DNA from: Candidatus Methylacidiphilales bacterium
GTDB taxonomy: Bacteria > Verrucomicrobiota > Verrucomicrobiia > Methylacidiphilales > JAAUTS01
Reading direction: 5' to 3'
DNA length: 63,959 bases
NCBI GenBank assembly: GCA_028713655.1
Contig: JAQTNW010000018.1
Span: forward strand, 1 to 63,959
The notes below the pieces were generated by a model, which was not told the origin of the DNA, made no database searches, and saw nothing but the letters and a program-made list of their open reading frames with translations. This document shows, piece after piece, positions 1 through 63,959 of the stretch (the stretch's first letter is position 1; each line of letters begins with the position of its first letter). A program made the position numbers and the translations under genes.

Positions 1-64
1 AATTCCACACATAAAGCTCTTGTTCTACCCGCGTCTTTTCTATAACGTCAATGTAATCTCACCT

Positions 65-1369
65 ATGCCCAAAAATTACCCTGATCTTGGCCGTGTCATC
101 GGCGTCATTTTGGGCGGCGGCGCGGGCACGCGGCTTTTCCCTTTGACCAAGGAACGGGCCAAACCCGCGGTCCCTTTGGCCGGCAAATACCGGCTGGTTG
201 ATATCCCGATCAGCTTGTGCATCAACTCAGGCATTAAGCGCATCTTCCTGCTTACGCAATACTTAAGTTCATCCCTGCACCGCCATGTTTATCAAAGTTA
301 CCGTTTTGATGACTACCATCCGCGCGGATTTATTGAAATCATGGCGGCCACGCAAAAGGTCGATAGCAGCGGATGGTATCAGGGCACGGCCGATGCGGTG
401 CGGCAAAATCTCACCCATTTCAACAATCACGACCATGAATGGGTGTTGATCCTGTCGGGCGACCAGCTTTACCGGATGGATTTTAGAAAGATCATAGCGC
501 AGCATGTTTCCACCGGGGCGGATGTGACCGTGGCCACCATACCGGTTGCGAGGGAACCCGCCCGCAGTTTTGGGATCATGCAGATCAACGAGCATCACGA
601 GATCGTGCGTTTTGTTGAAAAACCCAAGCAGGACGAGTTGCTCGATACGTTGCGGATTGGACGCGAGGCTTTGTCGCAAATTGGCAAACCGGAGGATCAT
701 GACTTGTTCCTGGCCTCGATGGGGATTTATGTGTTCAACCGGAGAGTGCTGCAGGAAGCGTTGGACGATCCTGCCGGCCAGGATTTTGGCAAGGACATCA
801 TTCCCGGCCTGATTGGAAAGAAAAAAATCTATTCCTATGTTTACCAGGGTTACTGGGAGGATATCGGCACCATCCGCGCCTTTTACGATGCCAATCTGGA
901 TCTGGTTGAGCCGTTGCCCAAGTTTGATTTTTTTGACAGCAATTCGCCGATTTACACCCGGGGGCGTTTTTTGCCGTCTTCAAAAGTGAATGAAAGCCGG
1001 ATCGAGCGTTCCATTATAGCGGACGGCTGCGTGCTTTCAAAGGCGGAAATCACGCATTCCATCATCGGAATCCGCAGCCGGATTGAGTCCGGAGTGCAGA
1101 TCCGCGATTCGATTGTCATGGGATCGGATTATTACGAGACGGATGCCAGTCTGGAAAAAAACGCGCGTACGAAGCGTCCGGCCATCGGCATCGGGGCGAA
1201 CAGCCGGATCCAGGGGGCGATCATTGACAAGAATGCCCGCATCGGATGCAATGTGGTGATCCGGGCGGAGGGAAAGGTTGAGAATATCGATTCGGAGCTT
1301 TACCATGTCAGGGACGGAATCGTCATCATCCCCAAAAACACGGTTGTACCCGATGGCACGGTCATCTGA
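65..1369 (+). CDS. glgC: Glucose-1-phosphate adenylyltransferase (ADP-glucose pyrophosphorylase)
   Basis: Makes ADP-glucose from glucose-1-phosphate and ATP, the committed cytosolic step of bacterial glycogen synthesis. The N-terminal nucleotidyltransferase domain has the signature LGGGAGTRLFPLT near residues 16-28, followed by the conserved RAKPAVP and KYRLVDIPIS segments; GDQLYRMD and VEKPK lie in the middle. The last ~130 residues show the isoleucine-rich hexapeptide pattern of the left-handed beta-helix (for example SIIADGCVL, IIDKNARIG). At about 434 aa it has the family's usual length. The reading frame stays open upstream to position 20, but MPKNYPDLGR at 65 is the natural start by comparison with the family. 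No other glg gene is adjacent; the phosphohexomutase (27.5 kb) and GH57 enzyme (29.7 kb) are probable partners. Function is very secure. Confidence 0.97.
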   Translation: MPKNYPDLGRVIGVILGGGAGTRLFPLTKERAKPAVPLAGKYRLVDIPISLCINSGIKRIFLLTQYLSSSLHRHVYQSYRFDDYHPRGFIEIMAATQKVDSSGWYQGTADAVRQNLTHFNNHDHEWVLILSGDQLYRMDFRKIIAQHVSTGADVTVATIPVAREPARSFGIMQINEHHEIVRFVEKPKQDELLDTLRIGREALSQIGKPEDHDLFLASMGIYVFNRRVLQEALDDPAGQDFGKDIIPGLIGKKKIYSYVYQGYWEDIGTIRAFYDANLDLVEPLPKFDFFDSNSPIYTRGRFLPSSKVNESRIERSIIADGCVLSKAEITHSIIGIRSRIESGVQIRDSIVMGSDYYETDASLEKNARTKRPAIGIGANSRIQGAIIDKNARIGCNVVIRAEGKVENIDSELYHVRDGIVIIPKNTVVPDGTVI

Positions 1370-1393
1370 TAAAATGAAAGGCATGTCCATTTT

Positions 1394-1966
1394 GTGAAAG
1401 ATTCCGCGTTTAGGGTCTCCCTCCGCGATTCGCACGGCAGCGCGGTTTTGTTTTTGCCCTTGTTGCTGTGCGGGATTCTTTTGCCGGGTGGCATCCTGCG
1501 AGCCCAGGATGTTCTTCATAGTGAAGGCCGTAAAATCGATCTGGGGGACGTTTCAGTGAAATTTGCGCGCAACATGAAATTGTTGGAGCCTCTCCTTCCG
1601 GAGTCTGAGACGCAGCAAATGATGGAGGTTGTGATAGGAAAGGCGGGGGACCTGGCCTCACTTTATCGCGCGGGTGGCGGGGCGAACCGGAGGCGCAAGC
1701 TGCTGGACGAAGAAGATGCGCTTTTGCACAAGCCTAACATATCGAAGGTGGACCAAAGGCGGCTCGAAGATTTGCAGCAGGAAATTAAAAAGGCCGATCC
1801 GGACGGCGTCTTCCAGAAAGGCCGGGATGATATCCGCAAATCGATCCTGGAACTGCAGGGCATGCTCTCGGTACTGCATGCATCAGACCCGGACGTGCAG
1901 GATGTTATCCGGATCGCACAACAACATCTGCAACTATACCAAACCGCCCTTTCCAAATACCAATGA
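1394..1966 (+). CDS. Secreted protein of unknown function
   Basis: I do not recognise this 190-aa protein. It starts with GTG 24 bases after glgC; an ATG at 1383 runs straight into a stop, so it is not the start. Residues ~16-36 are hydrophobic and end in LRAQ, a plausible signal peptide with export to the periplasm. The mature part is charged and probably helical (repeated RRRKLLDEEDALL-like and DDIRKSILELQ-like stretches), with no cysteines in motifs and no catalytic pattern that I can see. It overlaps the next secreted protein by 4 bases (ATGA), so the two are translationally coupled and probably act together in the envelope. Confidence 0.75.
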   Translation: MKDSAFRVSLRDSHGSAVLFLPLLLCGILLPGGILRAQDVLHSEGRKIDLGDVSVKFARNMKLLEPLLPESETQQMMEVVIGKAGDLASLYRAGGGANRRRKLLDEEDALLHKPNISKVDQRRLEDLQQEIKKADPDGVFQKGRDDIRKSILELQGMLSVLHASDPDVQDVIRIAQQHLQLYQTALSKYQ

Positions 1967-2685
1967 ACCGCTATTTCCTTCTTGCTCTCCTGCCCCTGAT
2001 CTTTCTTGGTGCACGGGCCGCCTCCGGACAAACGGCTGAACAGCCGGCATCCTCTCCCAGTGTGGCTCCCGCAGACCCAACGTTGTCTCTGTCCTCTCCC
2101 CTGGCGGCTATGCCGAAAAAGGATGCCCCGGTCATGGCAAGTGAACTGGTTAAAAGAGTTAAAAAGGAGAATGATGATGCCGCGAAGCGCATTTCCGAGA
2201 TAGATAAAATCGTCAATCCAATCATGGAGGAAACGGCTGTCAAATTGTATGGGATCAAACCCGAGGAATTCAGATTCCTGCGGATGCAATCGCAGAGCCA
2301 GGCGCCCTCCACTTTTTTTAGCAAGCAGCGGCGGCTGGATACGAGTTCGATTGATGGGATTGTGCAGTATTTTGATGATGCCTATCAAGCGTTGCAAGCC
2401 CAGGAGTTTTGGTTTGGGCGTGAAGAGACTCTTGTTCCGCAGGATGCGCAACTTTATGAAACCATGAAAGCGGATGTGTTGGGCTCGATCGCCAGCCGTC
2501 CGGATGGCTCAAAAATTCTCGACATGTTGAACGAAAGGGCCCAGCTCGAAGCCAAGTTGAACAGCAACCTGCCGCTGTACACTTATTTGAGCCAGCGGCG
2601 CGAGTGGTGGAAATACTATCCGGACTATAAAAAGGCCGTGGAGAGCGATTCCAAGGTGAAATCGGAACAGATGTCGCCACCGTGA
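1963..2685 (+). CDS. Secreted protein of unknown function, coupled to the preceding gene
   Basis: This 240-aa protein has a clear signal peptide (MNRYFLLALLPLIFLGARA, cleavage near ASG-Q). The mature region begins with a Pro/Ala/Ser-rich linker of ~35 residues and then becomes charged and helical, with alternating Lys/Glu patterns. No known domain is recognised. Its ATG overlaps the stop of the upstream secreted protein (ATGA), giving a two-gene unit downstream of glgC. There is no evidence that either protein is involved in glycogen metabolism. tRNA-Gly follows 67 bases later. Confidence 0.75.
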   Translation: MNRYFLLALLPLIFLGARAASGQTAEQPASSPSVAPADPTLSLSSPLAAMPKKDAPVMASELVKRVKKENDDAAKRISEIDKIVNPIMEETAVKLYGIKPEEFRFLRMQSQSQAPSTFFSKQRRLDTSSIDGIVQYFDDAYQALQAQEFWFGREETLVPQDAQLYETMKADVLGSIASRPDGSKILDMLNERAQLEAKLNSNLPLYTYLSQRREWWKYYPDYKKAVESDSKVKSEQMSPP

Positions 2686-2752
2686 CCTGCGCAGACACAC
2701 GCGGAAAATCAGCGTTGAAATTTTCAGGTCCCTCCTTATGATGTGCTTTTAC

Positions 2753-2823
2753 GCGCCCGTAGTTTAGTGGTAGAACATGAGCTTCCCAAGCTTGGGATGA
2801 GGGTTCGATTCCCTCCGGGCGTA
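2753..2823 (+). tRNA. tRNA-Gly (anticodon CCC)
   Basis: A 71-base cloverleaf. The acceptor arm GCGCCCG pairs with CGGGCGT (the first pair is a G-U wobble). The D arm contains TAGTTTAGTGGTAGAAC, the anticodon loop is TTCCCAA giving CCC, and the T arm is GAGGGTTCGATTCCCTC. The discriminator is A and CCA is not encoded. A degraded peptidase gene lies just downstream on the opposite strand. Confidence 0.93.
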
Positions 2824-2856
2824 AGCAATCACAGCATGCGCCCTCAAGTGCGCGCT

Positions 2857-3137
2857 TCAAGAGTCCATTAGCGATAGTAAAATCGACTTGTAGTTGTCCT
2901 TGCCCTTTTCCAACTCCGACAAATCGATGAACTCGTTCGAGGTGTGGGCTTGTGGATTGAGCCGCGGCCGAGCGCGACCGGGGGGGATTCCCCAGGCCGC
3001 AAAAACGGCGGCGTCGCAAAATCAGGACGCAGGCTTTTTCGCCGGTGCGTGTTGTGCCGGGGTTGTCAGCGGGGTTGACGCTGGGGGATTCGGACCAGGC
3101 GTTGCAGCAAGAGGGCGGTTGGGCTGGAGCGTGGCAT
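2857..3137 (-). pseudogene. M20-family metallopeptidase remnant: N- and C-termini joined, middle deleted
   Basis: Read on the minus strand, an ATG six bases after the prfC stop opens MPRSSPTALLLQRLVRIP, the usual start of M20 dipeptidases. One extra C in a run of five then shifts the frame; the next frame continues SVNPADNPGTTRTGEKAC, the conserved IPS-x-NP segment. A few codons later the sequence jumps to FCDAAVFAAWGIP and PQAHTSNEFIDLSELEKGK, the conserved C-terminal end of the same family, stopping at 2857. Roughly 300 internal residues are therefore missing. This indicates an M20 gene once cotranscribed with prfC and lost by internal deletion plus a homopolymer frameshift. The reading is from my own translation and family knowledge. 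Confidence 0.7.
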
Positions 3138-3142
3138 GGGTT

Positions 3143-4807
3143 TTATTTTTTTGAGGCCTGCGGGAAGGGGGCCTGCGAGATTTCCCAGTCCGGATTTTTT
3201 TCCGCCAGATATTTGGCCGCCCAGGCGGTGGGGAGCAATACGACGCGCTCGCCAAAGGAGTCGCGAACCAGCGCGGCGTCATTCGCCAGGACCGGATCAG
3301 CGGGTTTTTCCGTTTGATTGTCGGGAGATTCCCTGATGGGCCTGATCCAACGGGCCAGTTTCCAGGCGGACATTTCCATGCGGCATTCCGCTCCGTATTC
3401 GGACTCGAGGCGGTATTTAAGCACGTCGAATTGCAGGGGCCCCACGGCCCCCAGCAACGGAATGCGTTGATAGGACTCGGGTTGTTCAAAGGCCTGTGCC
3501 AGGCCTTCCTTCAGAAGCTGGTCCAGACCTTCCCGGAAACGCTTGAATTTTGCCGGGCTGGTATTGTGGAGATAGGCGAAACATTCGGGCGCAAAGCGCG
3601 GGATTTCATCAAATACGACGCCTGCTTTTTCCGAGAGTGTGTCACCGATCTGGAAATCGTGGTTGCCGACAATGCCGACCACGTCGCCCGCCCATGCTTC
3701 ATCGACGGTTTCCCGTTCCTGGGCGAAAAGCCGTTGCGAGTAGGACAGGCGGATTTGCTTTCCCGTGCGGCTGTGAAAGACATTCATGTCACGTTGGAAC
3801 ACGCCGGAAACGATGCGGATGAAGGCAACCCTGTCCCGGTGTTTGGGATTCATATTGGCCTGGATTTTGAAAACAAACCCTGAGAAGGAGGGATTGTTAG
3901 GTTCCAGGGTTTCGGAACCGGTTTTGCGCGCGGCGGGCGGGGGCGCCAGTTCCAAAAACTGGTCGAGTAAAAGTTGGACGCCAAAATTGTTGGCCGCACT
4001 GCCGAAGAATACCGGAGTCAGCCCGCCGCTCCGGACACGGTCCAGATCAAAGTCCGAGCCTGCGCCGTCCAGAAGTTCCAGTTCATGGCAAACACGCTGG
4101 TACACATCAGGCGCCAGCACGTCCCGAACCGCGGCATCGTGTATATCCCGGACGCTGACAGGAGCGCAAAACGCCCCGCCTGCGACGCGTTCAAACAAAT
4201 GCACCTGCCGGGTTTTGCGGTCGAAGATGCCCTTGAATTCCGGGCCATCGCCCAAGGGCCAGTTCAACGGGCAGGCATGGATGCCCAGCACATTTTCCAG
4301 TTCATCGCAAAGTTCCAGCGGCGGACGCGCGGGCCGGTCCAGCTTGTTGATGAAGGTAAAGATCGGCACGCCGCGCTGGCGGCAGACCTCAAACAGTTTG
4401 CGGGTCTGGGTCTCGATGCCTTTGCCGGCGTCGATGACCATGACGGCGGCGTCCACGGCCGTAAGCACGCGGTAGGTGTCTTCGGAAAAATCCTTGTGCC
4501 CGGGTGTGTCGAGCAGGTTGACGACGCAGTCCTTGTATTCAAATTGCAATACGGTTGAGGACACTGATATCCCGCGTTGCTTTTCAAGCTCCATCCAGTC
4601 GCTGGTGGTGGCGCGCTGGTTTTTCCGGGCGGTGACGCTTCCCGCCAGTTGAACGGCCCCGCCATAGAGCAGGAATTTTTCGGTCAGGGTGGTTTTACCG
4701 GCATCGGGGTGGGAGATGATCGCAAAAGTGCGCCGCCGCGCGACCTCGCGCTCGATGGCGGGGTTGCCGGTTGCGGGCCTTGACCCAACGGATGACAGTA
4801 CGGACAT
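3143..4807 (-). CDS. prfC: Peptide chain release factor 3
   Basis: Ribosome-associated GTPase that recycles RF1/RF2 after termination. The GTP-binding motifs are all present: SHPDAGKTTL (G1, residues ~32-41), RGISVSS (switch I), DTPGHKDF (G3) and NKLDR (G4). The region SDWMELEKQRGISV is typical of RF3 as opposed to EF-G. The length (554 aa) is slightly above the usual ~528 aa because of a longer N-terminus and a basic tail ending in QASKK. The start is the ATG at 4807; homology begins by about residue 18. It is followed on the same strand by the M20 pseudogene. Confidence 0.96.
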   Translation of the reverse strand: MSVLSSVGSRPATGNPAIEREVARRRTFAIISHPDAGKTTLTEKFLLYGGAVQLAGSVTARKNQRATTSDWMELEKQRGISVSSTVLQFEYKDCVVNLLDTPGHKDFSEDTYRVLTAVDAAVMVIDAGKGIETQTRKLFEVCRQRGVPIFTFINKLDRPARPPLELCDELENVLGIHACPLNWPLGDGPEFKGIFDRKTRQVHLFERVAGGAFCAPVSVRDIHDAAVRDVLAPDVYQRVCHELELLDGAGSDFDLDRVRSGGLTPVFFGSAANNFGVQLLLDQFLELAPPPAARKTGSETLEPNNPSFSGFVFKIQANMNPKHRDRVAFIRIVSGVFQRDMNVFHSRTGKQIRLSYSQRLFAQERETVDEAWAGDVVGIVGNHDFQIGDTLSEKAGVVFDEIPRFAPECFAYLHNTSPAKFKRFREGLDQLLKEGLAQAFEQPESYQRIPLLGAVGPLQFDVLKYRLESEYGAECRMEMSAWKLARWIRPIRESPDNQTEKPADPVLANDAALVRDSFGERVVLLPTAWAAKYLAEKNPDWEISQAPFPQASKK

Positions 4808-4919
4808 AAATGAGCAACTCCAAAGGAAAAAATTGAAAGATCAAAACAATACGCAAAATCGGCTTAACGCAAAGCAAAGGTTGGATAGCCTTGCTGCCCT
4901 TATCGGGAGGTTTGATCCA

Positions 4920-5396
4920 TTATTGGGGAGGATTTTCCTCGTCTCGTCTAATCATTTCCGCGGCATCGATCCGGTCTTTGTCCCGCCATGAGTCTTTTTT
5001 CAACTCCCACAGGGCTTTGCGGTTGAGATGGCGCACGGGAAAAAGCGGATTTCCAACCCGCGTTTCCACGCTTTGCACAAATAACTGCTCGTAAGACTTG
5101 TCATTCAGCAGCGTGAAAATATCGAGGGGACAGTCGTCTTCCATAATTCGGACTGCGCCGGGCTCAAGCGGCAAATCTTCAGGCGTTAGATCACCGCCGT
5201 AACCCTGGCCGAATTCCTTCAGCGTTTCAGCCAGATTTTGGATATTTTGGCGTTCAACACTGACAAGAATATCAAGATCCTCCGTTGTCCGGACAAAGCC
5301 ATTGAGGCCGACGGCCACCCCACCGCAGACGAGAAACTTAACCTGATGTCCGACCAGCAGGGCCAAAAGTTTTTCGAAGTCGGGTGCGCCGTTCAT
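4920..5396 (-). CDS. Nucleotidyltransferase-fold protein (MNT/AbiEii-like)
   Basis: A 158-aa protein with the nucleotidyltransferase pattern FLVCGGVAVGLNGFVRTTEDLDILV: a GG pair followed by the acidic D-x-D metal site about 15 residues later. A further acidic residue occurs in CPLDIF. Proteins of this kind include antitoxin-type MNT enzymes and AbiEii-type toxins, so a toxin-antitoxin or defence role is possible, but no recognisable partner (HEPN or AbiEi) is adjacent. I chose the internal Met (MNGAPDFEKLL); the frame runs open to 5435, but that segment does not look conserved. The substrate is unknown. Confidence 0.75.
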   Translation of the reverse strand: MNGAPDFEKLLALLVGHQVKFLVCGGVAVGLNGFVRTTEDLDILVSVERQNIQNLAETLKEFGQGYGGDLTPEDLPLEPGAVRIMEDDCPLDIFTLLNDKSYEQLFVQSVETRVGNPLFPVRHLNRKALWELKKDSWRDKDRIDAAEMIRRDEENPPQ

Positions 5397-5505
5397 TCGT
5401 TTTCCAGAGGTCGGGGCCGAAAATGGCCTTTGCATTCCGCCGCAGTTTGAGGATTCGGGTCAAAGGATCGCTTTGCTTGCCCTTGCCGATGATTTTTTTA
5501 ATCAC
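5338..5505 (-). CDS. Possible small gene overlapping the start of the nucleotidyltransferase
   Basis: In a different frame from the nucleotidyltransferase, the minus strand stays open from about 5560 to a TAA at 5338. It reads IPRFGTLPLVIKKI and then LKLRRNAKAIFGPDLWKTNE, which looks protein-like: basic and aromatic, with a plausible amphipathic helix. No ATG is present; a GTG at 5505 is the best start. The final ~19 codons overlap the nucleotidyltransferase. It may be a small partner gene or the decayed 3' end of one cut by the adjacent inverted repeat. Confidence is low. Confidence 0.3.
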   Translation of the reverse strand: MIKKIIGKGKQSDPLTRILKLRRNAKAIFGPDLWKTNERRTRLRKTFGPAGRTSG

Positions 5506-5548
5506 AAGGGGCAGTGTGCCAAAGCGCGGGATAATTGCAGCAAGAAAT

Positions 5549-5690
5549 AATAAGGCGTTTCCAATTCAAAAAAATCTCATTCAGGCGGTTTTGCTTGTAA
5601 CCCGGATGTCCCTGCACCCCTGTTCCTGCCACATTTTGGAGCAGGACACTTTGCAGGGGTTTTCAGGAACGGGTGAAACATCCGGGTTAG
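5549..5690 (+). repeat. Left arm of a long inverted repeat (REPIN/MITE-like)
   Basis: About 140 bases whose reverse complement recurs at 6182-6333. Shared blocks include AATAAGGC, TTCCAATTCAAAAA, ATTCAGGCGGTTTTGCTTGT, CCCGGATGT, TTCCTGCCACA, GGAGCAGGACACTTTGCA and ACATCCGGG. Within this arm the ends TAACCCGGATGT and ACATCCGGGTTA are themselves inverted, and nested hairpins (CCCCTG/CAGGGG, TCCTGC/GCAGGA) lie between them. The last bases supply the TAA stop codon of the cNMP-binding gene. Confidence 0.85.
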
Positions 5691-6037
5691 GGCTTGATGA
5701 AACGGTCCATCGCCCGGATGCGCTGAACCATCGTGCGCAGAACGCGCAGGGAGAAAAACGGGGTTTGTTGTACCATAAAAATAAACTGCTTTTCCGTAAG
5801 GGGCGACAACTCCACTTCCGTCTTGGCCATCGCTTTGGCGGAGCGCCCTTGGGAGTCAATCAAGGCCATCTCCCCGAAAAATCCGTCCTTGCCGACCGTT
5901 TCCACGAGCTGATTCGATATATACAGCTCCACTTCGCCTTTTTTGACAATATACATTAGATTGCCTGGGTCGCCTTCTTTGAAAATAATGTCGCCGGGCT
6001 TGAATTGAACATTCGTTGACTCTGTCTGTACGGTCAT
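5687..6037 (-). CDS. Small cyclic-nucleotide-binding (Crp-type cNMP) domain protein
   Basis: A 116-aa stand-alone cNMP-binding domain. It shows FKPGDIIFKEGDPGNLMYIV (strands and glycines of the beta-roll), a GEVELY segment, the phosphate-binding cassette FFGEMALIDSQGRSAKAMAKT (FGEMAL...R-A matches the FGE(I/L)AL...RSA consensus) and a C-terminal helix. There is no HTH, kinase or channel domain. Such proteins may sense cAMP/c-di-GMP or act as docking modules; no cyclase is nearby. The ATG at 6037 is chosen because CAGGAG lies 8 bases upstream. The gene is enclosed by the inverted repeats at 5549-5690 and 6182-6333, and its stop codon is part of the repeat. Confidence 0.9.
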   Translation of the reverse strand: MTVQTESTNVQFKPGDIIFKEGDPGNLMYIVKKGEVELYISNQLVETVGKDGFFGEMALIDSQGRSAKAMAKTEVELSPLTEKQFIFMVQQTPFFSLRVLRTMVQRIRAMDRFIKP

Positions 6038-6181
6038 TTTAGAACTCCTGCTGATTGGTTTACCCAAGCCCCGATTTTACGAAATCTGGCTTCATCCGAC
6101 ATTTGCCAGATGTGATGTCTCTGTAAATAAACGGTTTACCCGTTCATGCCCACAGGAAAACTGTTACAATTGTGTGACAAC

Positions 6182-6333
6182 TAGCCCGGATGTTTCACAT
6201 GCTTCTGAAACCCCGTGCAAAGTGTCCTGCTCCAAAGTGTGGCAGGAACCGAGGGTGCCGCGACATCCGGGCTACAAGCAAAACCGCCTGAATTGGTGTT
6301 TTGTTTTGATTTTTGAATTGGAACTGCCTTATT
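6182..6333 (-). repeat. Right arm of the long inverted repeat
   Basis: Inverted copy of 5549-5690. It begins TAGCCCGGATGTTTCACA and ends TTGGAACTGCCTTATT, so the pair faces inward around the 491-base segment carrying the cNMP-binding gene and its promoter region. Differences between the arms are scattered substitutions plus a short indel near the outer end, so this is an old duplication rather than an assembly artefact. A further fragment (GGCGGTTTTGC) follows at about 6338-6348. Confidence 0.85.
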
Positions 6334-6399
6334 TGGAGGCGGTTTTGCAATAAGCTGCATAGGCCCAGCGCGAGTCTTTCCGCTGTTGCCCTCAGTTGC

Positions 6400-7398
6400 T
6401 CAGATCCGCCAGCCTTGGAGGACGCGCATGTAGTTCCCGCGCTCGAATGCGGCGGGATCGGGGCAGGTTTTCAGACTCATGGAACCCCGAAGTTGTTCCA
6501 CGCTTTCGTATTCGTGTTCGTCCATCCATGTTTCCAGGCCGCGGAGCAAAAATCCAACATGGGCGGGCCCGTTTTTTAAGAGGGTGGAAACGACCTGCAC
6601 GGTTGTGGCTCCGGCCATCAGTCCTTTGACCAGATCGAGCGAGCGGTTCACGCCGCCGGACAGGGCGAGGTCCAGGCCGCAAAGCCCGTGCAGGGCCGCC
6701 AGCCAGCGCAGCCGCAGCAACAATTCCGAGGAATCGGAAAGGTGAAGGCGCGGAACCGCTTCAAGAAGCTCTACATCAATGTCAGGCTGGTAGAAGCGGT
6801 TGAAAAGCACGGCCGCATCGGCGCCGGACTGCTCCAGCTTGCTTACAAAGTGAAGCGGCGCTGTGAAGAAAGGTGAAATCTTTACGGCCAAGGGCAGGGA
6901 AACCCGGCCTGACACCTGCGAGACTGTTTCGAGCAGGCGCGTCTCGATCTCCATGGAAGTTTCTTTTGGGTTTGCCGACACCTGATACAGATTCAACTCC
7001 AGCGCGTCAGCGCCCGCCTTTTGGATCAGTTCCGCATAATGGGTCCAGCCGCCTGGCGTGACCCCGTTGAGCGAGGCGATCACGGGTATTCCCAGCGCCT
7101 CCTTGAGTTTGGCGATGTGCTCGAGGTATTCCTGCGGGCCGTGCGCGTAATCTTCGTTTTCCGGGAAAAAACTCAGCGCCTCAGAAAAGGAATCGCCATG
7201 AATCTGGGTGTGATAGTCCGTGGCCATGTCATCGGCCGTGATTTGCTCCTCAAAAAGCGAATGCAGAATGATGGCGGCGGCCCCGGAATCTTCGAGCTGC
7301 CGCGCTGTGTCCATTCTGTCAGCCAACGGTGAGGCTCCCGCAATGACGGGGTTTTTCAGCGTCAGGCCGTGGTAACAGGTTTCGAGTTTGGCTGTCAT
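6400..7398 (-). CDS. Dihydroorotate dehydrogenase-like flavoprotein
   Basis: A 332-aa TIM-barrel protein of the DHOD-like family: LKNPVIAGASPLA at the N-terminus (flavin-binding first strand), NGVTPGGW and LELNLYQVS in the middle, LPLAVKISPFF (conserved Lys), and LALSGGVNRSLDLVKGLMAGATTVQVVSTLL (phosphate/FMN-binding end). The cytosolic substrate is probably not dihydroorotate: the gene overlaps nifJ by 4 bases (ATGA) and so is translationally coupled to pyruvate:ferredoxin oxidoreductase, which suggests a redox role using ferredoxin. That role is inference. The gene ends close to the repeat-rich region at 6.3 kb. Confidence 0.9.
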   Translation of the reverse strand: MTAKLETCYHGLTLKNPVIAGASPLADRMDTARQLEDSGAAAIILHSLFEEQITADDMATDYHTQIHGDSFSEALSFFPENEDYAHGPQEYLEHIAKLKEALGIPVIASLNGVTPGGWTHYAELIQKAGADALELNLYQVSANPKETSMEIETRLLETVSQVSGRVSLPLAVKISPFFTAPLHFVSKLEQSGADAAVLFNRFYQPDIDVELLEAVPRLHLSDSSELLLRLRWLAALHGLCGLDLALSGGVNRSLDLVKGLMAGATTVQVVSTLLKNGPAHVGFLLRGLETWMDEHEYESVEQLRGSMSLKTCPDPAAFERGNYMRVLQGWRI

Positions 7399-10300
7399 GA
7401 CGCAGGTTCTCCGGCCGGGTTTGAATTTGTCATGTGTTCAAGATGGCGGTATTGCGCAAATTTTCTTTTCAGTTCCTCCTGCGCTATTGCGCCCAGGGCC
7501 TGGGATCGTTCGGGATCGTTCTGCTTTAAAATCCGGTAACGGGCTTCGTTTTCCGTGTAGCGTTCCAGGGGGATCTTCGGTTCGCTGGAATCCAGTTGCA
7601 TGGCCGCCTGCCCGGCTTCGGCGCGCCGAGGGTCGAAGCGATACAGCGGCCAGCAAGCGCTTTCAACGGCGAGCTTTTGCTGATCGAGGCCAATCTCCAT
7701 TGAGTAGCCGTGCGCAATGCAATGGCTGTACGCGAGGATGAGCGAAGTTCCCGGATAGGCTTCCGCTTCGGCAAACGTTTTGACGGTTTGCGAGTCTTTG
7801 GCGCCAAAGGCCACACGCGCCACATAGACGCTGCCGTAGCTCATTGCAATGAGGCCGAGATCCTTTTTCGTGTGCGCCTTGCCGTTGACGGCAAATTTTG
7901 CGACTGCGCCCATCGGAGTGGATTTCGAGGCCTGGCCGCCGGTGTTTGAATAGACTTCGGTGTCGAGGACCAGGATATTGACATCCAAACCCTGGGCGAG
8001 GACATGATCCAATCCGCCGTAGCCGATGTCGTAAGCCCAGCCATCGCCCCCGATGATCCATACGCTCTTTTTCACGAGATAATCCGCCAGAACGACGAGT
8101 TCGCGCGCGATGGGATCGGGCTTGGCGGCGAGTTTTTGTTTGAGCGCCGTGACGCGTTCGCGCTGTGCGGCAATTTCAATTTCATTGCTTTGAGGCGATT
8201 GGATGAGCGCGGTGACCAGATCGTCGCCGACGGCGCCATGCAAAGCCTGGAGCAGGAGAATGGCCTGGCCTTTCTTTTGGTCCGCGCCCAGACGGAGACC
8301 GGCGCCGAACTCCGCGTTGTCCTCGAACAGAGAGTTGGCCCAGGCTGGGCCGCGTCCGCTGGCGTTGGTTGTATAGGGCGTGGTGGGCAGATTGCCTCCG
8401 TAGATGGAGGAGCAGCCGGTGGCATTTGCGATCAAGGCGCGGTCGCCAAAAAGCTGGCTGACCAATTTGATATAAGGAGTCTCTCCGCAACCGGCGCAGG
8501 CGCCGGAGAATTCAAACAGCGGTTCAAGGAATTGCGAATCCTTCACTTCGGATGTTTTGAGAATGGAACGGTCCGGATTGGGGAGGCTGAGGAAATAATC
8601 CCAATTGACGCGCTCGGCTTTAAGCAGGGGCGCCTGGGGCGTGATGTCCAGAGCCTTGTGTTTGGGATTGGATTTGTCCTTGGCCGGACACACCGTCACG
8701 CAAAGACGGCAGCCGGTGCAATCCTCGGGCGCAATCTGGATGGTGAAACTGTTTCCGGGACGCTCGCGCGAGCGGAAGGGCGCCGACTTGAAGGTTTCCG
8801 GCGCGTTTTGCAGGCTGCTTTCCGGATAAAACTTGGCGCGAATGCTGGCATGCGGGCAGACCATGACGCATTTGTTGCACTGGATGCAAAGCGAGGAGTC
8901 CCAGACCGGTATTTCCTGGCTGAGATTGCGTTTTTCCCAGCGGGCGCTGCCTGTCGGCCAGGTGCCATCCGGAGGGAAGGCGCTGACTGGGAGCGAATCG
9001 CCGCGTCCCTCGAGCATCGGAGCGGTGACCCGGCGAAGAAATTCCGGCGCCTGTTCGGGAACAGCAGCATGGCGGCTGTGAAGGGCCGTTACCTGGTCGG
9101 GGACGCGGACTTCGAAAAGATTGGCGAGGGTCTGGTCCACGGCCTCGCAATTTTTTTGCACCACGGCGGGGCCTTTGCGGGCGTAGGTTTTTTCAATGGC
9201 TTTCTTGATCTGGGTGATGGCTTCCTCGCGCGGGAGCACCCCGGACACCGCGAAGAAACAGGTTTGCATGATCGTATTGATGCGTCCGCCCATGCCGGCT
9301 TCTCTTGCAACTTGATAGGCATCGATGACAAACACGCGGAGCTGTTTTTCCAGAATGCCGGATTGCACCTCGAGCGGCAGATGGTCCCAGACGGCATCCG
9401 GTCCATAGGGGCTGTTGATCAGGAAGACCGCGTTGGGCGCGGCGTATTTGGTGATCTCATATTTTTCCAGGAATTGCCACTGGTGGCAGGCCAGGAAATT
9501 GGCCTGGCGGATGAGGTAGGGGGCCTTGATCCGGCGCGGACCGAACCGCAGGTGCGAGATGGTGATGGCGCCGGATTTTTTGGAGTCATAGACAAAATAA
9601 CCCTGCGGATGGTAGCTGGTCTGCTCGCCGATGATCTTGATGGTGTTCTTATTCGCGCCGACCGTGCCGTCGGCTCCCAGCCCGAAAAACAGCGCCCGGA
9701 TGGTGTCATGGCTTTCGATGTCGAATTCATCATCGACTTTTAGCGATAACCCGGTGACGTCGTCGGTGATGCCGACGGTAAAATGCTGTTTCGGCTGTGG
9801 TTGAAGCAGTTCGTCGAAAACGGCTTTGACCATGGCGGGCGTGAATTCCTTCGAGCCGATGCCGTAACGCCCGCCGATGACCTGGACGTTCCCGGGCAAG
9901 CCATGTTGGGCGCCGGATTCGTGCAGGGCGGTAATCACATCCTGATAGAGAGGCTCACCGGCTGAGCCGGGTTCCTTTGTGCGATCTAGGACCGCGATGC
10001 GAAGGACGCTTTTTGGCAGGGCGGCGATCAAGGCGTTGCAGTCAAAGGGCCGGTAAAGCCTGACTTGCAGCACGCCATGGCGGCCTCCGTTTTTGTTCAG
10101 GGTTCTCAGTGTTTCCACGGCTGTCTCGCTCCCAGATCCCATGATGACAAGCACATTTTCCGCCTGCGGATGCCCGTGATAATTGAAGAGATGATATTCA
10201 CGTCCGGTCAGCGCGGCGAAACGGTCCATGATTTTTTGCACGGCCCCGGGCGTTTTTTGATAAAAGGCGTTGCAGGCCTCGCGGGTTTGGAAATAAACAT

Positions 10301-11033
10301 CCGGATTTTGGGCGGTTCCACGGATGACAGGGCGTTCGGGCGTCAAGGCCCTCTCATAAAAGGCTGCAATATCCTTTTGATTGACCAGGCTGCGGAGGTC
10401 TTCGGGACTCAGGGGGTCGATCTGGTTTAATTCATGTGAAGTGCGGAAGCCGTCGAAAAAATGGAGGAAAGGAATGCGGGTTTGAAGCGTCGCCAGGTGC
10501 GAAATGCACGACATATCCTGCGCTTCCTGCACGTTTGAGGCGCAGAGCATGGCGAAGCCGGTCTGGCGGACGGCCATCACGTCGGAATGATCGCCGAAGA
10601 TGGAAAGGCCGTTGGTGGCCAGGGCGCGCGCGGCGACGTGGAGGACGAACGGAGTGAGTTCCCCGGCTATCTTGTACATGGCCGGAATCATGAGCAGAAG
10701 GCCTTGGGATGCGGTAAATGTGGTGGCTAATGAGCCCGCTTGCAGCATGCCGTGGATGGTGCCGGCCACCCCAGCTTCAGACTGCATTTCTATGACGGTT
10801 GGGATTTGCCCCCAAAGGTTGGTTTTCTTTTTGGCAGCCCATTCATCCGAGGATTCGCCCATGGCCGTTGAAGGGGTGATGGGGTAGATGGCAATGGCTT
10901 CACTCAGCAGATAGGCGATGGAGGCGGCAGCTTCATTGCCGTCAAGGGTGACCTTTTTGCTTCCCTTGGACTGCTTGCCTGTGGGGCTGGTGACAGACGC
11001 TGATGCTGGAGAGGTAATAGGGGCAATCATCAT
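7395..11033 (-). CDS. nifJ: Pyruvate:ferredoxin (flavodoxin) oxidoreductase
   Basis: Cytosolic enzyme converting pyruvate and CoA to acetyl-CoA and CO2 with reduction of ferredoxin or flavodoxin. At 1212 aa it is the full-length single-chain form. In order: an N-terminal transketolase-like domain with YPITPSTAMGE (~residue 46), domains II and III, then two 4Fe-4S motifs (CIQCNKCVMVCP near residue 715 and CTGCRLCVTVCP near 770). The third cluster's CAGCGE is near 843, and the thiamine-diphosphate site GGDGWAYDIGYGG is near 990, with YSNTGGQ. The first 25 residues are Ser/Thr/Pro-rich and not conserved; a second ATG at 11030 is equally possible. Transcribed with the DHOD-like gene. It marks an anaerobic or micro-oxic, or reversible carbon-assimilating, metabolism. 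Confidence 0.97.
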   Translation of the reverse strand: MMIAPITSPASASVTSPTGKQSKGSKKVTLDGNEAAASIAYLLSEAIAIYPITPSTAMGESSDEWAAKKKTNLWGQIPTVIEMQSEAGVAGTIHGMLQAGSLATTFTASQGLLLMIPAMYKIAGELTPFVLHVAARALATNGLSIFGDHSDVMAVRQTGFAMLCASNVQEAQDMSCISHLATLQTRIPFLHFFDGFRTSHELNQIDPLSPEDLRSLVNQKDIAAFYERALTPERPVIRGTAQNPDVYFQTREACNAFYQKTPGAVQKIMDRFAALTGREYHLFNYHGHPQAENVLVIMGSGSETAVETLRTLNKNGGRHGVLQVRLYRPFDCNALIAALPKSVLRIAVLDRTKEPGSAGEPLYQDVITALHESGAQHGLPGNVQVIGGRYGIGSKEFTPAMVKAVFDELLQPQPKQHFTVGITDDVTGLSLKVDDEFDIESHDTIRALFFGLGADGTVGANKNTIKIIGEQTSYHPQGYFVYDSKKSGAITISHLRFGPRRIKAPYLIRQANFLACHQWQFLEKYEITKYAAPNAVFLINSPYGPDAVWDHLPLEVQSGILEKQLRVFVIDAYQVAREAGMGGRINTIMQTCFFAVSGVLPREEAITQIKKAIEKTYARKGPAVVQKNCEAVDQTLANLFEVRVPDQVTALHSRHAAVPEQAPEFLRRVTAPMLEGRGDSLPVSAFPPDGTWPTGSARWEKRNLSQEIPVWDSSLCIQCNKCVMVCPHASIRAKFYPESSLQNAPETFKSAPFRSRERPGNSFTIQIAPEDCTGCRLCVTVCPAKDKSNPKHKALDITPQAPLLKAERVNWDYFLSLPNPDRSILKTSEVKDSQFLEPLFEFSGACAGCGETPYIKLVSQLFGDRALIANATGCSSIYGGNLPTTPYTTNASGRGPAWANSLFEDNAEFGAGLRLGADQKKGQAILLLQALHGAVGDDLVTALIQSPQSNEIEIAAQRERVTALKQKLAAKPDPIARELVVLADYLVKKSVWIIGGDGWAYDIGYGGLDHVLAQGLDVNILVLDTEVYSNTGGQASKSTPMGAVAKFAVNGKAHTKKDLGLIAMSYGSVYVARVAFGAKDSQTVKTFAEAEAYPGTSLILAYSHCIAHGYSMEIGLDQQKLAVESACWPLYRFDPRRAEAGQAAMQLDSSEPKIPLERYTENEARYRILKQNDPERSQALGAIAQEELKRKFAQYRHLEHMTNSNPAGEPAS

Positions 11034-11245
11034 AATGAAGATAAGCTAATCTATTAATTTTAGTCAAATAAGAAATTGTGATGACAGAGAAACTATTTTT
11101 TATTTTGCTACTGCCGCTTTGCCTGCCTGGCCCCAAGTCCTCTTGGGAAATCCCCCGCTGGCCTTTCTTGTGCCACGCCAAGGTTGAAGCCGTTAGGAAT
11201 TTACTTGCCCTGAGGGGCGGGCGCTTTACGCTCAAAGTTTCCGAG

Positions 11246-11319
11246 GCGCCCGTAGCTCAGTTGGATAGAGTACAAGTTTCCGGAACTTGGAGTCACAGGT
11301 TCGAATCCTGTCGGGCGCA
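11246..11319 (+). tRNA. tRNA-Arg (anticodon CCG)
   Basis: A 74-base cloverleaf. The acceptor GCGCCCG pairs perfectly with CGGGCGC. The D arm contains TAGCTCAGTTGGATAGAG, the anticodon arm CAAGT-TTCCGGA-ACTTG gives CCG, and the T arm is CACAGGTTCGAATCCTGT. The discriminator is A; CCA is not encoded. Confidence 0.95.
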
Positions 11320-11341
11320 CGCTTTCAAACCAGTTTCAAGC

Positions 11342-11425
11342 CTTCCTCTACGTCCTTCGCGATCTTCCTGTAAAAAGGTGTTGTTTCCGGAGAGTTGGAG
11401 ATGGAGTTTGAGCAAAAGTAAGTGG
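11342..11425 (+). repeat. Dispersed intergenic repeat, copy 1
   Basis: Shares about 65 nearly identical bases with 12981-13063 (from CTTCCTGTAAAAA through GGAGAGTTGGAGA to GAGTTTGAGCAAAAGTAAG). Shorter reverse-oriented pieces (TTTTTACAGGAAGATCGCGAAG) occur at 17.69 kb and 54.59 kb. It codes for nothing that I can see and lies in the spacer between tRNA-Arg and the DUF2721 gene. Confidence 0.8.
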
Positions 11426-11489
11426 TTAAAACAGGTTATTGTATAACGCGATTGACTTGGCCGGTAAAAAATCCTCAGATTAGCACGAC

Positions 11490-11951
11490 ATGGACCCCAT
11501 CAATCCTGAATCTTTTTCCAAGCTGCTCCAATATTCCATTTCCCCCGTCGTCCTGATTTCCAGCGTGGGACTGCTCCTGCTCTCCGTCACCAACCGGTTG
11601 GGCCGGACGATTGACCGGTCCAGGTCCCTGGCCAAGGAACTGGACGAGGCCGGGCAGGAGCTCATTGAAGATCATACGGAACAATTGAAGATCCTGGTGC
11701 GGCGCGCCGAATTCCTGCGCAATTCCGTGACGCTGATTGTGGCCAGCGTCTTTTTTTCCTGCCTGATGGTGCTCTTTTTGTTCCTGCTGGTTTTTCTCGG
11801 AGTCCGGCTTGAGGTTGTTGTGTTGGCGTTGTTTTGCCTCAGCGTATTTTCACTGCTCGGGTCGGTGATTTATTTTTTCGCCGACGTTTTGATGGCGCTC
11901 CACGCGCTGAAAATCGAGGTGGCCCGGCACCTCACTCCTCGATCTCCATGA
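11490..11951 (+). CDS. DUF2721 membrane protein
   Basis: A 153-aa protein matching the DUF2721 pattern: an N-terminal hydrophobic segment (YSISPVVLISSVGLLLLSV), the conserved TNRLGRTIDRSR loop, a charged helix of ~45 residues (EQLKILVRRAEFLRNS), and two further transmembrane helices near the C-terminus. It is an inner-membrane protein of unknown function. The gene converges on, and overlaps by 20 bases, the aldo/keto reductase on the other strand. Confidence 0.85.
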   Translation: MDPINPESFSKLLQYSISPVVLISSVGLLLLSVTNRLGRTIDRSRSLAKELDEAGQELIEDHTEQLKILVRRAEFLRNSVTLIVASVFFSCLMVLFLFLLVFLGVRLEVVVLALFCLSVFSLLGSVIYFFADVLMALHALKIEVARHLTPRSP

Positions 11952-12873
11952 TTTCCGCGGGAGTGAGTTTTAAACCCGCAGCCCCGATAATGCCCTCCAC
12001 CTGCTTTGCGCTGCGCGCGCCCACAATGGCGCCTGTGACGGACGGCAGCCGGAGAGCCCATGAGATGGCGACTTCGCCCGCCGAGAGGCCGTGCCGTTGC
12101 CCGATTGTCTTGAGCCGTTCCGCCATGTTGAGGTTTTCCGACAATTGAGGCTCCTGGAATTGGGCGTTCCCGGGGCGCCAATCATTTGGGGGAAGACTGG
12201 CAACTCGCTCGCGTGTCATGGCGCCGCTGAGCAGGCCTGAAGCCATCGGCGAATACACGATCACTCCAATGTCTTCCTGCAGGCAATGCGACAGAAGCTC
12301 CGCCTCGATGTCGCGGCGGATCAGGGAATAAGGCGGTTGGAGCGAGGTGACGGGCGCGATGCTCTGCGCTTTGCGGAGTTCTTCGAGGCTAAAATTACTG
12401 GTCCCGATCCATCGGACCTTTCCTTCCTTTTGCATCTTGGCCAGTTCAGTCCAGCCCTCCTCGGTTTCGGCGAGATCATCAGCCGGCCAGTGGATTTGGT
12501 AGAGATCGATCACATCCACGCCGAGGCGGCGCAGGCTGTTTTCCAGTTCCTTGCGGAGCGAGGCGGCTTTGAGGGAATAATCCACTTCCCGTTTTTCATT
12601 CCAGATCATGCCGCATTTGGTGAACACAAGGGGCCGCGGGCCGGACCATAAGTCGAGGGCTTTTTTGACGACCTCCTCGGAGTGTCCCAGGCCATAGACT
12701 GCGGCGGTATCGATCCAGTTGATTCCCAATTCGAGCGCGCGATGGATGGCGGCAATTGACTGCGCATCATCCTGAGGGCCCCAGCCGAATTTCCAATCGC
12801 CGCCGATGGCCCATGCGCCGAAGCCGATGGGGGTGATATGAAGGTCCGAATTGCCGAGCTTGCGGGTTTTCAT
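11932..12873 (-). CDS. Aldo/keto reductase
   Basis: A 313-aa NADPH-dependent (beta/alpha)8 barrel oxidoreductase. The catalytic tetrad is visible: D55 and Y60 in WIDTAAVYGLG, Lys in LVFTKCGM, His in LYQIHWP. NADP-binding elements near the C-terminus include VTGAIVGARSAKQVEG. Length is normal for the group that includes YghZ- and IolS-like enzymes. The natural substrate cannot be read from sequence. It has no operon partner on its strand; its 3' end overlaps the convergent DUF2721 gene. Confidence 0.92.
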   Translation of the reverse strand: MKTRKLGNSDLHITPIGFGAWAIGGDWKFGWGPQDDAQSIAAIHRALELGINWIDTAAVYGLGHSEEVVKKALDLWSGPRPLVFTKCGMIWNEKREVDYSLKAASLRKELENSLRRLGVDVIDLYQIHWPADDLAETEEGWTELAKMQKEGKVRWIGTSNFSLEELRKAQSIAPVTSLQPPYSLIRRDIEAELLSHCLQEDIGVIVYSPMASGLLSGAMTRERVASLPPNDWRPGNAQFQEPQLSENLNMAERLKTIGQRHGLSAGEVAISWALRLPSVTGAIVGARSAKQVEGIIGAAGLKLTPAEIMEIEE

Positions 12874-12980
12874 GGGGTCAATGTAGGCGCGGGTCGGGTG
12901 TCTGCAACTGCTATTGGGGCTTTCAGCTCCCGGCTGTCAGCGCTCAGCCTTCAGCAATCTGACTTCAGGAATCATCATTT

Positions 12981-13063
12981 CCTTCCATGTTCTTTGCGTC
13001 CTTCCTGTAAAAAATGTGTTATTTTCGGAGAGTTGGAGAGGGAGTTTGAGCAAAAGTAAGTGG
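12981..13063 (+). repeat. Dispersed intergenic repeat, copy 2
   Basis: Same family and orientation as 11342-11425, with the blocks CTTCCTGTAAAAA, CGGAGAGTTGGAGA and GAGTTTGAGCAAAAGTAAG conserved in order. The two copies are direct repeats 1.6 kb apart flanking the DUF2721 and aldo/keto reductase genes. The copy lies 72 bases upstream of mbfA, so it could contribute to that gene's 5' region. Confidence 0.8.
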
Positions 13064-13134
13064 CTCATTCGTGTTCACCATGGTTAAATCCGGGTTGAAG
13101 GCCGTTGAATAGCGGCTACTGTTGCAAATAATCT

Positions 13135-14106
13135 ATGGCTCGACGTTTTGATGAATTAAGCGCACCGGAAATTTTGGCCCTGGCCATTACTTTGGAAGAG
13201 GAGGATGGCCGGATTTACGGGGAATTTGCGGAAAGGTTGCGGACTTCTTATCCCGCCACCCACCGCGCACTGCTCCGAATGCAGGAAGAGGAGGCGGGCC
13301 ACCGGCATCAATTGATCGAATGCTACCGGCAACGGTTCGGGGAACATATTCCGCTGATCCGCCGACAGGATGTCAAAGGGTTTGTCACCCGCAAACCGCT
13401 CTGGCTGGCCAAGGTTTTGACGCCGGCCCAAGTACGCCGCGAAGTCGCGCTGATCGAATTGGAAACACGGCGCTATTATGAAGCGGCCATTGAGCGCGCC
13501 AATGATGCGGGCGTGCGGCAACTTTTGGGGGACCTGGCCCAGGCTGAAAGCGAGCACAGCCATCTGGCCGACGAAATGGAAACGGAATTGTCGGCCAGCG
13601 GCGCGAAAGCGGAAGAGGATGCGACCCAGCGCCGCATGTTTGTCTTGCAGGTGGTGCAACCCGGCTTGGCGGGGTTGATGGATGGTTCGGTATCGACCCT
13701 GGCGCCGTTGTTCGCCGCGGCTTTTGCCACGCACAGCAGCAAGGACGCTTTTCTTGTCGGCCTGGCGGCCTCGGTGGGCGCGGGCATCAGCATGGGGTTT
13801 GCGGAAGCGTTGTCGGACGACGGGGCCATGAGCGGCCGCGGCCATCCCTGGCTGCGCGGCGGCGTTTGCGGGTTGATGACGGCCCTGGGCGGCATTGGGC
13901 ACACGCTGCCGTATTTGATCCCGGATTTTGGCGTTGCCACGGCGATATCAGCCGCGGTTGTGGGCGTTGAATTGGCTGCGATCTCCTGGATCCGCCATCA
14001 TTTCATGGACACTCCGCTGCTCGCGGCGGCGTTTCAGGTGGTTGTGGGCGGGGTGCTGGTTTTCCTGGCGGGAATAGTGATAGGCTTCCTGGGCGGAAGG
14101 GATTGA
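13135..14106 (+). CDS. mbfA: Membrane-bound ferritin / VIT1-family iron transporter fusion (MbfA type)
   Basis: A 323-aa two-domain protein. Residues ~1-165 are a rubrerythrin-like four-helix domain with di-iron ligands: [37 protein letters not shown] and [13 protein letters not shown] each carry the Glu/His spacing. Residues ~175-323 are a VIT1/CCC1 membrane domain with several transmembrane helices ([28 protein letters not shown], a C-terminal [16 protein letters not shown]). MbfA proteins of alpha-proteobacteria export iron from the cytosol and protect against peroxide and acid stress; the same role is inferred here. No clear Fur or Irr box is visible just upstream. Confidence 0.93.
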
Positions 14107-14214
14107 ATCACGGACTCCGGCTTACGTCGTGAGCGGGGTGACGCAGAGAAAAGTCAGAATCTGAATTTAGCCGCAAAAAAGCGCAAGATACGCAAAAGAT
14201 TAGAACCACACATT

Positions 14215-14380
14215 TTTTGCTAAAACGGCAACGCCGTTTTGCCTTTCAGCCCGGGGTTGGCCCGCTTGCGGGGCCACCCTGGGAATATGAATCCAAAAAA
14301 TCATCCCGAACCCTGAATGGGTTCCGGCAATTGGATGAAGCAGACGCAACCCGCGTTGGGCTTGAAAATCATTTTAAAAA
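14215..14380 (+). repeat. Non-coding element with four consecutive hairpins
   Basis: This spacer between mbfA and higA folds into successive hairpins: AAAACGGC/GCCGTTTT with an AAC loop (14222-14240), an imperfect GC-rich stem around GGCCCGCTTGCGGGGCC, GAACCC/GGGTTC around TGAAT, and CAAC/GTTG around CCGC. The frame is open (84 codons), but its composition is dictated by the hairpins and it does not look like protein. I believe similar multi-hairpin repeats occur in other PVC genomes, but this cannot be checked here. Upstream at 14170 there is a short 'GCAAAAAAGCGCAAGATACGC' type decay repeat. Confidence 0.55.
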
Positions 14381-14437
14381 ATACCCAGGGTATCCGCTTC
14401 CGCGTAGTCTTCGGCGCGAAACTACAATGCTTTCGTG

Positions 14438-14872
14438 TTACAAAAAATACTCAGCATTTAGAGAAAAATGACTGCTTAGTTTGCGGATATGTTCCGCGGT
14501 AAGGTTGCGTTCTTCTCGGAGGATTTTGTTTCCCATCGTGGCATCCAGACCCAGGAATCGCCCCAGATCGGAAGGGTTCCAGTTCGCCGAGTCCAGAAGT
14601 GATTGCAGGCGCTCAGGGAGTGTTAATTTCCTCAATGAAAGATTCTTTTCGTGTTCCGCCTCGTAGGCGAGAATCAAGTCGGTCAAAAGCTCAAAGTAGT
14701 CGTTCTGATCCCGGGTGAATTGTTGTTCAAAACCGGCCATTGCCTCTGCGATTTCGAGCGCATTTTCATAACCTACTTTGTCGTGGATCGGGCGTGGCAG
14801 GCAGAGGGTGCAAAGCTGGCGATACTCTTTCGGAAAATCCGCGAAGTGAAGTTGCTTGCCGTTTTTTTTCAT
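14438..14872 (-). CDS. higA: HigA-type antitoxin (HTH domain)
   Basis: A 144-aa protein. The N-terminal two thirds are an extended helical region (ENALEIAEAMAGFEQQFTRDQNDYFELL). The C-terminal ~55 residues are a Cro/CI-type helix-turn-helix: LLDSANWNPSDLGRFLG then NKILREERNLTAEHIRKLS, ending SLNAEYFL as in many HigA proteins. It should neutralise HigB and repress its own operon. The ATG at 14872 overlaps the toxin stop (ATGA), so it is translated after the toxin, the usual higBA order. Confidence 0.88.
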   Translation of the reverse strand: MKKNGKQLHFADFPKEYRQLCTLCLPRPIHDKVGYENALEIAEAMAGFEQQFTRDQNDYFELLTDLILAYEAEHEKNLSLRKLTLPERLQSLLDSANWNPSDLGRFLGLDATMGNKILREERNLTAEHIRKLSSHFSLNAEYFL

Positions 14873-15177
14873 AGGGCTCCTTTCCACTGGTTCTTACTGT
14901 ATTCCGAATGTGTCATAAAGTGGAGAGTAAAAACCCGTTGCGTGTTAAAATGCACGGCGGCGATGAGGCGGTAATTATTGCCCGAAATGTTAAAAACGAC
15001 CACATTCCGTCCACTGCCTACCTGAACCAGATCTGCCGACCGGTACACTTGTCTCAGCGCTGCAAAGTTTTTAAATCTTGCCGCCTTAACGAGTGCGAGC
15101 CATGCCGACAGTGACGATGCGGCTGTGGGATGTTTGCGTGCCCACAGATGCACGGCCGCCGGCTTAATGACTTGCAT
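14869..15177 (-). CDS. higB: HigB-type toxin (RelE-fold mRNA interferase)
   Basis: A 102-aa protein matching the HigB family: MQVIKPAAVHLWARKHPTAASSL at the start, WLALVKAARFKNFAALRQVYRSAD, then VVFNISGNNYRLIAAVHFN and the C-terminal VFTLHFMTHSEYSKNQWK, which carries conserved His/Tyr residues. Members of the family cut mRNA on the ribosome. The ATG at 15177 is preferred over the TTG at 15189 because homology starts at MQVIKP. A small palindrome lies 6 bases upstream of the start and is a likely HigA operator. Confidence 0.88.
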   Translation of the reverse strand: MQVIKPAAVHLWARKHPTAASSLSAWLALVKAARFKNFAALRQVYRSADLVQVGSGRNVVVFNISGNNYRLIAAVHFNTQRVFTLHFMTHSEYSKNQWKGAL

Positions 15178-15182
15178 GCGTA

Positions 15183-15197
15183 AGGACAAAATGTCCT
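15183..15197 (-). promoter_or_regulatory. Candidate HigA operator
   Basis: Inverted repeat AGGACA-AAA-TGTCCT immediately upstream of higB. On the minus strand TTGACG lies upstream and a weak -10 (CATTTT), 17 bases further on, falls inside the palindrome, so bound HigA would block the promoter. Based on position and symmetry only. Confidence 0.5.
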
Positions 15198-15310
15198 AAT
15201 TTGTGTTTGGCGTCAAGTGGAGAAACGTGGAGGTTGTCCATGGTCCAAATTCATGCATGCTGGTGGCATGCGCGTGGCGCCTCTGAAACAAACCGGTTTC
15301 AATTTCCGAA

Positions 15311-15330
15311 ATAGGTTGAATTCCACCTAT
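15311..15330. promoter_or_regulatory. Near-perfect palindrome upstream of the 15374 gene
   Basis: ATAGGTTGAA followed by TTCCACCTAT: 20 bases symmetrical except for one pair. A second GAATTC-centred half (ATTGAATTCAAG) follows at 15339. Located 44 bases before the start of the next gene, it could be a dimeric repressor site. No known regulator is implied. Confidence 0.35.
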
Positions 15331-15373
15331 CCAGATAGATTGAATTCAAGCTAATATGCTGTTAGCAAATGAC

Positions 15374-15781
15374 ATGAATACAAAGACCAAGAAAATATTT
15401 GCAAGGTTGATCCTTGCACTTTTTGTCTTGTTGATTCTTGTCGGGTTTATCATGCCGCAAACAGGTCGTCCTATTCCAGAAGTGAAGGACTTGAACTATA
15501 TTCGGCAGTTGTCCATTGCCTTATTTGCTTATGCAAATGACAACAGGGGATATCCAGATCAAATGGAGGCAATACTGAATAAAAAATATATCGAAGACTC
15601 TCCTTACTTGAGAGATGTTATCAGACGAACCACCTATATTAAGCCCCCTCAAAATAAAACTGAAGCCAAGCATGTCATGCTTATACTTCCTCTTAAAGGT
15701 GGCGTTGCGGTTTCATATTCAGATTTAGACACTGTTTTTATACGAGAAAAGAAATCGCTAACCAGCGCATCTAGCCAATGA
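15374..15781 (+). CDS. Single-pass membrane protein with pseudopilin-like periplasmic domain
   Basis: A 135-aa protein with one N-terminal transmembrane helix (RLILALFVLLILVGFI) and a periplasmic part beginning DLNYIRQLSIALFAYANDNRGYPDQMEAIL. The NLRQ...ALF-YANDN-G-YP-like motif is typical of DUF1559/type II pseudopilin proteins common in PVC bacteria, but the prepilin cleavage motif (FTLIELLVVIAI) is absent. The gene is visibly AT-richer than its neighbours, hinting at acquisition or relaxed selection. Start chosen at MNTKTKK, since the upstream MLLAND lacks a plausible leader. Function unknown. Confidence 0.7.
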   Translation: MNTKTKKIFARLILALFVLLILVGFIMPQTGRPIPEVKDLNYIRQLSIALFAYANDNRGYPDQMEAILNKKYIEDSPYLRDVIRRTTYIKPPQNKTEAKHVMLILPLKGGVAVSYSDLDTVFIREKKSLTSASSQ

Positions 15782-15914
15782 CCTAACCACCACCAGCAGG
15801 TTCTTTGAAATGATCTTCCGTAATTCCACCCTCAACCCCGTCTTGATGCTCCTCCACGCTGGCGCCAACCGCCTTGCTGAGCCTTTCACGGAAAGAACCG
15901 CTGCCTGAACAGCA

Positions 15915-16172
15915 ATGAAAACAGCCACGATTCTGATTGCGTTGGGTGTTGCCGGACTGATTTATGTGCCTGCGTCCTTGGCTGTTCTTTATTTCCAAAC
16001 ATGGAGCGAGATGAGTAGGAGCGGGGGAAAAGAATGGACCATGGAATATTTTTCGGATTATCTGAGCGCCTTTCGTCTCGTACTTATTCCCCTGATTTCC
16101 TTGGGCTTCATAGTTGCCGGCATTTTATTGAAGAGATTAAAGACGAAAATGATCGGAATGGGTATCCGGTAA
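15915..16172 (+). CDS. Small two-helix membrane protein
   Basis: An 85-aa protein with two clear transmembrane helices (ATILIALGVAGLIYVPASLAVLYF and LVLIPLISLGFIVAGILL) and a short basic tail. I do not recognise a family. It lies between two other small membrane proteins on the same strand, with short spacers, so the three may be a unit. The 130-base gap before it (15782-15914) has no supported gene. Confidence 0.55.
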   Translation: MKTATILIALGVAGLIYVPASLAVLYFQTWSEMSRSGGKEWTMEYFSDYLSAFRLVLIPLISLGFIVAGILLKRLKTKMIGMGIR

Positions 16173-16207
16173 ATTTTCAACCAACTCGTTTGTTAAGCGG
16201 AAATGAT

Positions 16208-16396
16208 ATGGGCGATCTCATCGAAGTTTTAATTCAAATCCTGTGGTGGCCCTATGATGCATGGAAAAGCACCACCGAAAATTCCAGAGTTGGAACTTCT
16301 CCGCAGGAAGAAAAAACGATTCGATTTTGGGCCACCTGTGCGATCATCGGGGCCGTAATTTTGAGTATCCTTGGAACTGTTCTTTGGATTTATTAA
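16208..16396 (+). CDS. Very small membrane protein
   Basis: A 62-aa open frame starting at ATG 16208 (MGDLIEVLIQILWWPYDAWK). It has an amphipathic N-terminal helix, a polar middle and one C-terminal transmembrane segment (FWATCAIIGAVILSILGTVLWIY). AGCGGA lies just upstream as a weak ribosome site. The longer in-frame extension to 16034 overlaps the preceding gene and is not favoured. Family unknown. Confidence 0.5.
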   Translation: MGDLIEVLIQILWWPYDAWKSTTENSRVGTSPQEEKTIRFWATCAIIGAVILSILGTVLWIY

Positions 16397-16480
16397 AAAT
16401 GCTTTTCTTCGCGTCTTGGCGGCTTCGCGCGAGAAATTCCCCGATCTGCGGCATGCAGCGGATCAAATCAGCGGGGAAAA

Positions 16481-17494
16481 TCAATTCCCGCCGGTGATTC
16501 GATTCAGCGCGATCAGGCAGGCGGTGCGCACGTTTCCGTTTTGCTCCTTGTCCACAGACAGGGTTTTCAACATCGGTACGGAGTCTTTATCCTGAAAAAT
16601 TCCCAAAGCCAGGATGGCCTCGATTCTAACCCGCAGGTCCGGATGGTTTACAGTTCTCCGCAGGCCGGGCAGGGCGGCGGGGTCCTTGCTTTTTTCAAGC
16701 GCGCGGATGATATCGCGCAGGTCTTTGTTCTCAGGATTATCCAATTGCGCCAGCAGCACCCGGAGGCCTTCGGTGTGGCCGATGTTGCTCAAGGCGATGG
16801 CGGCCATTGTCTGGATTGCGAAATCATTGCTGGATAAGGCATTCAGATACGCCTGCTTGTTTTCCTCGGTTGCCAGTTCCTCAAGCGCGTTCCGCACATT
16901 TTTTTGCACGTAACTGTCGGGATCATTCACGATGGGGAAAAGGGAGGCGGCCGCCTGAGCGTCGCCTATTTTGCCCAGGGCAAAAGCGGCTTCGCCGCGG
17001 ACGGACCAATCCTCGTCCTTGAGGAAATCAACCAGGACCGGGATGGCTTTTTTATTTTTCAAATCGCCCAGGGCCTGGACCACGGCGTGGCGGACGGATT
17101 TTTCCGGGTCTTTGGAGGCTTTGATCAGGGGATTCAACGCATTGGGATCTTTCATCGGCCCGAGTGCGCGGGCGGCGGTCACGCGGATGATGGGGTCTTT
17201 ATTGCCCAGGGCCTTGTACAAGATGGTGTCCTTGGGATTCACATCCTGCAGGGTGCGGTAGGCGGCGATGGCATAGCCGGGTTGTTCGACTTTCAGAAAG
17301 AAGAGCACGCGCTGGCGGAGCAGCTTGACGCTTTTGGGATTATCGCGGAGGGCTTTTTCCAGAATGGAGCTGGCTTCCTCGTACTTGCGTTGTTCCATGA
17401 GGTTGTTGCAACTGGTGATGATCGCCGACTCCTTGCCGCAACCTGAGAAGAGAACGCAAAGGACGATAAGCTGGAGAAAGGTGAAAATACGCAT
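16481..17494 (-). CDS. Lipoprotein with TPR-like start and HEAT repeats
   Basis: A 337-aa protein exported as a lipoprotein: hydrophobic leader with lipobox LFSGC at residues ~16-20. Residues ~28-90 look like TPR helices (QRKYEEASSILEKALRDNPKSVKLLRQR). The rest is a series of HEAT/PBS-type repeats of ~31 residues (IIRVTAARALGPMKDPNAL, SVRHAVVQALGDLKNKKAI, SVRGEAAFALGKIGDAQAA, with further copies to the end). This is a protein-protein scaffold at the membrane; its partners cannot be inferred. It is the first gene transcribed leftward after tRNA-Thr. Confidence 0.88.
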   Translation of the reverse strand: MRIFTFLQLIVLCVLFSGCGKESAIITSCNNLMEQRKYEEASSILEKALRDNPKSVKLLRQRVLFFLKVEQPGYAIAAYRTLQDVNPKDTILYKALGNKDPIIRVTAARALGPMKDPNALNPLIKASKDPEKSVRHAVVQALGDLKNKKAIPVLVDFLKDEDWSVRGEAAFALGKIGDAQAAASLFPIVNDPDSYVQKNVRNALEELATEENKQAYLNALSSNDFAIQTMAAIALSNIGHTEGLRVLLAQLDNPENKDLRDIIRALEKSKDPAALPGLRRTVNHPDLRVRIEAILALGIFQDKDSVPMLKTLSVDKEQNGNVRTACLIALNRITGGN

Positions 17495-17543
17495 GCAGCC
17501 ATGTTATGCGGGAGGGTTTTGAAGGCGCAAGAAGATTTGGGGG

Positions 17544-17615
17544 AGCCGACTATCGGATTTGAACCGATGACCGGCTGATTACAAATCAGCTGCTCTACCA
17601 CTGAGCTAAGTCGGC
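17544..17615 (-). tRNA. tRNA-Thr (anticodon TGT)
   Basis: A 72-base cloverleaf on the minus strand. The acceptor GCCGACT pairs with AGTCGGC, the D arm contains TAGCTCAGTGGTAGAGC, the anticodon arm CTGAT-TTGTAAT-CAG region yields TGT, and the T arm is CATCGGTTCAAATCCGATA. The discriminator is T; CCA is not encoded. Confidence 0.95.
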
Positions 17616-17689
17616 AAGAGGGCCAATCATCATGGCCGAAGCCCTGAAATTGTCGATTTGAATCTGGAGTTTTAACATGAACTGGAGAA

Positions 17690-17875
17690 CGCGTTTTTAC
17701 AGGAAGATCGCGAAGAACGCTGAAGCTTGCCCGCGAAACACACGAAGGTCACGAAAGGAAGGCCCGCCCGAGGATGGATTTGTCAATGCACCTGCGCCCA
17801 GACACAGAGGGCTTGAAACTGAAGACTGAAAATCCGCCGACGGACGGATTCGCCGGGCGCGAACTTAAAACTTGG
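17690..17875. repeat. Spacer with two kinds of decayed intergenic repeats
   Basis: The stretch between tRNA-Thr and pyk has no gene. TTTTTACAGGAAGATCGCGAAG (17693-17714) is the reverse complement of the repeat start at 11342. GACGGATTCGCCGGG followed by GCGAACTTAAAACTT (17844-17875) recurs almost exactly at 40061-40090. Low-complexity CACGAAGGTCACGAAAGG lies between them. Confidence 0.6.
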
Positions 17876-19391
17876 AAGGGGAATTAGCCGGCGGGTAGGC
17901 GAGCGGCTGGAACTGGCCCAGGAGGCGGTATTGCACGGACCAATAGCGTTCGCCGTTGTGGTACTGATCGGTCATGACCACCAGTTTCGCGCCTTTGGGA
18001 AGAACCTGCTGTTGCAGGAGAAGGTCTTCGGCCAGGTCGATGTTTTGCAGGGGGCTTGTGGAAAACTTCAGGACGAATGGTTTGACGGCATAATGCATGC
18101 AAAGCTGGCGGGCGATTTGAGCGTCGGGCGTGAACGCAAAGATCGGCGTGTGGCGCGGGCGCAGGGCTGCGCAGATGCGGGCGCTATAACCGGTGTTTGT
18201 GAAGACAACCAGGGCGTCGGACTTCAACTGGTTGGCCATGTGTACGGCTGAGGAGGCAATCCGGTCGTGTTCATCCCTCAACACCAGGTCGCTGTGGAAG
18301 CCAATGCTGCCGCTGCGTTCGATGCGGGCGGCCACTTTGTCCAGGACTTCCACGCATTTCACGGGGTATTTCCCGACGGTGGTTTCGCCGGACAGCATGA
18401 TGGCGTCGGCCTGCTCAAACACCGCGTTTGCCACATCGGTGATCTCCGCGCGGGTGGGCAGGGGGTTCTGGATCATGCTTTCCAACATGTGGGTGGCGAC
18501 AATCACGGGTTTGCCGACCGCGAGGCACTTTTTGACGATCTGGCGCTGCACAATGGGAAGCTCCTCGTACGGCCATTCAATGCCCAAATCTCCACGGGCC
18601 ACCATGATGCAGTCGGCTTCCCGGATGATTTCGCTGACATTATGCACGGCGGACTGGTCTTCGATTTTGGCCACGATCTTGATGGACCCGCCGCCTTGGG
18701 CCGCGAGCACCTGGCGGAGCAGGTCCACGTCGTTCCCTTCGCGGACAAACGAAAGCGCGATGATATCGACGCCGGTTTCCACGCCGACCTTGACGTCGGC
18801 CAGGTCTTTTTCCGTCAGGGCGGGCAGCTTGACCCGGATGCCGGGCAGGTTGATGTGGCGGCGGCTGCCGAGCGAGCCGGAGGTCATGACTTTGCAGACC
18901 AATTCCTGCTGGCGCTTTTCCTGGACCATCATTTGGATGACGCCATTGTCAACCAGCACGACATCCCCGACGTTGATGTCGCTCAGGAGTTCGTCGTAGT
19001 TGGTATCCACGGAATGCTCCTCCTCGGAAACATGGCCGCGGACGGTAAAAGTGAACGAGTCGCCCACCTTGAGGTCGAGTTTGTTGGGCAAATCCCCGGT
19101 GCGGATGGCGGGCCCTTGGGTGTCCATCAGAATGGCGGTGCTTTTGTCTAGTTCGGCGCTGAGGTTGCGGATCGTGGGGACAATATGCCGCACCCAATTA
19201 TGAGAGGCATGCGACATATTGAGCCGGAACACATTGACCCCCGCGATGATCAATTTTTTAAGCATCTCGGGCGACTCGGTTGCAGGCCCGAGCGTTACGA
19301 TGATTTTGGTCTTACGCACAACCCTGTTTAATGGCAGAGTACCGCCGCTTGGCAATGCCGCTTTTCTTGCCACTTTGCGGAAAGTCGCCAA
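17865..19391 (-). CDS. pyk: Pyruvate kinase
   Basis: Glycolytic enzyme making pyruvate and ATP from phosphoenolpyruvate and ADP in the cytosol. Conserved features in order: KTKIIVTLGPA, FRLNMSHASH, MDTQGPAIRTG, IALSFVREGNDV, KIEDQSA, MVARGDLGIEWP (metal and substrate site) and ATHMLESMI, ending with a C-terminal alpha/beta regulatory domain (SDALVVFTNTGYSARI). The 508-aa length is slightly above the ~475 usual because of an N-terminal extension. The start given is a TTG; nothing better is visible, and a start nearer KTKIIV is possible. Only 9 bases separate it from the divergent gene at 19401, so one of the two starts may be too far upstream. Confidence 0.95.
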   Translation of the reverse strand: MATFRKVARKAALPSGGTLPLNRVVRKTKIIVTLGPATESPEMLKKLIIAGVNVFRLNMSHASHNWVRHIVPTIRNLSAELDKSTAILMDTQGPAIRTGDLPNKLDLKVGDSFTFTVRGHVSEEEHSVDTNYDELLSDINVGDVVLVDNGVIQMMVQEKRQQELVCKVMTSGSLGSRRHINLPGIRVKLPALTEKDLADVKVGVETGVDIIALSFVREGNDVDLLRQVLAAQGGGSIKIVAKIEDQSAVHNVSEIIREADCIMVARGDLGIEWPYEELPIVQRQIVKKCLAVGKPVIVATHMLESMIQNPLPTRAEITDVANAVFEQADAIMLSGETTVGKYPVKCVEVLDKVAARIERSGSIGFHSDLVLRDEHDRIASSAVHMANQLKSDALVVFTNTGYSARICAALRPRHTPIFAFTPDAQIARQLCMHYAVKPFVLKFSTSPLQNIDLAEDLLLQQQVLPKGAKLVVMTDQYHNGERYWSVQYRLLGQFQPLAYPPANSPSKF

Positions 19392-19400
19392 GATGCCGGG

Positions 19401-20057
19401 ATGTTCAAAGCCGAGGATTATCTCGATCTAAGCCAGACGGAGCATGTCACGTTATTTGAGGGGACCGAGCATGTCTGGGAAGCGATCAAGCAGATTGAAG
19501 TTTATCTGAAATTCCGCCTCAAGCCGGCAATTCACGCGCAGGCCATCGGGAAACCGTTCATCAGCAACCAGGTTTTTATCGGCGAAGGTTCCGTAGTCGA
19601 ACCCGGGGCGTACATTGCCGGACCGGCCTGGATCGGAAAGAATACCGTGATCCGGCATGGCGCGTATATTCGCGAGAATGTGATTGTGGGCGACGGGTGT
19701 GTGCTCGGCAATAGTTGCGAGTTTAAAAATTGCCTGTTGTTCAACGGCGTGCAGGTCCCGCATTTTTCGTATGTGGGGGACTCCATCCTGGGGTATCAAG
19801 CCCATCTCGGAGCCGGAGCCATTCTTTCCAATTTCAGATTGGACAAAAAAGAAATTTCCGTCCGGCATGAGGGCAAAAAAATCTCCACGGGTCTGAGAAA
19901 ATTCGGCGCGATAATCGGCGACAGGGCCGAGGTCGGTTGCAATGCGGTGATTAATCCCGGGAGTTTGCTGGGACGCGGCTCTGCGGTATATCCCGGAGTG
20001 GTTTGGCAGGGGGCACTGGCGGAAGGAGAGGTTGCCAGGAAGAGCAATTGCATGTAG
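19401..20057 (+). CDS. Left-handed beta-helix (hexapeptide) acyltransferase-like protein
   Basis: A 218-aa protein. After ~60 residues with a GTEHVWEAIKQIEVYLKF helix, residues ~65-210 show hexapeptide repeats: QVFIGEGSVVEPGAYIAGP, IGKNTVIRHGAYIRENVIVGDGCVLG, YVGDSILGYQAHLGAGAI, IIGDRAEVGCNAVINPGSLLG. This resembles the C-terminal half of GlmU or sugar-nucleotidyltransferases lacking the catalytic nucleotidyltransferase domain. The likely activity is transfer of an acetyl or acyl group to a sugar or sugar nucleotide for envelope building; this is inference. It ends with RKSNCM. Divergent from pyk with almost no spacer. Confidence 0.85.
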   Translation: MFKAEDYLDLSQTEHVTLFEGTEHVWEAIKQIEVYLKFRLKPAIHAQAIGKPFISNQVFIGEGSVVEPGAYIAGPAWIGKNTVIRHGAYIRENVIVGDGCVLGNSCEFKNCLLFNGVQVPHFSYVGDSILGYQAHLGAGAILSNFRLDKKEISVRHEGKKISTGLRKFGAIIGDRAEVGCNAVINPGSLLGRGSAVYPGVVWQGALAEGEVARKSNCM

Positions 20058-20206
20058 CCTACATGTCCCATGCGCATTCCTCCCTGCCGCGGGTGAGAAA
20101 GGGTGCGCGGTGGTTTTTTAAAACTGAGGTGAAGGATGCAGGCTAATATTGCGCGAAGGCGCGCAAGAACGAAGACAGAACGTTCTTTGGGTTAAAACAG
20201 AGACTG

Positions 20207-21166
20207 CTACGTTTCAAACGGACCGTAGTTGCGGTAGCGCTCGTAGCGCTTTTCCATGAGCTGCTTGACCGGTTGTTTTCCCAGTTCCGCCAACGACCTT
20301 AGCAAGGCCGCTTTTACATTTGCGGCGCCTGTGTCCCAGTCTCGATGTACGCCGCCCATGGGCTCGGGGATAATCTCATCGACAAATTTCATTTTCAGAA
20401 GGTCTGGCGCCGACATCTTCAATGCGGCCGCCGCCTGCGGGGCAAAAGCCCGGTCTTTCCATAGAATGCCTGCGCAACCCTCGGGGGAGATGACAGAATA
20501 ATAGGAATTTTCGAGGATGAGGATGCGGTCCGCCACGCCGATTCCGAGCGCGCCGCCGCTGCCGCCCTCGCCAATGACCACGGCCAGCACCGGCACGTCG
20601 AGATTGAACATTTCGCGGATGTTGACGGCGATGGCCTCCGCAATGTGGCGCTCCTCCGAAGGAACGCCGGGAAATGCGCCGGGTGTGTCGATAAAGCTGA
20701 TGATGGGCAGTTTGAATTTTGCCGCCATTTTCATCAGGCGCAGGGCTTTGCGGTATCCTTCCGGGTGGGCGCAACCAAAATTGCGCATGAGGTTTTCCTT
20801 TGTGTTTCGGCCCTTTTGGTGTCCGACAATCATGACGGGACGTTCGTCAATGATGGCCAAGCCGCCGATGAGGGCTTTGTCGTCGCCGTAGAGCCGGTCG
20901 CCATGCAGTTCTGTGAAGTCCGAACAAATCCGGCTGATATAATCGAGGGTGTAGGGGCGGCTCGGATGCCGGACAATCAAGACGCGCTGCCACGGGTTGA
21001 GATTTCCATAAATCTGTTTTTGAGCCTGCGCGATTTTTGTTTTGAGCTGGCGAATCTCGTCTTTGAGATCCACATGGTGGGTGCTGGAGTGGGAGAGTAG
21101 CTCTTCCATCATCCGTTCCAGCTCAACTAATGGCTTTTCAAATTCCAGTGGTGCGATTGGCTTCAT
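20207..21166 (-). CDS. accA: Acetyl-CoA carboxylase carboxyltransferase subunit alpha
   Basis: Cytosolic subunit that with AccD transfers the carboxyl group from biotin carboxyl carrier protein to acetyl-CoA, forming malonyl-CoA for fatty-acid synthesis. Full length (319 aa). Visible: an N-terminal helical region (EKPLVELERMMEELL), WQRVLIVRHPSRPYTLDYI, HGDRLYGDDKALIGG, GHQKGRNTKEN, NFGCAHPEGYRKALRLM, FIDTPGAFPG, GEGGSGGALGIG and YYSVISPEGCAGILWKD. Other acc genes are not in the window. Divergent from sufT across a ~180-base spacer that should hold both promoters. Confidence 0.97.
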   Translation of the reverse strand: MKPIAPLEFEKPLVELERMMEELLSHSSTHHVDLKDEIRQLKTKIAQAQKQIYGNLNPWQRVLIVRHPSRPYTLDYISRICSDFTELHGDRLYGDDKALIGGLAIIDERPVMIVGHQKGRNTKENLMRNFGCAHPEGYRKALRLMKMAAKFKLPIISFIDTPGAFPGVPSEERHIAEAIAVNIREMFNLDVPVLAVVIGEGGSGGALGIGVADRILILENSYYSVISPEGCAGILWKDRAFAPQAAAALKMSAPDLLKMKFVDEIIPEPMGGVHRDWDTGAANVKAALLRSLAELGKQPVKQLMEKRYERYRNYGPFET

Positions 21167-21345
21167 GCGCGGCTGTCGTCAACGAGGGTTTCCGATTTAT
21201 CATCAAATGGTTACATTTGTTTTTCTAGTTTAACGTCATTAAAAGATTGGAGTTTGAGGGTTGGATTACAAGAATAAATCATGGAGCCTTGACTAAGCGG
21301 ACTAATGAGCCACTTTGTCATTTTGGCTGTTGAACCCCGGAGTTG

Positions 21346-21924
21346 ATGCATCTTATCGCCTCCATGGATATGCCGAAGAATATGACATCAGAAAATACAA
21401 TTATCCTCCAGCGCGACATTAATGGAGTGCAGATTCCCAACGGGAATATTGTGACCTTAAAAAAGGGGGAGACTGTCGTACTTACCCAGTCATTGGGCGG
21501 CAGTTTTACCATACATGCTGTGGCTCACGGGGGCTTGTTTCGGATTGATGGCAATGACGCCGGTGCTTTGGGACTTGAACTGATGCAGTCCGACGGTGTT
21601 GTTTCGGCGAAGCCCATCGAGGAGCAGGTATGGGAAGTTCTGAAAACATGTTATGACCCGGAGATACCGGTCAATATTGTGGACTTGGGCCTTATCTACG
21701 GCATGGAAGTTTCCGAAATCTCCAGAGGCAAGCGGGTTGCCGTCAAAATGACATTGACCGCGCCGGGGTGCGGCATGGGGCCGTCGATTGCGGATGACGC
21801 GCGGCGAAAGGTGCTGGCCTTGCCCGGGATTGTCGAGGCGTATGTGGAGATTACCTGGGATCCGCCCTGGACTCCCGCGCGGATCACGGGTGAGGGAAGG
21901 GCGATGTTAGGGTTGGAAGATTGA
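21346..21924 (+). CDS. sufT: SufT-type Fe-S cluster assembly factor
   Basis: About 190 aa. The first ~85 residues (IILQRDINGVQIPNGNIVTLKKGE, TQSLGGSFTIHA) are the SufT-specific N-terminal domain. The rest is a MIP18/PaaD-like (DUF59) domain with CYDPEIPVNIVDLGLIYGMEV and TLTAPGCGMGPSIADDARRKV, including the conserved Cys in APGCGMG, and a C-terminal DPPWTPARIT. SufT acts in maturation of Fe-S proteins. The start is uncertain: ATG 21346 is given, but MTSENTII at 21385 fits the family better. Confidence 0.92.
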   Translation: MHLIASMDMPKNMTSENTIILQRDINGVQIPNGNIVTLKKGETVVLTQSLGGSFTIHAVAHGGLFRIDGNDAGALGLELMQSDGVVSAKPIEEQVWEVLKTCYDPEIPVNIVDLGLIYGMEVSEISRGKRVAVKMTLTAPGCGMGPSIADDARRKVLALPGIVEAYVEITWDPPWTPARITGEGRAMLGLED

Positions 21925-22057
21925 CGGCACTTTGCCGCCGGAATCAGGCTGCGTGGGCGGTACAGGCGTCTGGCTGTTCACAAATGCCCCGAAATCGGAT
22001 TTGACTCCATCCGCTCTTGCGCCTGTAATTGCACTTGTGAGTTTACACCACCACCCA

Positions 22058-22447
22058 GTGCCGGGGCTTAGTATTTTGATTCTGGATGATGACCGCCTTG
22101 TTTTGAGTTTCCTTTCCGATTTTCTCAAGCACAAGGGGCATGCCGTCACGCCCATTCTGGATGCCAGGGATTTGGAAAGGGCGGTTCGTGAAAACAAGTG
22201 CAATGCCGCGGTTGTGGATATTCGTTTGAAAGGTGAGGAAGGGCTCCAGTTCATACCCAAAATCAAGGAGCTGATTTCCAACGGTCCCGTGATCGTTTTT
22301 ACCGCTCTTGGGTACAAGGAGGAGCAGATGCAGCGGGCGCTCAAGCTGGGCGCCACGGGATATGTCAGCAAGCTGCTTCCTCCGGAGGAGTTGTACGCCG
22401 CCCTGATGCGCGCGTTTGAATCCCATGCCGCGGCGAAGGCTCCGTAG
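22058..22447 (+). CDS. Stand-alone response-regulator receiver (CheY-like) protein
   Basis: A ~130-aa receiver domain with no output domain: acidic pair in LILDDDRLV, phospho-acceptor Asp in AAVVDIRLKG, Thr in VIVFTALGY and Lys in GYVSKLLPPEE. It should take phosphate from a histidine kinase not in this window and act by protein-protein contact. No ATG fits; GTG at 22058 (VPGLSILIL) or GTG at 22037 are the possible starts, neither with a convincing ribosome site. It follows sufT by about 110-130 bases, depending on which start is used. Confidence 0.85.
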   Translation: MPGLSILILDDDRLVLSFLSDFLKHKGHAVTPILDARDLERAVRENKCNAAVVDIRLKGEEGLQFIPKIKELISNGPVIVFTALGYKEEQMQRALKLGATGYVSKLLPPEELYAALMRAFESHAAAKAP

Positions 22448-22577
22448 GAAGTTTTCCCTCATCGCCAGGTTTACCGTGCTGGCGCGAGGCCTGTTTTATA
22501 TCATTCCAGTATAACTAATTCATTCTGCAAAATATTTGGAGCTTGCGCAGGCGCCCCGGGCGGGCAAATTGGGGCGT

Positions 22578-23399
22578 ATGCTGGCTTATTTCACCCATCA
22601 CTTCAGCCCCTTTCTTTGGCAATGGTCGGGCAACTGGGGAATCCGGTATTACAGCCTCGCGTATGTCATGGGCTTCGCCGCGTTTTATTTCGGCCATCTT
22701 TATTTTTACCGGAAGGGATACTCCGCCTTAAAGCCCGAGGATGTCCTGGATCTTTTGAGCTGGATGGTGGTGGGCACCCTGGTGGGCGGAAGGCTGGGCT
22801 ACTGCCTCTTGTATGACTTCCAAAATACGATCGAAGACCCGCTCTCGATCATTGCATTTTGGAGGGAAGGCGGGCTTCGAGGCATGGCCAGTCATGGCGG
22901 TTTTATCGGCATCATCATCGCCGCGTGGTGGTATGCGAAGCGGCATGGATTTGAATTTTGGCGCCTTGCGGACAATGTGGCAGCCGTGGCGCCGATTGGG
23001 ATTTTTTTGGGAAGAATCGCAAATTTTATCAATGGCGAGTTGTGGGGCAGGCCGTCAAATGTGCCGTGGGCTGTTATTTTCCCCGATGCGCCGTCCGTGA
23101 ATGGCGTACCGGTCCCGCGCCACCCTTCACAACTTTATGAGGCTGTCCTGGAAGGGCTCCTCCTTTTCGCGCTGGTGTGGTTTGTCCGGCAACGCAGGAC
23201 GGCAGCGGGGATTCCGGCGCTGGTTTTTTTGGGCGGCTATTCGCTTGCCCGGATTATTTCGGAATGTTTCAGGGAACCTGATGTGCAGATCGGCTATTAC
23301 TGGGGATGTGTGACACAGGGCCAATTATTGTCGGCCGGGTTGCTGATTTTAACGGCAATCCTTGCATGGTGGAGATGCAGGATGGGAAAAGTCGAATAG
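22578..23399 (+). CDS. lgt: Prolipoprotein diacylglyceryl transferase
   Basis: Inner-membrane enzyme that adds diacylglycerol from phosphatidylglycerol to the lipobox Cys of prolipoproteins, the first step in lipoprotein maturation. The 273-aa protein has seven hydrophobic segments and the family motifs: IRYYSLAYVMGF, GTLVGGRLGYCLLY, GLRGMASHGGFIG (catalytic-site region), GRIANFINGELWGRPSNVPWAVIFP, RHPSQLYEAVLEG and ARIISECFREPD. Start chosen at MLAYFTHHFSP; the upstream extension to a TTG lacks family similarity. Several lipoproteins in the window (HEAT, M16, Deg-like) would be its clients. Confidence 0.96.
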   Translation: MLAYFTHHFSPFLWQWSGNWGIRYYSLAYVMGFAAFYFGHLYFYRKGYSALKPEDVLDLLSWMVVGTLVGGRLGYCLLYDFQNTIEDPLSIIAFWREGGLRGMASHGGFIGIIIAAWWYAKRHGFEFWRLADNVAAVAPIGIFLGRIANFINGELWGRPSNVPWAVIFPDAPSVNGVPVPRHPSQLYEAVLEGLLLFALVWFVRQRRTAAGIPALVFLGGYSLARIISECFREPDVQIGYYWGCVTQGQLLSAGLLILTAILAWWRCRMGKVE

Positions 23400-23486
23400 G
23401 CTAACCTGCATATTTCATACTCATTTTGATGATCGACCTGTTGGTGCTATTACCCAACAGTGGAAAGACTTTAGTAGCGGGTGAGG

Positions 23487-23497
23487 CATCCGGGCTA
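23487..23497 (-). repeat. REP-like motif supplying the stop codon of the FHA gene
   Basis: On the minus strand TAGCCCGGATG, where TAG is the stop codon of the FHA gene. It equals the ends of the inverted repeat at 5.6/6.2 kb and recurs at 63389-63399, where TAA ends vapC. Confidence 0.6.
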
Positions 23498-24232
23498 CGT
23501 GGCTTCTTTTTTCGCTGTGGCCAGGGCGGGGGTTTGTTCCATCTTGCTGATGGCTACCTTGAGTGTGACTTCCCCGATGTGAAGAATCTGTCCGTTGCGC
23601 ACTAGCCCCTGTATGACCGGCTGGCCGTCCACCCGGATGCCGTTCATGGAACCAAGGTCCCGCACCAGCAGGGCATCCTGATTCTGGATCAGAATGGCAT
23701 GTTTCCGGGAGACTGAACTGTCGGACAACATGATGTCATTTTCGGCATGGCGGCCGACCCGGACCTGCTTGCTTTGAATGACGAAACTAAACGGACGGAT
23801 TTCGCGGCTGGCGATTTCAAGGGAAATGAGATAGATGGCGTCCGAATCCTGAATGCTGCGGGTGCGGGTCATCTGGGCTGCTTCAGCCCGAAGCTTTTCC
23901 AGCTCGCCGGAATTTTGAGCCTGGATGGATCTAAGCAGCACGTCCTGAACAAGGCCGCTCATGGTCATTTGTTTGGGCGTTTCGGACTCGACCCATTCAT
24001 AGGTGACATTGGTGTGTGAAAGCATCTCCCACACGGCGGGTTCGCCGCTGAGTGTATTGGTTTCCGCATGCGCCACAATGCCGGTCATGAGGTAAATCGA
24101 GCCCTGCTGATTGTCAAAATTGACAATGAACATTCCGGTGCGGCCGGTATGGCCATAGTGCTGCACCATTTCTCCAAATGGAAAAAGTGCGCCGCCTGAA
24201 GAATTTGTGATGCGCTTGGTCTCCATCACCAC
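23495..24232 (-). CDS. DUF4388 + FHA domain signalling protein
   Basis: A 245-aa cytosolic protein. Residues ~10-110 resemble DUF4388 (PATAN-like): LFPFGEMVQHYGHTGRTGMFIV, GSIYLMTGIVAHAET. Residues ~140-230 are a forkhead-associated domain: VRVGRHAENDIMLSDSSVSRKHA carries the conserved Arg, Ser and His, followed by LGSMNGIRVDGQPV (the conserved N-G). FHA domains bind phosphothreonine peptides, so a Ser/Thr kinase partner is expected but is not in the window. The spacer upstream holds a strong Fur-box-like sequence. The stop codon lies in a REP-like motif. Confidence 0.9.
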   Translation of the reverse strand: MVMETKRITNSSGGALFPFGEMVQHYGHTGRTGMFIVNFDNQQGSIYLMTGIVAHAETNTLSGEPAVWEMLSHTNVTYEWVESETPKQMTMSGLVQDVLLRSIQAQNSGELEKLRAEAAQMTRTRSIQDSDAIYLISLEIASREIRPFSFVIQSKQVRVGRHAENDIMLSDSSVSRKHAILIQNQDALLVRDLGSMNGIRVDGQPVIQGLVRNGQILHIGEVTLKVAISKMEQTPALATAKKEAT

Positions 24233-24292
24233 ACCCGAAGTTGAAGCAACCCCGCCACTTTGCTTAATGCCATTAGATTATCCATAGATTGC

Positions 24293-24311
24293 GTAAATGA
24301 CAATCATTATT
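24293..24311. promoter_or_regulatory. Candidate Fur box upstream of the FHA gene
   Basis: GTAAATGACAATCATTATT matches 15 of 19 positions of the classical consensus GATAATGATAATCATTATC. It lies 61 bases before the ATG of the FHA gene, in the spacer behind the cobalamin adenosyltransferase gene. Counted by hand; no binding data. Confidence 0.5.
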
Positions 24312-24367
24312 ATTGCCAATTGAGAGTGTAAATTGCTGGTAACACAGCAGCTTGAAATACAAGTACT

Positions 24368-24913
24368 TCATTTTTCCTTTCCGTTGACGGTGCTTTCTTC
24401 CCGCCGCGCGAGCAGCCATAAAAAATCCGACAGGCGATTGAGGTATTTCAGAATCAGAGGATTGACATTCCCAGCCTCACAACTGAGGGTGAACACCCGG
24501 CGTTCCGCCCGGCGGCAGACACTCCGGGCGCAGTCCAGGGCCGCGGCATGAAGCGTCTCGCCCGGCGTGGCCCAGCCCTCAAAGCGCACATTTTCCGCTT
24601 CAATACGGGCGACTCCCAGATCGAGGCGCTCCAGCATGGGCGCGGTGATTTTCGGATGGTCCGAGGCTTGGTATTTTTCGTGGTCGATTTCCGCCACTGC
24701 AAGCTCGCCCATGAGCGCCACAAGATCCTTTTGTGTGCTCATGATTTCCTTGGAGAGCCAGGGATCGGAGCCAGTGGCCCTGACCAAGCCCAGGGCCGAG
24801 TTGAGTTCGTCGATGGTGCCGTAGGCTTCCACTCGCGGATCATCTTTCGGGACCCGTTTTCCATACATGAGCCCTGTCTGGCCTTCATCACCCGTACGTG
24901 TGGCAATTGACAT
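24368..24913 (-). CDS. pduO: Cob(I)alamin adenosyltransferase, PduO type
   Basis: Transfers the 5'-deoxyadenosyl group of ATP to cob(I)alamin, giving coenzyme B12. The 181-aa protein has the ATP-binding N-terminus TRTGDEGQTGLMYGKRVPKDD, AYGTIDELNSALGL, the FEGWATPGETLHAAALDCARSVCRRAERR segment (the conserved R-x-x-x-R-R active-site helix) and NPLILKYLNRLSDFLWLLAR. Full length for the PduO/MMAB family. No B12-dependent enzyme or cobalamin riboswitch is nearby, and only 39 bases separate it from the divergent peptidase gene. Confidence 0.94.
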   Translation of the reverse strand: MSIATRTGDEGQTGLMYGKRVPKDDPRVEAYGTIDELNSALGLVRATGSDPWLSKEIMSTQKDLVALMGELAVAEIDHEKYQASDHPKITAPMLERLDLGVARIEAENVRFEGWATPGETLHAAALDCARSVCRRAERRVFTLSCEAGNVNPLILKYLNRLSDFLWLLARREESTVNGKEK

Positions 24914-24952
24914 AACGCCAGCATAGCTGGAATATCGCCACTTGAAAGATTT

Positions 24953-26077
24953 ATGAGAAAAAAATGCGCCCGCCTGATTATTGGTGCCAGTGAGAGCTGC
25001 GCCGATATGCTTTACGCCACCCGCTTTTTTGTTCCGGATCCCATTGCGTGGCTGGAGCAGGACGGGAAAACGACGGCGATTCTCAGCCCGCTGGAAATCG
25101 ACCGCGTGCGGCGCGTGGCGTCAATCGACGAGCTCCTGGATTCCAGCCTTCTTGAAAAAAAGCCGGCTGTCAAACTGCGGCGCAAGCCGGCTTTGATCGA
25201 CCTGGTGGCGGACTTGTTGGCGCGCAGGAGGATACGCTCGGTTTCTGTGCCCGGCTCATTTTCGCATGCCGATGCCGTGGCATTGCGCAAAAAGCGTATT
25301 GGCGTCTCTGTGGAGCAACCTTTTTTCCCGGGACGCGAGTTGAAGTCGGACTGGGAGGTGCAACAAATCATCCGGGCGCAACGCCAGGCTGAATCGGGCT
25401 TGGCGCGCGGGTTGGAGGTTTTGCGGGCATCGAAGCCGGGCCGGGGAAGCGTCCTTGTTTGGGCGCGCAAAAAGCTGACTTCTGAAATTTTGCGCGGGGA
25501 GATCGACGCGGCTGTGATACGGGCGGGGGGATTGCCGGCCAATACGATTGTCGCGGGTGGCAACCAGGCCTGCGATCCGCATGAGCGCGGCAGCGGGCCT
25601 TTGAAAGCCGGCAGCGCCATCATTTTGGATATTTTTCCGAGGGACCAAAAAAGCGGTTATTTCGGGGATTTGACCCGCACCGTGGTGAGGGGGCACGCGA
25701 GCGACGCGCTCAGAAATTTGCATCAAACCGTTTTGGACGGCCAACAGCAGGTTTTGCGGTCGATCCGGCCCGGAGCGGATGGCGGGAAGCTTCAGCGCGG
25801 GGTGCAGGATTTTTTCGTGTCAAAGGGGTATGCCACCCGGCAAGACAAGGGGCGCTGGGTTGGATTTTTCCATGGCACCGGACACAGTCTTGGGCTGGAA
25901 ATCCATGAAGCGCCCCGTTTTGCCGCCACGATTTTCAAGGCGGGCCAGATCATGACAGTGGAGCCGGGCTTGTACTATCCCGGAATCGGCGGAGTGCGAA
26001 TCGAGGATCTGGTTTTGGTTACGGATCGCGGAATCCGAAATCTGACGAAGGTGGAAAAGTTTCTGGAGGTTACATGA
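24953..26077 (+). CDS. M24-family aminopeptidase (Xaa-Pro peptidase-like)
   Basis: A 374-aa protein with a creatinase-like N-terminal domain (~1-130) and a pita-bread metallopeptidase domain. The metal ligands are visible: Asp in IILDIFPRDQ, Asp in YFGDLTRTV, His in GTGHSLGLEIHEAP, Glu in MTVEPGLYYPG and Glu in VRIEDLVLV. It probably removes residues before proline or acts on dipeptides in the cytosol. A proline-specificity call needs comparison with PepP/PepQ. Its stop overlaps the ATG of the downstream ferredoxin-like gene, so the two are coupled. Confidence 0.92.
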   Translation: MRKKCARLIIGASESCADMLYATRFFVPDPIAWLEQDGKTTAILSPLEIDRVRRVASIDELLDSSLLEKKPAVKLRRKPALIDLVADLLARRRIRSVSVPGSFSHADAVALRKKRIGVSVEQPFFPGRELKSDWEVQQIIRAQRQAESGLARGLEVLRASKPGRGSVLVWARKKLTSEILRGEIDAAVIRAGGLPANTIVAGGNQACDPHERGSGPLKAGSAIILDIFPRDQKSGYFGDLTRTVVRGHASDALRNLHQTVLDGQQQVLRSIRPGADGGKLQRGVQDFFVSKGYATRQDKGRWVGFFHGTGHSLGLEIHEAPRFAATIFKAGQIMTVEPGLYYPGIGGVRIEDLVLVTDRGIRNLTKVEKFLEVT

Positions 26078-26415
26078 ATGATGCGGAGCGACTTGCTGAC
26101 ATAGTCAAAAAAATCGGAATTCCATCCGCGCAGCGGCATCTTTTTCTTTGTCCGGGACCGGATTGTTGTTCCCCGGAGTTGGGTCAGGAGGCCTGGGAGC
26201 ATCTCAAAAAGAGGCTTGCGGAAATGAATCTGCCATTCCTGCGCACAAAGGCCGGATGCTTCAAAATTTGCATGCAAGGGCCCATCCTGCTCGTGTACCC
26301 CGACGGCATTTGGTACAGCCGGGTAACGCCGGAAAAAATCGACCGCATCATTGAGGAGCATTTGATCGGCGGAAAGCCCGTCGTTGAATGGATTTTTGCG
26401 GAACATCCGTTTTGA
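26074..26415 (+). CDS. Thioredoxin-fold (2Fe-2S) ferredoxin-like protein
   Basis: A 113-aa protein of the thioredoxin-like ferredoxin family: HLFLCPGPDCCSPELGQEAWEHL near the N-terminus and TKAGCFKICMQGPILLVYPDGIWY later. The four cysteines (C-x4-C and C-x3-C) are placed to ligate one 2Fe-2S cluster. The protein ends in the typical DRIIEEHLIGGKPVVEWIF. It may carry electrons or act as a small redox adaptor. It is coupled (ATGA) to the M24 peptidase; no functional link between the two is evident. Confidence 0.92.
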   Translation: MNDAERLADIVKKIGIPSAQRHLFLCPGPDCCSPELGQEAWEHLKKRLAEMNLPFLRTKAGCFKICMQGPILLVYPDGIWYSRVTPEKIDRIIEEHLIGGKPVVEWIFAEHPF

Positions 26416-26608
26416 GCTGAATATTGTTGCATGGGTTGTGAACTCCGATAAATCGTGAGCGGGCCATGCACCTCCACTACATCCGCAAAAAACCAGACTT
26501 CCGTACGGTGAGCAAAATAGGGCAGGAGTCATTTCCTGACAGAATGACAGTGCCCCACAGCAAAGGCTCGACCAATCTGCTGCAACATGCCTAAATCCCA
26601 TATTGCGA

Positions 26609-27088
26609 ATGAAACGATTGCCCCTCCTTTTTTTGTTTTTTTGCCCGCTCGCACACGCGGAAGATACGTCGTCTGCATTTGAACAATTCCGGCAGGTGGC
26701 GCAACCGGCCGCTGAAAAGTTGGGCGAAAAGATCGTGTTTCAATACGACCCGGGAAAACACATTCTGAAAATCGGGCGGGAATTGAAAATCAACGAGCTT
26801 CGCAAGATGACCCAAATCCAAACTGTAAAAATCGATTATCTCGAGGATGCGGGCGCGTTGGACGGAGTTCCTTCCATGCCGGAGCCGTGGATTAAAATCC
26901 GCTGCCTCAACAATGAAAAACATGTCCAGGTGGACAGCTCGCAGACGGTGGATGGCGCTGAAATTGAGGACCTGGCCAAGAGCGAGACTCTCCGTTTTCT
27001 CATCATTCCCTGCCGCCAAAAGGATTTGAAAGCGGTACTTGAAGCGTACGCGACGTTCAGGGAATCGTTCAAAAATAAAGGCACTTGA
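26609..27088 (+). CDS. Secreted protein of unknown function
   Basis: A 159-aa protein with a signal peptide MKRLPLLFLFFCPLAHA followed by a mature domain of alternating strands and helices (HILKIGRELKINELRKM, PWIKIRCLNNEKHVQVD, LRFLIIPCRQKDLKAVLEAY). Two cysteines ~35 residues apart might form a disulphide. No family is recognised. ATG 26609 is preferred over the TTG two codons upstream. The 190 bases before it contain nothing that I can identify. Confidence 0.75.
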   Translation: MKRLPLLFLFFCPLAHAEDTSSAFEQFRQVAQPAAEKLGEKIVFQYDPGKHILKIGRELKINELRKMTQIQTVKIDYLEDAGALDGVPSMPEPWIKIRCLNNEKHVQVDSSQTVDGAEIEDLAKSETLRFLIIPCRQKDLKAVLEAYATFRESFKNKGT

Positions 27089-27118
27089 TGCGCCTCCTAT
27101 TCGTGGCATGATTCAAGC

Positions 27119-27499
27119 ATGGGATTAATACGCACCAAGATTCTTCTGAGTAATCCGCGCTATCCAGAGATGTCCCCCGTAGAGACGAACGCACTTGTCG
27201 ATACCGGGGCAATTACGATGTGCGTTCCGCAACATGTTGCAGTTCAACTGCAGATAAAGGAAACTGAGAAGCGCGAGGTGACTGTAGCGGACGGACGCCG
27301 CCAGCTCGTTGCCTACGCAGGCCCGTTGCAGGTGACTTTCCAGAACAGAAACAGCTTTGGCGGCGCATTGATCATGGGTGACGAAGTCATCTTGGGAGCT
27401 ATCGCAATGGAAGACATGGATTTGATTGTCAATCCCGCCCGATTGCTCGTTACTGTGAATCCCGACAGCCCCAATTTCCCGATGGCTATTGTGAAGTGA
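27119..27499 (+). CDS. Clan AA (retropepsin-like) aspartic protease
   Basis: A 126-aa single-domain protein with the retropepsin active site NALVDTGAITMCVP (D-T-G), a flap-like region, and the second conserved turn VILGAIAMEDMDLIVNP, where the Ile-Leu-Gly replaces the usual hydrophobic-hydrophobic-Gly. Single-domain members work as dimers, like viral retropepsins. The substrate is unknown; in bacteria such genes are often stand-alone. Start at ATG 27119. It lies alone between a secreted protein and the phosphohexomutase gene. Confidence 0.85.
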   Translation: MGLIRTKILLSNPRYPEMSPVETNALVDTGAITMCVPQHVAVQLQIKETEKREVTVADGRRQLVAYAGPLQVTFQNRNSFGGALIMGDEVILGAIAMEDMDLIVNPARLLVTVNPDSPNFPMAIVK

Positions 27500-27550
27500 T
27501 GACGAAAGCCGAACAAGTCGCCGCATTTTTCTTTTTCTAATAGGTGCCAC

Positions 27551-29473
27551 ATGAATTCCCTGGAATCCCAAGTCTTGGATGCGGTCACGGCCGGCCACCT
27601 GTTAAAATCCAGCGCCGATAATATTTTCTTTTTTTTAAAGGAAGCGGGCGCGGAGGAATGGGAGAAGCGGAGCCTCGAAGAATTGGTGGAGGGCGGGCAG
27701 TGGACCGAACTGAATGACCGTTTTTATAAAACATTGAGCTTTGGCACCGGCGGCCTGCGCGGACGCAGCATCGGCAAGGTGGCCACGAAAGCCGAATGGG
27801 GAAACAAAACAGGCGGGCCGCAACCGCAATACCCGGCCGTAGGCACCAACTCGATGAATTTTTTCAATGTGAGCCGGGCCACGCAGGGGCTGCTGCGCTA
27901 CATGCTCGAATATTTTACGGGCGAAGTTCCCCGGCTCGTTGTCTCGCACGACACCCGTTATTTCTCGCGGCAGTTTGCGGAATTGATTGCGAGCGTGGCC
28001 TCGCAAATGGGCGTGGACGCCTTTCTGTTTCCCGAGGATCGTTCGACTCCGGAATTATCGTTTGCCGTGCGTTATTTGAAAGCCCATGCGGGTGTGATGG
28101 TGACGGCCAGCCACAACCCGCCGCATGACAACGGATACAAGGTTTATTTTCAGGATGGCGGCCAGATTGTGGAGCCGCATGCGTCTAAAATCATTTCCCG
28201 GGTATTGGAAGTAAAGACAGGCAAGATCCAAACACCCGCCGCCCGGCCCGGCAAAGTGGCGCTCCTCGACCATTCGGTGGATGACGCCTACATCGAAGCT
28301 GTCAGCACGCTGGCGCTGGAACCGGGGATCATCCGTGAGCAAAAATCGAAACTGAAGCTGGTTTACACCCCGATACATGGTACAGGCATCCGCATCACCC
28401 CGCGTGTACTGGAAAAATTCGGGTTCAATGTTTCAATCGTGCCGGAACAAGCGAAGGGCGATGGAGGATTCCCGACGGTCAAGTCGCCCAACCCGGAAAA
28501 TGCCGAGGCGCTTTCGCTCGGGCTGGAACAGGCGAAGAGGGAAGGGGCTGATTTGGTGCTGGGTACGGATCCGGACGCGGACCGCATGGGCGTCGTCATC
28601 CGGGACCGGAATGGGGAGTATCAAATCATTACAGGCAATATGATAGGCTCCATTATGGCCGCCTACCGCCTGGAACGTTTTTTTGCCAGGGGCATTCTGA
28701 CCCAGGCGAACGCCTCCCATGCCGTGGTGATTAAAACCTTTGTCACGACCGATTTGCAGAGGGACATAGCCGCGCAGCATGGCGTACGATGCGTTGATAC
28801 CCTGACGGGATTCAAGTACATCGGCGAAAAGCTGAAGATTTACGAAGAGCAGGCGGGCGGGCGCGGAAGCCTCAATGCCGATTCCTGGCGGGATATCCTC
28901 CTGAAGAAGAGTTCATTTTATGTTTTTGGCGGGGAGGAAAGTTACGGCTACTCCGGCGGCGACTATGTCCGGGACAAGGATGCCAATGCGGCCGTTCTGA
29001 TGTTTGCCGAAGCCGCGGCGTATGCGGCCTCGAAAGGCATGAATCTCCTTGAATACCTTGATGCACTCTATCTGCAGCATGGTTATTACTCGGAAAAGCT
29101 GGGCACCCTGACGTTCGAGGGTGCTGAAGGCGCGGCCAAGATCCGGAAATTGCTCGAGAGTTACAAGCAAAGTCCGCCTGAAAATTTTGCGGGCAAACGG
29201 GTGGAACGCATCCAGAATTTTGCCGAGGAGGACATCAAGGACATTGATGGCAAAGCCATTCCGAAGGAACTCATGCTCATGTTTTATCTCGAGGGCGGAT
29301 TCCGCATTGCCGTGCGAGGATCGGGGACCGAGCCTAAAATCAAATATTACTTTTTCGGCAAGACGAAAGTCCAGGCGCCCGGGGATTTGCCCCCTGCCAA
29401 AGAGGAGCTAAAAAAGGTGCTCGACGGCCTTTGGGAGTACACGCAGGAGAATATAAAAGTCCGGGTGGGTTGA
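27551..29473 (+). CDS. Phosphoglucomutase/phosphomannomutase (alpha-D-phosphohexomutase)
   Basis: Interconverts hexose-1- and hexose-6-phosphates in the cytosol. The 640-aa protein is of the longer PgcA-like class. Features: SFGTGGLRGRS near the start, phosphoserine loop TASHNPPHDNGYKVYF (Ser ~187), metal-binding DPDADRMG (~340), sugar-binding GGEESYGYSGGDYVRDKD (~460) and phosphate-binding RGSGTEPKIKYYFF (~590). AGGTG six bases before the ATG supports the start. It could feed glucose-1-phosphate to GlgC and lies next to the GH57 enzyme, though on the opposite strand. Confidence 0.94.
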   Translation: MNSLESQVLDAVTAGHLLKSSADNIFFFLKEAGAEEWEKRSLEELVEGGQWTELNDRFYKTLSFGTGGLRGRSIGKVATKAEWGNKTGGPQPQYPAVGTNSMNFFNVSRATQGLLRYMLEYFTGEVPRLVVSHDTRYFSRQFAELIASVASQMGVDAFLFPEDRSTPELSFAVRYLKAHAGVMVTASHNPPHDNGYKVYFQDGGQIVEPHASKIISRVLEVKTGKIQTPAARPGKVALLDHSVDDAYIEAVSTLALEPGIIREQKSKLKLVYTPIHGTGIRITPRVLEKFGFNVSIVPEQAKGDGGFPTVKSPNPENAEALSLGLEQAKREGADLVLGTDPDADRMGVVIRDRNGEYQIITGNMIGSIMAAYRLERFFARGILTQANASHAVVIKTFVTTDLQRDIAAQHGVRCVDTLTGFKYIGEKLKIYEEQAGGRGSLNADSWRDILLKKSSFYVFGGEESYGYSGGDYVRDKDANAAVLMFAEAAAYAASKGMNLLEYLDALYLQHGYYSEKLGTLTFEGAEGAAKIRKLLESYKQSPPENFAGKRVERIQNFAEEDIKDIDGKAIPKELMLMFYLEGGFRIAVRGSGTEPKIKYYFFGKTKVQAPGDLPPAKEELKKVLDGLWEYTQENIKVRVG

Positions 29474-29537
29474 CCCCCTGTGAGGTTTGGGATAGTGTAA
29501 GCGCAGCAGGCATCAAGTTTATATTGAAAACTCAGGA

Positions 29538-29720
29538 ATGAACAACAGCGAGATATGGCTTTCAGCTTTAGTGGCGGTTTCAGTGGCCGCCGGGTTGTTG
29601 ATCCTTTGGATTGCAGCCAAAGCCGCATCCTGGGTGCACGAACGCTTCTTTTTGGATCCCGAGGAACGCTGGCGCCGCCGTTACGACCGCAACCTGAAGA
29701 AATACTTCAAGGAATTCTAA
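29538..29720 (+). CDS. Small membrane-anchored protein
   Basis: A 60-aa protein with an N-terminal transmembrane helix (WLSALVAVSVAAGLLILWIAAKAASWV) and a strongly charged tail (PEERWRRRYDRNLKKYFKEF). No family is recognised. The last four bases overlap the stop of the convergent GH57 gene. An AGGA sits directly against the ATG, which is closer than ideal. The clean composition (one helix, then basic/acidic tail) suggests a real gene. Confidence 0.6.
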   Translation: MNNSEIWLSALVAVSVAAGLLILWIAAKAASWVHERFFLDPEERWRRRYDRNLKKYFKEF

Positions 29721-31297
29721 ATATAATACCGCCAATTGACGTTGGGGAATATGTTGTCCCGCCATTCGCAATTCCCGAGGAAACGTTCGTCGATCTGGTT
29801 TGACTTGATCTGCTCGTAGAGGCGGTTGAAGCGCAGGATGTGGTCCTTGGTGCGTTTGACCGCGTACGGCACCATGGTCCCGGTTTTCATGATGAACGCC
29901 CAGTCGCTCGACTGCGCCAACAGCAACTCCCGCGCGGCCTGCTTCATGGCGCGGTCGGTCAGTCCGTAACAATCCTTAAACTGGCGGGCCAGCTCGGTCA
30001 TGCGTTGCGCGGCCACATGCAGATGCTGGTAAATCCAGGCATTTGAACCCTCCAGCCAGACTTCCCAGTATCCCTTGTTGCCCCAGGACGAGGCGGAGGG
30101 AGTCGCCAGTTGCTGGGTGGGATATTTTTCCAGGTACTCCGCCGGAGTGATGGTTTTGAAAACATCCTGGTCATACGCCGCCTTGCGCAGGAAATAATTG
30201 ATGAAGTCGGGGCCTTCAAACCACCAATGCCCGTAAAGTTCGGCGTCATACGGGGCCAGGATGATTGGCGGAATGCCGAGGGCGCCCGCCAGGTGCTCGA
30301 CCTGTTTTTCGCGGTTGAACATGAAGTTGCCGGCATGTTCCGCAGTCTTTTCCTTGGCGATTGCCGGGCGATAGGGTTCCTTGTGCGAGCTCCGGCCCGT
30401 GATTTTGTAATATTTCAACCCCGTGAATTTGCGCAGGCCGTTGGGCTGGATGTAGGGGCGGATGTAATCGAAATCCAGGTCGAATCCCACATCCCGGTAA
30501 AAGTCGCGGTAGTTTGGATCTCCGGGGTAGCCTTCCTCGGCGCTCCAGACTTGTTTGCTGGATTCCATGTCCCGCCCGAATGCCGCCGGTCCGCTGCGGG
30601 TATAAATGGGGGCGTAAACGCCCAGACGCGGGCGCGGTTCCGCGTGCATGATCCCGTGCGTATCGACGATAAACCAGCGGATCTCGGCCTCCTGCAAAAA
30701 TTTCTCCACACCGGGGTAATAGGCGCATTCGGGAAGCCAGATGCCCCGGGGATCGCGTCCGAAACATTCGCGGTAGTGGTCGCGGGCAATGAGGATCTGC
30801 GCGCGGACGGCCTCGGGGTACTCGGCCATGAGGGGCAAAAAGCCGTGGGTGGCGCCGCAGGTGATGATCTCCAGCTTGCCGGCGTCCTGGAATTTGCGGA
30901 AGGCGCCGACGAGGTCGCGGTGGTATTTGTCGCAAAACACATGATGGCAGTCCTTCAAACGGTTGTGGTAGAACCAGGCCAATTCGTGAAAAGCGGGGTC
31001 ATGGCGTGTGCGTTCGATTTCCCTGATAGAAAGCTCCAGTGATTTGTCAATACTCCGGATATAACGCTCCTGCAGAAGGGGGTCGCGCAGCATCGAGCAG
31101 AGCGGCGGGGTCATCGACATCGTGAGCCGGAAATCAACCCCGTCATTCAGCAGGCCGTCCATCATGTTGATGAGCGGGATGTAGGTCTCGGTGATGGCTT
31201 CATAAAGCCAGTCTTCCTCCAGGAATTCGTCATGCTCGGGATGGCGGACGAAGGGAAGGTGGGCGTGCAGTACGAGGGCGAAGTAACCTTGCGGCAT
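29717..31297 (-). CDS. Glycoside hydrolase family 57, 1,4-alpha-glucan branching enzyme-like
   Basis: A 526-aa cytosolic (no leader) enzyme. Motifs of GH57 are present: LHAHLPFVRHPE at the N-terminus, GATHGFLPLM, nucleophile Glu in GIWLPECAYYPG (~190), RWFIVDTHG, acid/base Asp in APYDAELYGHWWFEGPDF (~348) and a C-terminal helical domain with SSWGNKGYWEVW and WAFIMKTGTMVPYA (DUF1957-type). These match the branching-enzyme subgroup rather than alpha-amylases. It would introduce alpha-1,6 branches in glycogen. Upstream on the same strand is a DUF4912 gene, an association I have seen described for GH57 loci. Confidence 0.93.
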   Translation of the reverse strand: MPQGYFALVLHAHLPFVRHPEHDEFLEEDWLYEAITETYIPLINMMDGLLNDGVDFRLTMSMTPPLCSMLRDPLLQERYIRSIDKSLELSIREIERTRHDPAFHELAWFYHNRLKDCHHVFCDKYHRDLVGAFRKFQDAGKLEIITCGATHGFLPLMAEYPEAVRAQILIARDHYRECFGRDPRGIWLPECAYYPGVEKFLQEAEIRWFIVDTHGIMHAEPRPRLGVYAPIYTRSGPAAFGRDMESSKQVWSAEEGYPGDPNYRDFYRDVGFDLDFDYIRPYIQPNGLRKFTGLKYYKITGRSSHKEPYRPAIAKEKTAEHAGNFMFNREKQVEHLAGALGIPPIILAPYDAELYGHWWFEGPDFINYFLRKAAYDQDVFKTITPAEYLEKYPTQQLATPSASSWGNKGYWEVWLEGSNAWIYQHLHVAAQRMTELARQFKDCYGLTDRAMKQAARELLLAQSSDWAFIMKTGTMVPYAVKRTKDHILRFNRLYEQIKSNQIDERFLGNCEWRDNIFPNVNWRYYI

Positions 31298-31427
31298 AAA
31301 TGAATTCAGTTGGATCCCGGTTGTGTCAAGCTATTGGCAAGGGAGCCGGCATGGCAAGGGTTTTTACCCGGGTTTTGGGTTTTTCTGTTGTCAGGCATTG
31401 GGCGTTGTCGGCTGGCGCAAGTCGTTT

Positions 31428-32657
31428 TCAATCCACCTTGCCCAACGGTTCAGGACGGGGAGTCTGGGTCGAGGCTTCGACATCCCCCTGAAATTCCGAA
31501 AGCCGGAGGAAGGAGAGCAACGCCGAGCGTTTCTCCGAGCCGTCCGGTGATGTGGCTTCAATCGGGATGTGGTATTTACCGTCGTTGAAATTGAAATGGT
31601 AGGAAAAGGCGCCGTCCGGCCCCAGGGCAATTTCCTTGCCGTCGATCCGCAGTTTGGCCTTCGGATCGGTTCCACCGTAGAGGATCAGCTCGGCATTGAC
31701 GTGCATGAAGAATTCCCTCGGGCGGGCGCCAAAGGACGCTCCGAAAGACGCGCCAAAGGGGCTGCTGCGCCACTGCCCGCTGCTGAGTTCCGATTGAATG
31801 CGACGGCGGAAAATTTCCACGATTTCCCCCGAGCCGGCCTGGATGCGGCGCACGAAGTCGCCCCCCATGTATTCGAGCAGGGAACGTTGGGCTTCTTCGT
31901 TGAGCTCCGGCGGAAAGCCGATTTCGAAGGGAAACTTGAAACCGCTGCGTTGCAGGCGGGCCAGTGCTTCCGCCAGATCCTCATCAGGCAGCAGATGTCC
32001 CTCAATCATGCTGAAGAGATCCTTGTAGGAAAAACGCATCGGGATGGTGACAAACTGGGCGTCCGTCCGCCATGAGAGTGTATCGCGCGGGGTCGCGGTG
32101 ATGCCGGAGCGGCTGATGATTTCGAAGCCGCCATCCTGCCGGTAATAGCCGATTTCCGCATGAAAGCGGGCGTCGGCTTGATTGACATGGAGGTACCATT
32201 CACGGCTCCAGGGGGAGATTTGGATTTGTTGAGTGCGCTGGCCGTCGTTTGCGTAGAGTTGCAAAAAGACCTTGCCGTCATGCGCAGATTCCTGGGCATG
32301 GGCAATCTGCTCAAAGGTCAGGTCCCAGCACGCATAAAGCCAGTATGGATCGCGGGCCACAAGGTGCAATTTTTTAGTGCCATAGGCTTGAGGCAATTCA
32401 CCGAGATATTCATATTCGGGAACCTGCGGCTCCGGTATGCTCACTGAAGGAGTGGGTTCCAGTTCAAATTTTCGGGCGCTGTTGTCGAAATCCGACTGGG
32501 GAACGCGAATGCGCGGATCCTGGGGAGTGCGGTTGCTTAAAGCCGGGGTTGCTTTTTGTTCTACGCTGGAAGTCTGGCCGCCGTTTTTACCGGCAGTTCC
32601 AGCTTTGGGTTCGGGCCTTGTCTTTTCAACCACATCCGTATTTTCGAGTTTGGCCAT
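31428..32657 (-). CDS. DUF4912 domain protein
   Basis: A 409-aa cytosolic protein. Residues 1-~75 are Pro/Lys/Thr-rich and disordered. Residues ~80-210 match DUF4912 (LHLVARDPYWLYACWDLT, WYLHVNQADARFHAEIGYY). A C-terminal region (~330-400) has the look of a starch-binding or immunoglobulin-like beta domain (FFMHVNAELILYGGTDPKAKLRIDG, ALGPDGAFSYHF). It is encoded 130 bases upstream of the GH57 enzyme on the same strand, so a role in glycan metabolism or polysaccharide sensing is likely but unproven. It ends in a short Pro-rich tail. Confidence 0.85.
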   Translation of the reverse strand: MAKLENTDVVEKTRPEPKAGTAGKNGGQTSSVEQKATPALSNRTPQDPRIRVPQSDFDNSARKFELEPTPSVSIPEPQVPEYEYLGELPQAYGTKKLHLVARDPYWLYACWDLTFEQIAHAQESAHDGKVFLQLYANDGQRTQQIQISPWSREWYLHVNQADARFHAEIGYYRQDGGFEIISRSGITATPRDTLSWRTDAQFVTIPMRFSYKDLFSMIEGHLLPDEDLAEALARLQRSGFKFPFEIGFPPELNEEAQRSLLEYMGGDFVRRIQAGSGEIVEIFRRRIQSELSSGQWRSSPFGASFGASFGARPREFFMHVNAELILYGGTDPKAKLRIDGKEIALGPDGAFSYHFNFNDGKYHIPIEATSPDGSEKRSALLSFLRLSEFQGDVEASTQTPRPEPLGKVD

Positions 32658-32862
32658 AAAGGTGTTCTCACTTTAAAGTTGCGCAGACATTTGGAGCAGA
32701 TTACAAGCCAACTTTGCGGCTGCCACTCTAATTGCAGGCATTAAAGTTGACATCCAAATCTTATGGCATTGCGGCGGGTTGGCCAGACGTAATTCGCTCG
32801 GCCCGGTGGATTTTAAGATGGATTCCACCGCTTGCCACGCCATACTGGAGTTTTTTACAACA

Positions 32863-33621
32863 ATGCTTGCGAAACGTGTCATACCTTGTCTCGATGTGGA
32901 CGGCGGGCGGGTTGTCAAGGGGGTCCGCTTTGTGGAAATCCGTGATGCCGGCGATCCTGTCGAGGCTGCCAGGGCTTATGACCGGCAGGGAGCCGATGAG
33001 CTCGTTTTTCTGGATATCACAGCTTCCAGCGAAGGCCGGGCCACAATGCTGGATGTCGTGCGTCGCACGGCGGAAAATGTGTTCATGCCAGTGACGGTGG
33101 GCGGGGGGATCCGGACTGTTGCCGACATCCGTAACATGTTGCAGGCGGGCGCGGACAAAATCAGCGTCAATACCAGCGCCGTGAACCGCCCGGAATTGAT
33201 CAGCGAGGGTGCCGGGGCTTTTGGCAGCCAGTGCATGGTACTGGCGATTGATGCGAAGCGGAAAGCCGGCGGAGGCTGGGAGGTTTACACCCACGGCGGG
33301 CGTACCCCAACCGGGAAGGATGTGCTGGAATGGGTCCGGGAAGGCGAAAAACGCGGTGCGGGGGAAATTTTATTGACCAGCATGGATGCCGATGGGACGC
33401 AGGCCGGTTATGACATCGATTTGACCCGTGCGGTCTCGGAGGCGACTTGTCTTCCGGTGATTGCCAGCGGAGGAGCGGGAAAACTGGAGCATTTTGCCGA
33501 GGTTCTCGAACAGGGGAAGGCCCAGGCGGTGCTGGCCGCCAGCCTGTTTCATTTTGGACAGTTGACGATCCCGCAGGTGAAGGAATATCTTCACGAGAGA
33601 GGCATTCCGGTGCGGTGTTAA
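32863..33621 (+). CDS. hisF: Imidazole glycerol phosphate synthase subunit HisF
   Basis: Cyclase subunit that, with glutaminase HisH, makes imidazole glycerol phosphate and AICAR in histidine synthesis. TIM barrel of 252 aa: [20 protein letters not shown] (catalytic Asp11), [37 protein letters not shown] (catalytic Asp ~130), [12 protein letters not shown] and [13 protein letters not shown]. The frame is open to 32779, but homology begins at this ATG. It heads a run with trpE and trpG rather than other his genes; no hisH is nearby. Confidence 0.96.
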
Positions 33622-33646
33622 ATAATAAGAGCAATTCAAGAAAACC

Positions 33647-35131
33647 ATGATTTTTCCAACCAAAGACATTTTCCTGGAACTGGCCAAACAGGGGAACTTG
33701 ATACCGGTTTACCGCGAGATCATCGCGGACCTGGAAACACCCATGTCGGCCTTCATCAAGCTCGACACGGGCGACGACACCTTTTTGCTCGAATCCGCGG
33801 AGGGTGGGGAACGATTCGGGCGTTATTCCTTTGTCGGTTCTGATCCGAGCCTGATCTTTTCCGTCCATGGGAGCAAGGCGCGCATCCAGGAAGGTGAAGC
33901 GGTCCGGGAATATGAAATCGACGGAGACCCGCTGGTTGAATTACAGAAACTGATGGCGCATTACCGCCCCATCACGTATGGGGAACTCCCTGTCTTTTAC
34001 GGCGGAGCCGTGGGGTATTTGAGCTATGAGGCGGTCCGGTTTTTTGAGCCGACGGTGCCGCAGGCAAAGTTGAACGATCTGAAAATTCCGGACGCTTATT
34101 TTATCGTCAGCGATTCCCTCCTGATCTTCGACCATCTGGCGCGCCGTATCAAGGTGCTGGTGAACGCCCATGTGCGCGGGGACGCCGGGGAGGCTTATGA
34201 CCGGGCCGTCTTGAAAATCAGGGAGCTTGAAAAAAAGCTGCAACGTAATGTCAGTCACAATGTCCTGGGGGTCCGGCGCGATCTGGCGACTCCCAAGTAC
34301 ACCACCAACATGACCAAGGATGAATACATCCGGATGACTTCGCGCATGCAGGAATACATCGGGGCCGGCGATATCTTCCAGGTGGTGCCTTCCCAGCGTT
34401 TTTCGGCGCCGTTTGAGCGCGATCCCATCGAGCTCTACCGCGCCCTGCGCTTCATCAACCCGTCCCCGTATATGTTTTGCCTGAAATTCGGCGGCCGCGC
34501 CCTGGTCGGCTCCTCTCCCGAAACGCATGTGCGTTGCGTGGATGGGAAGGTGGAGATCCACCCGATTGCCGGCACCCGGCCGCGCAAATCCACGCCCGCG
34601 GATGACGAGGCCATGTCGAAGGAACTGCTGGCCGACCCGAAAGAGCGGGCCGAGCATGTCATGCTGGTGGACCTGGCCCGCAACGATGTCGGGCGCGTCT
34701 GCCGTTATAACACCGTTCAGGTGACCGATTTCATGACCATAGAGCGCTATTCGCATGTGATGCACATCGTCTCGCATGTCGTGGGCGACCTGAATCCGGA
34801 ATATTCCGCCTACGACGTCATGCGCGCGACGTTCCCGGCCGGTACCGTTTCGGGCTCGCCCAAGGTTCGAGCCATGCAAATCATTGCGGAACTCGAGCCC
34901 ACCTGCCGCGGCATTTATTCCGGAGCGGTCTGTTATTTCGGATTTTCCGGCAACCTGGATTCCTGCATCGCCATCCGCACGGCCCTGGTTCAGGACAAGA
35001 CCGCCTATATCCAGGCGGGCGGCGGGTTGGTGGCCGACTCGACGCCGGAAGGCGAATATCTGGAGAGTGTGAACAAGGCAAAAGCCGCCATGAAAGCCCT
35101 GGCGTTGGCCAATACATTTACCGATGCCTGA
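33647..35131 (+). CDS. trpE: Anthranilate synthase component I
   Basis: Converts chorismate to anthranilate with ammonia from TrpG, first step of tryptophan synthesis. Full length (494 aa). N-terminal: [19 protein letters not shown] (the inhibitory tryptophan-binding LLES motif). Catalytic C-terminal: [64 protein letters not shown] and [13 protein letters not shown]. The start ATG is 26 bases after hisF and the gene is followed by trpG after 11 bases, so all three are probably cotranscribed. No leader peptide or attenuator is visible in the short spacer. Confidence 0.97.
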
Positions 35132-35142
35132 AAACAAAGCCT

Positions 35143-35706
<564 letters not shown>

Positions 35707-35721
35707 ATTATCGCCACTATT

Positions 35722-36501
35722 ATGCTAATCACGAGATCAATCGGATATCTTGCCGCAGCGCTTGTTTTGGCTGCGGACTGTACGCTGCATGCCCAGGAGA
35801 ACCCGCCGGCCCAGCCCCAATTCAAGGGGGAGCTCATTTACCTGCGGGATTATGGCACGGACGATATTGCGTATCTTGTCGTACCGGAGCAGCCGCCCGC
35901 GTGCGGCATCGTGATCGTGCCGGATGGTTACGGCATTGATGCGGAAATTAAAAAGCAGGCCGACGCCCTTTCCCGGAAGGGATACCTTGTCTTGGTGGCC
36001 GACCTTTACAATGGCGCGGTAACACCCAATCCGCAGCAGGCCGACCGGATGATCGCCGACCTGATGGAAAAGTCCGTGCTGGCATCCTTGAAAACGTCGG
36101 TGAACTTTTTTCAAACCAGCCCGCGTTTCAAGGTGGATAAGGTTGCCATGGTGGCGGTGGGGGGAACGGCTTCCCATGTGGCCAAATTCGTCTTGAAAAA
36201 GGATTCGGGCCTGACATCCGTGGTTTTTTTGGAACCGCCCGCCCTGCCGGCGCAGGAGTTGTTGGATGGAATCCGCTGCCCGGCGCAGTTCCTGGCCGGT
36301 CCGGATTGCCGGATCGAGAGCACGGTGCGCGCGGCTCTGGTGCAGAATAAATCGGCATCCATTGAAATTCGCGATGTGCCTGCCGGCCCCAACGGCAGAA
36401 AAGGCATGGGCTCGAAGGAATGGACTGCGGCCGAGGAATTTATCCGCCGGGGCCTGACGCAGGAAAAGAAGGAAAACATCCTGCAGAAGTTGTTTGATTA
36501 A
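35722..36501 (+). CDS. Secreted dienelactone-hydrolase-like protein, probably catalytically inactive
   Basis: A 259-aa protein with a signal peptide (IGYLAAALVLAADCTLHAQ) and an alpha/beta-hydrolase core of the dienelactone hydrolase type: IVIVPDGYGIDAEIKKQADALSRKGYLVLVADLYNGAV and later VAMVAVGGTASHVAKF, QFLAGPDC. In the family the nucleophile Cys (or Ser) lies in G-x-C-x-G-G; here the position reads AVGGTA, with neither. The final His is also not evident in GPNGRKGMGS. It may bind rather than cleave. It follows trpG closely but has no obvious role in tryptophan synthesis. Confidence 0.8.
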   Translation: MLITRSIGYLAAALVLAADCTLHAQENPPAQPQFKGELIYLRDYGTDDIAYLVVPEQPPACGIVIVPDGYGIDAEIKKQADALSRKGYLVLVADLYNGAVTPNPQQADRMIADLMEKSVLASLKTSVNFFQTSPRFKVDKVAMVAVGGTASHVAKFVLKKDSGLTSVVFLEPPALPAQELLDGIRCPAQFLAGPDCRIESTVRAALVQNKSASIEIRDVPAGPNGRKGMGSKEWTAAEEFIRRGLTQEKKENILQKLFD

Positions 36502-36848
36502 AACCGGCAAAAGATTGGCCGCGAAAAAGCGCGAAAGACGCAAAAGGTGAAGTACAAAATCAAATGGAGGGACGACCGCTGTGTCGCCCCATATGTTTCA
36601 GCCTGCTATCCATTGCATGTCAGGGGGATGAATGCTGCATGGATCGCCACATGACGAATTTGGTGTGGTGGCAAGTCCGGCAGCCGACGGACGCGACGCC
36701 GCTTTGTGTTACCGTAAACGGCAACCCCCGATGGGCGCCGCGGGCGGGACTATTTGGGTCAGTGGACAGGGGGGGGTTATAACGTCCGACAAACAAGACA
36801 TTCCATGACTGAATGTCAGTCATATTGGACGCTGGCTCTTGATACCTG
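36502..36848. other. Gene-free spacer with decayed repeats
   Basis: No supported gene. GGCCGCGAAAAAGCGCG (36520) belongs to the same low-complexity family as 14170 and 38375. GCCACATGACGAATTT (36642) and CGACGCCGCTTTGTGTTAC (36697) resemble the stretch at 51301-51346 upstream of the palindromes. A short open frame across it has no protein-like features. Confidence 0.5.
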
Positions 36849-37307
36849 TTAGTCAACGGATTCATTGACAGCATCAATAATCTCCTGCCTTGTGAAGCTC
36901 TGTGTCTTTACAAGCTGAGATAACAAATTTAGAAATCTGGCCTTGGCGAGAACGGGCGGCCCACCAGGGCCACAACCGAGCTTCAAGCGGCCACCGGAAC
37001 TGCGTAAATCTTTGTAGTAAGAAAACCAGATGTCGGTAGGCTGGCTGGTCGGCTCGTAGCTGATGAGAAAGACGAATGGCTGGTAAGTATCGTCAGCATC
37101 GCCGAGAGGAATAATGCCACGCAAGTAAGGCTCCCAAACCTCGCCAAACTCTTGCTTGTCGAATCTCTTCTCAATATAGCCATGCTTCCCACACGGGCAA
37201 AGAAACCAACCTTTGCTGTCCCTGTGATTTGCGATAAGGTCAACGATGTTGCTCACCCATGACTGCTGAGCGCATCCTGAATCTGTGCATTTGATGTTCC
37301 AACTCAT
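36849..37307 (-). CDS. Orphan protein with a zinc-ribbon-like N-terminus
   Basis: A 152-aa protein that I do not recognise. Near the N-terminus CTDSGC and, ~30 residues on, CPCGKHGYIEKRF give four Cys in C-x4-C and C-x-C spacing, suitable for one zinc. The middle is aromatic and acidic (VWEPYLRGIIPLGDADDTYQPFVFLISYEP). The last ~40 residues are a helix-rich region. No signal peptide. It is moderately AT-rich and flanked on both sides by repeat-laden spacers, consistent with transfer. Possibly nucleic-acid binding. Confidence 0.65.
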   Translation of the reverse strand: MSWNIKCTDSGCAQQSWVSNIVDLIANHRDSKGWFLCPCGKHGYIEKRFDKQEFGEVWEPYLRGIIPLGDADDTYQPFVFLISYEPTSQPTDIWFSYYKDLRSSGGRLKLGCGPGGPPVLAKARFLNLLSQLVKTQSFTRQEIIDAVNESVD

Positions 37308-37693
37308 AAGATGTGGCTCCGTGGCCTAACATGGTTTTAGTCGAACAAATCCAGTATCGATTAATAGCTCTATAGCCGGCAGTTTTGTCGGATAATCATT
37401 AAATTGGGGGTGGTCCCTTGTCGGTTTTTCGTAAAATTCACGGGATACACGACATTTTTGTCACATAACTTATGGAATATCAGGGTTATCTGACATGTAA
37501 ATATGTAATCCAAGAACGCAGACCCCGAAGCGAATGCTGAAAAACATCCGCCGCGCAACTCCGATATGCATCGCAAGTGTTCCAGATGCGCAGCAGTGCG
37601 GGCAAGATGTCCGCACCCCTGAAGATAGAGGGGATTTGAGGGGATTTTTGTTCATTGCAGCGCCGGATTCTTCCTGCTATCCATTCCGGCCCC
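37308..37693. other. AT-rich gene-free spacer
   Basis: Between the orphan Zn-ribbon gene and the DedA gene. The left 200 bases are AT-rich, and no frame there looks protein-like. The right part carries small hairpins: GTGCGG/CCGCAC around GCAAGATGT (37586-37606 area) and CCCCT/AGGGG around GAAGAT (37616). The GATGTCC core resembles the palindromes near 51.35 kb. Confidence 0.45.
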
Positions 37694-38350
37694 ATGATTG
37701 AATTTCTAAAAAACCTCTACAGCACCGAAGGCATCACCCAGATCATCTCTTCCGGCGGCCTTTTGGTTCTGGTTGCCATCGTGTTTTCTGAAACAGGCCT
37801 GTTGTTGGGATTTTTTCTGCCGGGCGATGCCCTGTTGGTGACCGCAGGGGTGGTGTCGGCAAAGATCGGCGTTGACGGGGCTCCGGTACTGAATGTCTGG
37901 ATGGTGCTGATCGGCCTGACTTTTGCCGCCATTCTGGGCGTCCAGACCGGCTACTGGCTGGGACGGAGGACCGGACGCGCGATTTTCAACCGCCCCGACG
38001 GGCGCATTTTCAAGAAGCGTTATGTCAACGAGGCCCATGAGTTTTACATCAAGCATGGCGGCAAGGCGGTTGTGATCGCCCAGTTTCTGCCCATGTTCCG
38101 CACTTTTGTGCCGTTCATGGCGGGCGTCGCCGAAATGCCCTACCGCCGTTTTGTATTTTTTAATATCTTCGGCGGCTTTATTTGGATCTGGAGCCTGGTC
38201 GGCCTGGGCTATTTCCTCGGCCTGACGCCTTTGACGAAGAGGCTGGATCTCATCATTTTGACGGTCATTGCGGTTTCGTTTATTCCAATCGTCGTCGGAG
38301 CCATCAACCGGTATTTGAAATCCAGACGGACGCTAAGCTCGGAGAGCTGA
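37694..38350 (+). CDS. DedA-family membrane protein
   Basis: A 218-aa inner-membrane protein of the DedA/SNARE-associated family, members of which are thought to flip undecaprenyl phosphate or other lipids. Conserved elements: VFSETGLLLGFFLPGDALLVTAG (the E-x-G-L-x-x-F/L-P-G-D motif), GYWLGRRTGR, FYIKHGGKAVVIAQFLPMFRTFVPFMAGVAEMPYRRF (the R-x-x-P-F-x-A-G motif) and a C-terminal helix. ATG 37694 is the natural start. The gene stands alone; UppP, also part of undecaprenyl recycling, is 2 kb away. Confidence 0.93.
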   Translation: MIEFLKNLYSTEGITQIISSGGLLVLVAIVFSETGLLLGFFLPGDALLVTAGVVSAKIGVDGAPVLNVWMVLIGLTFAAILGVQTGYWLGRRTGRAIFNRPDGRIFKKRYVNEAHEFYIKHGGKAVVIAQFLPMFRTFVPFMAGVAEMPYRRFVFFNIFGGFIWIWSLVGLGYFLGLTPLTKRLDLIILTVIAVSFIPIVVGAINRYLKSRRTLSSES

Positions 38351-38456
38351 GAAAATGCAGAATTCAGATTTTGGCCGCAAAAGAACGCAGAGAACACAGG
38401 TCTTAAACGCAACCTCCGACGTCAGATGCAATGCGCTTGCAGCGCACAGCGGTCTA

Positions 38457-38495
38457 AGCTTAAAACTTAAAACTTAAGACTTAATTCTTTAAACT
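38457..38495. repeat. AT-rich low-complexity repeat before creD
   Basis: Tandem degenerate ACTTAAAACTTAAAACTTAAGACTTAATTCTT. The same kind of sequence recurs at 40080-40100 and partly at 17865. The spacer 38351-38518 also contains GGCCGCAAAAGAACGCAG (38375) of the dispersed family. No gene. Confidence 0.55.
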
Positions 38496-38518
38496 GACAT
38501 CCACAAAACCGTCTTGCC

Positions 38519-39991
38519 ATGCAGGCGCTGCGCGCTATGTTAGACGGCATGTCAACACTGGCCGATCTGATTGCTTCCTTTTTCCGCCGTTTCTCCATAC
38601 TCCTTAAACTTTGTGTCATTGGATTTCTCATCCTGCTGCTGCTCATCCCGCTCAGCATGGTGGAATCGGTTTTAAACGAACGCATACAACGGCGCAACGA
38701 AGCCATTGGCGACATCACGTCCACCTGGGGCAAAGACCAGTCGATTACCGGCCCGGTACTGGTGGTGCCCTATCAATACACTTGGAAAGAGTATAACGGC
38801 AAGAAAGAGGAAATCATCCGCACGGACACGGCGCGCGCCTGTTTTCTGCCCGCCGAGCTGTCGATTGAAGGCAAGGCCGATTCCATCCGCCGTGCCCGGG
38901 GGATTTACGAGGCCATTGTTTACAGCACGAGCCTTACGTTGAAAGGCCGCTTCGCCGTACCGGACTGGGATGCGCTGAAAATCGACCGCAAAGATGTGCA
39001 GTGGAACGATGCCTATCTTGCCCTTGCCATCAATGACCTGCGCGGCGCGAAGGGTCAGATCCAGGCTTCCTGGGGCGGCACAACGATTCCATTCAAGCCC
39101 GGTTCCGGGCTGCCGGGTTTTTCCTCCGGAATTTATGCGCCATTGAAGGGAACTCCTTTGCCCGGGGCTCCCATTGTGTTTTCTGTGGATTTGGACCTTA
39201 ACGGCAGCTCGTCGCTGAACTTCACCCCGCTGGGCATAAAAAATGAAACGCATCTGGCTTCCAACTGGCCCAGCCCGAGTTTCAGCGGCGCTTACCTTCC
39301 CGCCCAACATCAGGTATCGGCAGGCGGTTTTGATGCCAACTGGCAGGTTTCCTATTATGGAAGGAGCTATCCGCAGTCATGGACCAGTCGCATTCCTGGA
39401 GTTGAGTTTAACGAGAACACGGTCGCCCAATCCCGCTACGGTGTGAAATTCATCAACCTGGTGGATTTCTACCGTAATATCGAACGGGCCATCAAATACG
39501 GCATTCTTTTTGTCCTGCTTACCTTTACGGCTTTCTTTTTGTTCGAGGTGACCGGAAAACTTCGCATCCATATGTTTCAATACATCCTGGTCGGAGGGGC
39601 CCTCTGCCTTTTTTACCTGGCGCTTATCGCCCTTTCGGAGTTTCTGAGGTTTGGATGCGCCTACGCGGTGGCTGCCGGCGCTTGTACACTCATGATCTCC
39701 ATTTACAGTCTGGCATTTTTGAAGAGCGGCTTCCGGACTCTACTCATGGGTGTTGGGTTGGCGGGTATATATAGTTTCCTTTATGTGATCCTGCAGCTCG
39801 AGGACTATTCGCTTTTAGTTGGCACGATCGGGTTGTTTATCGCGCTCGGCGCCGTCATGTATGCGACCCGCAAGATCGATTGGTATGAGGAAAAACCGCA
39901 GCCTTTGTCCCCCGATCTCCCGCCGCCGCTGCCCGCCAGAGGCGAATCCGAGCCGGGTAAGACAGTCCGCTCCAAGGCGCTCAGACGCTGA
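38519..39991 (+). CDS. creD: CreD-type inner membrane protein
   Basis: About 490 aa. One transmembrane helix near the N-terminus (LKLCVIGFLILLLLIPLSMV), a large periplasmic domain of ~290 residues (GKDQSITGPVLVVPY at its start, as in CreD), then four or five closely spaced helices (GILFVLLTFTAFFLFEV, FQYILVGGALCLFYLALIAL) and a Pro-rich cytosolic tail. CreD belongs to the CreBC regulon in enterobacteria and affects envelope integrity; the function is poorly known. No CreBC is adjacent. The start could be 38519, 38537 or 38549 (MSTLADL); none has a good ribosome site. Confidence 0.92.
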   Translation: MQALRAMLDGMSTLADLIASFFRRFSILLKLCVIGFLILLLLIPLSMVESVLNERIQRRNEAIGDITSTWGKDQSITGPVLVVPYQYTWKEYNGKKEEIIRTDTARACFLPAELSIEGKADSIRRARGIYEAIVYSTSLTLKGRFAVPDWDALKIDRKDVQWNDAYLALAINDLRGAKGQIQASWGGTTIPFKPGSGLPGFSSGIYAPLKGTPLPGAPIVFSVDLDLNGSSSLNFTPLGIKNETHLASNWPSPSFSGAYLPAQHQVSAGGFDANWQVSYYGRSYPQSWTSRIPGVEFNENTVAQSRYGVKFINLVDFYRNIERAIKYGILFVLLTFTAFFLFEVTGKLRIHMFQYILVGGALCLFYLALIALSEFLRFGCAYAVAAGACTLMISIYSLAFLKSGFRTLLMGVGLAGIYSFLYVILQLEDYSLLVGTIGLFIALGAVMYATRKIDWYEEKPQPLSPDLPPPLPARGESEPGKTVRSKALRR

Positions 39992-40039
39992 GCAAATTAA
40001 GAATGTGGAATTAAGAAGTCAGAATTAAGAATTCCTGCT

Positions 40040-40100
40040 TAAAACCTACAAATCCGTCACAGGACGGATTCGCCGGGTGCGAACTTTAAACTTAATTCTT
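40040..40100. repeat. Intergenic repeat between convergent creD and uppP
   Basis: GACGGATTCGCCGGGTGCGAAC (first 20 bases also at 17844) followed by TTTAAACTTAATTCTTAAAA. Non-coding up to the uppP stop at 40092. No U-rich terminator is recognised in this 100-base convergent spacer. Confidence 0.6.
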
Positions 40101-40889
40101 AAAACCCAGCCAAATCAGCAGTCCAACCCCCAGAGCCAGCCGGTACCACGCGAACGGGATGAAGCTGTGGCTCCGGATATAGCCTAACAGCCATTTGACG
40201 GCGATAAAGGCCACCACGAGTGAAACCGCAAATCCCAGCGCAAACTGGTCGATTTCATCCAGATTGAGCCCGCCCTGCCTATGGATCTTCAAAAATTCAT
40301 GACCGGTGGCGGCAAACATCGTCGGAATGCTGAGAAGGAATGAAAATTCCGTGCTTGCGACGCGGCTGACGCTGCAAAACATGGCGGCAATGATGGTTAT
40401 GGCGGAACGGGATGTTCCGGGGAACATGGCCGCCAGAACCTGCGCCGCGCCGACGACGACCGCCGTCTTCCAACTGATGAGCGAGGTGGGGGAATGGTGC
40501 CGCAGGGAATATTCGGATACAAAAATGAGAATCGCCCCGATCGTCAGCGCCCATGCCACCGGCGCCATGCTTTCGGTCAGTTTCCAATGCATCTTGTCCA
40601 CAACGAGCAAAGCGCCCGCAACCGTTATAAGGAATGCCACGGCGAGTTTGAGGAGGTAGTCCCTGTTTTCATGTTTTTGCCAGTGACGGAAAAGGTTCCA
40701 GAGCTTTTGCCAATAAATAAGGGTCACCGCCAGAACAGCCCCGGCCTGGATGCCGACCAGAAAGAAATCCGAGCGATGGTCGTGTAAAATGTTTTCAGTC
40801 AGGATTAAATGCCCGGTTGAAGAGATGGGCAAAAATTCCGTGATACCCTCGACTATCCCGTAGATGACTGTATGAATCCATTCCTGCAT
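40092..40889 (-). CDS. uppP: Undecaprenyl-diphosphatase
   Basis: Inner-membrane enzyme that dephosphorylates undecaprenyl diphosphate to recycle the lipid carrier of peptidoglycan and other glycans; it also gives bacitracin resistance. The 265-aa protein has the BacA signatures GIVEGITEFLPISSTGHLIL (catalytic Glu-rich region) and MFPGTSRSAITIIAAM (phosphate-binding P-G-x-S-R-S), with eight hydrophobic segments. Convergent with creD and upstream of nothing on its strand. Confidence 0.97.
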   Translation of the reverse strand: MQEWIHTVIYGIVEGITEFLPISSTGHLILTENILHDHRSDFFLVGIQAGAVLAVTLIYWQKLWNLFRHWQKHENRDYLLKLAVAFLITVAGALLVVDKMHWKLTESMAPVAWALTIGAILIFVSEYSLRHHSPTSLISWKTAVVVGAAQVLAAMFPGTSRSAITIIAAMFCSVSRVASTEFSFLLSIPTMFAATGHEFLKIHRQGGLNLDEIDQFALGFAVSLVVAFIAVKWLLGYIRSHSFIPFAWYRLALGVGLLIWLGFKN

Positions 40890-40929
40890 AGCCGCGCAAG
40901 CTGCCTAAAACGCGGATGGAAATCCAGCC

Positions 40930-42621
40930 TTATTTCGCGCGGGCTTTTTTTATGTCATCACTCAGCGTATCGAATTCCCGGCTGATGATGCTGTCCTGCG
41001 ACAGGGGCATGCGTTTTTCGGCGTATTTAAGGCCTTCCTGGGCCAGATCGTACTGTTCCTCTTCAATGCAGGTTTTCACATAAGGCTGGACCACCGCATA
41101 AAAGAGGTTGCCGCCGCCCTGCTGCTCAAATTTGCGGACCAGCTTTTTGTATTCCTGCTCCGCATTTTTCCAATCCTTGGCTTCCAGTTTTTCCGCAAGG
41201 GCGCCGGCCCCTGCGTTGATCGCGAGGTCAAAGCGCTTGCTCCGGTTTTCGGCCAGGATGGCATGTTCCAGTTTGTCGCCTTCGGGGTCTCCGGATTGTT
41301 TCAGCAAGGCGGCCAGTTGTTTCTGTCCTTCGACTTTCAAATCGCGGTTGTAAAGGAACTGATGAATCCAATCACCGTAGAATTTTTTCCTGTCCTCAAG
41401 CGGGGCATTGTTGGCCTCAAGCCAGGCGCCTTCCGACTGCCAGATTTCTCCGAGAGCGGGCATGAGGGTGCGGGCATCTTCGTAAATCTGGCGGCAGAGC
41501 GGTGAATTTTCATTCAGCTTGGCCCAGACCAGCGCCGCTTTGGCGGGGGCGTAGTTGGGGTTGAGGTTGGCCGATTTTACCAAATTTTCCAACTGGCTGT
41601 CATTAATGGTTGTCCAGGTTTGCGGGTCAATCGCGTAGCCGATGGGATAATTTTGGCTGGCGTAGCGCCCGCAATCCGTCTGCCATTTGCCCGGGTGTTC
41701 GAGGTAGCCAAACCACGCATGGCCGCCGTCGCTGCCCTCGCCATGGAAGTAGAGGGTTGGAATGCCGCGCGCTTTGCCGAGGATCGCAGCGTAGTAGGCT
41801 TGATCGACGCAAATGCCGCCGTTTTTTTCAATGTCCTGCAGACGGTAGCTGGGGAGTTGCCAACTGTAAGTTGCGGATTTATAGCGTTCCTCATCGTATT
41901 TGATGCTGAAGAACGCTTCTCCAAACCGGGAGTGGGAAATGTGGTTTTTGGCGCCATAATCAAGCTCCGATAATTGGAGCGGGCAATCCACCAAATATTT
42001 CAGTTCTTCAAATCCGAGTTTGGAAAGGTCAAATTCGGTTTTTTTGTTGCGGCTGGCCTGTACATAATAATTGAAGCGCTGGACGGGGTCCGGGTCCCCG
42101 AGCGGGACCGCCTTTTGCTCCACCTGGCTGTGCGGCCAGTTTCTGGGAAAAGGCTGGTCGAAGACCAGGCTGTAGGCCACGGCGAGAGCGGGAAACTCAT
42201 TGAGATCGGCGTGGGCCGTCTGGGCGATGCGGATCAGGATGGAAAGCGCTTCCGATGTGTGATCCTTGGGTGACAGGTTTTTTACAAAAAGTTGGGAGAC
42301 GGTTTCGGATTTGCCAAGCGTGATGAAGGTTTGCAGCGCCTGCGGATTTTCCAGCAGGGTGTGAGCCTGCAGCCCGGCGATCACCCATTGCAGATGTTGG
42401 AGCCAGCCATTGAAGTCCGGGTCGCTGAAGCAGCGTTCCTTGTTTTTGTCATACGCGCCCGCGAGCTGGCCCTTGAGTTCGTCCACCGCCTGGGGCCATT
42501 GTTCGGGGGTTGGATGGGCGTCCCACCACGCGTTCAGGCTCTGGCTGTTCCACGCGGGGAGGGGGGCCACCTGCGCGCAACAGCTTGATGCCAGCAAGAC
42601 CAATATCAGCAAGGAACGCAT
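40930..42621 (-). CDS. Secreted protein with transglutaminase-like cysteine protease domain
   Basis: A 563-aa exported protein: leader MRSLLILVLLASSCCAQ, then a helical region. Near residues ~290-370 is a transglutaminase-like core: nucleophile Cys in EKNGGICVDQAYYAAILGKARGIPTLYF, His in GGHAWFGYLEHPGKWQTD, and an Asp/Asn in the following strand. The remaining ~190 residues resemble TPR-like helices (AALLKQSGDPEGDKLEHAI). Such enzymes cut or cross-link peptides in the envelope. The Met at 42621 starts a proper leader; the frame extends further up, but only with basic non-conserved sequence. Confidence 0.82.
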   Translation of the reverse strand: MRSLLILVLLASSCCAQVAPLPAWNSQSLNAWWDAHPTPEQWPQAVDELKGQLAGAYDKNKERCFSDPDFNGWLQHLQWVIAGLQAHTLLENPQALQTFITLGKSETVSQLFVKNLSPKDHTSEALSILIRIAQTAHADLNEFPALAVAYSLVFDQPFPRNWPHSQVEQKAVPLGDPDPVQRFNYYVQASRNKKTEFDLSKLGFEELKYLVDCPLQLSELDYGAKNHISHSRFGEAFFSIKYDEERYKSATYSWQLPSYRLQDIEKNGGICVDQAYYAAILGKARGIPTLYFHGEGSDGGHAWFGYLEHPGKWQTDCGRYASQNYPIGYAIDPQTWTTINDSQLENLVKSANLNPNYAPAKAALVWAKLNENSPLCRQIYEDARTLMPALGEIWQSEGAWLEANNAPLEDRKKFYGDWIHQFLYNRDLKVEGQKQLAALLKQSGDPEGDKLEHAILAENRSKRFDLAINAGAGALAEKLEAKDWKNAEQEYKKLVRKFEQQGGGNLFYAVVQPYVKTCIEEEQYDLAQEGLKYAEKRMPLSQDSIISREFDTLSDDIKKARAK

Positions 42622-42743
42622 AGGCACAGGATAGGTGCATCTGACGCACTTTTGCAATAACCTCCATGTGCGATTCCGTGAAAAAAAGAATTGAACCCGC
42701 AACAGGGTGCGGAGAGTATTAACCCTTGTCTTAAGAGTTCATT

Positions 42744-43763
42744 ATGGCAGAAATCACCTTTTCCCCGGCGCGCCTGAAAAAAATTGTCCAGCGGATGCAG
42801 GAATTGCGCATCCTCGTCATCGGCGACCTGATGCTGGATGAATTTGTATGGGGCAAGGTCACCCGCATTTCTCCCGAGGCGCCGGTGCCGGTCGTGCATG
42901 TGACCCAGGAAACCGCGATGCCGGGCGGCGCGGCCAACGTGGCCCGCAACCTGGCGGATTTTGGAATCAAAGTCGGTGTTTGCGGTGTGTTGGGCAAGGA
43001 TGCGGCGGGTGAAAATCTGGCCCGCCTGCTGCGCAAAGCCAGGATGGACACCAAGGGCTTGTTTATCGAAAACCGTTTTTCCACGATTGTCAAAACCCGG
43101 ATCATTGCGCGCCATCAACAGGTGGTTCGTGTGGACCGCGAAGCGCCGCTGAAATTTCGCGAGTCGGAAATCGAGCAAATCCGTTCCTTTTTGAAGAAGG
43201 AGATTGAAGGGTATGACGCGGTGATTGTGGAAGATTACGGCAAGGGCTTTTTGACCCAGGAAATCTACGACGAAGTGGCGGAACTGGCGAAACCCAAAAA
43301 CCTGATCATCGCCGTGGACCCCAACCCCAACAATCCCCTGAACTTTACCGGGGCGACGGTGGTGAAGCCGAACCGCCTCGAAGCCTGCGCGGCCTGCGGC
43401 ATTGCCGATGTGGAGGAGAATGACAAACTTGACGCCGTGGGCCGTGATCTTCTCGAACGCTGGCAACTGCCGTATCTGCTCATCACCCTGGGCGAGCACG
43501 GCATGATGTTGTACCAGCGGTTTCTGCCGCCGCACCACACGCCCACGCGGGCGCGGGAGGTTTTTGATGTGTCAGGCGCGGGCGATACGGCGATCTCATT
43601 TTTTACGGCCGCGCTGGCTGCGGGATTGAACGGCAACGAAGCCGCCGAGATCGCCAACCATGCCGCCGGCGTGGTGGTCAGCAAGCTGGGCACGGCCACA
43701 CTCCAGCCGGAGGAATTGATCGAAGCGATTGCCAATGATGAAAAAACGAGCGGTATTTCTTGA
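42744..43763 (+). CDS. hldE: D-glycero-beta-D-manno-heptose-7-phosphate kinase (HldE kinase domain)
   Basis: PfkB-family kinase of 339 aa that phosphorylates heptose-7-phosphate at C1 for LPS inner-core heptose. Features: RILVIGDLMLDEFVWGKVTRISPEAPVPVV (the family-specific N-terminus), MPGGAANVARNLADFG, QVVRVDREAP, DYGKGFLT, VVKPNRLEACA and the anion-hole motif VFDVSGAGDTAISFF. The nucleotidyltransferase half of bifunctional HldE is absent, so ADP-heptose formation must use a separate protein. It opens the LPS operon and its end overlaps gmhB. Confidence 0.92.
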   Translation: MAEITFSPARLKKIVQRMQELRILVIGDLMLDEFVWGKVTRISPEAPVPVVHVTQETAMPGGAANVARNLADFGIKVGVCGVLGKDAAGENLARLLRKARMDTKGLFIENRFSTIVKTRIIARHQQVVRVDREAPLKFRESEIEQIRSFLKKEIEGYDAVIVEDYGKGFLTQEIYDEVAELAKPKNLIIAVDPNPNNPLNFTGATVVKPNRLEACAACGIADVEENDKLDAVGRDLLERWQLPYLLITLGEHGMMLYQRFLPPHHTPTRAREVFDVSGAGDTAISFFTAALAAGLNGNEAAEIANHAAGVVVSKLGTATLQPEELIEAIANDEKTSGIS

Positions 43764-44292
43764 CCGGGACGACACTCTGATCCGGAACATTCCGTATTTG
43801 GGTGATCCTTCCCGGGTGGAAATTCTGCCCGGGGTGAGGGAAGGCCTGCCGAGATTGAAGGAAGCCGGCCTGGAGTTGTTCCTGGTGTCGAATCAATCCG
43901 GAGTGGGGCGCGGACTGATCACGGAAGCGCAGGTGCATGCGGTGAACGAAGAGATGTTCCGCCGCCTCGGGGCCGGTCTATTTTCAGGCTTGTATTTGTG
44001 TTATGCCGCGCCCGAAGATCCCCAGGGCGTGCGGGAACGGAAACCGTCGCCCACCATGCTTTTTCGCGCACGGGACGAAAATAATATCGAGTTGGCGGAA
44101 AGCTTCATGCTGGGGGACCGGCTGAGTGACGTGCGCTGCGGTTTGAACGCGGGCTGCTGCAGTGTCCTGGTTTTGTCAGGCTATGAAGATGCGGAAGCGG
44201 ACAAGCGGCAGGCGCAGGACCTGGCGCATCATGTGGCGGCTGATTTTTGCGGGGCGGTGGATTGGATTTTAAGCAGGATGCTGGAAACATGA
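43735..44292 (+). CDS. gmhB: D-glycero-D-manno-heptose-1,7-bisphosphate 7-phosphatase (HAD-IIIA)
   Basis: HAD phosphatase of 185 aa acting just after the kinase in heptose activation. FLDRDDTLIRN holds the nucleophile and acid Asp, LVSNQSGVGRG is motif II, RKPSP the Lys motif, and FMLGDRLSDVRCGLNAG carries the final Asp pair. Odd: the zinc-binding loop normally Cys-x-His...Cys-x-Cys is reduced to LCYAAPEDPQGVRERKP with one Cys, so zinc is probably not bound. Starts at tandem ATGs 43735/43738 inside the end of hldE, and its stop overlaps kdsB (ATGA). Confidence 0.88.
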   Translation: MMKKRAVFLDRDDTLIRNIPYLGDPSRVEILPGVREGLPRLKEAGLELFLVSNQSGVGRGLITEAQVHAVNEEMFRRLGAGLFSGLYLCYAAPEDPQGVRERKPSPTMLFRARDENNIELAESFMLGDRLSDVRCGLNAGCCSVLVLSGYEDAEADKRQAQDLAHHVAADFCGAVDWILSRMLET

Positions 44293-45020
44293 GCGCTGCC
44301 ACTTCTCAAAAGACTGTTTGGGTGGTCATTCCGGCGCGGCACGCTTCCACCCGCTTTCCCGGCAAAATGCTGGCGGACATCAAGGGCAAGCCCCTGATCC
44401 GCCGTGTCTGGGAGGCTGTCGGCGCCGCGCGTTCCGTTTCCCGGATATTGATTGCGACGGATCACGAGGATATTTTCAATGCGGCCCGCGGTTTTGGAGC
44501 TGAAGTCCTCATGACCTCGCCGGAACTTTCCAGCGGCACGGACCGCGTGGCTGCAGTGACGGCTGGATGCGGGGCGGATTGGATTGTGAATGTCCAGGGC
44601 GATGAACCGATGATGCGGGGCGAAATTTTGGATCAATTTATCGGCGCGTTGGGGGATTTCCCGATGGCCACGCTGGCCCGGAAAATCACGGACCCGGAGG
44701 ATGTTCTCAACCCGAATGTCGTCAAGGTGGTGTCGGATTTTGCCGGGAAGGCGCTGTATTTTTCACGCTCGCAGATCCCGTATCCCAGGGAACCGGGCGG
44801 CGCGGTGGAGCACTGGCAGCACCTCGGGATTTACGCGTATCGCCCGGAAGTGCTTCAAAAACTGGTCAAATTGCCGCCGTCTCCGCTGGAACAGGCCGAA
44901 AAGCTCGAACAGTTGCGCGCCTTGCAGAATGGGATTGCGATTCAAGTTCTGCCCACTAACTTGGAAAGCATCGGAGTTGATACCCCCGAGGATTTGAAAC
45001 GCGTGTTGCGTTATTTTTAG
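44289..45020 (+). CDS. kdsB: 3-deoxy-manno-octulosonate cytidylyltransferase
   Basis: Activates Kdo with CTP to CMP-Kdo for lipid A/core assembly in the cytosol. 243 aa: VVIPARHASTRFPGKMLADIKGKPLI (nucleotide-binding R-x-x-S-x-R-x-P-x-K), LIATDHEDI, LSSGTDRVA, IVNVQGDEPMMRGEILD, KALYFSRSQIPYPRE and HLGIYAYRPEVL. ATG 44289 overlaps the gmhB stop by 4 bases. The next gene, pyrG, makes its CTP substrate. Confidence 0.97.
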   Translation: MSAATSQKTVWVVIPARHASTRFPGKMLADIKGKPLIRRVWEAVGAARSVSRILIATDHEDIFNAARGFGAEVLMTSPELSSGTDRVAAVTAGCGADWIVNVQGDEPMMRGEILDQFIGALGDFPMATLARKITDPEDVLNPNVVKVVSDFAGKALYFSRSQIPYPREPGGAVEHWQHLGIYAYRPEVLQKLVKLPPSPLEQAEKLEQLRALQNGIAIQVLPTNLESIGVDTPEDLKRVLRYF

Positions 45021-45053
45021 CGTGTGTAGTAGGGGAAGCGCCCCGGATTTTGA

Positions 45054-47443
<2,390 letters not shown>

Positions 47444-47457
<14 letters not shown>

Positions 47458-47887
47458 GCTATTTCCGGCCTTCATCCTTGTCCTGGGCGCCATCGGCGCA
47501 GGGCTGGCTTTTGGGCAAACGGATTTTGCGGTGGGTTCCATCATCAAGGGATTTGAGCTGCCGCAGCGGGACAAGCAGGGCAACCTGCAGTTGAAGATTT
47601 TCGGCAAGGAAGCCACGGTCATGAGCAAGAACCGAATCCAGGTGCACGGCCTCAGCATTGATATTTACAGCGGCGGGAAGGCGGGCACAAAGATGACATC
47701 CGACGAATGCGATTACTGGAGCGAGGAAAAGCGCCTGACCTCCAACAACGGCGTGAAGGTCGTGCAACCCAGCTTCGTGTTGACCGCAAAAAACATGGAT
47801 TGGGACCTCCAGGGATCGCGTGGAATTTTTAAGGAAAATGTCCTGGTAGTGATTACGCAACGAAACGCCGCACTTGTAACACCATGA
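47444..47887 (+). CDS. lptC: LptC-like periplasmic protein of LPS export
   Basis: A 147-aa protein with an N-terminal signal/anchor (KLFKLFPAFILVLGAIGAGLAF) and a beta-jellyroll-like mature part of OstA/LptC type: KGFELPQRDKQGNLQLKIFGKEA, VHGLSIDIYSG, TSDECDYWSEEKRLTSNNGVKV and LTAKNMDWDLQGSRGIF. LptC links the LptBFG transporter to the LptA bridge in the periplasm. Assignment rests on fold-like motifs and on position directly before lptA and lptB. Overlaps kdsA and, by ATGA, lptA. Confidence 0.82.
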
Positions 47888-48366
47888 AAAGAATCCATAC
47901 AACCATCATTTCAGCCGCGCTCCTTGGGTTTTTGTGTCTCCCGCTCGGGGCCGAGGATCCGGCGCCGGCCGATGCCTCGAAATCCGATGTCAAGGAAACC
48001 ATCGTCAACAGCAACACCTTCCGCCTCGATATGGGAAAAAAGGAGGGCACGTTCACGGGCAGCGTGACGGTCAAGGACCCCAAGTTTGATTTGGAATCGG
48101 AGGAACTGGTGGTTTATTTCAACAAGGACAATCAAATGGAACGGCTCGTGGCGCGGGGCAATGTCAAAATCCGCCAGGCTCAGGGCCACAGTTCCACCAG
48201 CCGCGAAGCCGAATACACCGTGGCGGATAAAAAAATCAAGCTCACCGGCGACCCGGTTGTGTTGCAGGGCGGGAACCGGGTGACCGGAACGGTGATCACC
48301 ATTTATCCGGACTCCGACCGCATGGATGTGGATGGACACACCAAAATCCAGTTTTTCCTCCAATAA
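47884..48366 (+). CDS. lptA: LptA/OstA-like periplasmic LPS-transport protein
   Basis: A 160-aa protein with a signal peptide (IHTTIISAALLGFLCLPLGA) and the OstA beta-jellyroll: NSNTFRLDMGKKEGTFTGSVTVKDPKFDLESEELVVYF, MERLVARGNVKIRQAQGHSSTSREAEYTVADKKIKLTGDPVVLQGGNRVTGTVITIY. LptA forms the periplasmic bridge for LPS to the outer membrane. Its ATG overlaps the lptC stop, and lptB follows 18 bases downstream. Confidence 0.92.
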   Translation: MKRIHTTIISAALLGFLCLPLGAEDPAPADASKSDVKETIVNSNTFRLDMGKKEGTFTGSVTVKDPKFDLESEELVVYFNKDNQMERLVARGNVKIRQAQGHSSTSREAEYTVADKKIKLTGDPVVLQGGNRVTGTVITIYPDSDRMDVDGHTKIQFFLQ

Positions 48367-48384
48367 TCCACCTGCCCACGCCGA

Positions 48385-49113
48385 ATGCCTGAACCGATCA
48401 TCAGAGCCGCAGGGCTGGTCAAGACCTACGGGGAACGCAACGTGGTCAATGGCGTCAGCCTCAATATCTTTGCAAACGAAGTGGTCGGCCTGCTGGGCCC
48501 GAATGGCGCCGGGAAAACCACCACGTTCAACATGGTCGTCGGCTTGGTGCGTCCGACCAGCGGCGAGATCTATTTGAACGGCGAGGATGTGGCGGACATG
48601 CCCATGTACCGGCGCGCGCGGCGCGGGATCGGTTACCTGCCGCAGGAGGAATCCATCTTTCGGAAATTGACGGTTGAGCAAAATCTGCTGGCCATTCTCG
48701 AAACGCTTCCGATCCCGCCGGAAGAACAAATGGAGCGGATGAACGACCTGCTGGCCGAGCTGGGCATCGAACACGTCCGCAAGAGCCGGGCGTACATGCT
48801 GTCGGGCGGCGAGAAGCGGAGGTTGGCGATAGCGAGATGTCTCTGCACGGACCCGGCCATTTTTCTGCTGGACGAACCCTTCAGCGGGGTGGATCCGCTG
48901 GCGGTTTATGACATTCAACAGATCATCCTTTCCATCCGCGCCAAGGGCATGGGTGTGTTGATCACCGACCACAATGTCAGGGAAACGTTGTCCGTCGTGG
49001 ACCGCGCGTACCTGATCTGCGAAGGCCGCGTCGAGAGCGAAGGGACCAGCGACTTTTTGATCAACGACCCGATTGCGCGCGAGCTCTACCTCGGGCCGCG
49101 GTTTAATCTGTAG
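48385..49113 (+). CDS. lptB: LPS export ABC transporter ATP-binding protein
   Basis: Cytosolic ATPase of the LptB2FG transporter. 242 aa: Walker A LLGPNGAGKTTTF, GIGYLPQEESIFRKLTVEQNLLAILE (Q-loop and the LptB-specific sequence after it), signature LSGGEKRRLAIARCL, Walker B IFLLDEPFSGVDP, switch His in GVLITDHNVRETL. The family-typical C-terminus (LINDPIARELYLGPRFNL) is complete. LptF/LptG are not in the window. The last gene of the LPS operon, with no clear terminator after it. Confidence 0.97.
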   Translation: MPEPIIRAAGLVKTYGERNVVNGVSLNIFANEVVGLLGPNGAGKTTTFNMVVGLVRPTSGEIYLNGEDVADMPMYRRARRGIGYLPQEESIFRKLTVEQNLLAILETLPIPPEEQMERMNDLLAELGIEHVRKSRAYMLSGGEKRRLAIARCLCTDPAIFLLDEPFSGVDPLAVYDIQQIILSIRAKGMGVLITDHNVRETLSVVDRAYLICEGRVESEGTSDFLINDPIARELYLGPRFNL

Positions 49114-49476
49114 CCGTTTAAAGTCCCCTCTATCAAGAGGGGCAGAAAGGTCGCCACAGCGACCGCTTCGGGGTGTGTTGATTTCCTTGGATTTCTCACG
49201 GATATCGCGCGCGCAAAGGAAAAACGGGTTTGCTTTGGTGTTTAACAGGAGCGCGGGCGTCCCGCCCGCAGTCGCAGGCGTCCCGCCAGCGACACTCATC
49301 TCCTTCACCAGCCTTGAGGCTTTGTTTTTAAAAAAACACCCTGAAATTTCTTTGTGATCCGAAAGTTTTGCGTGCTATAGGAGTTATTGTGTTGGGATTA
49401 GACCGGGAAGAAACATGAGGGTTTTATTCTATAAAGCATGCCTTGTGGTGTTTAGTGTAAAGAGTCTGTACGAAAT
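49114..49476. repeat. Gene-free spacer with palindromic repeats
   Basis: Right after lptB: CCCCTCT/AGAGGGG around ATCA (49124-49141) and GGTCGC/GCGACC around CACA (49149-49164), then GGGGTGTGTTG. This two-hairpin pattern resembles short dispersed elements of many bacterial genomes. Further on, GGGCGTCCCGCC and GGCGTCCCGCC form a degenerate direct repeat (49254-49292). The last 150 bases become AT-rich ahead of the trypsin-like gene. Confidence 0.55.
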
Positions 49477-50349
49477 ATGATAAAATGTAAAAAACAGATC
49501 GATTTATTAGCTCGTCATGTTGCTCATGAGGTGCTGAGTAATGCCCAAAAAGAGGCGAAAGCTTTACAAGCTTACATATGTGCTGTCTATCGACCTGACA
49601 AAAATATGGAGCCAGAGCAATTTGCAACTGCGACGCGCATCAAGGTTGATGATCACTACTTTTTAGTTACGGCAGCTCATGTACTTGATGATAACGACGA
49701 CGGAAATACCTTATATATTCAAGGACATGTCTCTGGAAAGTTGGAGGAACTCGTCGGCGATTCGTTCCGGAGTAGCAAGGTGATTGGGAGCCGGAAACAA
49801 GACCACACGGATATTGGCGTTGTAAAAATCAATGGCACATTGTTGGATAACATAGGGCGTGATTATTTTATGTCAGTCGAGATGCTTGACCCGAATGATA
49901 CCGGAACGAGTGGGGGGATTTATTTAGCGATGGGCTTCCCTGCATCGAAGAATAGGCTCACTTACAATGCTGGAGGCAAAATCAAATGCAGGGGCATGCT
50001 CTACACCGCAAATATACTACCTAAAGAAAAGATTGATCAATTAAAACTCGGGAATTCCGCACATCTGCTAATTGGTTTTGATAAGAAGAATACACATACC
50101 AAGGACGGTGTTAGGATTGTCCCCCCTGACCCGACAGGTCTGAGTGGGGGACCTTTATGGCGATATAGCCCATATGACGATAGTCCAGTAAAAAGCCGAT
50201 GCGTTGGAATAATGATTGAGTGGCGACAGGAAGTGAAGGGACTTCTGGCGCTTCGAGTGCCTGTCTTAATTGCTGGTATTGCTCACGAGTATCCTCAGTT
50301 AAAACAATATTTGCCCCAAACAATCACAGTTCGTGTAAATATTGCTTAG
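49477..50349 (+). CDS. Trypsin-like serine protease domain protein, AT-rich
   Basis: A 290-aa protein with a chymotrypsin-fold triad: His in YFLVTAAHVLDDND (~70), Asp in QDHTDIGVVKING (~110) and Ser in DPTGLSGGPLWRYSP (~225). The spacing fits a compact S1 domain. There is no signal peptide or PDZ domain, so it is probably cytosolic. Base composition is clearly more AT-rich than the LPS operon beside it, and an IS5-family fragment follows within a base of its stop, so acquisition by transfer is likely. Stand-alone cytosolic trypsin-like proteins are known as effectors in some defence systems; nothing here proves that role. Confidence 0.8.
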   Translation: MIKCKKQIDLLARHVAHEVLSNAQKEAKALQAYICAVYRPDKNMEPEQFATATRIKVDDHYFLVTAAHVLDDNDDGNTLYIQGHVSGKLEELVGDSFRSSKVIGSRKQDHTDIGVVKINGTLLDNIGRDYFMSVEMLDPNDTGTSGGIYLAMGFPASKNRLTYNAGGKIKCRGMLYTANILPKEKIDQLKLGNSAHLLIGFDKKNTHTKDGVRIVPPDPTGLSGGPLWRYSPYDDSPVKSRCVGIMIEWRQEVKGLLALRVPVLIAGIAHEYPQLKQYLPQTITVRVNIA

Positions 50350-50590
50350 AGTGTGTTGAAAAAGTCATAATATCATTCAGTTAGCGATAACATTAGACAT
50401 GAGATTGATGAATGCCAGGCGGATGAAGGCGGCGCTATGAGAGATAAGGCGCTCATAATCCTTGACCAGCCGTCGGCACTTGGTGAGCCACGCGAAGCTG
50501 CGTTCCACGATCCAGCGGTGAGGTTGCACCACAAACCCTTTTTGTCCACTCAAGGCCCTGAGAATTTCCAAATGGAGTTTCCCGTAACGT
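50350..50590 (-). mobile_element. IS5-family insertion sequence remnant (one end)
   Basis: The plus-strand edge GAGTGTGTTGAAAAAGTC looks like an IS5-group terminal repeat. Inside, on the minus strand, positions 50377-50571 encode the last ~64 residues of a transposase: FVVQPHRWIVERSFAWL then CRRLVKDYERL, the conserved C-terminal E-containing segment of the DDE domain. The rest of the transposase and the other end are missing, so the element is dead. Its inner border lies near 50590, about 95 bases from the ParE stop. Confidence 0.85.
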
Positions 50591-50684
50591 GAATGGGGTC
50601 AACGCCTGACATTGACAAAAGAGGCGGCACTATGCGCTTTTTGTGCAAACGCGCTGAGATAAGAAAATTTGAAAATCACCTGCT

Positions 50685-50984
50685 TTAATCTGCGCGATCT
50701 CGCCAATAGCCGGGTTCTCTATGCAAATGCATCACGGCTATAATATGGATGGTGTCTTCATCCGACATGCGAAAAATCACACCGTAAGGGAAGCGGGCAA
50801 GCTGCACGCGTCGGAAGTCTTCTTGGAGGCAAGTGTAAAGTAACGGTTGGCAGCGCGCCTTTTCCATGGCCACGGAAGCTTCCATTAGAAAGCTCCGTCC
50901 CAGGCTAATTTCGCGCAACTGGTAATACTTGGCGGCTTTGGCTGCCTCGCGGGCTGCGGCGGGGTGGATGAGCAGCCGTTTCAC
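50685..50984 (-). CDS. ParE/RelE-type toxin
   Basis: A 99-aa RelE/ParE-superfamily protein: VKRLLIHPAAAREAAKAAKYY (start and first helix), SLGRSFLMEASVAMEKARCQPLLY, VQLARFPYGVIFRMSDEDTIHIIAVMHLHREPGYWRDR. The strands-plus-conserved-Arg pattern and the C-terminal HLHREPGYWRDR are typical of ParE-like toxins. GTG 50984 is the start because it overlaps the antitoxin stop (GTGA), the coupling seen in these modules; the frame extends further upstream inside the antitoxin gene without homology. Confidence 0.88.
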   Translation of the reverse strand: MKRLLIHPAAAREAAKAAKYYQLREISLGRSFLMEASVAMEKARCQPLLYTCLQEDFRRVQLARFPYGVIFRMSDEDTIHIIAVMHLHREPGYWRDRAD

Positions 50985-51205
50985 CCCAGTTGCTTTTCCA
51001 CATAATTTTCGAAATCCTGGAGGCTCAGACCTTCCACCGATCCATTTTCCAACTCGCGGGCACGCTTTTTGATTTCCTGAAGCCACTGAGGACTGAGGGG
51101 CGCGTCGTCGTTACACTCCAGACTGTTGATCAGGACGCTGGCCAGCCTGGAACGCTGTTCCAAAGGCAGGGTAAGCGCTTGATCAATAACTTCCTCAAAG
51201 CTCAT
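50981..51205 (-). CDS. Antitoxin of the addiction-module component family
   Basis: A 74-aa acidic helical protein, MSFEEVIDQALTLPLEQRSRLASVLINSL at the N-terminus and LSPQWLQEIKKRARELENGS, GLSLQDFENYV at the C-terminus. This pattern (helix, L-P-x-E-x-R/x, S-L-E; then W-x-E-I-x-x-R) matches the short antitoxins encoded ahead of ParE/RelE toxins. Start chosen at MSFEEV for homology; a Met six codons earlier is possible. The promoter must lie in the 51.2-51.45 kb spacer, which carries perfect palindromes. Confidence 0.85.
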   Translation of the reverse strand: MSFEEVIDQALTLPLEQRSRLASVLINSLECNDDAPLSPQWLQEIKKRARELENGSVEGLSLQDFENYVEKQLG

Positions 51206-51321
51206 GAATTTACTGTAAATCATGGAAGTCTTTTGTCGAGCTTGATGGGCTTATTTCAGAAGAACGGTAAGATCGTTTTATCCTTGGATGGGGGAGGATT
51301 GCCACATGGCGAATTTGTACT

Positions 51322-51345
51322 GCGGCGGCACGACGCCGCTTTTTT
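51322..51345 (+). terminator. Terminator-like hairpin with T-run
   Basis: GCGGCG-GCACGA-CGCCGC followed by six T on the plus strand. There is no plus-strand gene just upstream, so what it would terminate is unclear; antisense or read-through RNA from the toxin locus is one option. Confidence 0.5.
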
Positions 51346-51347
51346 AC

Positions 51348-51393
51348 AACGGGCGACATGTCGCCCGTTTCCAAAGCGCAGACATGTCTGCGC
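51348..51393. repeat. Two adjacent perfect palindromes centred on ACATGT
   Basis: Palindrome 1 spans 51348-51369 (22 bases, half AACGGGCGACA). Palindrome 2 spans 51376-51393 (18 bases, half GCGCAGACA). They are six bases apart, share the GACATGTC core, and sit between the antitoxin gene and the end of the Deg-like lipoprotein gene. They could be a binding site or a structured repeat. Confidence 0.8.
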
Positions 51394-51417
51394 ACTCCAA
51401 AAATTTCTTTTGACAAC

Positions 51418-51442
51418 GAATTTCCCGCGCAGCGGGAAATTC
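51418..51442 (-). terminator. Hairpin at the end of the Deg-like lipoprotein gene
   Basis: Perfect 11-bp stem GAATTTCCCGC/GCGGGAAATTC around GCA. Its inner edge overlaps the stop codon of the minus-strand lipoprotein gene. No T-run follows closely, so it may be a stabilising 3' stem rather than a full intrinsic terminator. Confidence 0.6.
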
Positions 51443-52928
51443 AGGGAATCCGCTTCAGCTCATTCAGGCGATAGAGCTTTTGGAGCTGCGGTTCTTCCAA
51501 GCGCAGGCGCGGGATATCGAGATAGATGATCCTGGGGTCTTCCTCGAATTCGACGGTGCAAAATTCCGGGCCGGATTGCTCCAGCGCGGGGTCAATGTCC
51601 GAAAGCCGGCGGATTTCCTTCCCATTGATCTTTGTGACGATCAGGGTATGAAGCCGGTCATAACCAATGTTGCTCGGCGCGGCCAGCACCTGGCTTAAAA
51701 TCACGAGGCGCCGTTTTTCAGCGCCGAACAATTCGTCTTGATAGGCATCCTGATACACCAGCTTTTGCGGCGCTGTTGTCGCCCAGTTTTCGCCCCACTC
51801 CCTCAGGTAAGGGCGCGAAAGTTCAAGAAAGACCAGTCCGCCCAATACATAATAGCCGGGCGCCCGGTCATACAGATACGGCGGGCAGACAAACTTTTCC
51901 GGCTTTTTCCTGTCAAGCTGAAGCACAAATTCCATCGGCTTGCCCTTCCGCAGAATTTTGACCTTGAGCTTGTCGCCCACGGCATAGCGGCTTGCAACCC
52001 AGTTTTCGACGCCCACTTTTCCGTACGGCGGGCATTGATAATGTCCATCCATGTCAACCGGCGTGCCATCCACAGCCAGCAAGACATCGCCGGACTCCAG
52101 ACCGGCCTTGGCCGCGGGGCTTTCCGGGCCGATCCGAGTCAGATAAACTCCGCCGCTCTCATTTTCCGCCCCGGCATAGCGGCGCAATTGCGGATCGCGC
52201 AGGGTTGAGTATGAAAATCCGGTTTGAGGGAAACTGGAGGCTTGACCGTTCCCAGCCTCCTTGAGGAAACGCTCAATGACCTCCGAGGGGATGACTGTTG
52301 CGTTCTGTGTCCTGGCATCGTAGCGAAACAACAAGCCTGCGAGACGACTATGGCTGAGCGCCGGGAGTACCGAGCCGCCCTCGCGGATTTGAAGCGACAA
52401 ATTGAGGCGATACAGCAGCAGGCGGGTCGCGTCATCGGTGTAACGCCCGACTTCCACGGTGTTGATGTAGCCCTTGGTTGCGGCCAGTGTGTCATTGCTT
52501 TCCAACTGCCAGATGTCGATTTCATCATTCGTGGCAGCCGGTGCGGCAAGCGAGAGCGGTGTGAGATCGGAGAAAAAGCCCGCGTCGTCGCTTTTTAGCA
52601 GGGCGAGATTGGCTTCGTAATCGACCCATTCGACTGTGGCGGGGGTTTTGGCGCCGCTTTCGGCTTTTTCGATTTCAATGTAGGTGGCGTCCGCAATGAC
52701 CTCAGCCGTGACCAGAACCCGGTTCCCGGAAAGAATCGGAGCGACGGCGCGGTGCGTCACGGGCTGGCGTTTCAACCAGGGCCGGTGGAAATCATAAGCC
52801 TGGCCGGTGGCGGTGACCCGGACAATGGAATGATTGCCCTTCACCGTCCGTACGGCATGCCATTCCGGGGCGTGGCAACCCAGGATCAGCAGTGAACAAA
52901 TAACGTTAAGGAGTAATCGCGTCGCCAA
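51441..52928 (-). CDS. Deg-like lipoprotein with dead protease domain and PDZ domain
   Basis: A 495-aa paralogue of the upstream protease. TTG 52928 is the start: GAGG lies 9 bases upstream, and the leader LLLNVICSLLILGC gives a lipobox Cys at 18, so it is a lipoprotein. Aligned with its neighbour, all three catalytic positions are lost: TNAHVV becomes TAEVIA (His to Glu), DLAIL becomes NLALL (Asp to Asn), GNSGGP becomes REGGSV (Ser to Glu). The PDZ part is intact: VYLTRIGPESPAAKAGLESGDVLLAVDGTPV. A second PDZ-like end holds NGKEIRRLSDIDPALE. It overlaps the upstream gene by 23 bases and is probably a partner, chaperone or regulator of it. Confidence 0.87.
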   Translation of the reverse strand: MATRLLLNVICSLLILGCHAPEWHAVRTVKGNHSIVRVTATGQAYDFHRPWLKRQPVTHRAVAPILSGNRVLVTAEVIADATYIEIEKAESGAKTPATVEWVDYEANLALLKSDDAGFFSDLTPLSLAAPAATNDEIDIWQLESNDTLAATKGYINTVEVGRYTDDATRLLLYRLNLSLQIREGGSVLPALSHSRLAGLLFRYDARTQNATVIPSEVIERFLKEAGNGQASSFPQTGFSYSTLRDPQLRRYAGAENESGGVYLTRIGPESPAAKAGLESGDVLLAVDGTPVDMDGHYQCPPYGKVGVENWVASRYAVGDKLKVKILRKGKPMEFVLQLDRKKPEKFVCPPYLYDRAPGYYVLGGLVFLELSRPYLREWGENWATTAPQKLVYQDAYQDELFGAEKRRLVILSQVLAAPSNIGYDRLHTLIVTKINGKEIRRLSDIDPALEQSGPEFCTVEFEEDPRIIYLDIPRLRLEEPQLQKLYRLNELKRIP

Positions 52929-54414
52929 GGTATTGTTCCTCGTGAATGTTGTAAAATTTCCTGATGCGTTCCCGGGCCGGTTCGACTGCGGACGCTTCGA
53001 CCACGATGGGGCGGCTCTCGCCTTCCAGTTCGATGACATAATATTCGGCGGGTTTGGAAAAACTTTCCGCAAGGTCCTCCAGCCGCCGGATGGCCTTCCC
53101 GTTCACTTTGGAAACCACGGACAGGCGCGCCGCGCCGAAGTAGGTGTTGACGGGGTCGGCGAGCACGTCGCTCAAGACAATGATTTCGGAGCGGTCCATG
53201 TAAATGGATTCGTTGACATACTGCTCGTACAAATAGCGCAATCGAAGCGTATTGGCGCTGAGGGACTGCATCAAATTCCGCGTCAGGGGCTGGAAGACGA
53301 GCCCGGCGAAAACCACGTAGCGCGGGCGGATGTCATATTGGAAGCTCGCCATAAGATAGGGCCAGAAAGGCTTGAGGCGGACGGATAGTTCCAATTGCCT
53401 GCCATTTCTCAGGGCCAGGAATTTGACGGTGTCGCCGGTGAATTTTCGCTCCACAATTTCCACCATTTCAACCCGGGTGCCTTCCAGGCTTACAAAGCCG
53501 TCGCTTCCGATGGGGAGCCCGTCGATTGTCAGGAGCACATCGCCCGCCTGCAGGACTCCGTCGGCCGAGCCTTGTTTGAGCACGGAAGAAACCAGCACCC
53601 CGCGATCATCGTCCTTCAGGCCGAGGATCTTGCGCTCGCCGGGGTTGACCAGGGGAAAATAATTGATGGCCAAATCCACATAGCGGTCGTAATGCCCGTC
53701 CTGAATGTCCTTCAGGAAGCGGTGAATGACGGGAACCGGTATGATGTAGCCGACGTTTTGGGCCACATCGCCGGAATAACCCTGGAACGCCACGCCCACG
53801 ACCTTGCCGTTTTGAAGCACCGGACCTCCGCTGTTGCCGGGATTGATGGCGGCGTCAATCTGCACGATCAGATGCGAGTCAGCCGAGGAATGGCTGTAGG
53901 TTTGAAAGTCCACCCGCGACACCACGCCGCGCGTGACCGACATCCTGTCGCCACCAATGGGATAGCCATAGACCGAAACCGTGGTTTCAAGCTGAGGAAT
54001 CTTGTCAAATTCGAGCGGGAGCAGGTTCTTGAGGAAATCGGGGGTATCGACGCTCAGAATGGCCAGGTCGCAGTCATGGGCGACGAACGCCACGCGGGCG
54101 GGATAGAGTTTGGGGTCGCCCTCCCGTTCCACCGTCAGGAACCGGGTGTTGCTGACCACATGCGCATTGGTCATGATCCGGCTGCCATCGATGATGAATC
54201 CGGTGCCGCTGACCTTGCTCAGGCTTCCGGGATTCCAAGGCGCGCGGTAGTCCGGGTTTTGGATTGTATTGGTGATGCGGACGAGACTCTGGCGGATGTC
54301 GGGCGTTTCGGCTGATTTGCCGGTTACCGGGCAAAAGAATAGAAGAGAAAATAGAATGAGCCCGATGGCCCCAATCGTATCGGAATGTCTCGGCTCAGGT
54401 GGCTGAAATTTCAC
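52906..54414 (-). CDS. Deg/HtrA-like trypsin-type serine protease with PDZ domain
   Basis: A 502-aa exported protease: hydrophobic leader at residues ~13-32, then the triad His85 (RIMTNAHVV), Asp116 (HDCDLAIL) and Ser195 (INPGNSGGPVL), a PDZ domain with GVLVSSVLKQGSADGVLQAGDVLLTIDGLPIG, and a C-terminal domain with a second PDZ-like element (VVSKVNGKAIRRLEDLAESF). The single-PDZ-plus-extended C-terminus resembles plant and verrucomicrobial Deg proteases rather than two-PDZ DegP. It should degrade or process envelope proteins. The downstream dead paralogue starts within its last codons, so the two are translationally coupled. Confidence 0.93.
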   Translation of the reverse strand: MKFQPPEPRHSDTIGAIGLILFSLLFFCPVTGKSAETPDIRQSLVRITNTIQNPDYRAPWNPGSLSKVSGTGFIIDGSRIMTNAHVVSNTRFLTVEREGDPKLYPARVAFVAHDCDLAILSVDTPDFLKNLLPLEFDKIPQLETTVSVYGYPIGGDRMSVTRGVVSRVDFQTYSHSSADSHLIVQIDAAINPGNSGGPVLQNGKVVGVAFQGYSGDVAQNVGYIIPVPVIHRFLKDIQDGHYDRYVDLAINYFPLVNPGERKILGLKDDDRGVLVSSVLKQGSADGVLQAGDVLLTIDGLPIGSDGFVSLEGTRVEMVEIVERKFTGDTVKFLALRNGRQLELSVRLKPFWPYLMASFQYDIRPRYVVFAGLVFQPLTRNLMQSLSANTLRLRYLYEQYVNESIYMDRSEIIVLSDVLADPVNTYFGAARLSVVSKVNGKAIRRLEDLAESFSKPAEYYVIELEGESRPIVVEASAVEPARERIRKFYNIHEEQYLGDAITP

Positions 54415-54549
54415 AAGTGTCCGAACAGAATGGGGAATTACAGGTGCGCCGCAAGATGAAATTGAAGGAGGAATTCATCCAAAAACAACCCCTTCGGTGT
54501 CCATTTTGCTTGAGGCAACACGAACCACGGACTCCTACATGCGTCGCGA

Positions 54550-54640
54550 GCAGGTGGACACGGATTAACACAGATGAAAACCAGCGCGTTTCTTACTGGA
54601 AGATCGCGAAGGACGTGGAGGAAATGATGAATGCAGAATG
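54550..54640. repeat. Intergenic repeat fragments
   Basis: The spacer 54415-54682 has no gene. CACGGATTAACACAGATGAAAA (54559) and GGAAGATCGCGAAGGACG (54598) belong to the same families as the pieces near 17.69 and 11.35 kb. Confidence 0.5.
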
Positions 54641-54682
54641 AAGGGTGCCCTTCAGAGCATGGTGCAGGGAAAAGGCATGGGG

Positions 54683-56314
54683 TTAACGAGATGGCAAATC
54701 CTGGCCGCCGGGAGGCTGTTCGTAACGGTATAAAAGAAAATTCCGGGACGCGTAGGCAAGCCGGAACGACGCGGGGACGGCAATGTACTCAAACAATCGG
54801 ACTGAAACGATGCGCAGGCGGTCGCGGTCCGGTGATTCGATCTCGGTGAATTTTTTTCCTGTCAGGATCTGCCGGGAATTGCGGTACAGCCGCTCCGGCC
54901 AATAGAGCAAAACCCAACCGGCTTTTCTTTTATTCAGGATCGCTTCGGCCTCGGGAAAGCTGCGTGTGGTGAAAAATCTGGCGGAATCCGAGATGCCGTC
55001 GATGCTTTCATGCGAGGAACTGGCGACAATCGGCGCGCCGCTGTAGTAAAGCAGGGCCGGTGAAAACCACCACGGGGCGAGGATGGAGCGTTCGGTGGTC
55101 TTGATCTGGCTTGCCGCTTTACGAATCTCCACCAAGTCGGATGGCCGACCCGCATCCTCCAGTTCGCTGATATTCCAATCAAGCATCGGCGCGAAATGAA
55201 TGAGCAGAAAAAAGGAGGCCAACGCCCATTTCCATCCGCTCTTCAGATTTTCGGGCAAAACAAGGAACACTGAAAACATGGAGGCGGCTGCAAAAAAGTA
55301 ACCCCAACGTACCTGGAGAATGGCCAGAACAAAAGAAAGCGCAGTGCTGAGCAGCAGCATCAGTGTCGCTGGCTGGCGCCAGGATTTTTGTTTTCGAAAA
55401 ACAAGGAGCAAAAGCGGCAAAAGAAAAACGGCAAATCCATACTTAAAGAATCCATATCCATACCGAGGCATCCATGTAAGGTTTTCCGGTTGCAGTTCGC
55501 CGATGGTGGTCATCCAGTTTTTTGCCAGCGGTTCGGCCATCCCGAGGTAAGCCTGCCAGCGGATTCCTTCGAGCAGCAGCGTCGTGCCCGCGACAACAAG
55601 CAGCGGCATCCAAAAACGGCGGTCCTCGCCGCGCCGGAGGCACAGGTTGACCGCAAGCAGCACCATGAGAAACAACAACGGTTCAAACAGCGAAGTCCAA
55701 AGGGCGAGTCCCCAGACCAGTCCGGCCCAGAGATGAAATTCCGGTTTTTCCCAGCGCTTGAGTTCGAACGCGAAAGCGAGGATCAGCAGGCTTACGATCA
55801 GGCATTGGTGATCCGGGCGGGCGGAAGCCGTTGACCAGATCAGCATGGGGCTGAGGATGTAAGTCCACAATAGCGGCAGGCGCGCCCAGGCCGGCTTGAA
55901 ATCGAGAGTCAGGTAATACAAGGCGACAGCCGTCCATGCGGCTACGAGCGGCCCGATATAAAACCCCGCCCAATCCAACGCGTCTGCCGAGGTGGCGGGC
56001 AATGCCTTAAAAACAAGCGCCAGCAGGGCAAGCAGCCAGTCGAGCAGGGCGGTGGTATGAACCGGGATGCCGTACGGATAATTTTCAAAGGAATGCCAGG
56101 GTTGGAACCATGTGTGCCCTAACAGCACCCGTTTGACCCTGTAGAGTCGCGTGTAGCAATCCGGGTCCGCGAAATAAACAAGCCCATCCAGCAAATTGCT
56201 TTTGATGTACTTGAAGCGGGAGAGGAAAGCCGCGATTGCGAAAAGAAAAGCCGCAACAGGACGGGACATTTCCAACCGAAGCCTGGGAAACCTGCTCAGG
56301 ATATCAGCCTGCAT
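54683..56314 (-). CDS. GT-C membrane glycosyltransferase, distantly STT3/PMT-like
   Basis: A 543-aa protein with about 11 transmembrane helices. The first periplasmic loop has YFADPDCYTRLYRVKRVL, matching the D-x-D-S/C-Y-x-x-R motif of STT3/AglB, and PYGIPVHTTALLDW. The post-membrane domain has LAPWWFSPALLYYSGAPIVASSSHESIDGI, reminiscent of the W-W-D-x-G region, although the Asp is not conserved. It would transfer sugars from a lipid-linked donor, perhaps to proteins or the envelope. It ends in RYEQPPGGQDLPSR. Start at 56314 (MQADIL) or at the internal Met at 56269. Flanked by a DUF1844 gene and the protease pair on the same strand. Confidence 0.78.
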   Translation of the reverse strand: MQADILSRFPRLRLEMSRPVAAFLFAIAAFLSRFKYIKSNLLDGLVYFADPDCYTRLYRVKRVLLGHTWFQPWHSFENYPYGIPVHTTALLDWLLALLALVFKALPATSADALDWAGFYIGPLVAAWTAVALYYLTLDFKPAWARLPLLWTYILSPMLIWSTASARPDHQCLIVSLLILAFAFELKRWEKPEFHLWAGLVWGLALWTSLFEPLLFLMVLLAVNLCLRRGEDRRFWMPLLVVAGTTLLLEGIRWQAYLGMAEPLAKNWMTTIGELQPENLTWMPRYGYGFFKYGFAVFLLPLLLLVFRKQKSWRQPATLMLLLSTALSFVLAILQVRWGYFFAAASMFSVFLVLPENLKSGWKWALASFFLLIHFAPMLDWNISELEDAGRPSDLVEIRKAASQIKTTERSILAPWWFSPALLYYSGAPIVASSSHESIDGISDSARFFTTRSFPEAEAILNKRKAGWVLLYWPERLYRNSRQILTGKKFTEIESPDRDRLRIVSVRLFEYIAVPASFRLAYASRNFLLYRYEQPPGGQDLPSR

Positions 56315-56334
56315 GTCTCAGTCTTCCTGGAAAA

Positions 56335-56817
56335 TCAGCCGTAGCTCTTGAAATATTTTTTCTTCGGTTCCTCGTCCTGTTTTGCTTCAGGTTTTGACGG
56401 GGGAGCCGTCTCACGCGCGGCGTGCGGCGGGGCCGCAGCCTGCGGCGGTTCTTCGGCGGGATCTTCTTCCTCTTCTTCCAAGGGCGGCATGTCGAGCCCG
56501 GGATCGCGCTCCGGCATCATGCTTGCGGGGGTGCCCCCGCTGGCCTCGACAAAGGCGAGTTGGACTGATGAAAGCGCTTCATCGAGGATGCCAGCCTCCT
56601 GTTTGTTGAGGTTGCCCTTGGTCTTGACCTTGATGGTTTCCAACTGGTCGATCAGCATCTTCGCCGCATCCAGGTTCGGCGCGTGCCTGCGTCCGTCCGG
56701 GGTTGGAATTTTGCCCAGCACAAAAAGGATGTTCTGGGCCTGGATCATGACGAACTGGACAAATTTTTGGGCCAGCTCGCCCTGACTGTAATTGGGTTCT
56801 TCCCGGATTTCTGCCAT
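56335..56817 (-). CDS. DUF1844 domain protein
   Basis: A 160-aa protein. Residues ~13-90 match DUF1844: FVQFVMIQAQNILFVLGKIP, HAPNLDAAKMLIDQLETIKVKTKGNLNKQEAGILDEALSSVQLAFVEA. The tail is rich in Glu/Pro/Ala and ends in KKKYFKSYG. The small domain is cytosolic and often encoded near proteases or lipid genes in PVC bacteria; function unknown. Start at MAEIREE, since the N-terminal extension lacks family similarity. Lies 14 bases after the M16 gene. Confidence 0.88.
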   Translation of the reverse strand: MAEIREEPNYSQGELAQKFVQFVMIQAQNILFVLGKIPTPDGRRHAPNLDAAKMLIDQLETIKVKTKGNLNKQEAGILDEALSSVQLAFVEASGGTPASMMPERDPGLDMPPLEEEEEDPAEEPPQAAAPPHAARETAPPSKPEAKQDEEPKKKYFKSYG

Positions 56818-56830
56818 AGTAATTGTAAAT

Positions 56831-59470
56831 CTAAGGCTTTGCCTGCGGTTTGACAATCACGCAAACAAAGTTGTTTCCTGAAAAATATTTCGCAGCCGCC
56901 TGGTTTACCTCCTGCAGGGTGATGGCGGCTATCCTGGCGTTCAATTGATCCTCGTAATTCAGCCCGAGGCCATACAGCACGTTCAGTCCGCCTTTGTAGG
57001 CAAGCGTCGGCGCGGTCTGGCTTTCCATGAGCCGGCTGCCCACGAGCTTGGCCCGGGCCCGGCTGACCTCAGCCTCCGTCAGGCCGCCGGTGGCGATATT
57101 GTGGATTTCATCCAGCAGTTCGGAACGGACTTTCTCGCCCTTCGACGCTTCCGTGCCGGCGTAAAAGATAAAATAACCGGGCTTCACGCCCAACATCTGG
57201 TTGGTGCCAACAAAATAAGCCAGCGACTGCTTTTCGCGGATCCGGATAAACAGGCGCGAACCGAGGTCCGACAGGGCTTCATTGATGATTTCAAGCGCCG
57301 GGCGGTCGGGACTGTCCACCTGGCAGCCGGGAAAGCCGATCTCGACTATCGCCTGCTGCTTCGGTGTTGCAACCAGCACGTCCTGCCCGCGTCCCTGGAA
57401 TGCGACATCCAGGTTTTGCGATGCCCCGGCGGAAGCGCCGAAGACGGACGGCGGGAATGATTTTTCAAAAGCGGCCACCAAAGCATCCCGGTCAAAGCTG
57501 CCGCCTGCGGCAAACACCACGGAGCGGGGTTGCCAGAGGTTTTTGTAAAAGCGGACAACATCCTCGCGGGTGATTGAAGCGAGGGTTTCAGCCGTACCCA
57601 GGCTGTTTCGGCCATAGGGATGCGGGCCATAGAGATTGGCTTTAAGCGCGTTCCCGGCGAGTACCAACGGCTTGTCCTGTTCCAGCTTGATGTCGGCCAA
57701 TTGCTGGACCTTTTCCTTTTGAAACTCCGAGTCGGGAAAAACCGGATTCAGCAGCATGTCCGACAGCAAATCCATCGCCTTCCGGGCATCCGGTTCGAGG
57801 ACTTCAATGGAAAGCGAAAAGGTGTTGTTTCCAAACTCCGTTTGGATCGATCCGCCCAAATTTTCAATTTCGTCGGCGATCTGCTCCGCGCTGCGGTGCG
57901 TGGTGCCTTTGTCCAAAAGCCGGAGCATCAGCTTCCCGATCCCGCTGTCTTTTGCATTTTCCACAAGCAAGCCGCCCCGCACGATGGCGCGGACTGTGAA
58001 CAATGGCACCTTGTTGTCTTTCTTCAGGACCAGCGGGGCTCCGTTTTTCAGTGCAACCTGTTCCAGTTCCGATGATTTGCTTTTTGCCGTGGTGGCAATC
58101 GGCGCTTTTGCGGACGACTCCGGGACCAGCCTGACGACGGTCAGGTTGCCGGGGGTAAAATATTTCCGGGCCACGGACTGCAAATCAGCCGCAGTGACCT
58201 GCTGCAGCTTTTGAAGATAGGTGTCGGAAAAATAAACATCGCGGGCCACAAACCAATTGTTGCCGAGCGAATTGGCCTCGCCTTCCATTGTTTTACCTTC
58301 AGCGGCGCGGTCTGCCAGGGCCTTGCGCTTGGCCTTTTCGAGTTCCGTGGCGCCGATCGGTGTGTTTTTGAATTCCTCCAATAGTCGCGTGATCTCGGAT
58401 TCGACCTCAGCGGTGGAAACCGTGCTTCCGGGGTGGAATGTGGCGGTGGCCGCCCAAAGCCCGGTCGCTCCCGGTGTGTAGGAAAAAACATCAACCGAGC
58501 GCAGCATTTTTTTGTTTTCAACCAGGTCGCGGTTGAAGCGCGAACTGTCGCCGTCGCCGGCAACGACTGCCAGCAGGTCGAGCGCATACGCGTCGGGGTC
58601 CGTGATGCCCGGTGTGTGATAGGACATCGCCATGCGGATCGTGTCGGTGGGGAAGGGCTTTTCATCCTCGCGCCGCGCCAGTTGCGCGGGCTCATCCGGA
58701 ATGACAGGCGCTTCGAGCGGCTTTCTTTCGATGCCTGTCGTCAGCTTGTCCAGTTCGGTTTTGACTTCTTCCGGGTTGACATCGCCCGCGATGACAAAGG
58801 TCAGATTGTTCGGGACATAATATTTGTGGTAATATTCCAGGACGTCCTCACGCGTCAATTTGTTGTAAAGCTCCAGGTGACCGATGACCGGGTACTTGTA
58901 GGGATGGACGGCAAAGGCGGTGGCAAAGAGCAGTTTGGAGAGGCTGTTGCCGGGGTTGTCATTGGACATGGCGAACTCGCGACGGATGACTTCCTGTTCC
59001 TTGGAATATTGATCGACCGGCAAGGTGGAGTGGAAAATGGCGTCTGTTAAAACATCGAGGGCCGTTTTCCAGCCGGCACTGGGCAAATCGACGTGGAATA
59101 CGGTCCGGTCAACCGAGGTATAGGCGTTGACATAACCGCCGACATTTTGAAGCGCGAGGGCGATTTCCGAATTGCCACGCCGTTCAGTCCCTTTGAACAG
59201 CATGTGTTCCAGAATGTGGGAGATGCCGCAGCCGAGATATTTGCCTTCCGTGGTGCTTCCCGCCGCGCACCAGGCCTGCATGGAAACCACGGGGGCGGAA
59301 TGATCTTCCTGCACCAGGAGGGTCAGCCCGTTGGGCAGTACATATTTGGAGATGGCGGGCCGTTCCAGTTGGACGGACGATGTCGGTTTGGAATTATCAG
59401 TCATGGTTTTGGAGCATGCAGCAAGTGCCGCCGCGGACAAAAGTGCTGCAACTGCGTATTTTATTTTCAT
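56831..59470 (-). CDS. M16-family zinc peptidase lipoprotein (two M16 modules)
   Basis: An 879-aa protein with a lipoprotein leader (VAALLSAAALAACSK, lipid Cys 19). The first M16 half has the inverted zinc motif H85-I-L-E88-H89 in GISHILEHMLFKGT and the downstream Glu in KEQEVIRREF. The second half (~500-879) has the fold (GIGKLMLRLLDKGTTHRSAEQIADEIENLGGSI) but no HxxEH, so it is the non-catalytic partner. One polypeptide thus carries the active and inactive subunits of a clamshell peptidase, located at the inner or outer membrane facing the periplasm. It precedes DUF1844 by 14 bases. Confidence 0.94.
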   Translation of the reverse strand: MKIKYAVAALLSAAALAACSKTMTDNSKPTSSVQLERPAISKYVLPNGLTLLVQEDHSAPVVSMQAWCAAGSTTEGKYLGCGISHILEHMLFKGTERRGNSEIALALQNVGGYVNAYTSVDRTVFHVDLPSAGWKTALDVLTDAIFHSTLPVDQYSKEQEVIRREFAMSNDNPGNSLSKLLFATAFAVHPYKYPVIGHLELYNKLTREDVLEYYHKYYVPNNLTFVIAGDVNPEEVKTELDKLTTGIERKPLEAPVIPDEPAQLARREDEKPFPTDTIRMAMSYHTPGITDPDAYALDLLAVVAGDGDSSRFNRDLVENKKMLRSVDVFSYTPGATGLWAATATFHPGSTVSTAEVESEITRLLEEFKNTPIGATELEKAKRKALADRAAEGKTMEGEANSLGNNWFVARDVYFSDTYLQKLQQVTAADLQSVARKYFTPGNLTVVRLVPESSAKAPIATTAKSKSSELEQVALKNGAPLVLKKDNKVPLFTVRAIVRGGLLVENAKDSGIGKLMLRLLDKGTTHRSAEQIADEIENLGGSIQTEFGNNTFSLSIEVLEPDARKAMDLLSDMLLNPVFPDSEFQKEKVQQLADIKLEQDKPLVLAGNALKANLYGPHPYGRNSLGTAETLASITREDVVRFYKNLWQPRSVVFAAGGSFDRDALVAAFEKSFPPSVFGASAGASQNLDVAFQGRGQDVLVATPKQQAIVEIGFPGCQVDSPDRPALEIINEALSDLGSRLFIRIREKQSLAYFVGTNQMLGVKPGYFIFYAGTEASKGEKVRSELLDEIHNIATGGLTEAEVSRARAKLVGSRLMESQTAPTLAYKGGLNVLYGLGLNYEDQLNARIAAITLQEVNQAAAKYFSGNNFVCVIVKPQAKP

Positions 59471-59533
59471 TCCAGTCCTTGTTGAAATCACGAAGCGGCT
59501 GGTTCCTTGAGGCGGAGCCAGGCGCTGTGGAAG

Positions 59534-60019
59534 CTATTCCGAGGCTGAAGAACTCGGTATGGATTTGTTGGAGCCGGGTTTGACCCGCGAAGCCCGGATG
59601 GCCGGCTTCTTTTTGCGCTCTTTCAGTGTCGGGAGCAGAGGCAAAAAGGGTTTCACAAAAGCCTCGTCGAAGGTGTAGGTTTCCGAAAAATCCTCGAGCT
59701 TGTCCGATTCGCTTTTGCCGAGCACGCCGTGCTGGACGAGATTGAAGACAATCTGGCCGAAGTCCTGGCAGCTTGAGACGCCCCACTCATTCAACACCAG
59801 TTTGCTCATGGGTCCGAATTCACGGAGGGTATAGTGGCGGATTCCGTCGAGGAGTTCGGGGCCCGAAACATGGCGCTGGTTGGAGGTGGACGCGTTGCGC
59901 TTGAGTGTTTTCAGAGTGTAATCCAGCCCCTCACGCACGAAACGGTAGGCATGGATGTCATAGCGGGTGTCTTTTTGGACAATTTCCTGCACGACTTGGT
60001 CGAAGTTGCTTCTCTGCAT
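59534..60019 (-). CDS. Minf_1886 (PVC-specific) family protein
   Basis: A 161-aa protein of a family named from Methylacidiphilum and known in Planctomycetes and Verrucomicrobia: QRSNFDQVVQEIVQKDTRYDIHAYRFVREGLDYTLKTLKR, HVSGPELLDGIRHYTLREFGPMSKLVLNEWGV, DFGQIVFNLVQHGVLGKSESDKLEDFSETYTFDEAF. The rest is a basic tail. Function unknown. Starts four bases after the small membrane gene, so leuS, that gene and this one form one run. It is the best taxonomic marker in the window. Confidence 0.9.
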   Translation of the reverse strand: MQRSNFDQVVQEIVQKDTRYDIHAYRFVREGLDYTLKTLKRNASTSNQRHVSGPELLDGIRHYTLREFGPMSKLVLNEWGVSSCQDFGQIVFNLVQHGVLGKSESDKLEDFSETYTFDEAFVKPFLPLLPTLKERKKKPAIRASRVKPGSNKSIPSSSASE

Positions 60020-60022
60020 AAT

Positions 60023-60160
60023 TTATTTTTTCTGCATAAGGCCCGGCGGCTTGTTCCAATCCGCGCCCGTGCGGATCAAATGAATCGTAGCCCCAAGGAC
60101 CAGAAGGGAAAGCAAAAATATAACAATCACCGCTTCCCGCCGGGTCAGTTCAAGTTTCAT
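60023..60160 (-). CDS. Tiny membrane protein between leuS and the Minf_1886 gene
   Basis: A 45-aa protein: MKLELTRREAVIVIFLL followed by a hydrophobic helix (SLLVLGATIHLI) and RTGADWNKPPGLMQKK. One transmembrane helix with a basic start and a short tail. Its ATG follows the leuS TAA with no spacer, and the Minf_1886 start is three bases beyond its stop. The opening L-T-R-R-E before a helix recalls ComEA-type N-termini, but the rest is absent. The codons look genuine and the tight packing supports a real gene. Confidence 0.65.
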   Translation of the reverse strand: MKLELTRREAVIVIFLLSLLVLGATIHLIRTGADWNKPPGLMQKK

Positions 60161-62620
60161 TTATTGCACGACCAGGTTAACCAATTTTTTGGGAACCGTA
60201 ATCACTTTTTTTACGGATTTTCCCGCGAGCCACTTTTCGAAGTCAGGGTGGCTGCGGGCAGCGGCCTCATATTCGGACGGGTCCAGTTCTACGGCAACCT
60301 TGATCTTGCCCTTCAGTTTCCCGTTGGCCTGAACCAGCAGTTCGATTTCCGACTCCTGCAAATAGGTTTCATCCGCAACAGGCCAGGCTTCATGCGACAG
60401 CGACCGCGAATGGCCGAGCCTTTCCCATAATTCTTCGGCCAGATGCGGGGCAAACGGCGCCAGCAGCAGCACGAACGGCTCGATCACAGACCTGGGCCGG
60501 ACTTCCATCTGCGTGAGTTCATTGCTCATGATCATCAACTGCGAAATTGCGGTGTTGAATTGCAGCGCCTCGATGTCGTGTGTGACCTTTCGGATCGTTT
60601 GATGCAAGACTTTCAGCGCGGCAGGGGAGGGCGGCGCATCTTGAAGTCCCGGATGAAGCACCCATTCGCCTTCCTGGTTTTCCAGCATGACAAGGCGCCA
60701 GACGCGGCCCAGAAAACGGTAGGAGCCTTCCACTCCCTTGGTGCTCCACGGCTTGACCTGCTCCAGCGGGCCCATGAACATCTCAAACAGGCGCAACGCA
60801 TCCGCGCCATATTCGGCGACGATGTCATCCGGATTCACGACGTTGCCGCGCGACTTGGACATTTTTTGGTTGTCCTCGCCGAGGATGAGCCCCTGGTTGA
60901 CCAGCTTGTGAAAAGGTTCCGAGGTGCTGACCACACCCAGGTCGAACAAAACCTTGTGCCAGAAGCGCGCGTAGAGCAGATGCAGCACGGCATGCTCGGC
61001 GCCGCCGACATAGAGATCGACCCCGTTGGGCGACATCCAGTATTTCTCCACCTCTTTTGCGATGGCGGCTTTGTCGTTTTGGGGGTCGCAATAGCGCAAA
61101 TAATACCAGCACGAGCCGGCCCATTGGGGCATGGTGTTTGTTTCGCGGAGTGATCCGTCAGGCATTGCAAGCCATTCCCCGGCCTTGGCCAGAGGGGCCA
61201 GCCCCTCCTTGCTGGGCTTGTAATCGTCAAGCCGGGGCAGGGGGATCGGCAGGTCCGACTCAGGCACGCTGCGATGCCCGTTCTTGTCCCAGACGATCGG
61301 GAATGGCTCTCCCCAGTAGCGCTGCCGGGAGAACAACCAGTCGCGCAGCTTGTATTGCACATGGCTGCGGCCGAGTTTTTTCTCCTCCAGCCAGGTGATG
61401 ATTTTCTTTTTGGCCTCCGGGGTGGGCAGTCCGTTCAGGAAACCGGAGTTGACCGCTGTGCCTTCACCGGCAAAAGGAAGCGTGGTTTGGGCGTCCAAAC
61501 CACTCACGACTTGAGTAATGGGCAGGGCGAATTTTTTCGCAAATTCAAAATCCCGCTCATCGTGCGCGGGCACGGCCATGATGGCGCCGGTGCCATAGCT
61601 CAGCAAAACGTAGTCGGCGATCCAGACGGGTATTTTGGCGCCGTTGACCGGATTGATGGCATGGGCGCCGGTGAAACAGCCCGTCTTGGTCTTGGCCAGA
61701 TCGGTGCGTTCCAGGTCGGATTTGGCGGCGATTTCACGCAAATAATCCGCGACGGCCTGTTTCTGTTCCGGGGTGGTGATTTTGCTTACGAGTGGATGTT
61801 CCGGAGCCAGGACCATGTAGGTGGCGCCGAACAAGGTGTCAGGCCGTGTTGTAAACACCTCGATCTCAAAATCGAAATCTGAAATTTTAAATTTGACAGA
61901 CGCGCCCTCGCTGCGCCCGATCCAGTTCCGTTGCATCTCCTTCAGCGAGTGCGGCCAGTCCAGCGCGTCGAGGTCGTTCAACAGGCGCTCGGCGTAGGCG
62001 GTGATTTTCAGCATCCACTGGCGCAGCGGGCGGCGTTCGACCGGGAAATTGCCGCGTTCGGAGCGCGGGCCTTCCGGCGTGGCCAGCACTTCTTCGTTGG
62101 CCAGGACAGTGCCCAGTTCCGGGCAATACCAAACAGGGGCCTCGGAAACATAGGCCAGGCCCTTTTTATAAAGCTGCATGAAAATCCACTGGGTCCATTT
62201 GTAATAGGCCGGATCCGTCGTGTTGATTTCGCGCGACCAGTCGTAGGAAAAGCCGAGCGCTTGGATCTGTCGTTTGAACGTGGCGATATTCTGGGCGGTT
62301 GTGATGCTCGGGTGCGTGCCTGTCTGTACGGCGTATTGTTCCGCGGGCAGACCGAAGGCGTCCCAACCCATCGGGTGTAATACGTTGAAGCCCCGCATCC
62401 GCTTGTAACGGGACACAATGTCGGTGGCGGTGTAGCCTTCAGGATGTCCGACATGCAGCCCCGCGCCGGAAGGATAGGGGAACATATCCAGGATGTAGTA
62501 CTTCGGCTTTTCACTGCCGGGTTCACCCGGATTGGCGGCGCGGAATGACTTGTGCTGCTCCCAGTAGGCCTGCCATTTGGGCTCGATCTCGGGAAATGGA
62601 TATTGTTTTCGGGTGCGCAT
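60161..62620 (-). CDS. leuS: Leucyl-tRNA synthetase
   Basis: Class I aminoacyl-tRNA synthetase that charges tRNA-Leu. Full-length, 819 aa: [14 protein letters not shown] (HIGH), [13 protein letters not shown], an editing domain ([26 protein letters not shown]), KMSKSRGN near 586 and a C-terminal anticodon-binding region ending [14 protein letters not shown]. It heads the run with a 45-aa membrane gene and the Minf_1886 gene. The spacer to the divergent vapB holds a strong palindrome. Confidence 0.98.
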
Positions 62621-62704
62621 GTTGTTTAAGGCGTGACAGCTTACCGTGCCGGTAGCGGTTGCAAAGTAGGAAAAAAGAAGAGTGCGAAAAATAAAACTTG
62701 CGGA

Positions 62705-62726
62705 AGTATGGCATGCATGCCATACT
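62705..62726. promoter_or_regulatory. Perfect 22-base palindrome before vapB, likely VapBC operator
   Basis: Half site AGTATGGCATG with its exact complement, eight bases before the ATG of vapB. VapB antitoxins usually repress by binding such palindromes. It could also influence leuS, whose start lies 85 bases away on the other strand. Confidence 0.7.
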
Positions 62727-62733
62727 CAGTGCC

Positions 62734-62991
62734 ATGAAAATGACCATGCACATTGATGAGGCCTTGTTGGAAAGGGTCATGGAATGGACCGGCGCCGGAA
62801 GCAAGACCGAGGCTGTGGCCCTGGCGTTGAAGGAATTTGACCGGAAGGCCCGGTTGAAGGATTTTTCCAGGAAGGGAATGGGCTTCACGACGGCCGAGTT
62901 GAAAGCGGCTGTGGATCCTTCCTATGACCTGATGGCCCTTAGGCTGGCTGAGAGTCCCACGACCTACAAGGTCCGCAGGAAAAAGAAATAA
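62734..62991 (+). CDS. vapB: VapB-type antitoxin
   Basis: An 85-aa protein with an N-terminal ribbon-helix-helix/AbrB-like piece (MKMTMHIDEALLERVMEWTGAGSKTEAVALALKEFDRK) and a C-terminal toxin-binding segment (LAESPTTYKVRRKKK). It should neutralise VapC and repress its own promoter. ATG 62734 is preferred to the longer frame from 62698, which runs across the palindrome. vapC follows after ten bases. Confidence 0.9.
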   Translation: MKMTMHIDEALLERVMEWTGAGSKTEAVALALKEFDRKARLKDFSRKGMGFTTAELKAAVDPSYDLMALRLAESPTTYKVRRKKK

Positions 62992-63001
62992 AGTTCCCGC
63001 C

Positions 63002-63391
63002 ATGATCCTGGTGGATTCCTGTGTTTATATCGATTGCCTGCGCGAAGGGCGCGATGTATTTGAAGCCCTGAGGCCCTGGGCAAATCGCTTTGACCTGGCA
63101 ACCTGCGGCATCGTCCGCTGCGAGGTGCTGGGAGGGGTGCGCAGACCCAAGCTCCGGCAAAAACTGTCGGAATATATGGATTGCATGCTCTATGTTCCCA
63201 GCATGGGCAGGATTTGGAAAAGAACCGAGACGTTGGCATGGGAACTGGACCGGCAGGGGAAAAGCCTGCCGTTGACCGATTTGATCATTGCCGTTTCCGC
63301 GATGGAAACAGGAGCGGCGGTATTGAGTTACGACCATCATTTCAACTTGATCCCGGGGCTGAAAGTATTTTCATCGCTGGAGTTGGAGTAA
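63002..63391 (+). CDS. vapC: VapC-type PIN-domain toxin
   Basis: A 129-aa PIN ribonuclease: Asp5 in MILVDSCVYIDCL, Glu in CGIVRCEVLGGVRR (~42), Asp in LPLTDLIIAVSAMETGAAV (~98) and the last Asp in VLSYDHHFNLI. The four acidic residues for metal binding are present. Such toxins usually cut tRNA or rRNA. The TAA stop belongs to TAACCCGGATG, whose ATG starts rdgB, so the two genes are almost joined. Confidence 0.92.
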   Translation: MILVDSCVYIDCLREGRDVFEALRPWANRFDLATCGIVRCEVLGGVRRPKLRQKLSEYMDCMLYVPSMGRIWKRTETLAWELDRQGKSLPLTDLIIAVSAMETGAAVLSYDHHFNLIPGLKVFSSLELE

Positions 63392-63399
63392 CCCGGATG
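63389..63399 (+). repeat. REP-like motif joining vapC stop and rdgB start
   Basis: TAACCCGGATG, with TAA ending vapC and ATG starting rdgB. Same word as at the ends of the inverted repeat around the cNMP gene and at the FHA stop. Confidence 0.5.
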
Positions 63400-63959
63400 C
63401 CGAAGACATTGTTGATCGCCACCAAAAACCAGGGCAAAGCCAGGGAATTCAGGGAAATGCTGGGTTCCGGTTGGAAGGTGCTGACGATGGCCGATCTGCC
63501 CGGACGGCCCGCTGTGGTCGAGGACGGCGCAACCTTTGAGGAAAATGCGATTAAAAAGGCTTTGGAAGTGGGCCGGATGGAAAACTGTCTCGTGTTGGCC
63601 GATGATTCCGGGTTGGAGGTGGATGCATTGGGCGGCGCACCGGGAGTTTATTCAGCGAGATTTGCCGGGGAACCGGCGAACGACGCCAAAAACAACACCT
63701 TGCTGTTGAGAAAACTCATGGGAGTTCAGGTGTCCAGGAGAGGGGCGCAATTTCGATGTGTACTGGCGTTGGCGAAAGGAAAAAAGCTGCTCCACACAGT
63801 TGAAGGAATCTGCCGGGGCCGGATTTTAACCCTGCCGAAGGGCAGCGGAGGGTTTGGTTACGATCCGTTGTTTGTGCCGAATGGATATTCCGAATCTTTT
63901 GCGCAGCTTGGAGCTGAGGCGAAGCACCAGCTAAGCCACAGGGGCAAGGCAATGGCGCT
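63397..63959 (+). CDS. rdgB: Non-canonical purine NTP pyrophosphatase (RdgB/HAM1), cut by the window edge
   Basis: Removes ITP, dITP and XTP from the nucleotide pool. The visible ~187 residues include TLLIATKNQGKAREFREML, TFEENAIKKALEVG, LADDSGLEVDALGGAPGVYSARFAG and GFGYDPLFVPNGYSESFAQL; the usual length is ~200 aa, so only the extreme C-terminus is missing. GGAG lies 11 bases before the ATG. Encoded five bases after vapC, so probably at least partly cotranscribed with the VapBC module. Confidence 0.95.
   Translation, partial: MPKTLLIATKNQGKAREFREMLGSGWKVLTMADLPGRPAVVEDGATFEENAIKKALEVGRMENCLVLADDSGLEVDALGGAPGVYSARFAGEPANDAKNNTLLLRKLMGVQVSRRGAQFRCVLALAKGKKLLHTVEGICRGRILTLPKGSGGFGYDPLFVPNGYSESFAQLGAEAKHQLSHRGKAMA

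Follow-up and report, generated by a model that had tools for sequence, protein, structure and literature searches.

Inverted repeats around a sensor gene

Long inverted repeats enclose a small cyclic-nucleotide-binding (cNMP) gene in the window (the whole stretch of 63,959 nucleotides that we analysed), which raises the question of whether they moved this gene, form a structure that serves it, or reached its two sides separately. The first-pass annotation, which placed the arms at 5549-5690 and 6182-6333, correctly described them as inverted copies around the gene: positions 5549-5690 pair with 6181-6333 through blocks of 74, 50 and 24 nt at 86-92% complementarity, far above chance, and identity between arm A and arm B is 82-86% (82% in a copy-by-copy ranking). 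Arms are present at those limits, but arm B runs past 6333 to about 6391. The internal hairpins are also there, as perfect 12-bp palindromes, TAACCCGGATGT/ACATCCGGGTTA in arm A (5598/5678) and TAGCCCGGATGT/ACATCCGGGCTA in arm B (6182/6263), whereas the TARCCCGGATG ends ascribed to entire arms belong to a palindromic unit that covers only the last 92-93 bp of each. A profile built from copies aligned with their flanks (nhmmer) identified both arms as 5'-truncated copies of a longer element, and its match to arm B extends to 6399, adjoining the stop codon of a DHO_dh gene. The features of the window are:

5549-5689, plus strand: arm A, a 5'-truncated MITE copy with the end of hairpin 2 and the whole of hairpin 3 (nhmmer model positions 109-259 of 259, E 6.3e-42)
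5598-5689, plus strand: hairpin 3 of arm A, TAACCCGGATGT..ACATCCGGGTTA, whose last three bases supply the cNMP gene's TAA stop (RNA fold -45.8 kcal/mol, z -4.84)
5687-6037, minus strand: cNMP-binding gene, 116 aa, single domain (PF00027, E 1.3e-19)
6182-6391, minus strand: arm B, a 5'-truncated MITE copy with part of hairpin 1 and hairpins 2 and 3 (nhmmer model positions 43-259, match 6399-6182, E 8.2e-65; 5' limit near 6391 set by eye)
6182-6274, minus strand: hairpin 3 of arm B, TAGCCCGGATGT..ACATCCGGGCTA (RNA fold -42.7 kcal/mol, z -4.43)
6278-6348, minus strand: hairpin 2 of arm B, GCAAAACCGCCT..AGGCGGTTTTGC (inverted repeat)
23402-23497, plus strand: third copy, with an internal deletion that leaves the start of hairpin 1 fused to hairpin 3's 3' end (nhmmer positions 1-68, E 6.2e-11; TAGCCCGGATGC at 23497-23486, minus strand)

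A further candidate, TAACCCGGATGC at 63389, was rejected as an ordinary gene junction. Two other repeats occur in the window: an interspersed one, CTTCGCGATCTTCCTGTAAAAA and the bases that follow it, in both orientations (11343-11425, 12982-13063, 17688-17725 and 54590-54623), and a 44-bp one, AAATCCG..GGACGGATTCGCCGGG, whose two copies (17830-17873 and 40050-40093) are 86% identical.

As the first-pass annotation had it, the repeat supplies the stop codon of the single gene that it encloses: the cNMP gene starts with ATG at 6037, and its TAA, the complement of arm A's last three bases, is the terminal TAA of that arm. The closest homologue of the protein (in genome G010, 52-53% identical) finishes at most about three residues away from the same point, so arm A inserted right at the gene's end. 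Within 1.5 kb of that homologue the element is absent. A scan with the DHO_dh protein found this neighbour at 80 loci of other genomes, with NifJ alongside in 79 of the 80 and a cNMP gene nearby in none.

A high-copy element of three hairpins

As modelled, the full element is 259 bp long (255 bp plus a 4-bp target duplication), or about 253-255 bp without target-derived bases, and is laid out as follows:

Model positions 1-91: hairpin 1, CCTGCATA..TATGCAGG
Model positions ~93-165: hairpin 2, GCAAAACCGCCT..AGGCGGTTTTGC
Model positions 168-259: hairpin 3, CCCGGATG..CATCCGGG

BLAST of arm A against its own genome returned 41 places, and a pattern search for hairpin 3 returned 52 (reversed control, 0). 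The profile recovered 95 full or partial copies in stretches totalling 2.41 Mb of the 3.29-Mb draft assembly (90 contigs, 95% complete), and the genome-wide number is about 100 or more. The copy number rules out the alternative that the arms are an isolated duplication. By an approximate classification, in which some copies scored as hairpins 2 and 3 carry a diverged hairpin 1 that escaped the profile, 23 of the 95 are complete, 10 are without hairpin 2, and the others are truncated or solo pieces. In six complete copies identity to the consensus reaches 98-99%, a degree of likeness that suggests recent movement. Short, without coding capacity and dispersed in many copies, the element fits the general description of a MITE; it was not found in 61 other genomes of the order.

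Ends, target duplication and the probable transposase

The element ends read YTAR/CCTGCATATTTCATAC and YTAR/CCCGGATGTTTCACAC, the slash marking the junction. Among 28 copies having both ends, 22 are flanked by equal 4-mers, nearly all of them YTAR, against 8.4 expected from shuffling and a maximum of 18 in 5000 shuffles; the family thus has the target-site duplication of a MITE. Because the duplication accompanies whole-element copies and is seen at 1 of 12 solo hairpin-3 pieces, the element from hairpin 1 to hairpin 3 is the transposing unit, and hairpin 3 alone was rejected in that role. An early reading of the flanks as a 2-bp TA target was replaced after the 4-bp test. The terminal inverted repeats are imperfect, with 17 of the outer 30 bases identical, a match equalled or exceeded by 0.08% of genomic 30-mers starting with C. 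At G000:C1:75367-75809, two head-to-tail copies have one CTAG in common, as expected for insertion into the duplicated target of another copy.

We searched the genome for Y1_Tnp, DDE_3 and PF13701 domains. The sole PF13701 (IS1380) remnant in the assembly is degenerate and lies behind CTAA/CCCGGAAAACTCACAC, close to the right end of the element, CCCGGATGTTTCACAC. Since the 90 contigs hold no intact IS1380 element, we infer the partner transposase from the likeness of its ends to those of IS1380 elements elsewhere. Those of genomes G099 and G233 and of the order-mate G032 have ends such as CTAG/CCCGCATTGTTCAC, CTAG/CCCGCATCGTTCAC and CTAG/CCCCCATTTCTCAC (both ends are of the CTAG/CCCG... type in G099 and G233, and those of G032 are similar), and they make 4-bp duplications that include the asymmetric words CTAA, TTAG and CTAT. 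The element shares with them ends that start with CC and contain a TTCAC-like block, a YTAR-type target and the 4-bp duplication, its ends agreeing at about 10 of 16 bases, but is a 255-bp MITE without a transposase gene. The best-supported mover is probably an IS1380-type transposase, which would cut at YTAR/CC junctions and insert the unit at YTAR sites. The PF13701 transposase family IS1380 has served as an outgroup to piggyBac (PMC10813416), and IS1247, a described IS1380 member, is listed with a 5-bp duplication (PMC3281130).

The order-mate G032 offers a comparable case: a 178-bp MITE at 40 places, with ends CGGCCATTTCTCAC, NTAN duplications and equal 4-mers in 23 of 26 readable copies, occurs beside intact IS1380 copies (L321-L350). 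Like the element described here, it is non-autonomous and abundant, with IS1380-like ends and a 4-bp duplication; unlike it, it has near-perfect terminal repeats and an autonomous partner in the same genome, and the two interiors are unrelated. A 50-bp hairpin, CTAGCCCGCAT..ATGCGGGCTAG, forms the left end of the IS1380 element in G233 (L283:825-880, transposase-oriented), resembling hairpins 1 and 3 of the MITE. IS630 was also considered as a partner and rejected, its relatives with readable ends (one genome, four copies) having CTAGTGTCCAG.. termini. A DDE_3/IS630 transposase remnant (14666-15019) stops 5 bp short of a solo hairpin 1 that has CTAG at either side (G000:C1:14666-15120, L040); a LuxR-type ORF likewise has hairpin 1 at its 3' end.

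Stop codons and hairpins

The cNMP gene is one of many whose end is set by the element: at least 26 of the 95 copies supply the stop of a neighbouring ORF. Ten such proteins were checked. Family matches reach almost to the C-terminus in an M20 dipeptidase, PTS enzyme I, a URO-D/MtaA-type methyltransferase, dihydropteroate synthase and a CcsB-like protein, so that in these cases the native stop codon is the most likely site of insertion. Since TAR stands at both element ends, a copy landing in the TA of a stop codon (TAA or TAG) would restore that codon. Of YTAR sites (non-coding and stop-codon sites together), 11% fall at stop codons, a chance expectation that would be higher if non-coding sequence is overestimated; an excess of copies there is possible and depends on gene calls that are crude ORF predictions.

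All three hairpins fold better than shuffled sequences (z -3.6 to -4.8), and their stems are mostly invariant across copies. The outermost stem base covaries, being G-C in 23, A-T in 10 and mismatched in two copies of hairpin 1, and A-T in 35, G-C in nine and A-C in five copies of hairpin 3 (raw copy counts that ignore kinship). One partner of this outermost pair is target-derived in complete copies. Four of the five hairpin-3 mismatches occur in the six youngest copies, and the terminal stem bases match the target-derived base in old ones; the concentration of mismatches in the youngest copies suggests later homogenisation of the palindrome. We entertain, as a conjecture that is more probably wrong than right, that the element is so constructed as to do no harm at the 3' ends of genes, its TAR termini rebuilding stops, its hairpins (hairpin 2 as a terminator-like stem in either direction) closing the transcript, copies being tolerated or preferred at stops, and the stems being kept by hairpin-templated correction.

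A rival account, in which a function as an RNA or DNA structure at the 3' ends of genes (termination or mRNA protection) maintains the element and its mobility is incidental, we consider very unlikely. It would draw on the folding of all three hairpins and on the covarying terminal base; moreover, the stem of hairpin 2 is A-rich, then GC, then T-rich, and so readable both ways, and 27 of 93 copies lie between convergent genes, as against 200 of 1014 intergenic regions. However, a terminator scan found no terminator-like site in 5400-6500, stems that are mostly invariant make the covariation evidence thin, and mobility alone accounts for the distribution. Rfam 15 gave no match above the gathering score at the arms, and three tRNAs were its only matches within the window. 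Such a function may be a secondary effect of the element instead of a true rival to mobility.

Two copies beside one gene

If the element is mobile, the arms need not have arrived together, and their kinship indicates that they did not. Arm A is closest to a copy at C4:81114 (90%) and arm B to copies at C11:30294 and C57:11127 (91%), whereas the partner arm ranks 15th among the relatives of arm A and 24th among those of arm B. Inverted pairs less than 1 kb apart number three, against 3.9 from random placement in non-coding DNA.

Both arms are very probably MITE copies of IS1380 type: each would have arrived by an insertion of its own, one on each side of the cNMP gene, and been shortened at its 5' end afterwards. 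The gene would thus be bracketed by chance. The first-pass suggestion that the arms may have mobilised the sensor gene is not supported by these observations, and it is very unlikely that the gene and the two repeats around it form a composite unit, a compound transposon or a REPIN-like cassette that moved, or is able to move, as a whole. The inverted arrangement around a single gene speaks for such a unit, as does the capacity of IS1380-family elements to move adjacent DNA (PMC9330008), and a unit of 677 bp might, in principle, be delimited by the perfect 12-bp inverted repeats at 5598 and 6274. Against this, each arm is nearer to other copies than to its partner (82% identity), neither arm retains its outer end, the possible inner unit has unequal 4-mers outside it (GTAA at 5597-5600, CTAC at 6272-6275), and close inverted pairs are at chance level, with no second such cassette seen in the 2.41 Mb sampled.

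Relation to other repeats

Correia, RUP, ERIC and BOX elements are, like the element here, short, structured, modular or palindromic mobile repeats of intergenic DNA; several of them target TA, whereas this element has a 4-bp duplication and IS1380-like ends. The idea of a REPIN/MITE pair at the cNMP locus is upheld in its second half, by copy number and target duplication, but not in its first: REP or REPIN elements moved by a Y1 (RAYT) transposase are a very unlikely explanation, since the short palindromes at gene ends, the four Y1_Tnp genes in the genome, the GTAG at the foot of hairpin 3 in some copies and the abundance of GTAG REPs in another verrucomicrobium, Opitutus terrae (PMC3733652), are outweighed by a unit of 255 bp instead of a 20-40 bp hairpin, a 4-bp duplication that hairpin 3 alone is without, IS1380-like ends, and no copy within 1.5 kb of any of the four Y1_Tnp genes. 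GTAG-tagged REPs resemble the element in being palindromic, intergenic and near gene ends, where they often supply a TAG stop, and differ from it in their size, their GTAG tag and their ties to Y1 transposases (PMC3733652).

In the literature that we searched, outside which most subscription journals lie, we found no paper on bacterial IS1380-type MITEs. With this element, a verrucomicrobial lineage that has been little studied gains a high-copy family of MITEs, apparently of IS1380 type, and there is a simple explanation of how intact genes can take their stop codons from a mobile repeat. Nothing special is required to explain the bracket at the sensor gene.
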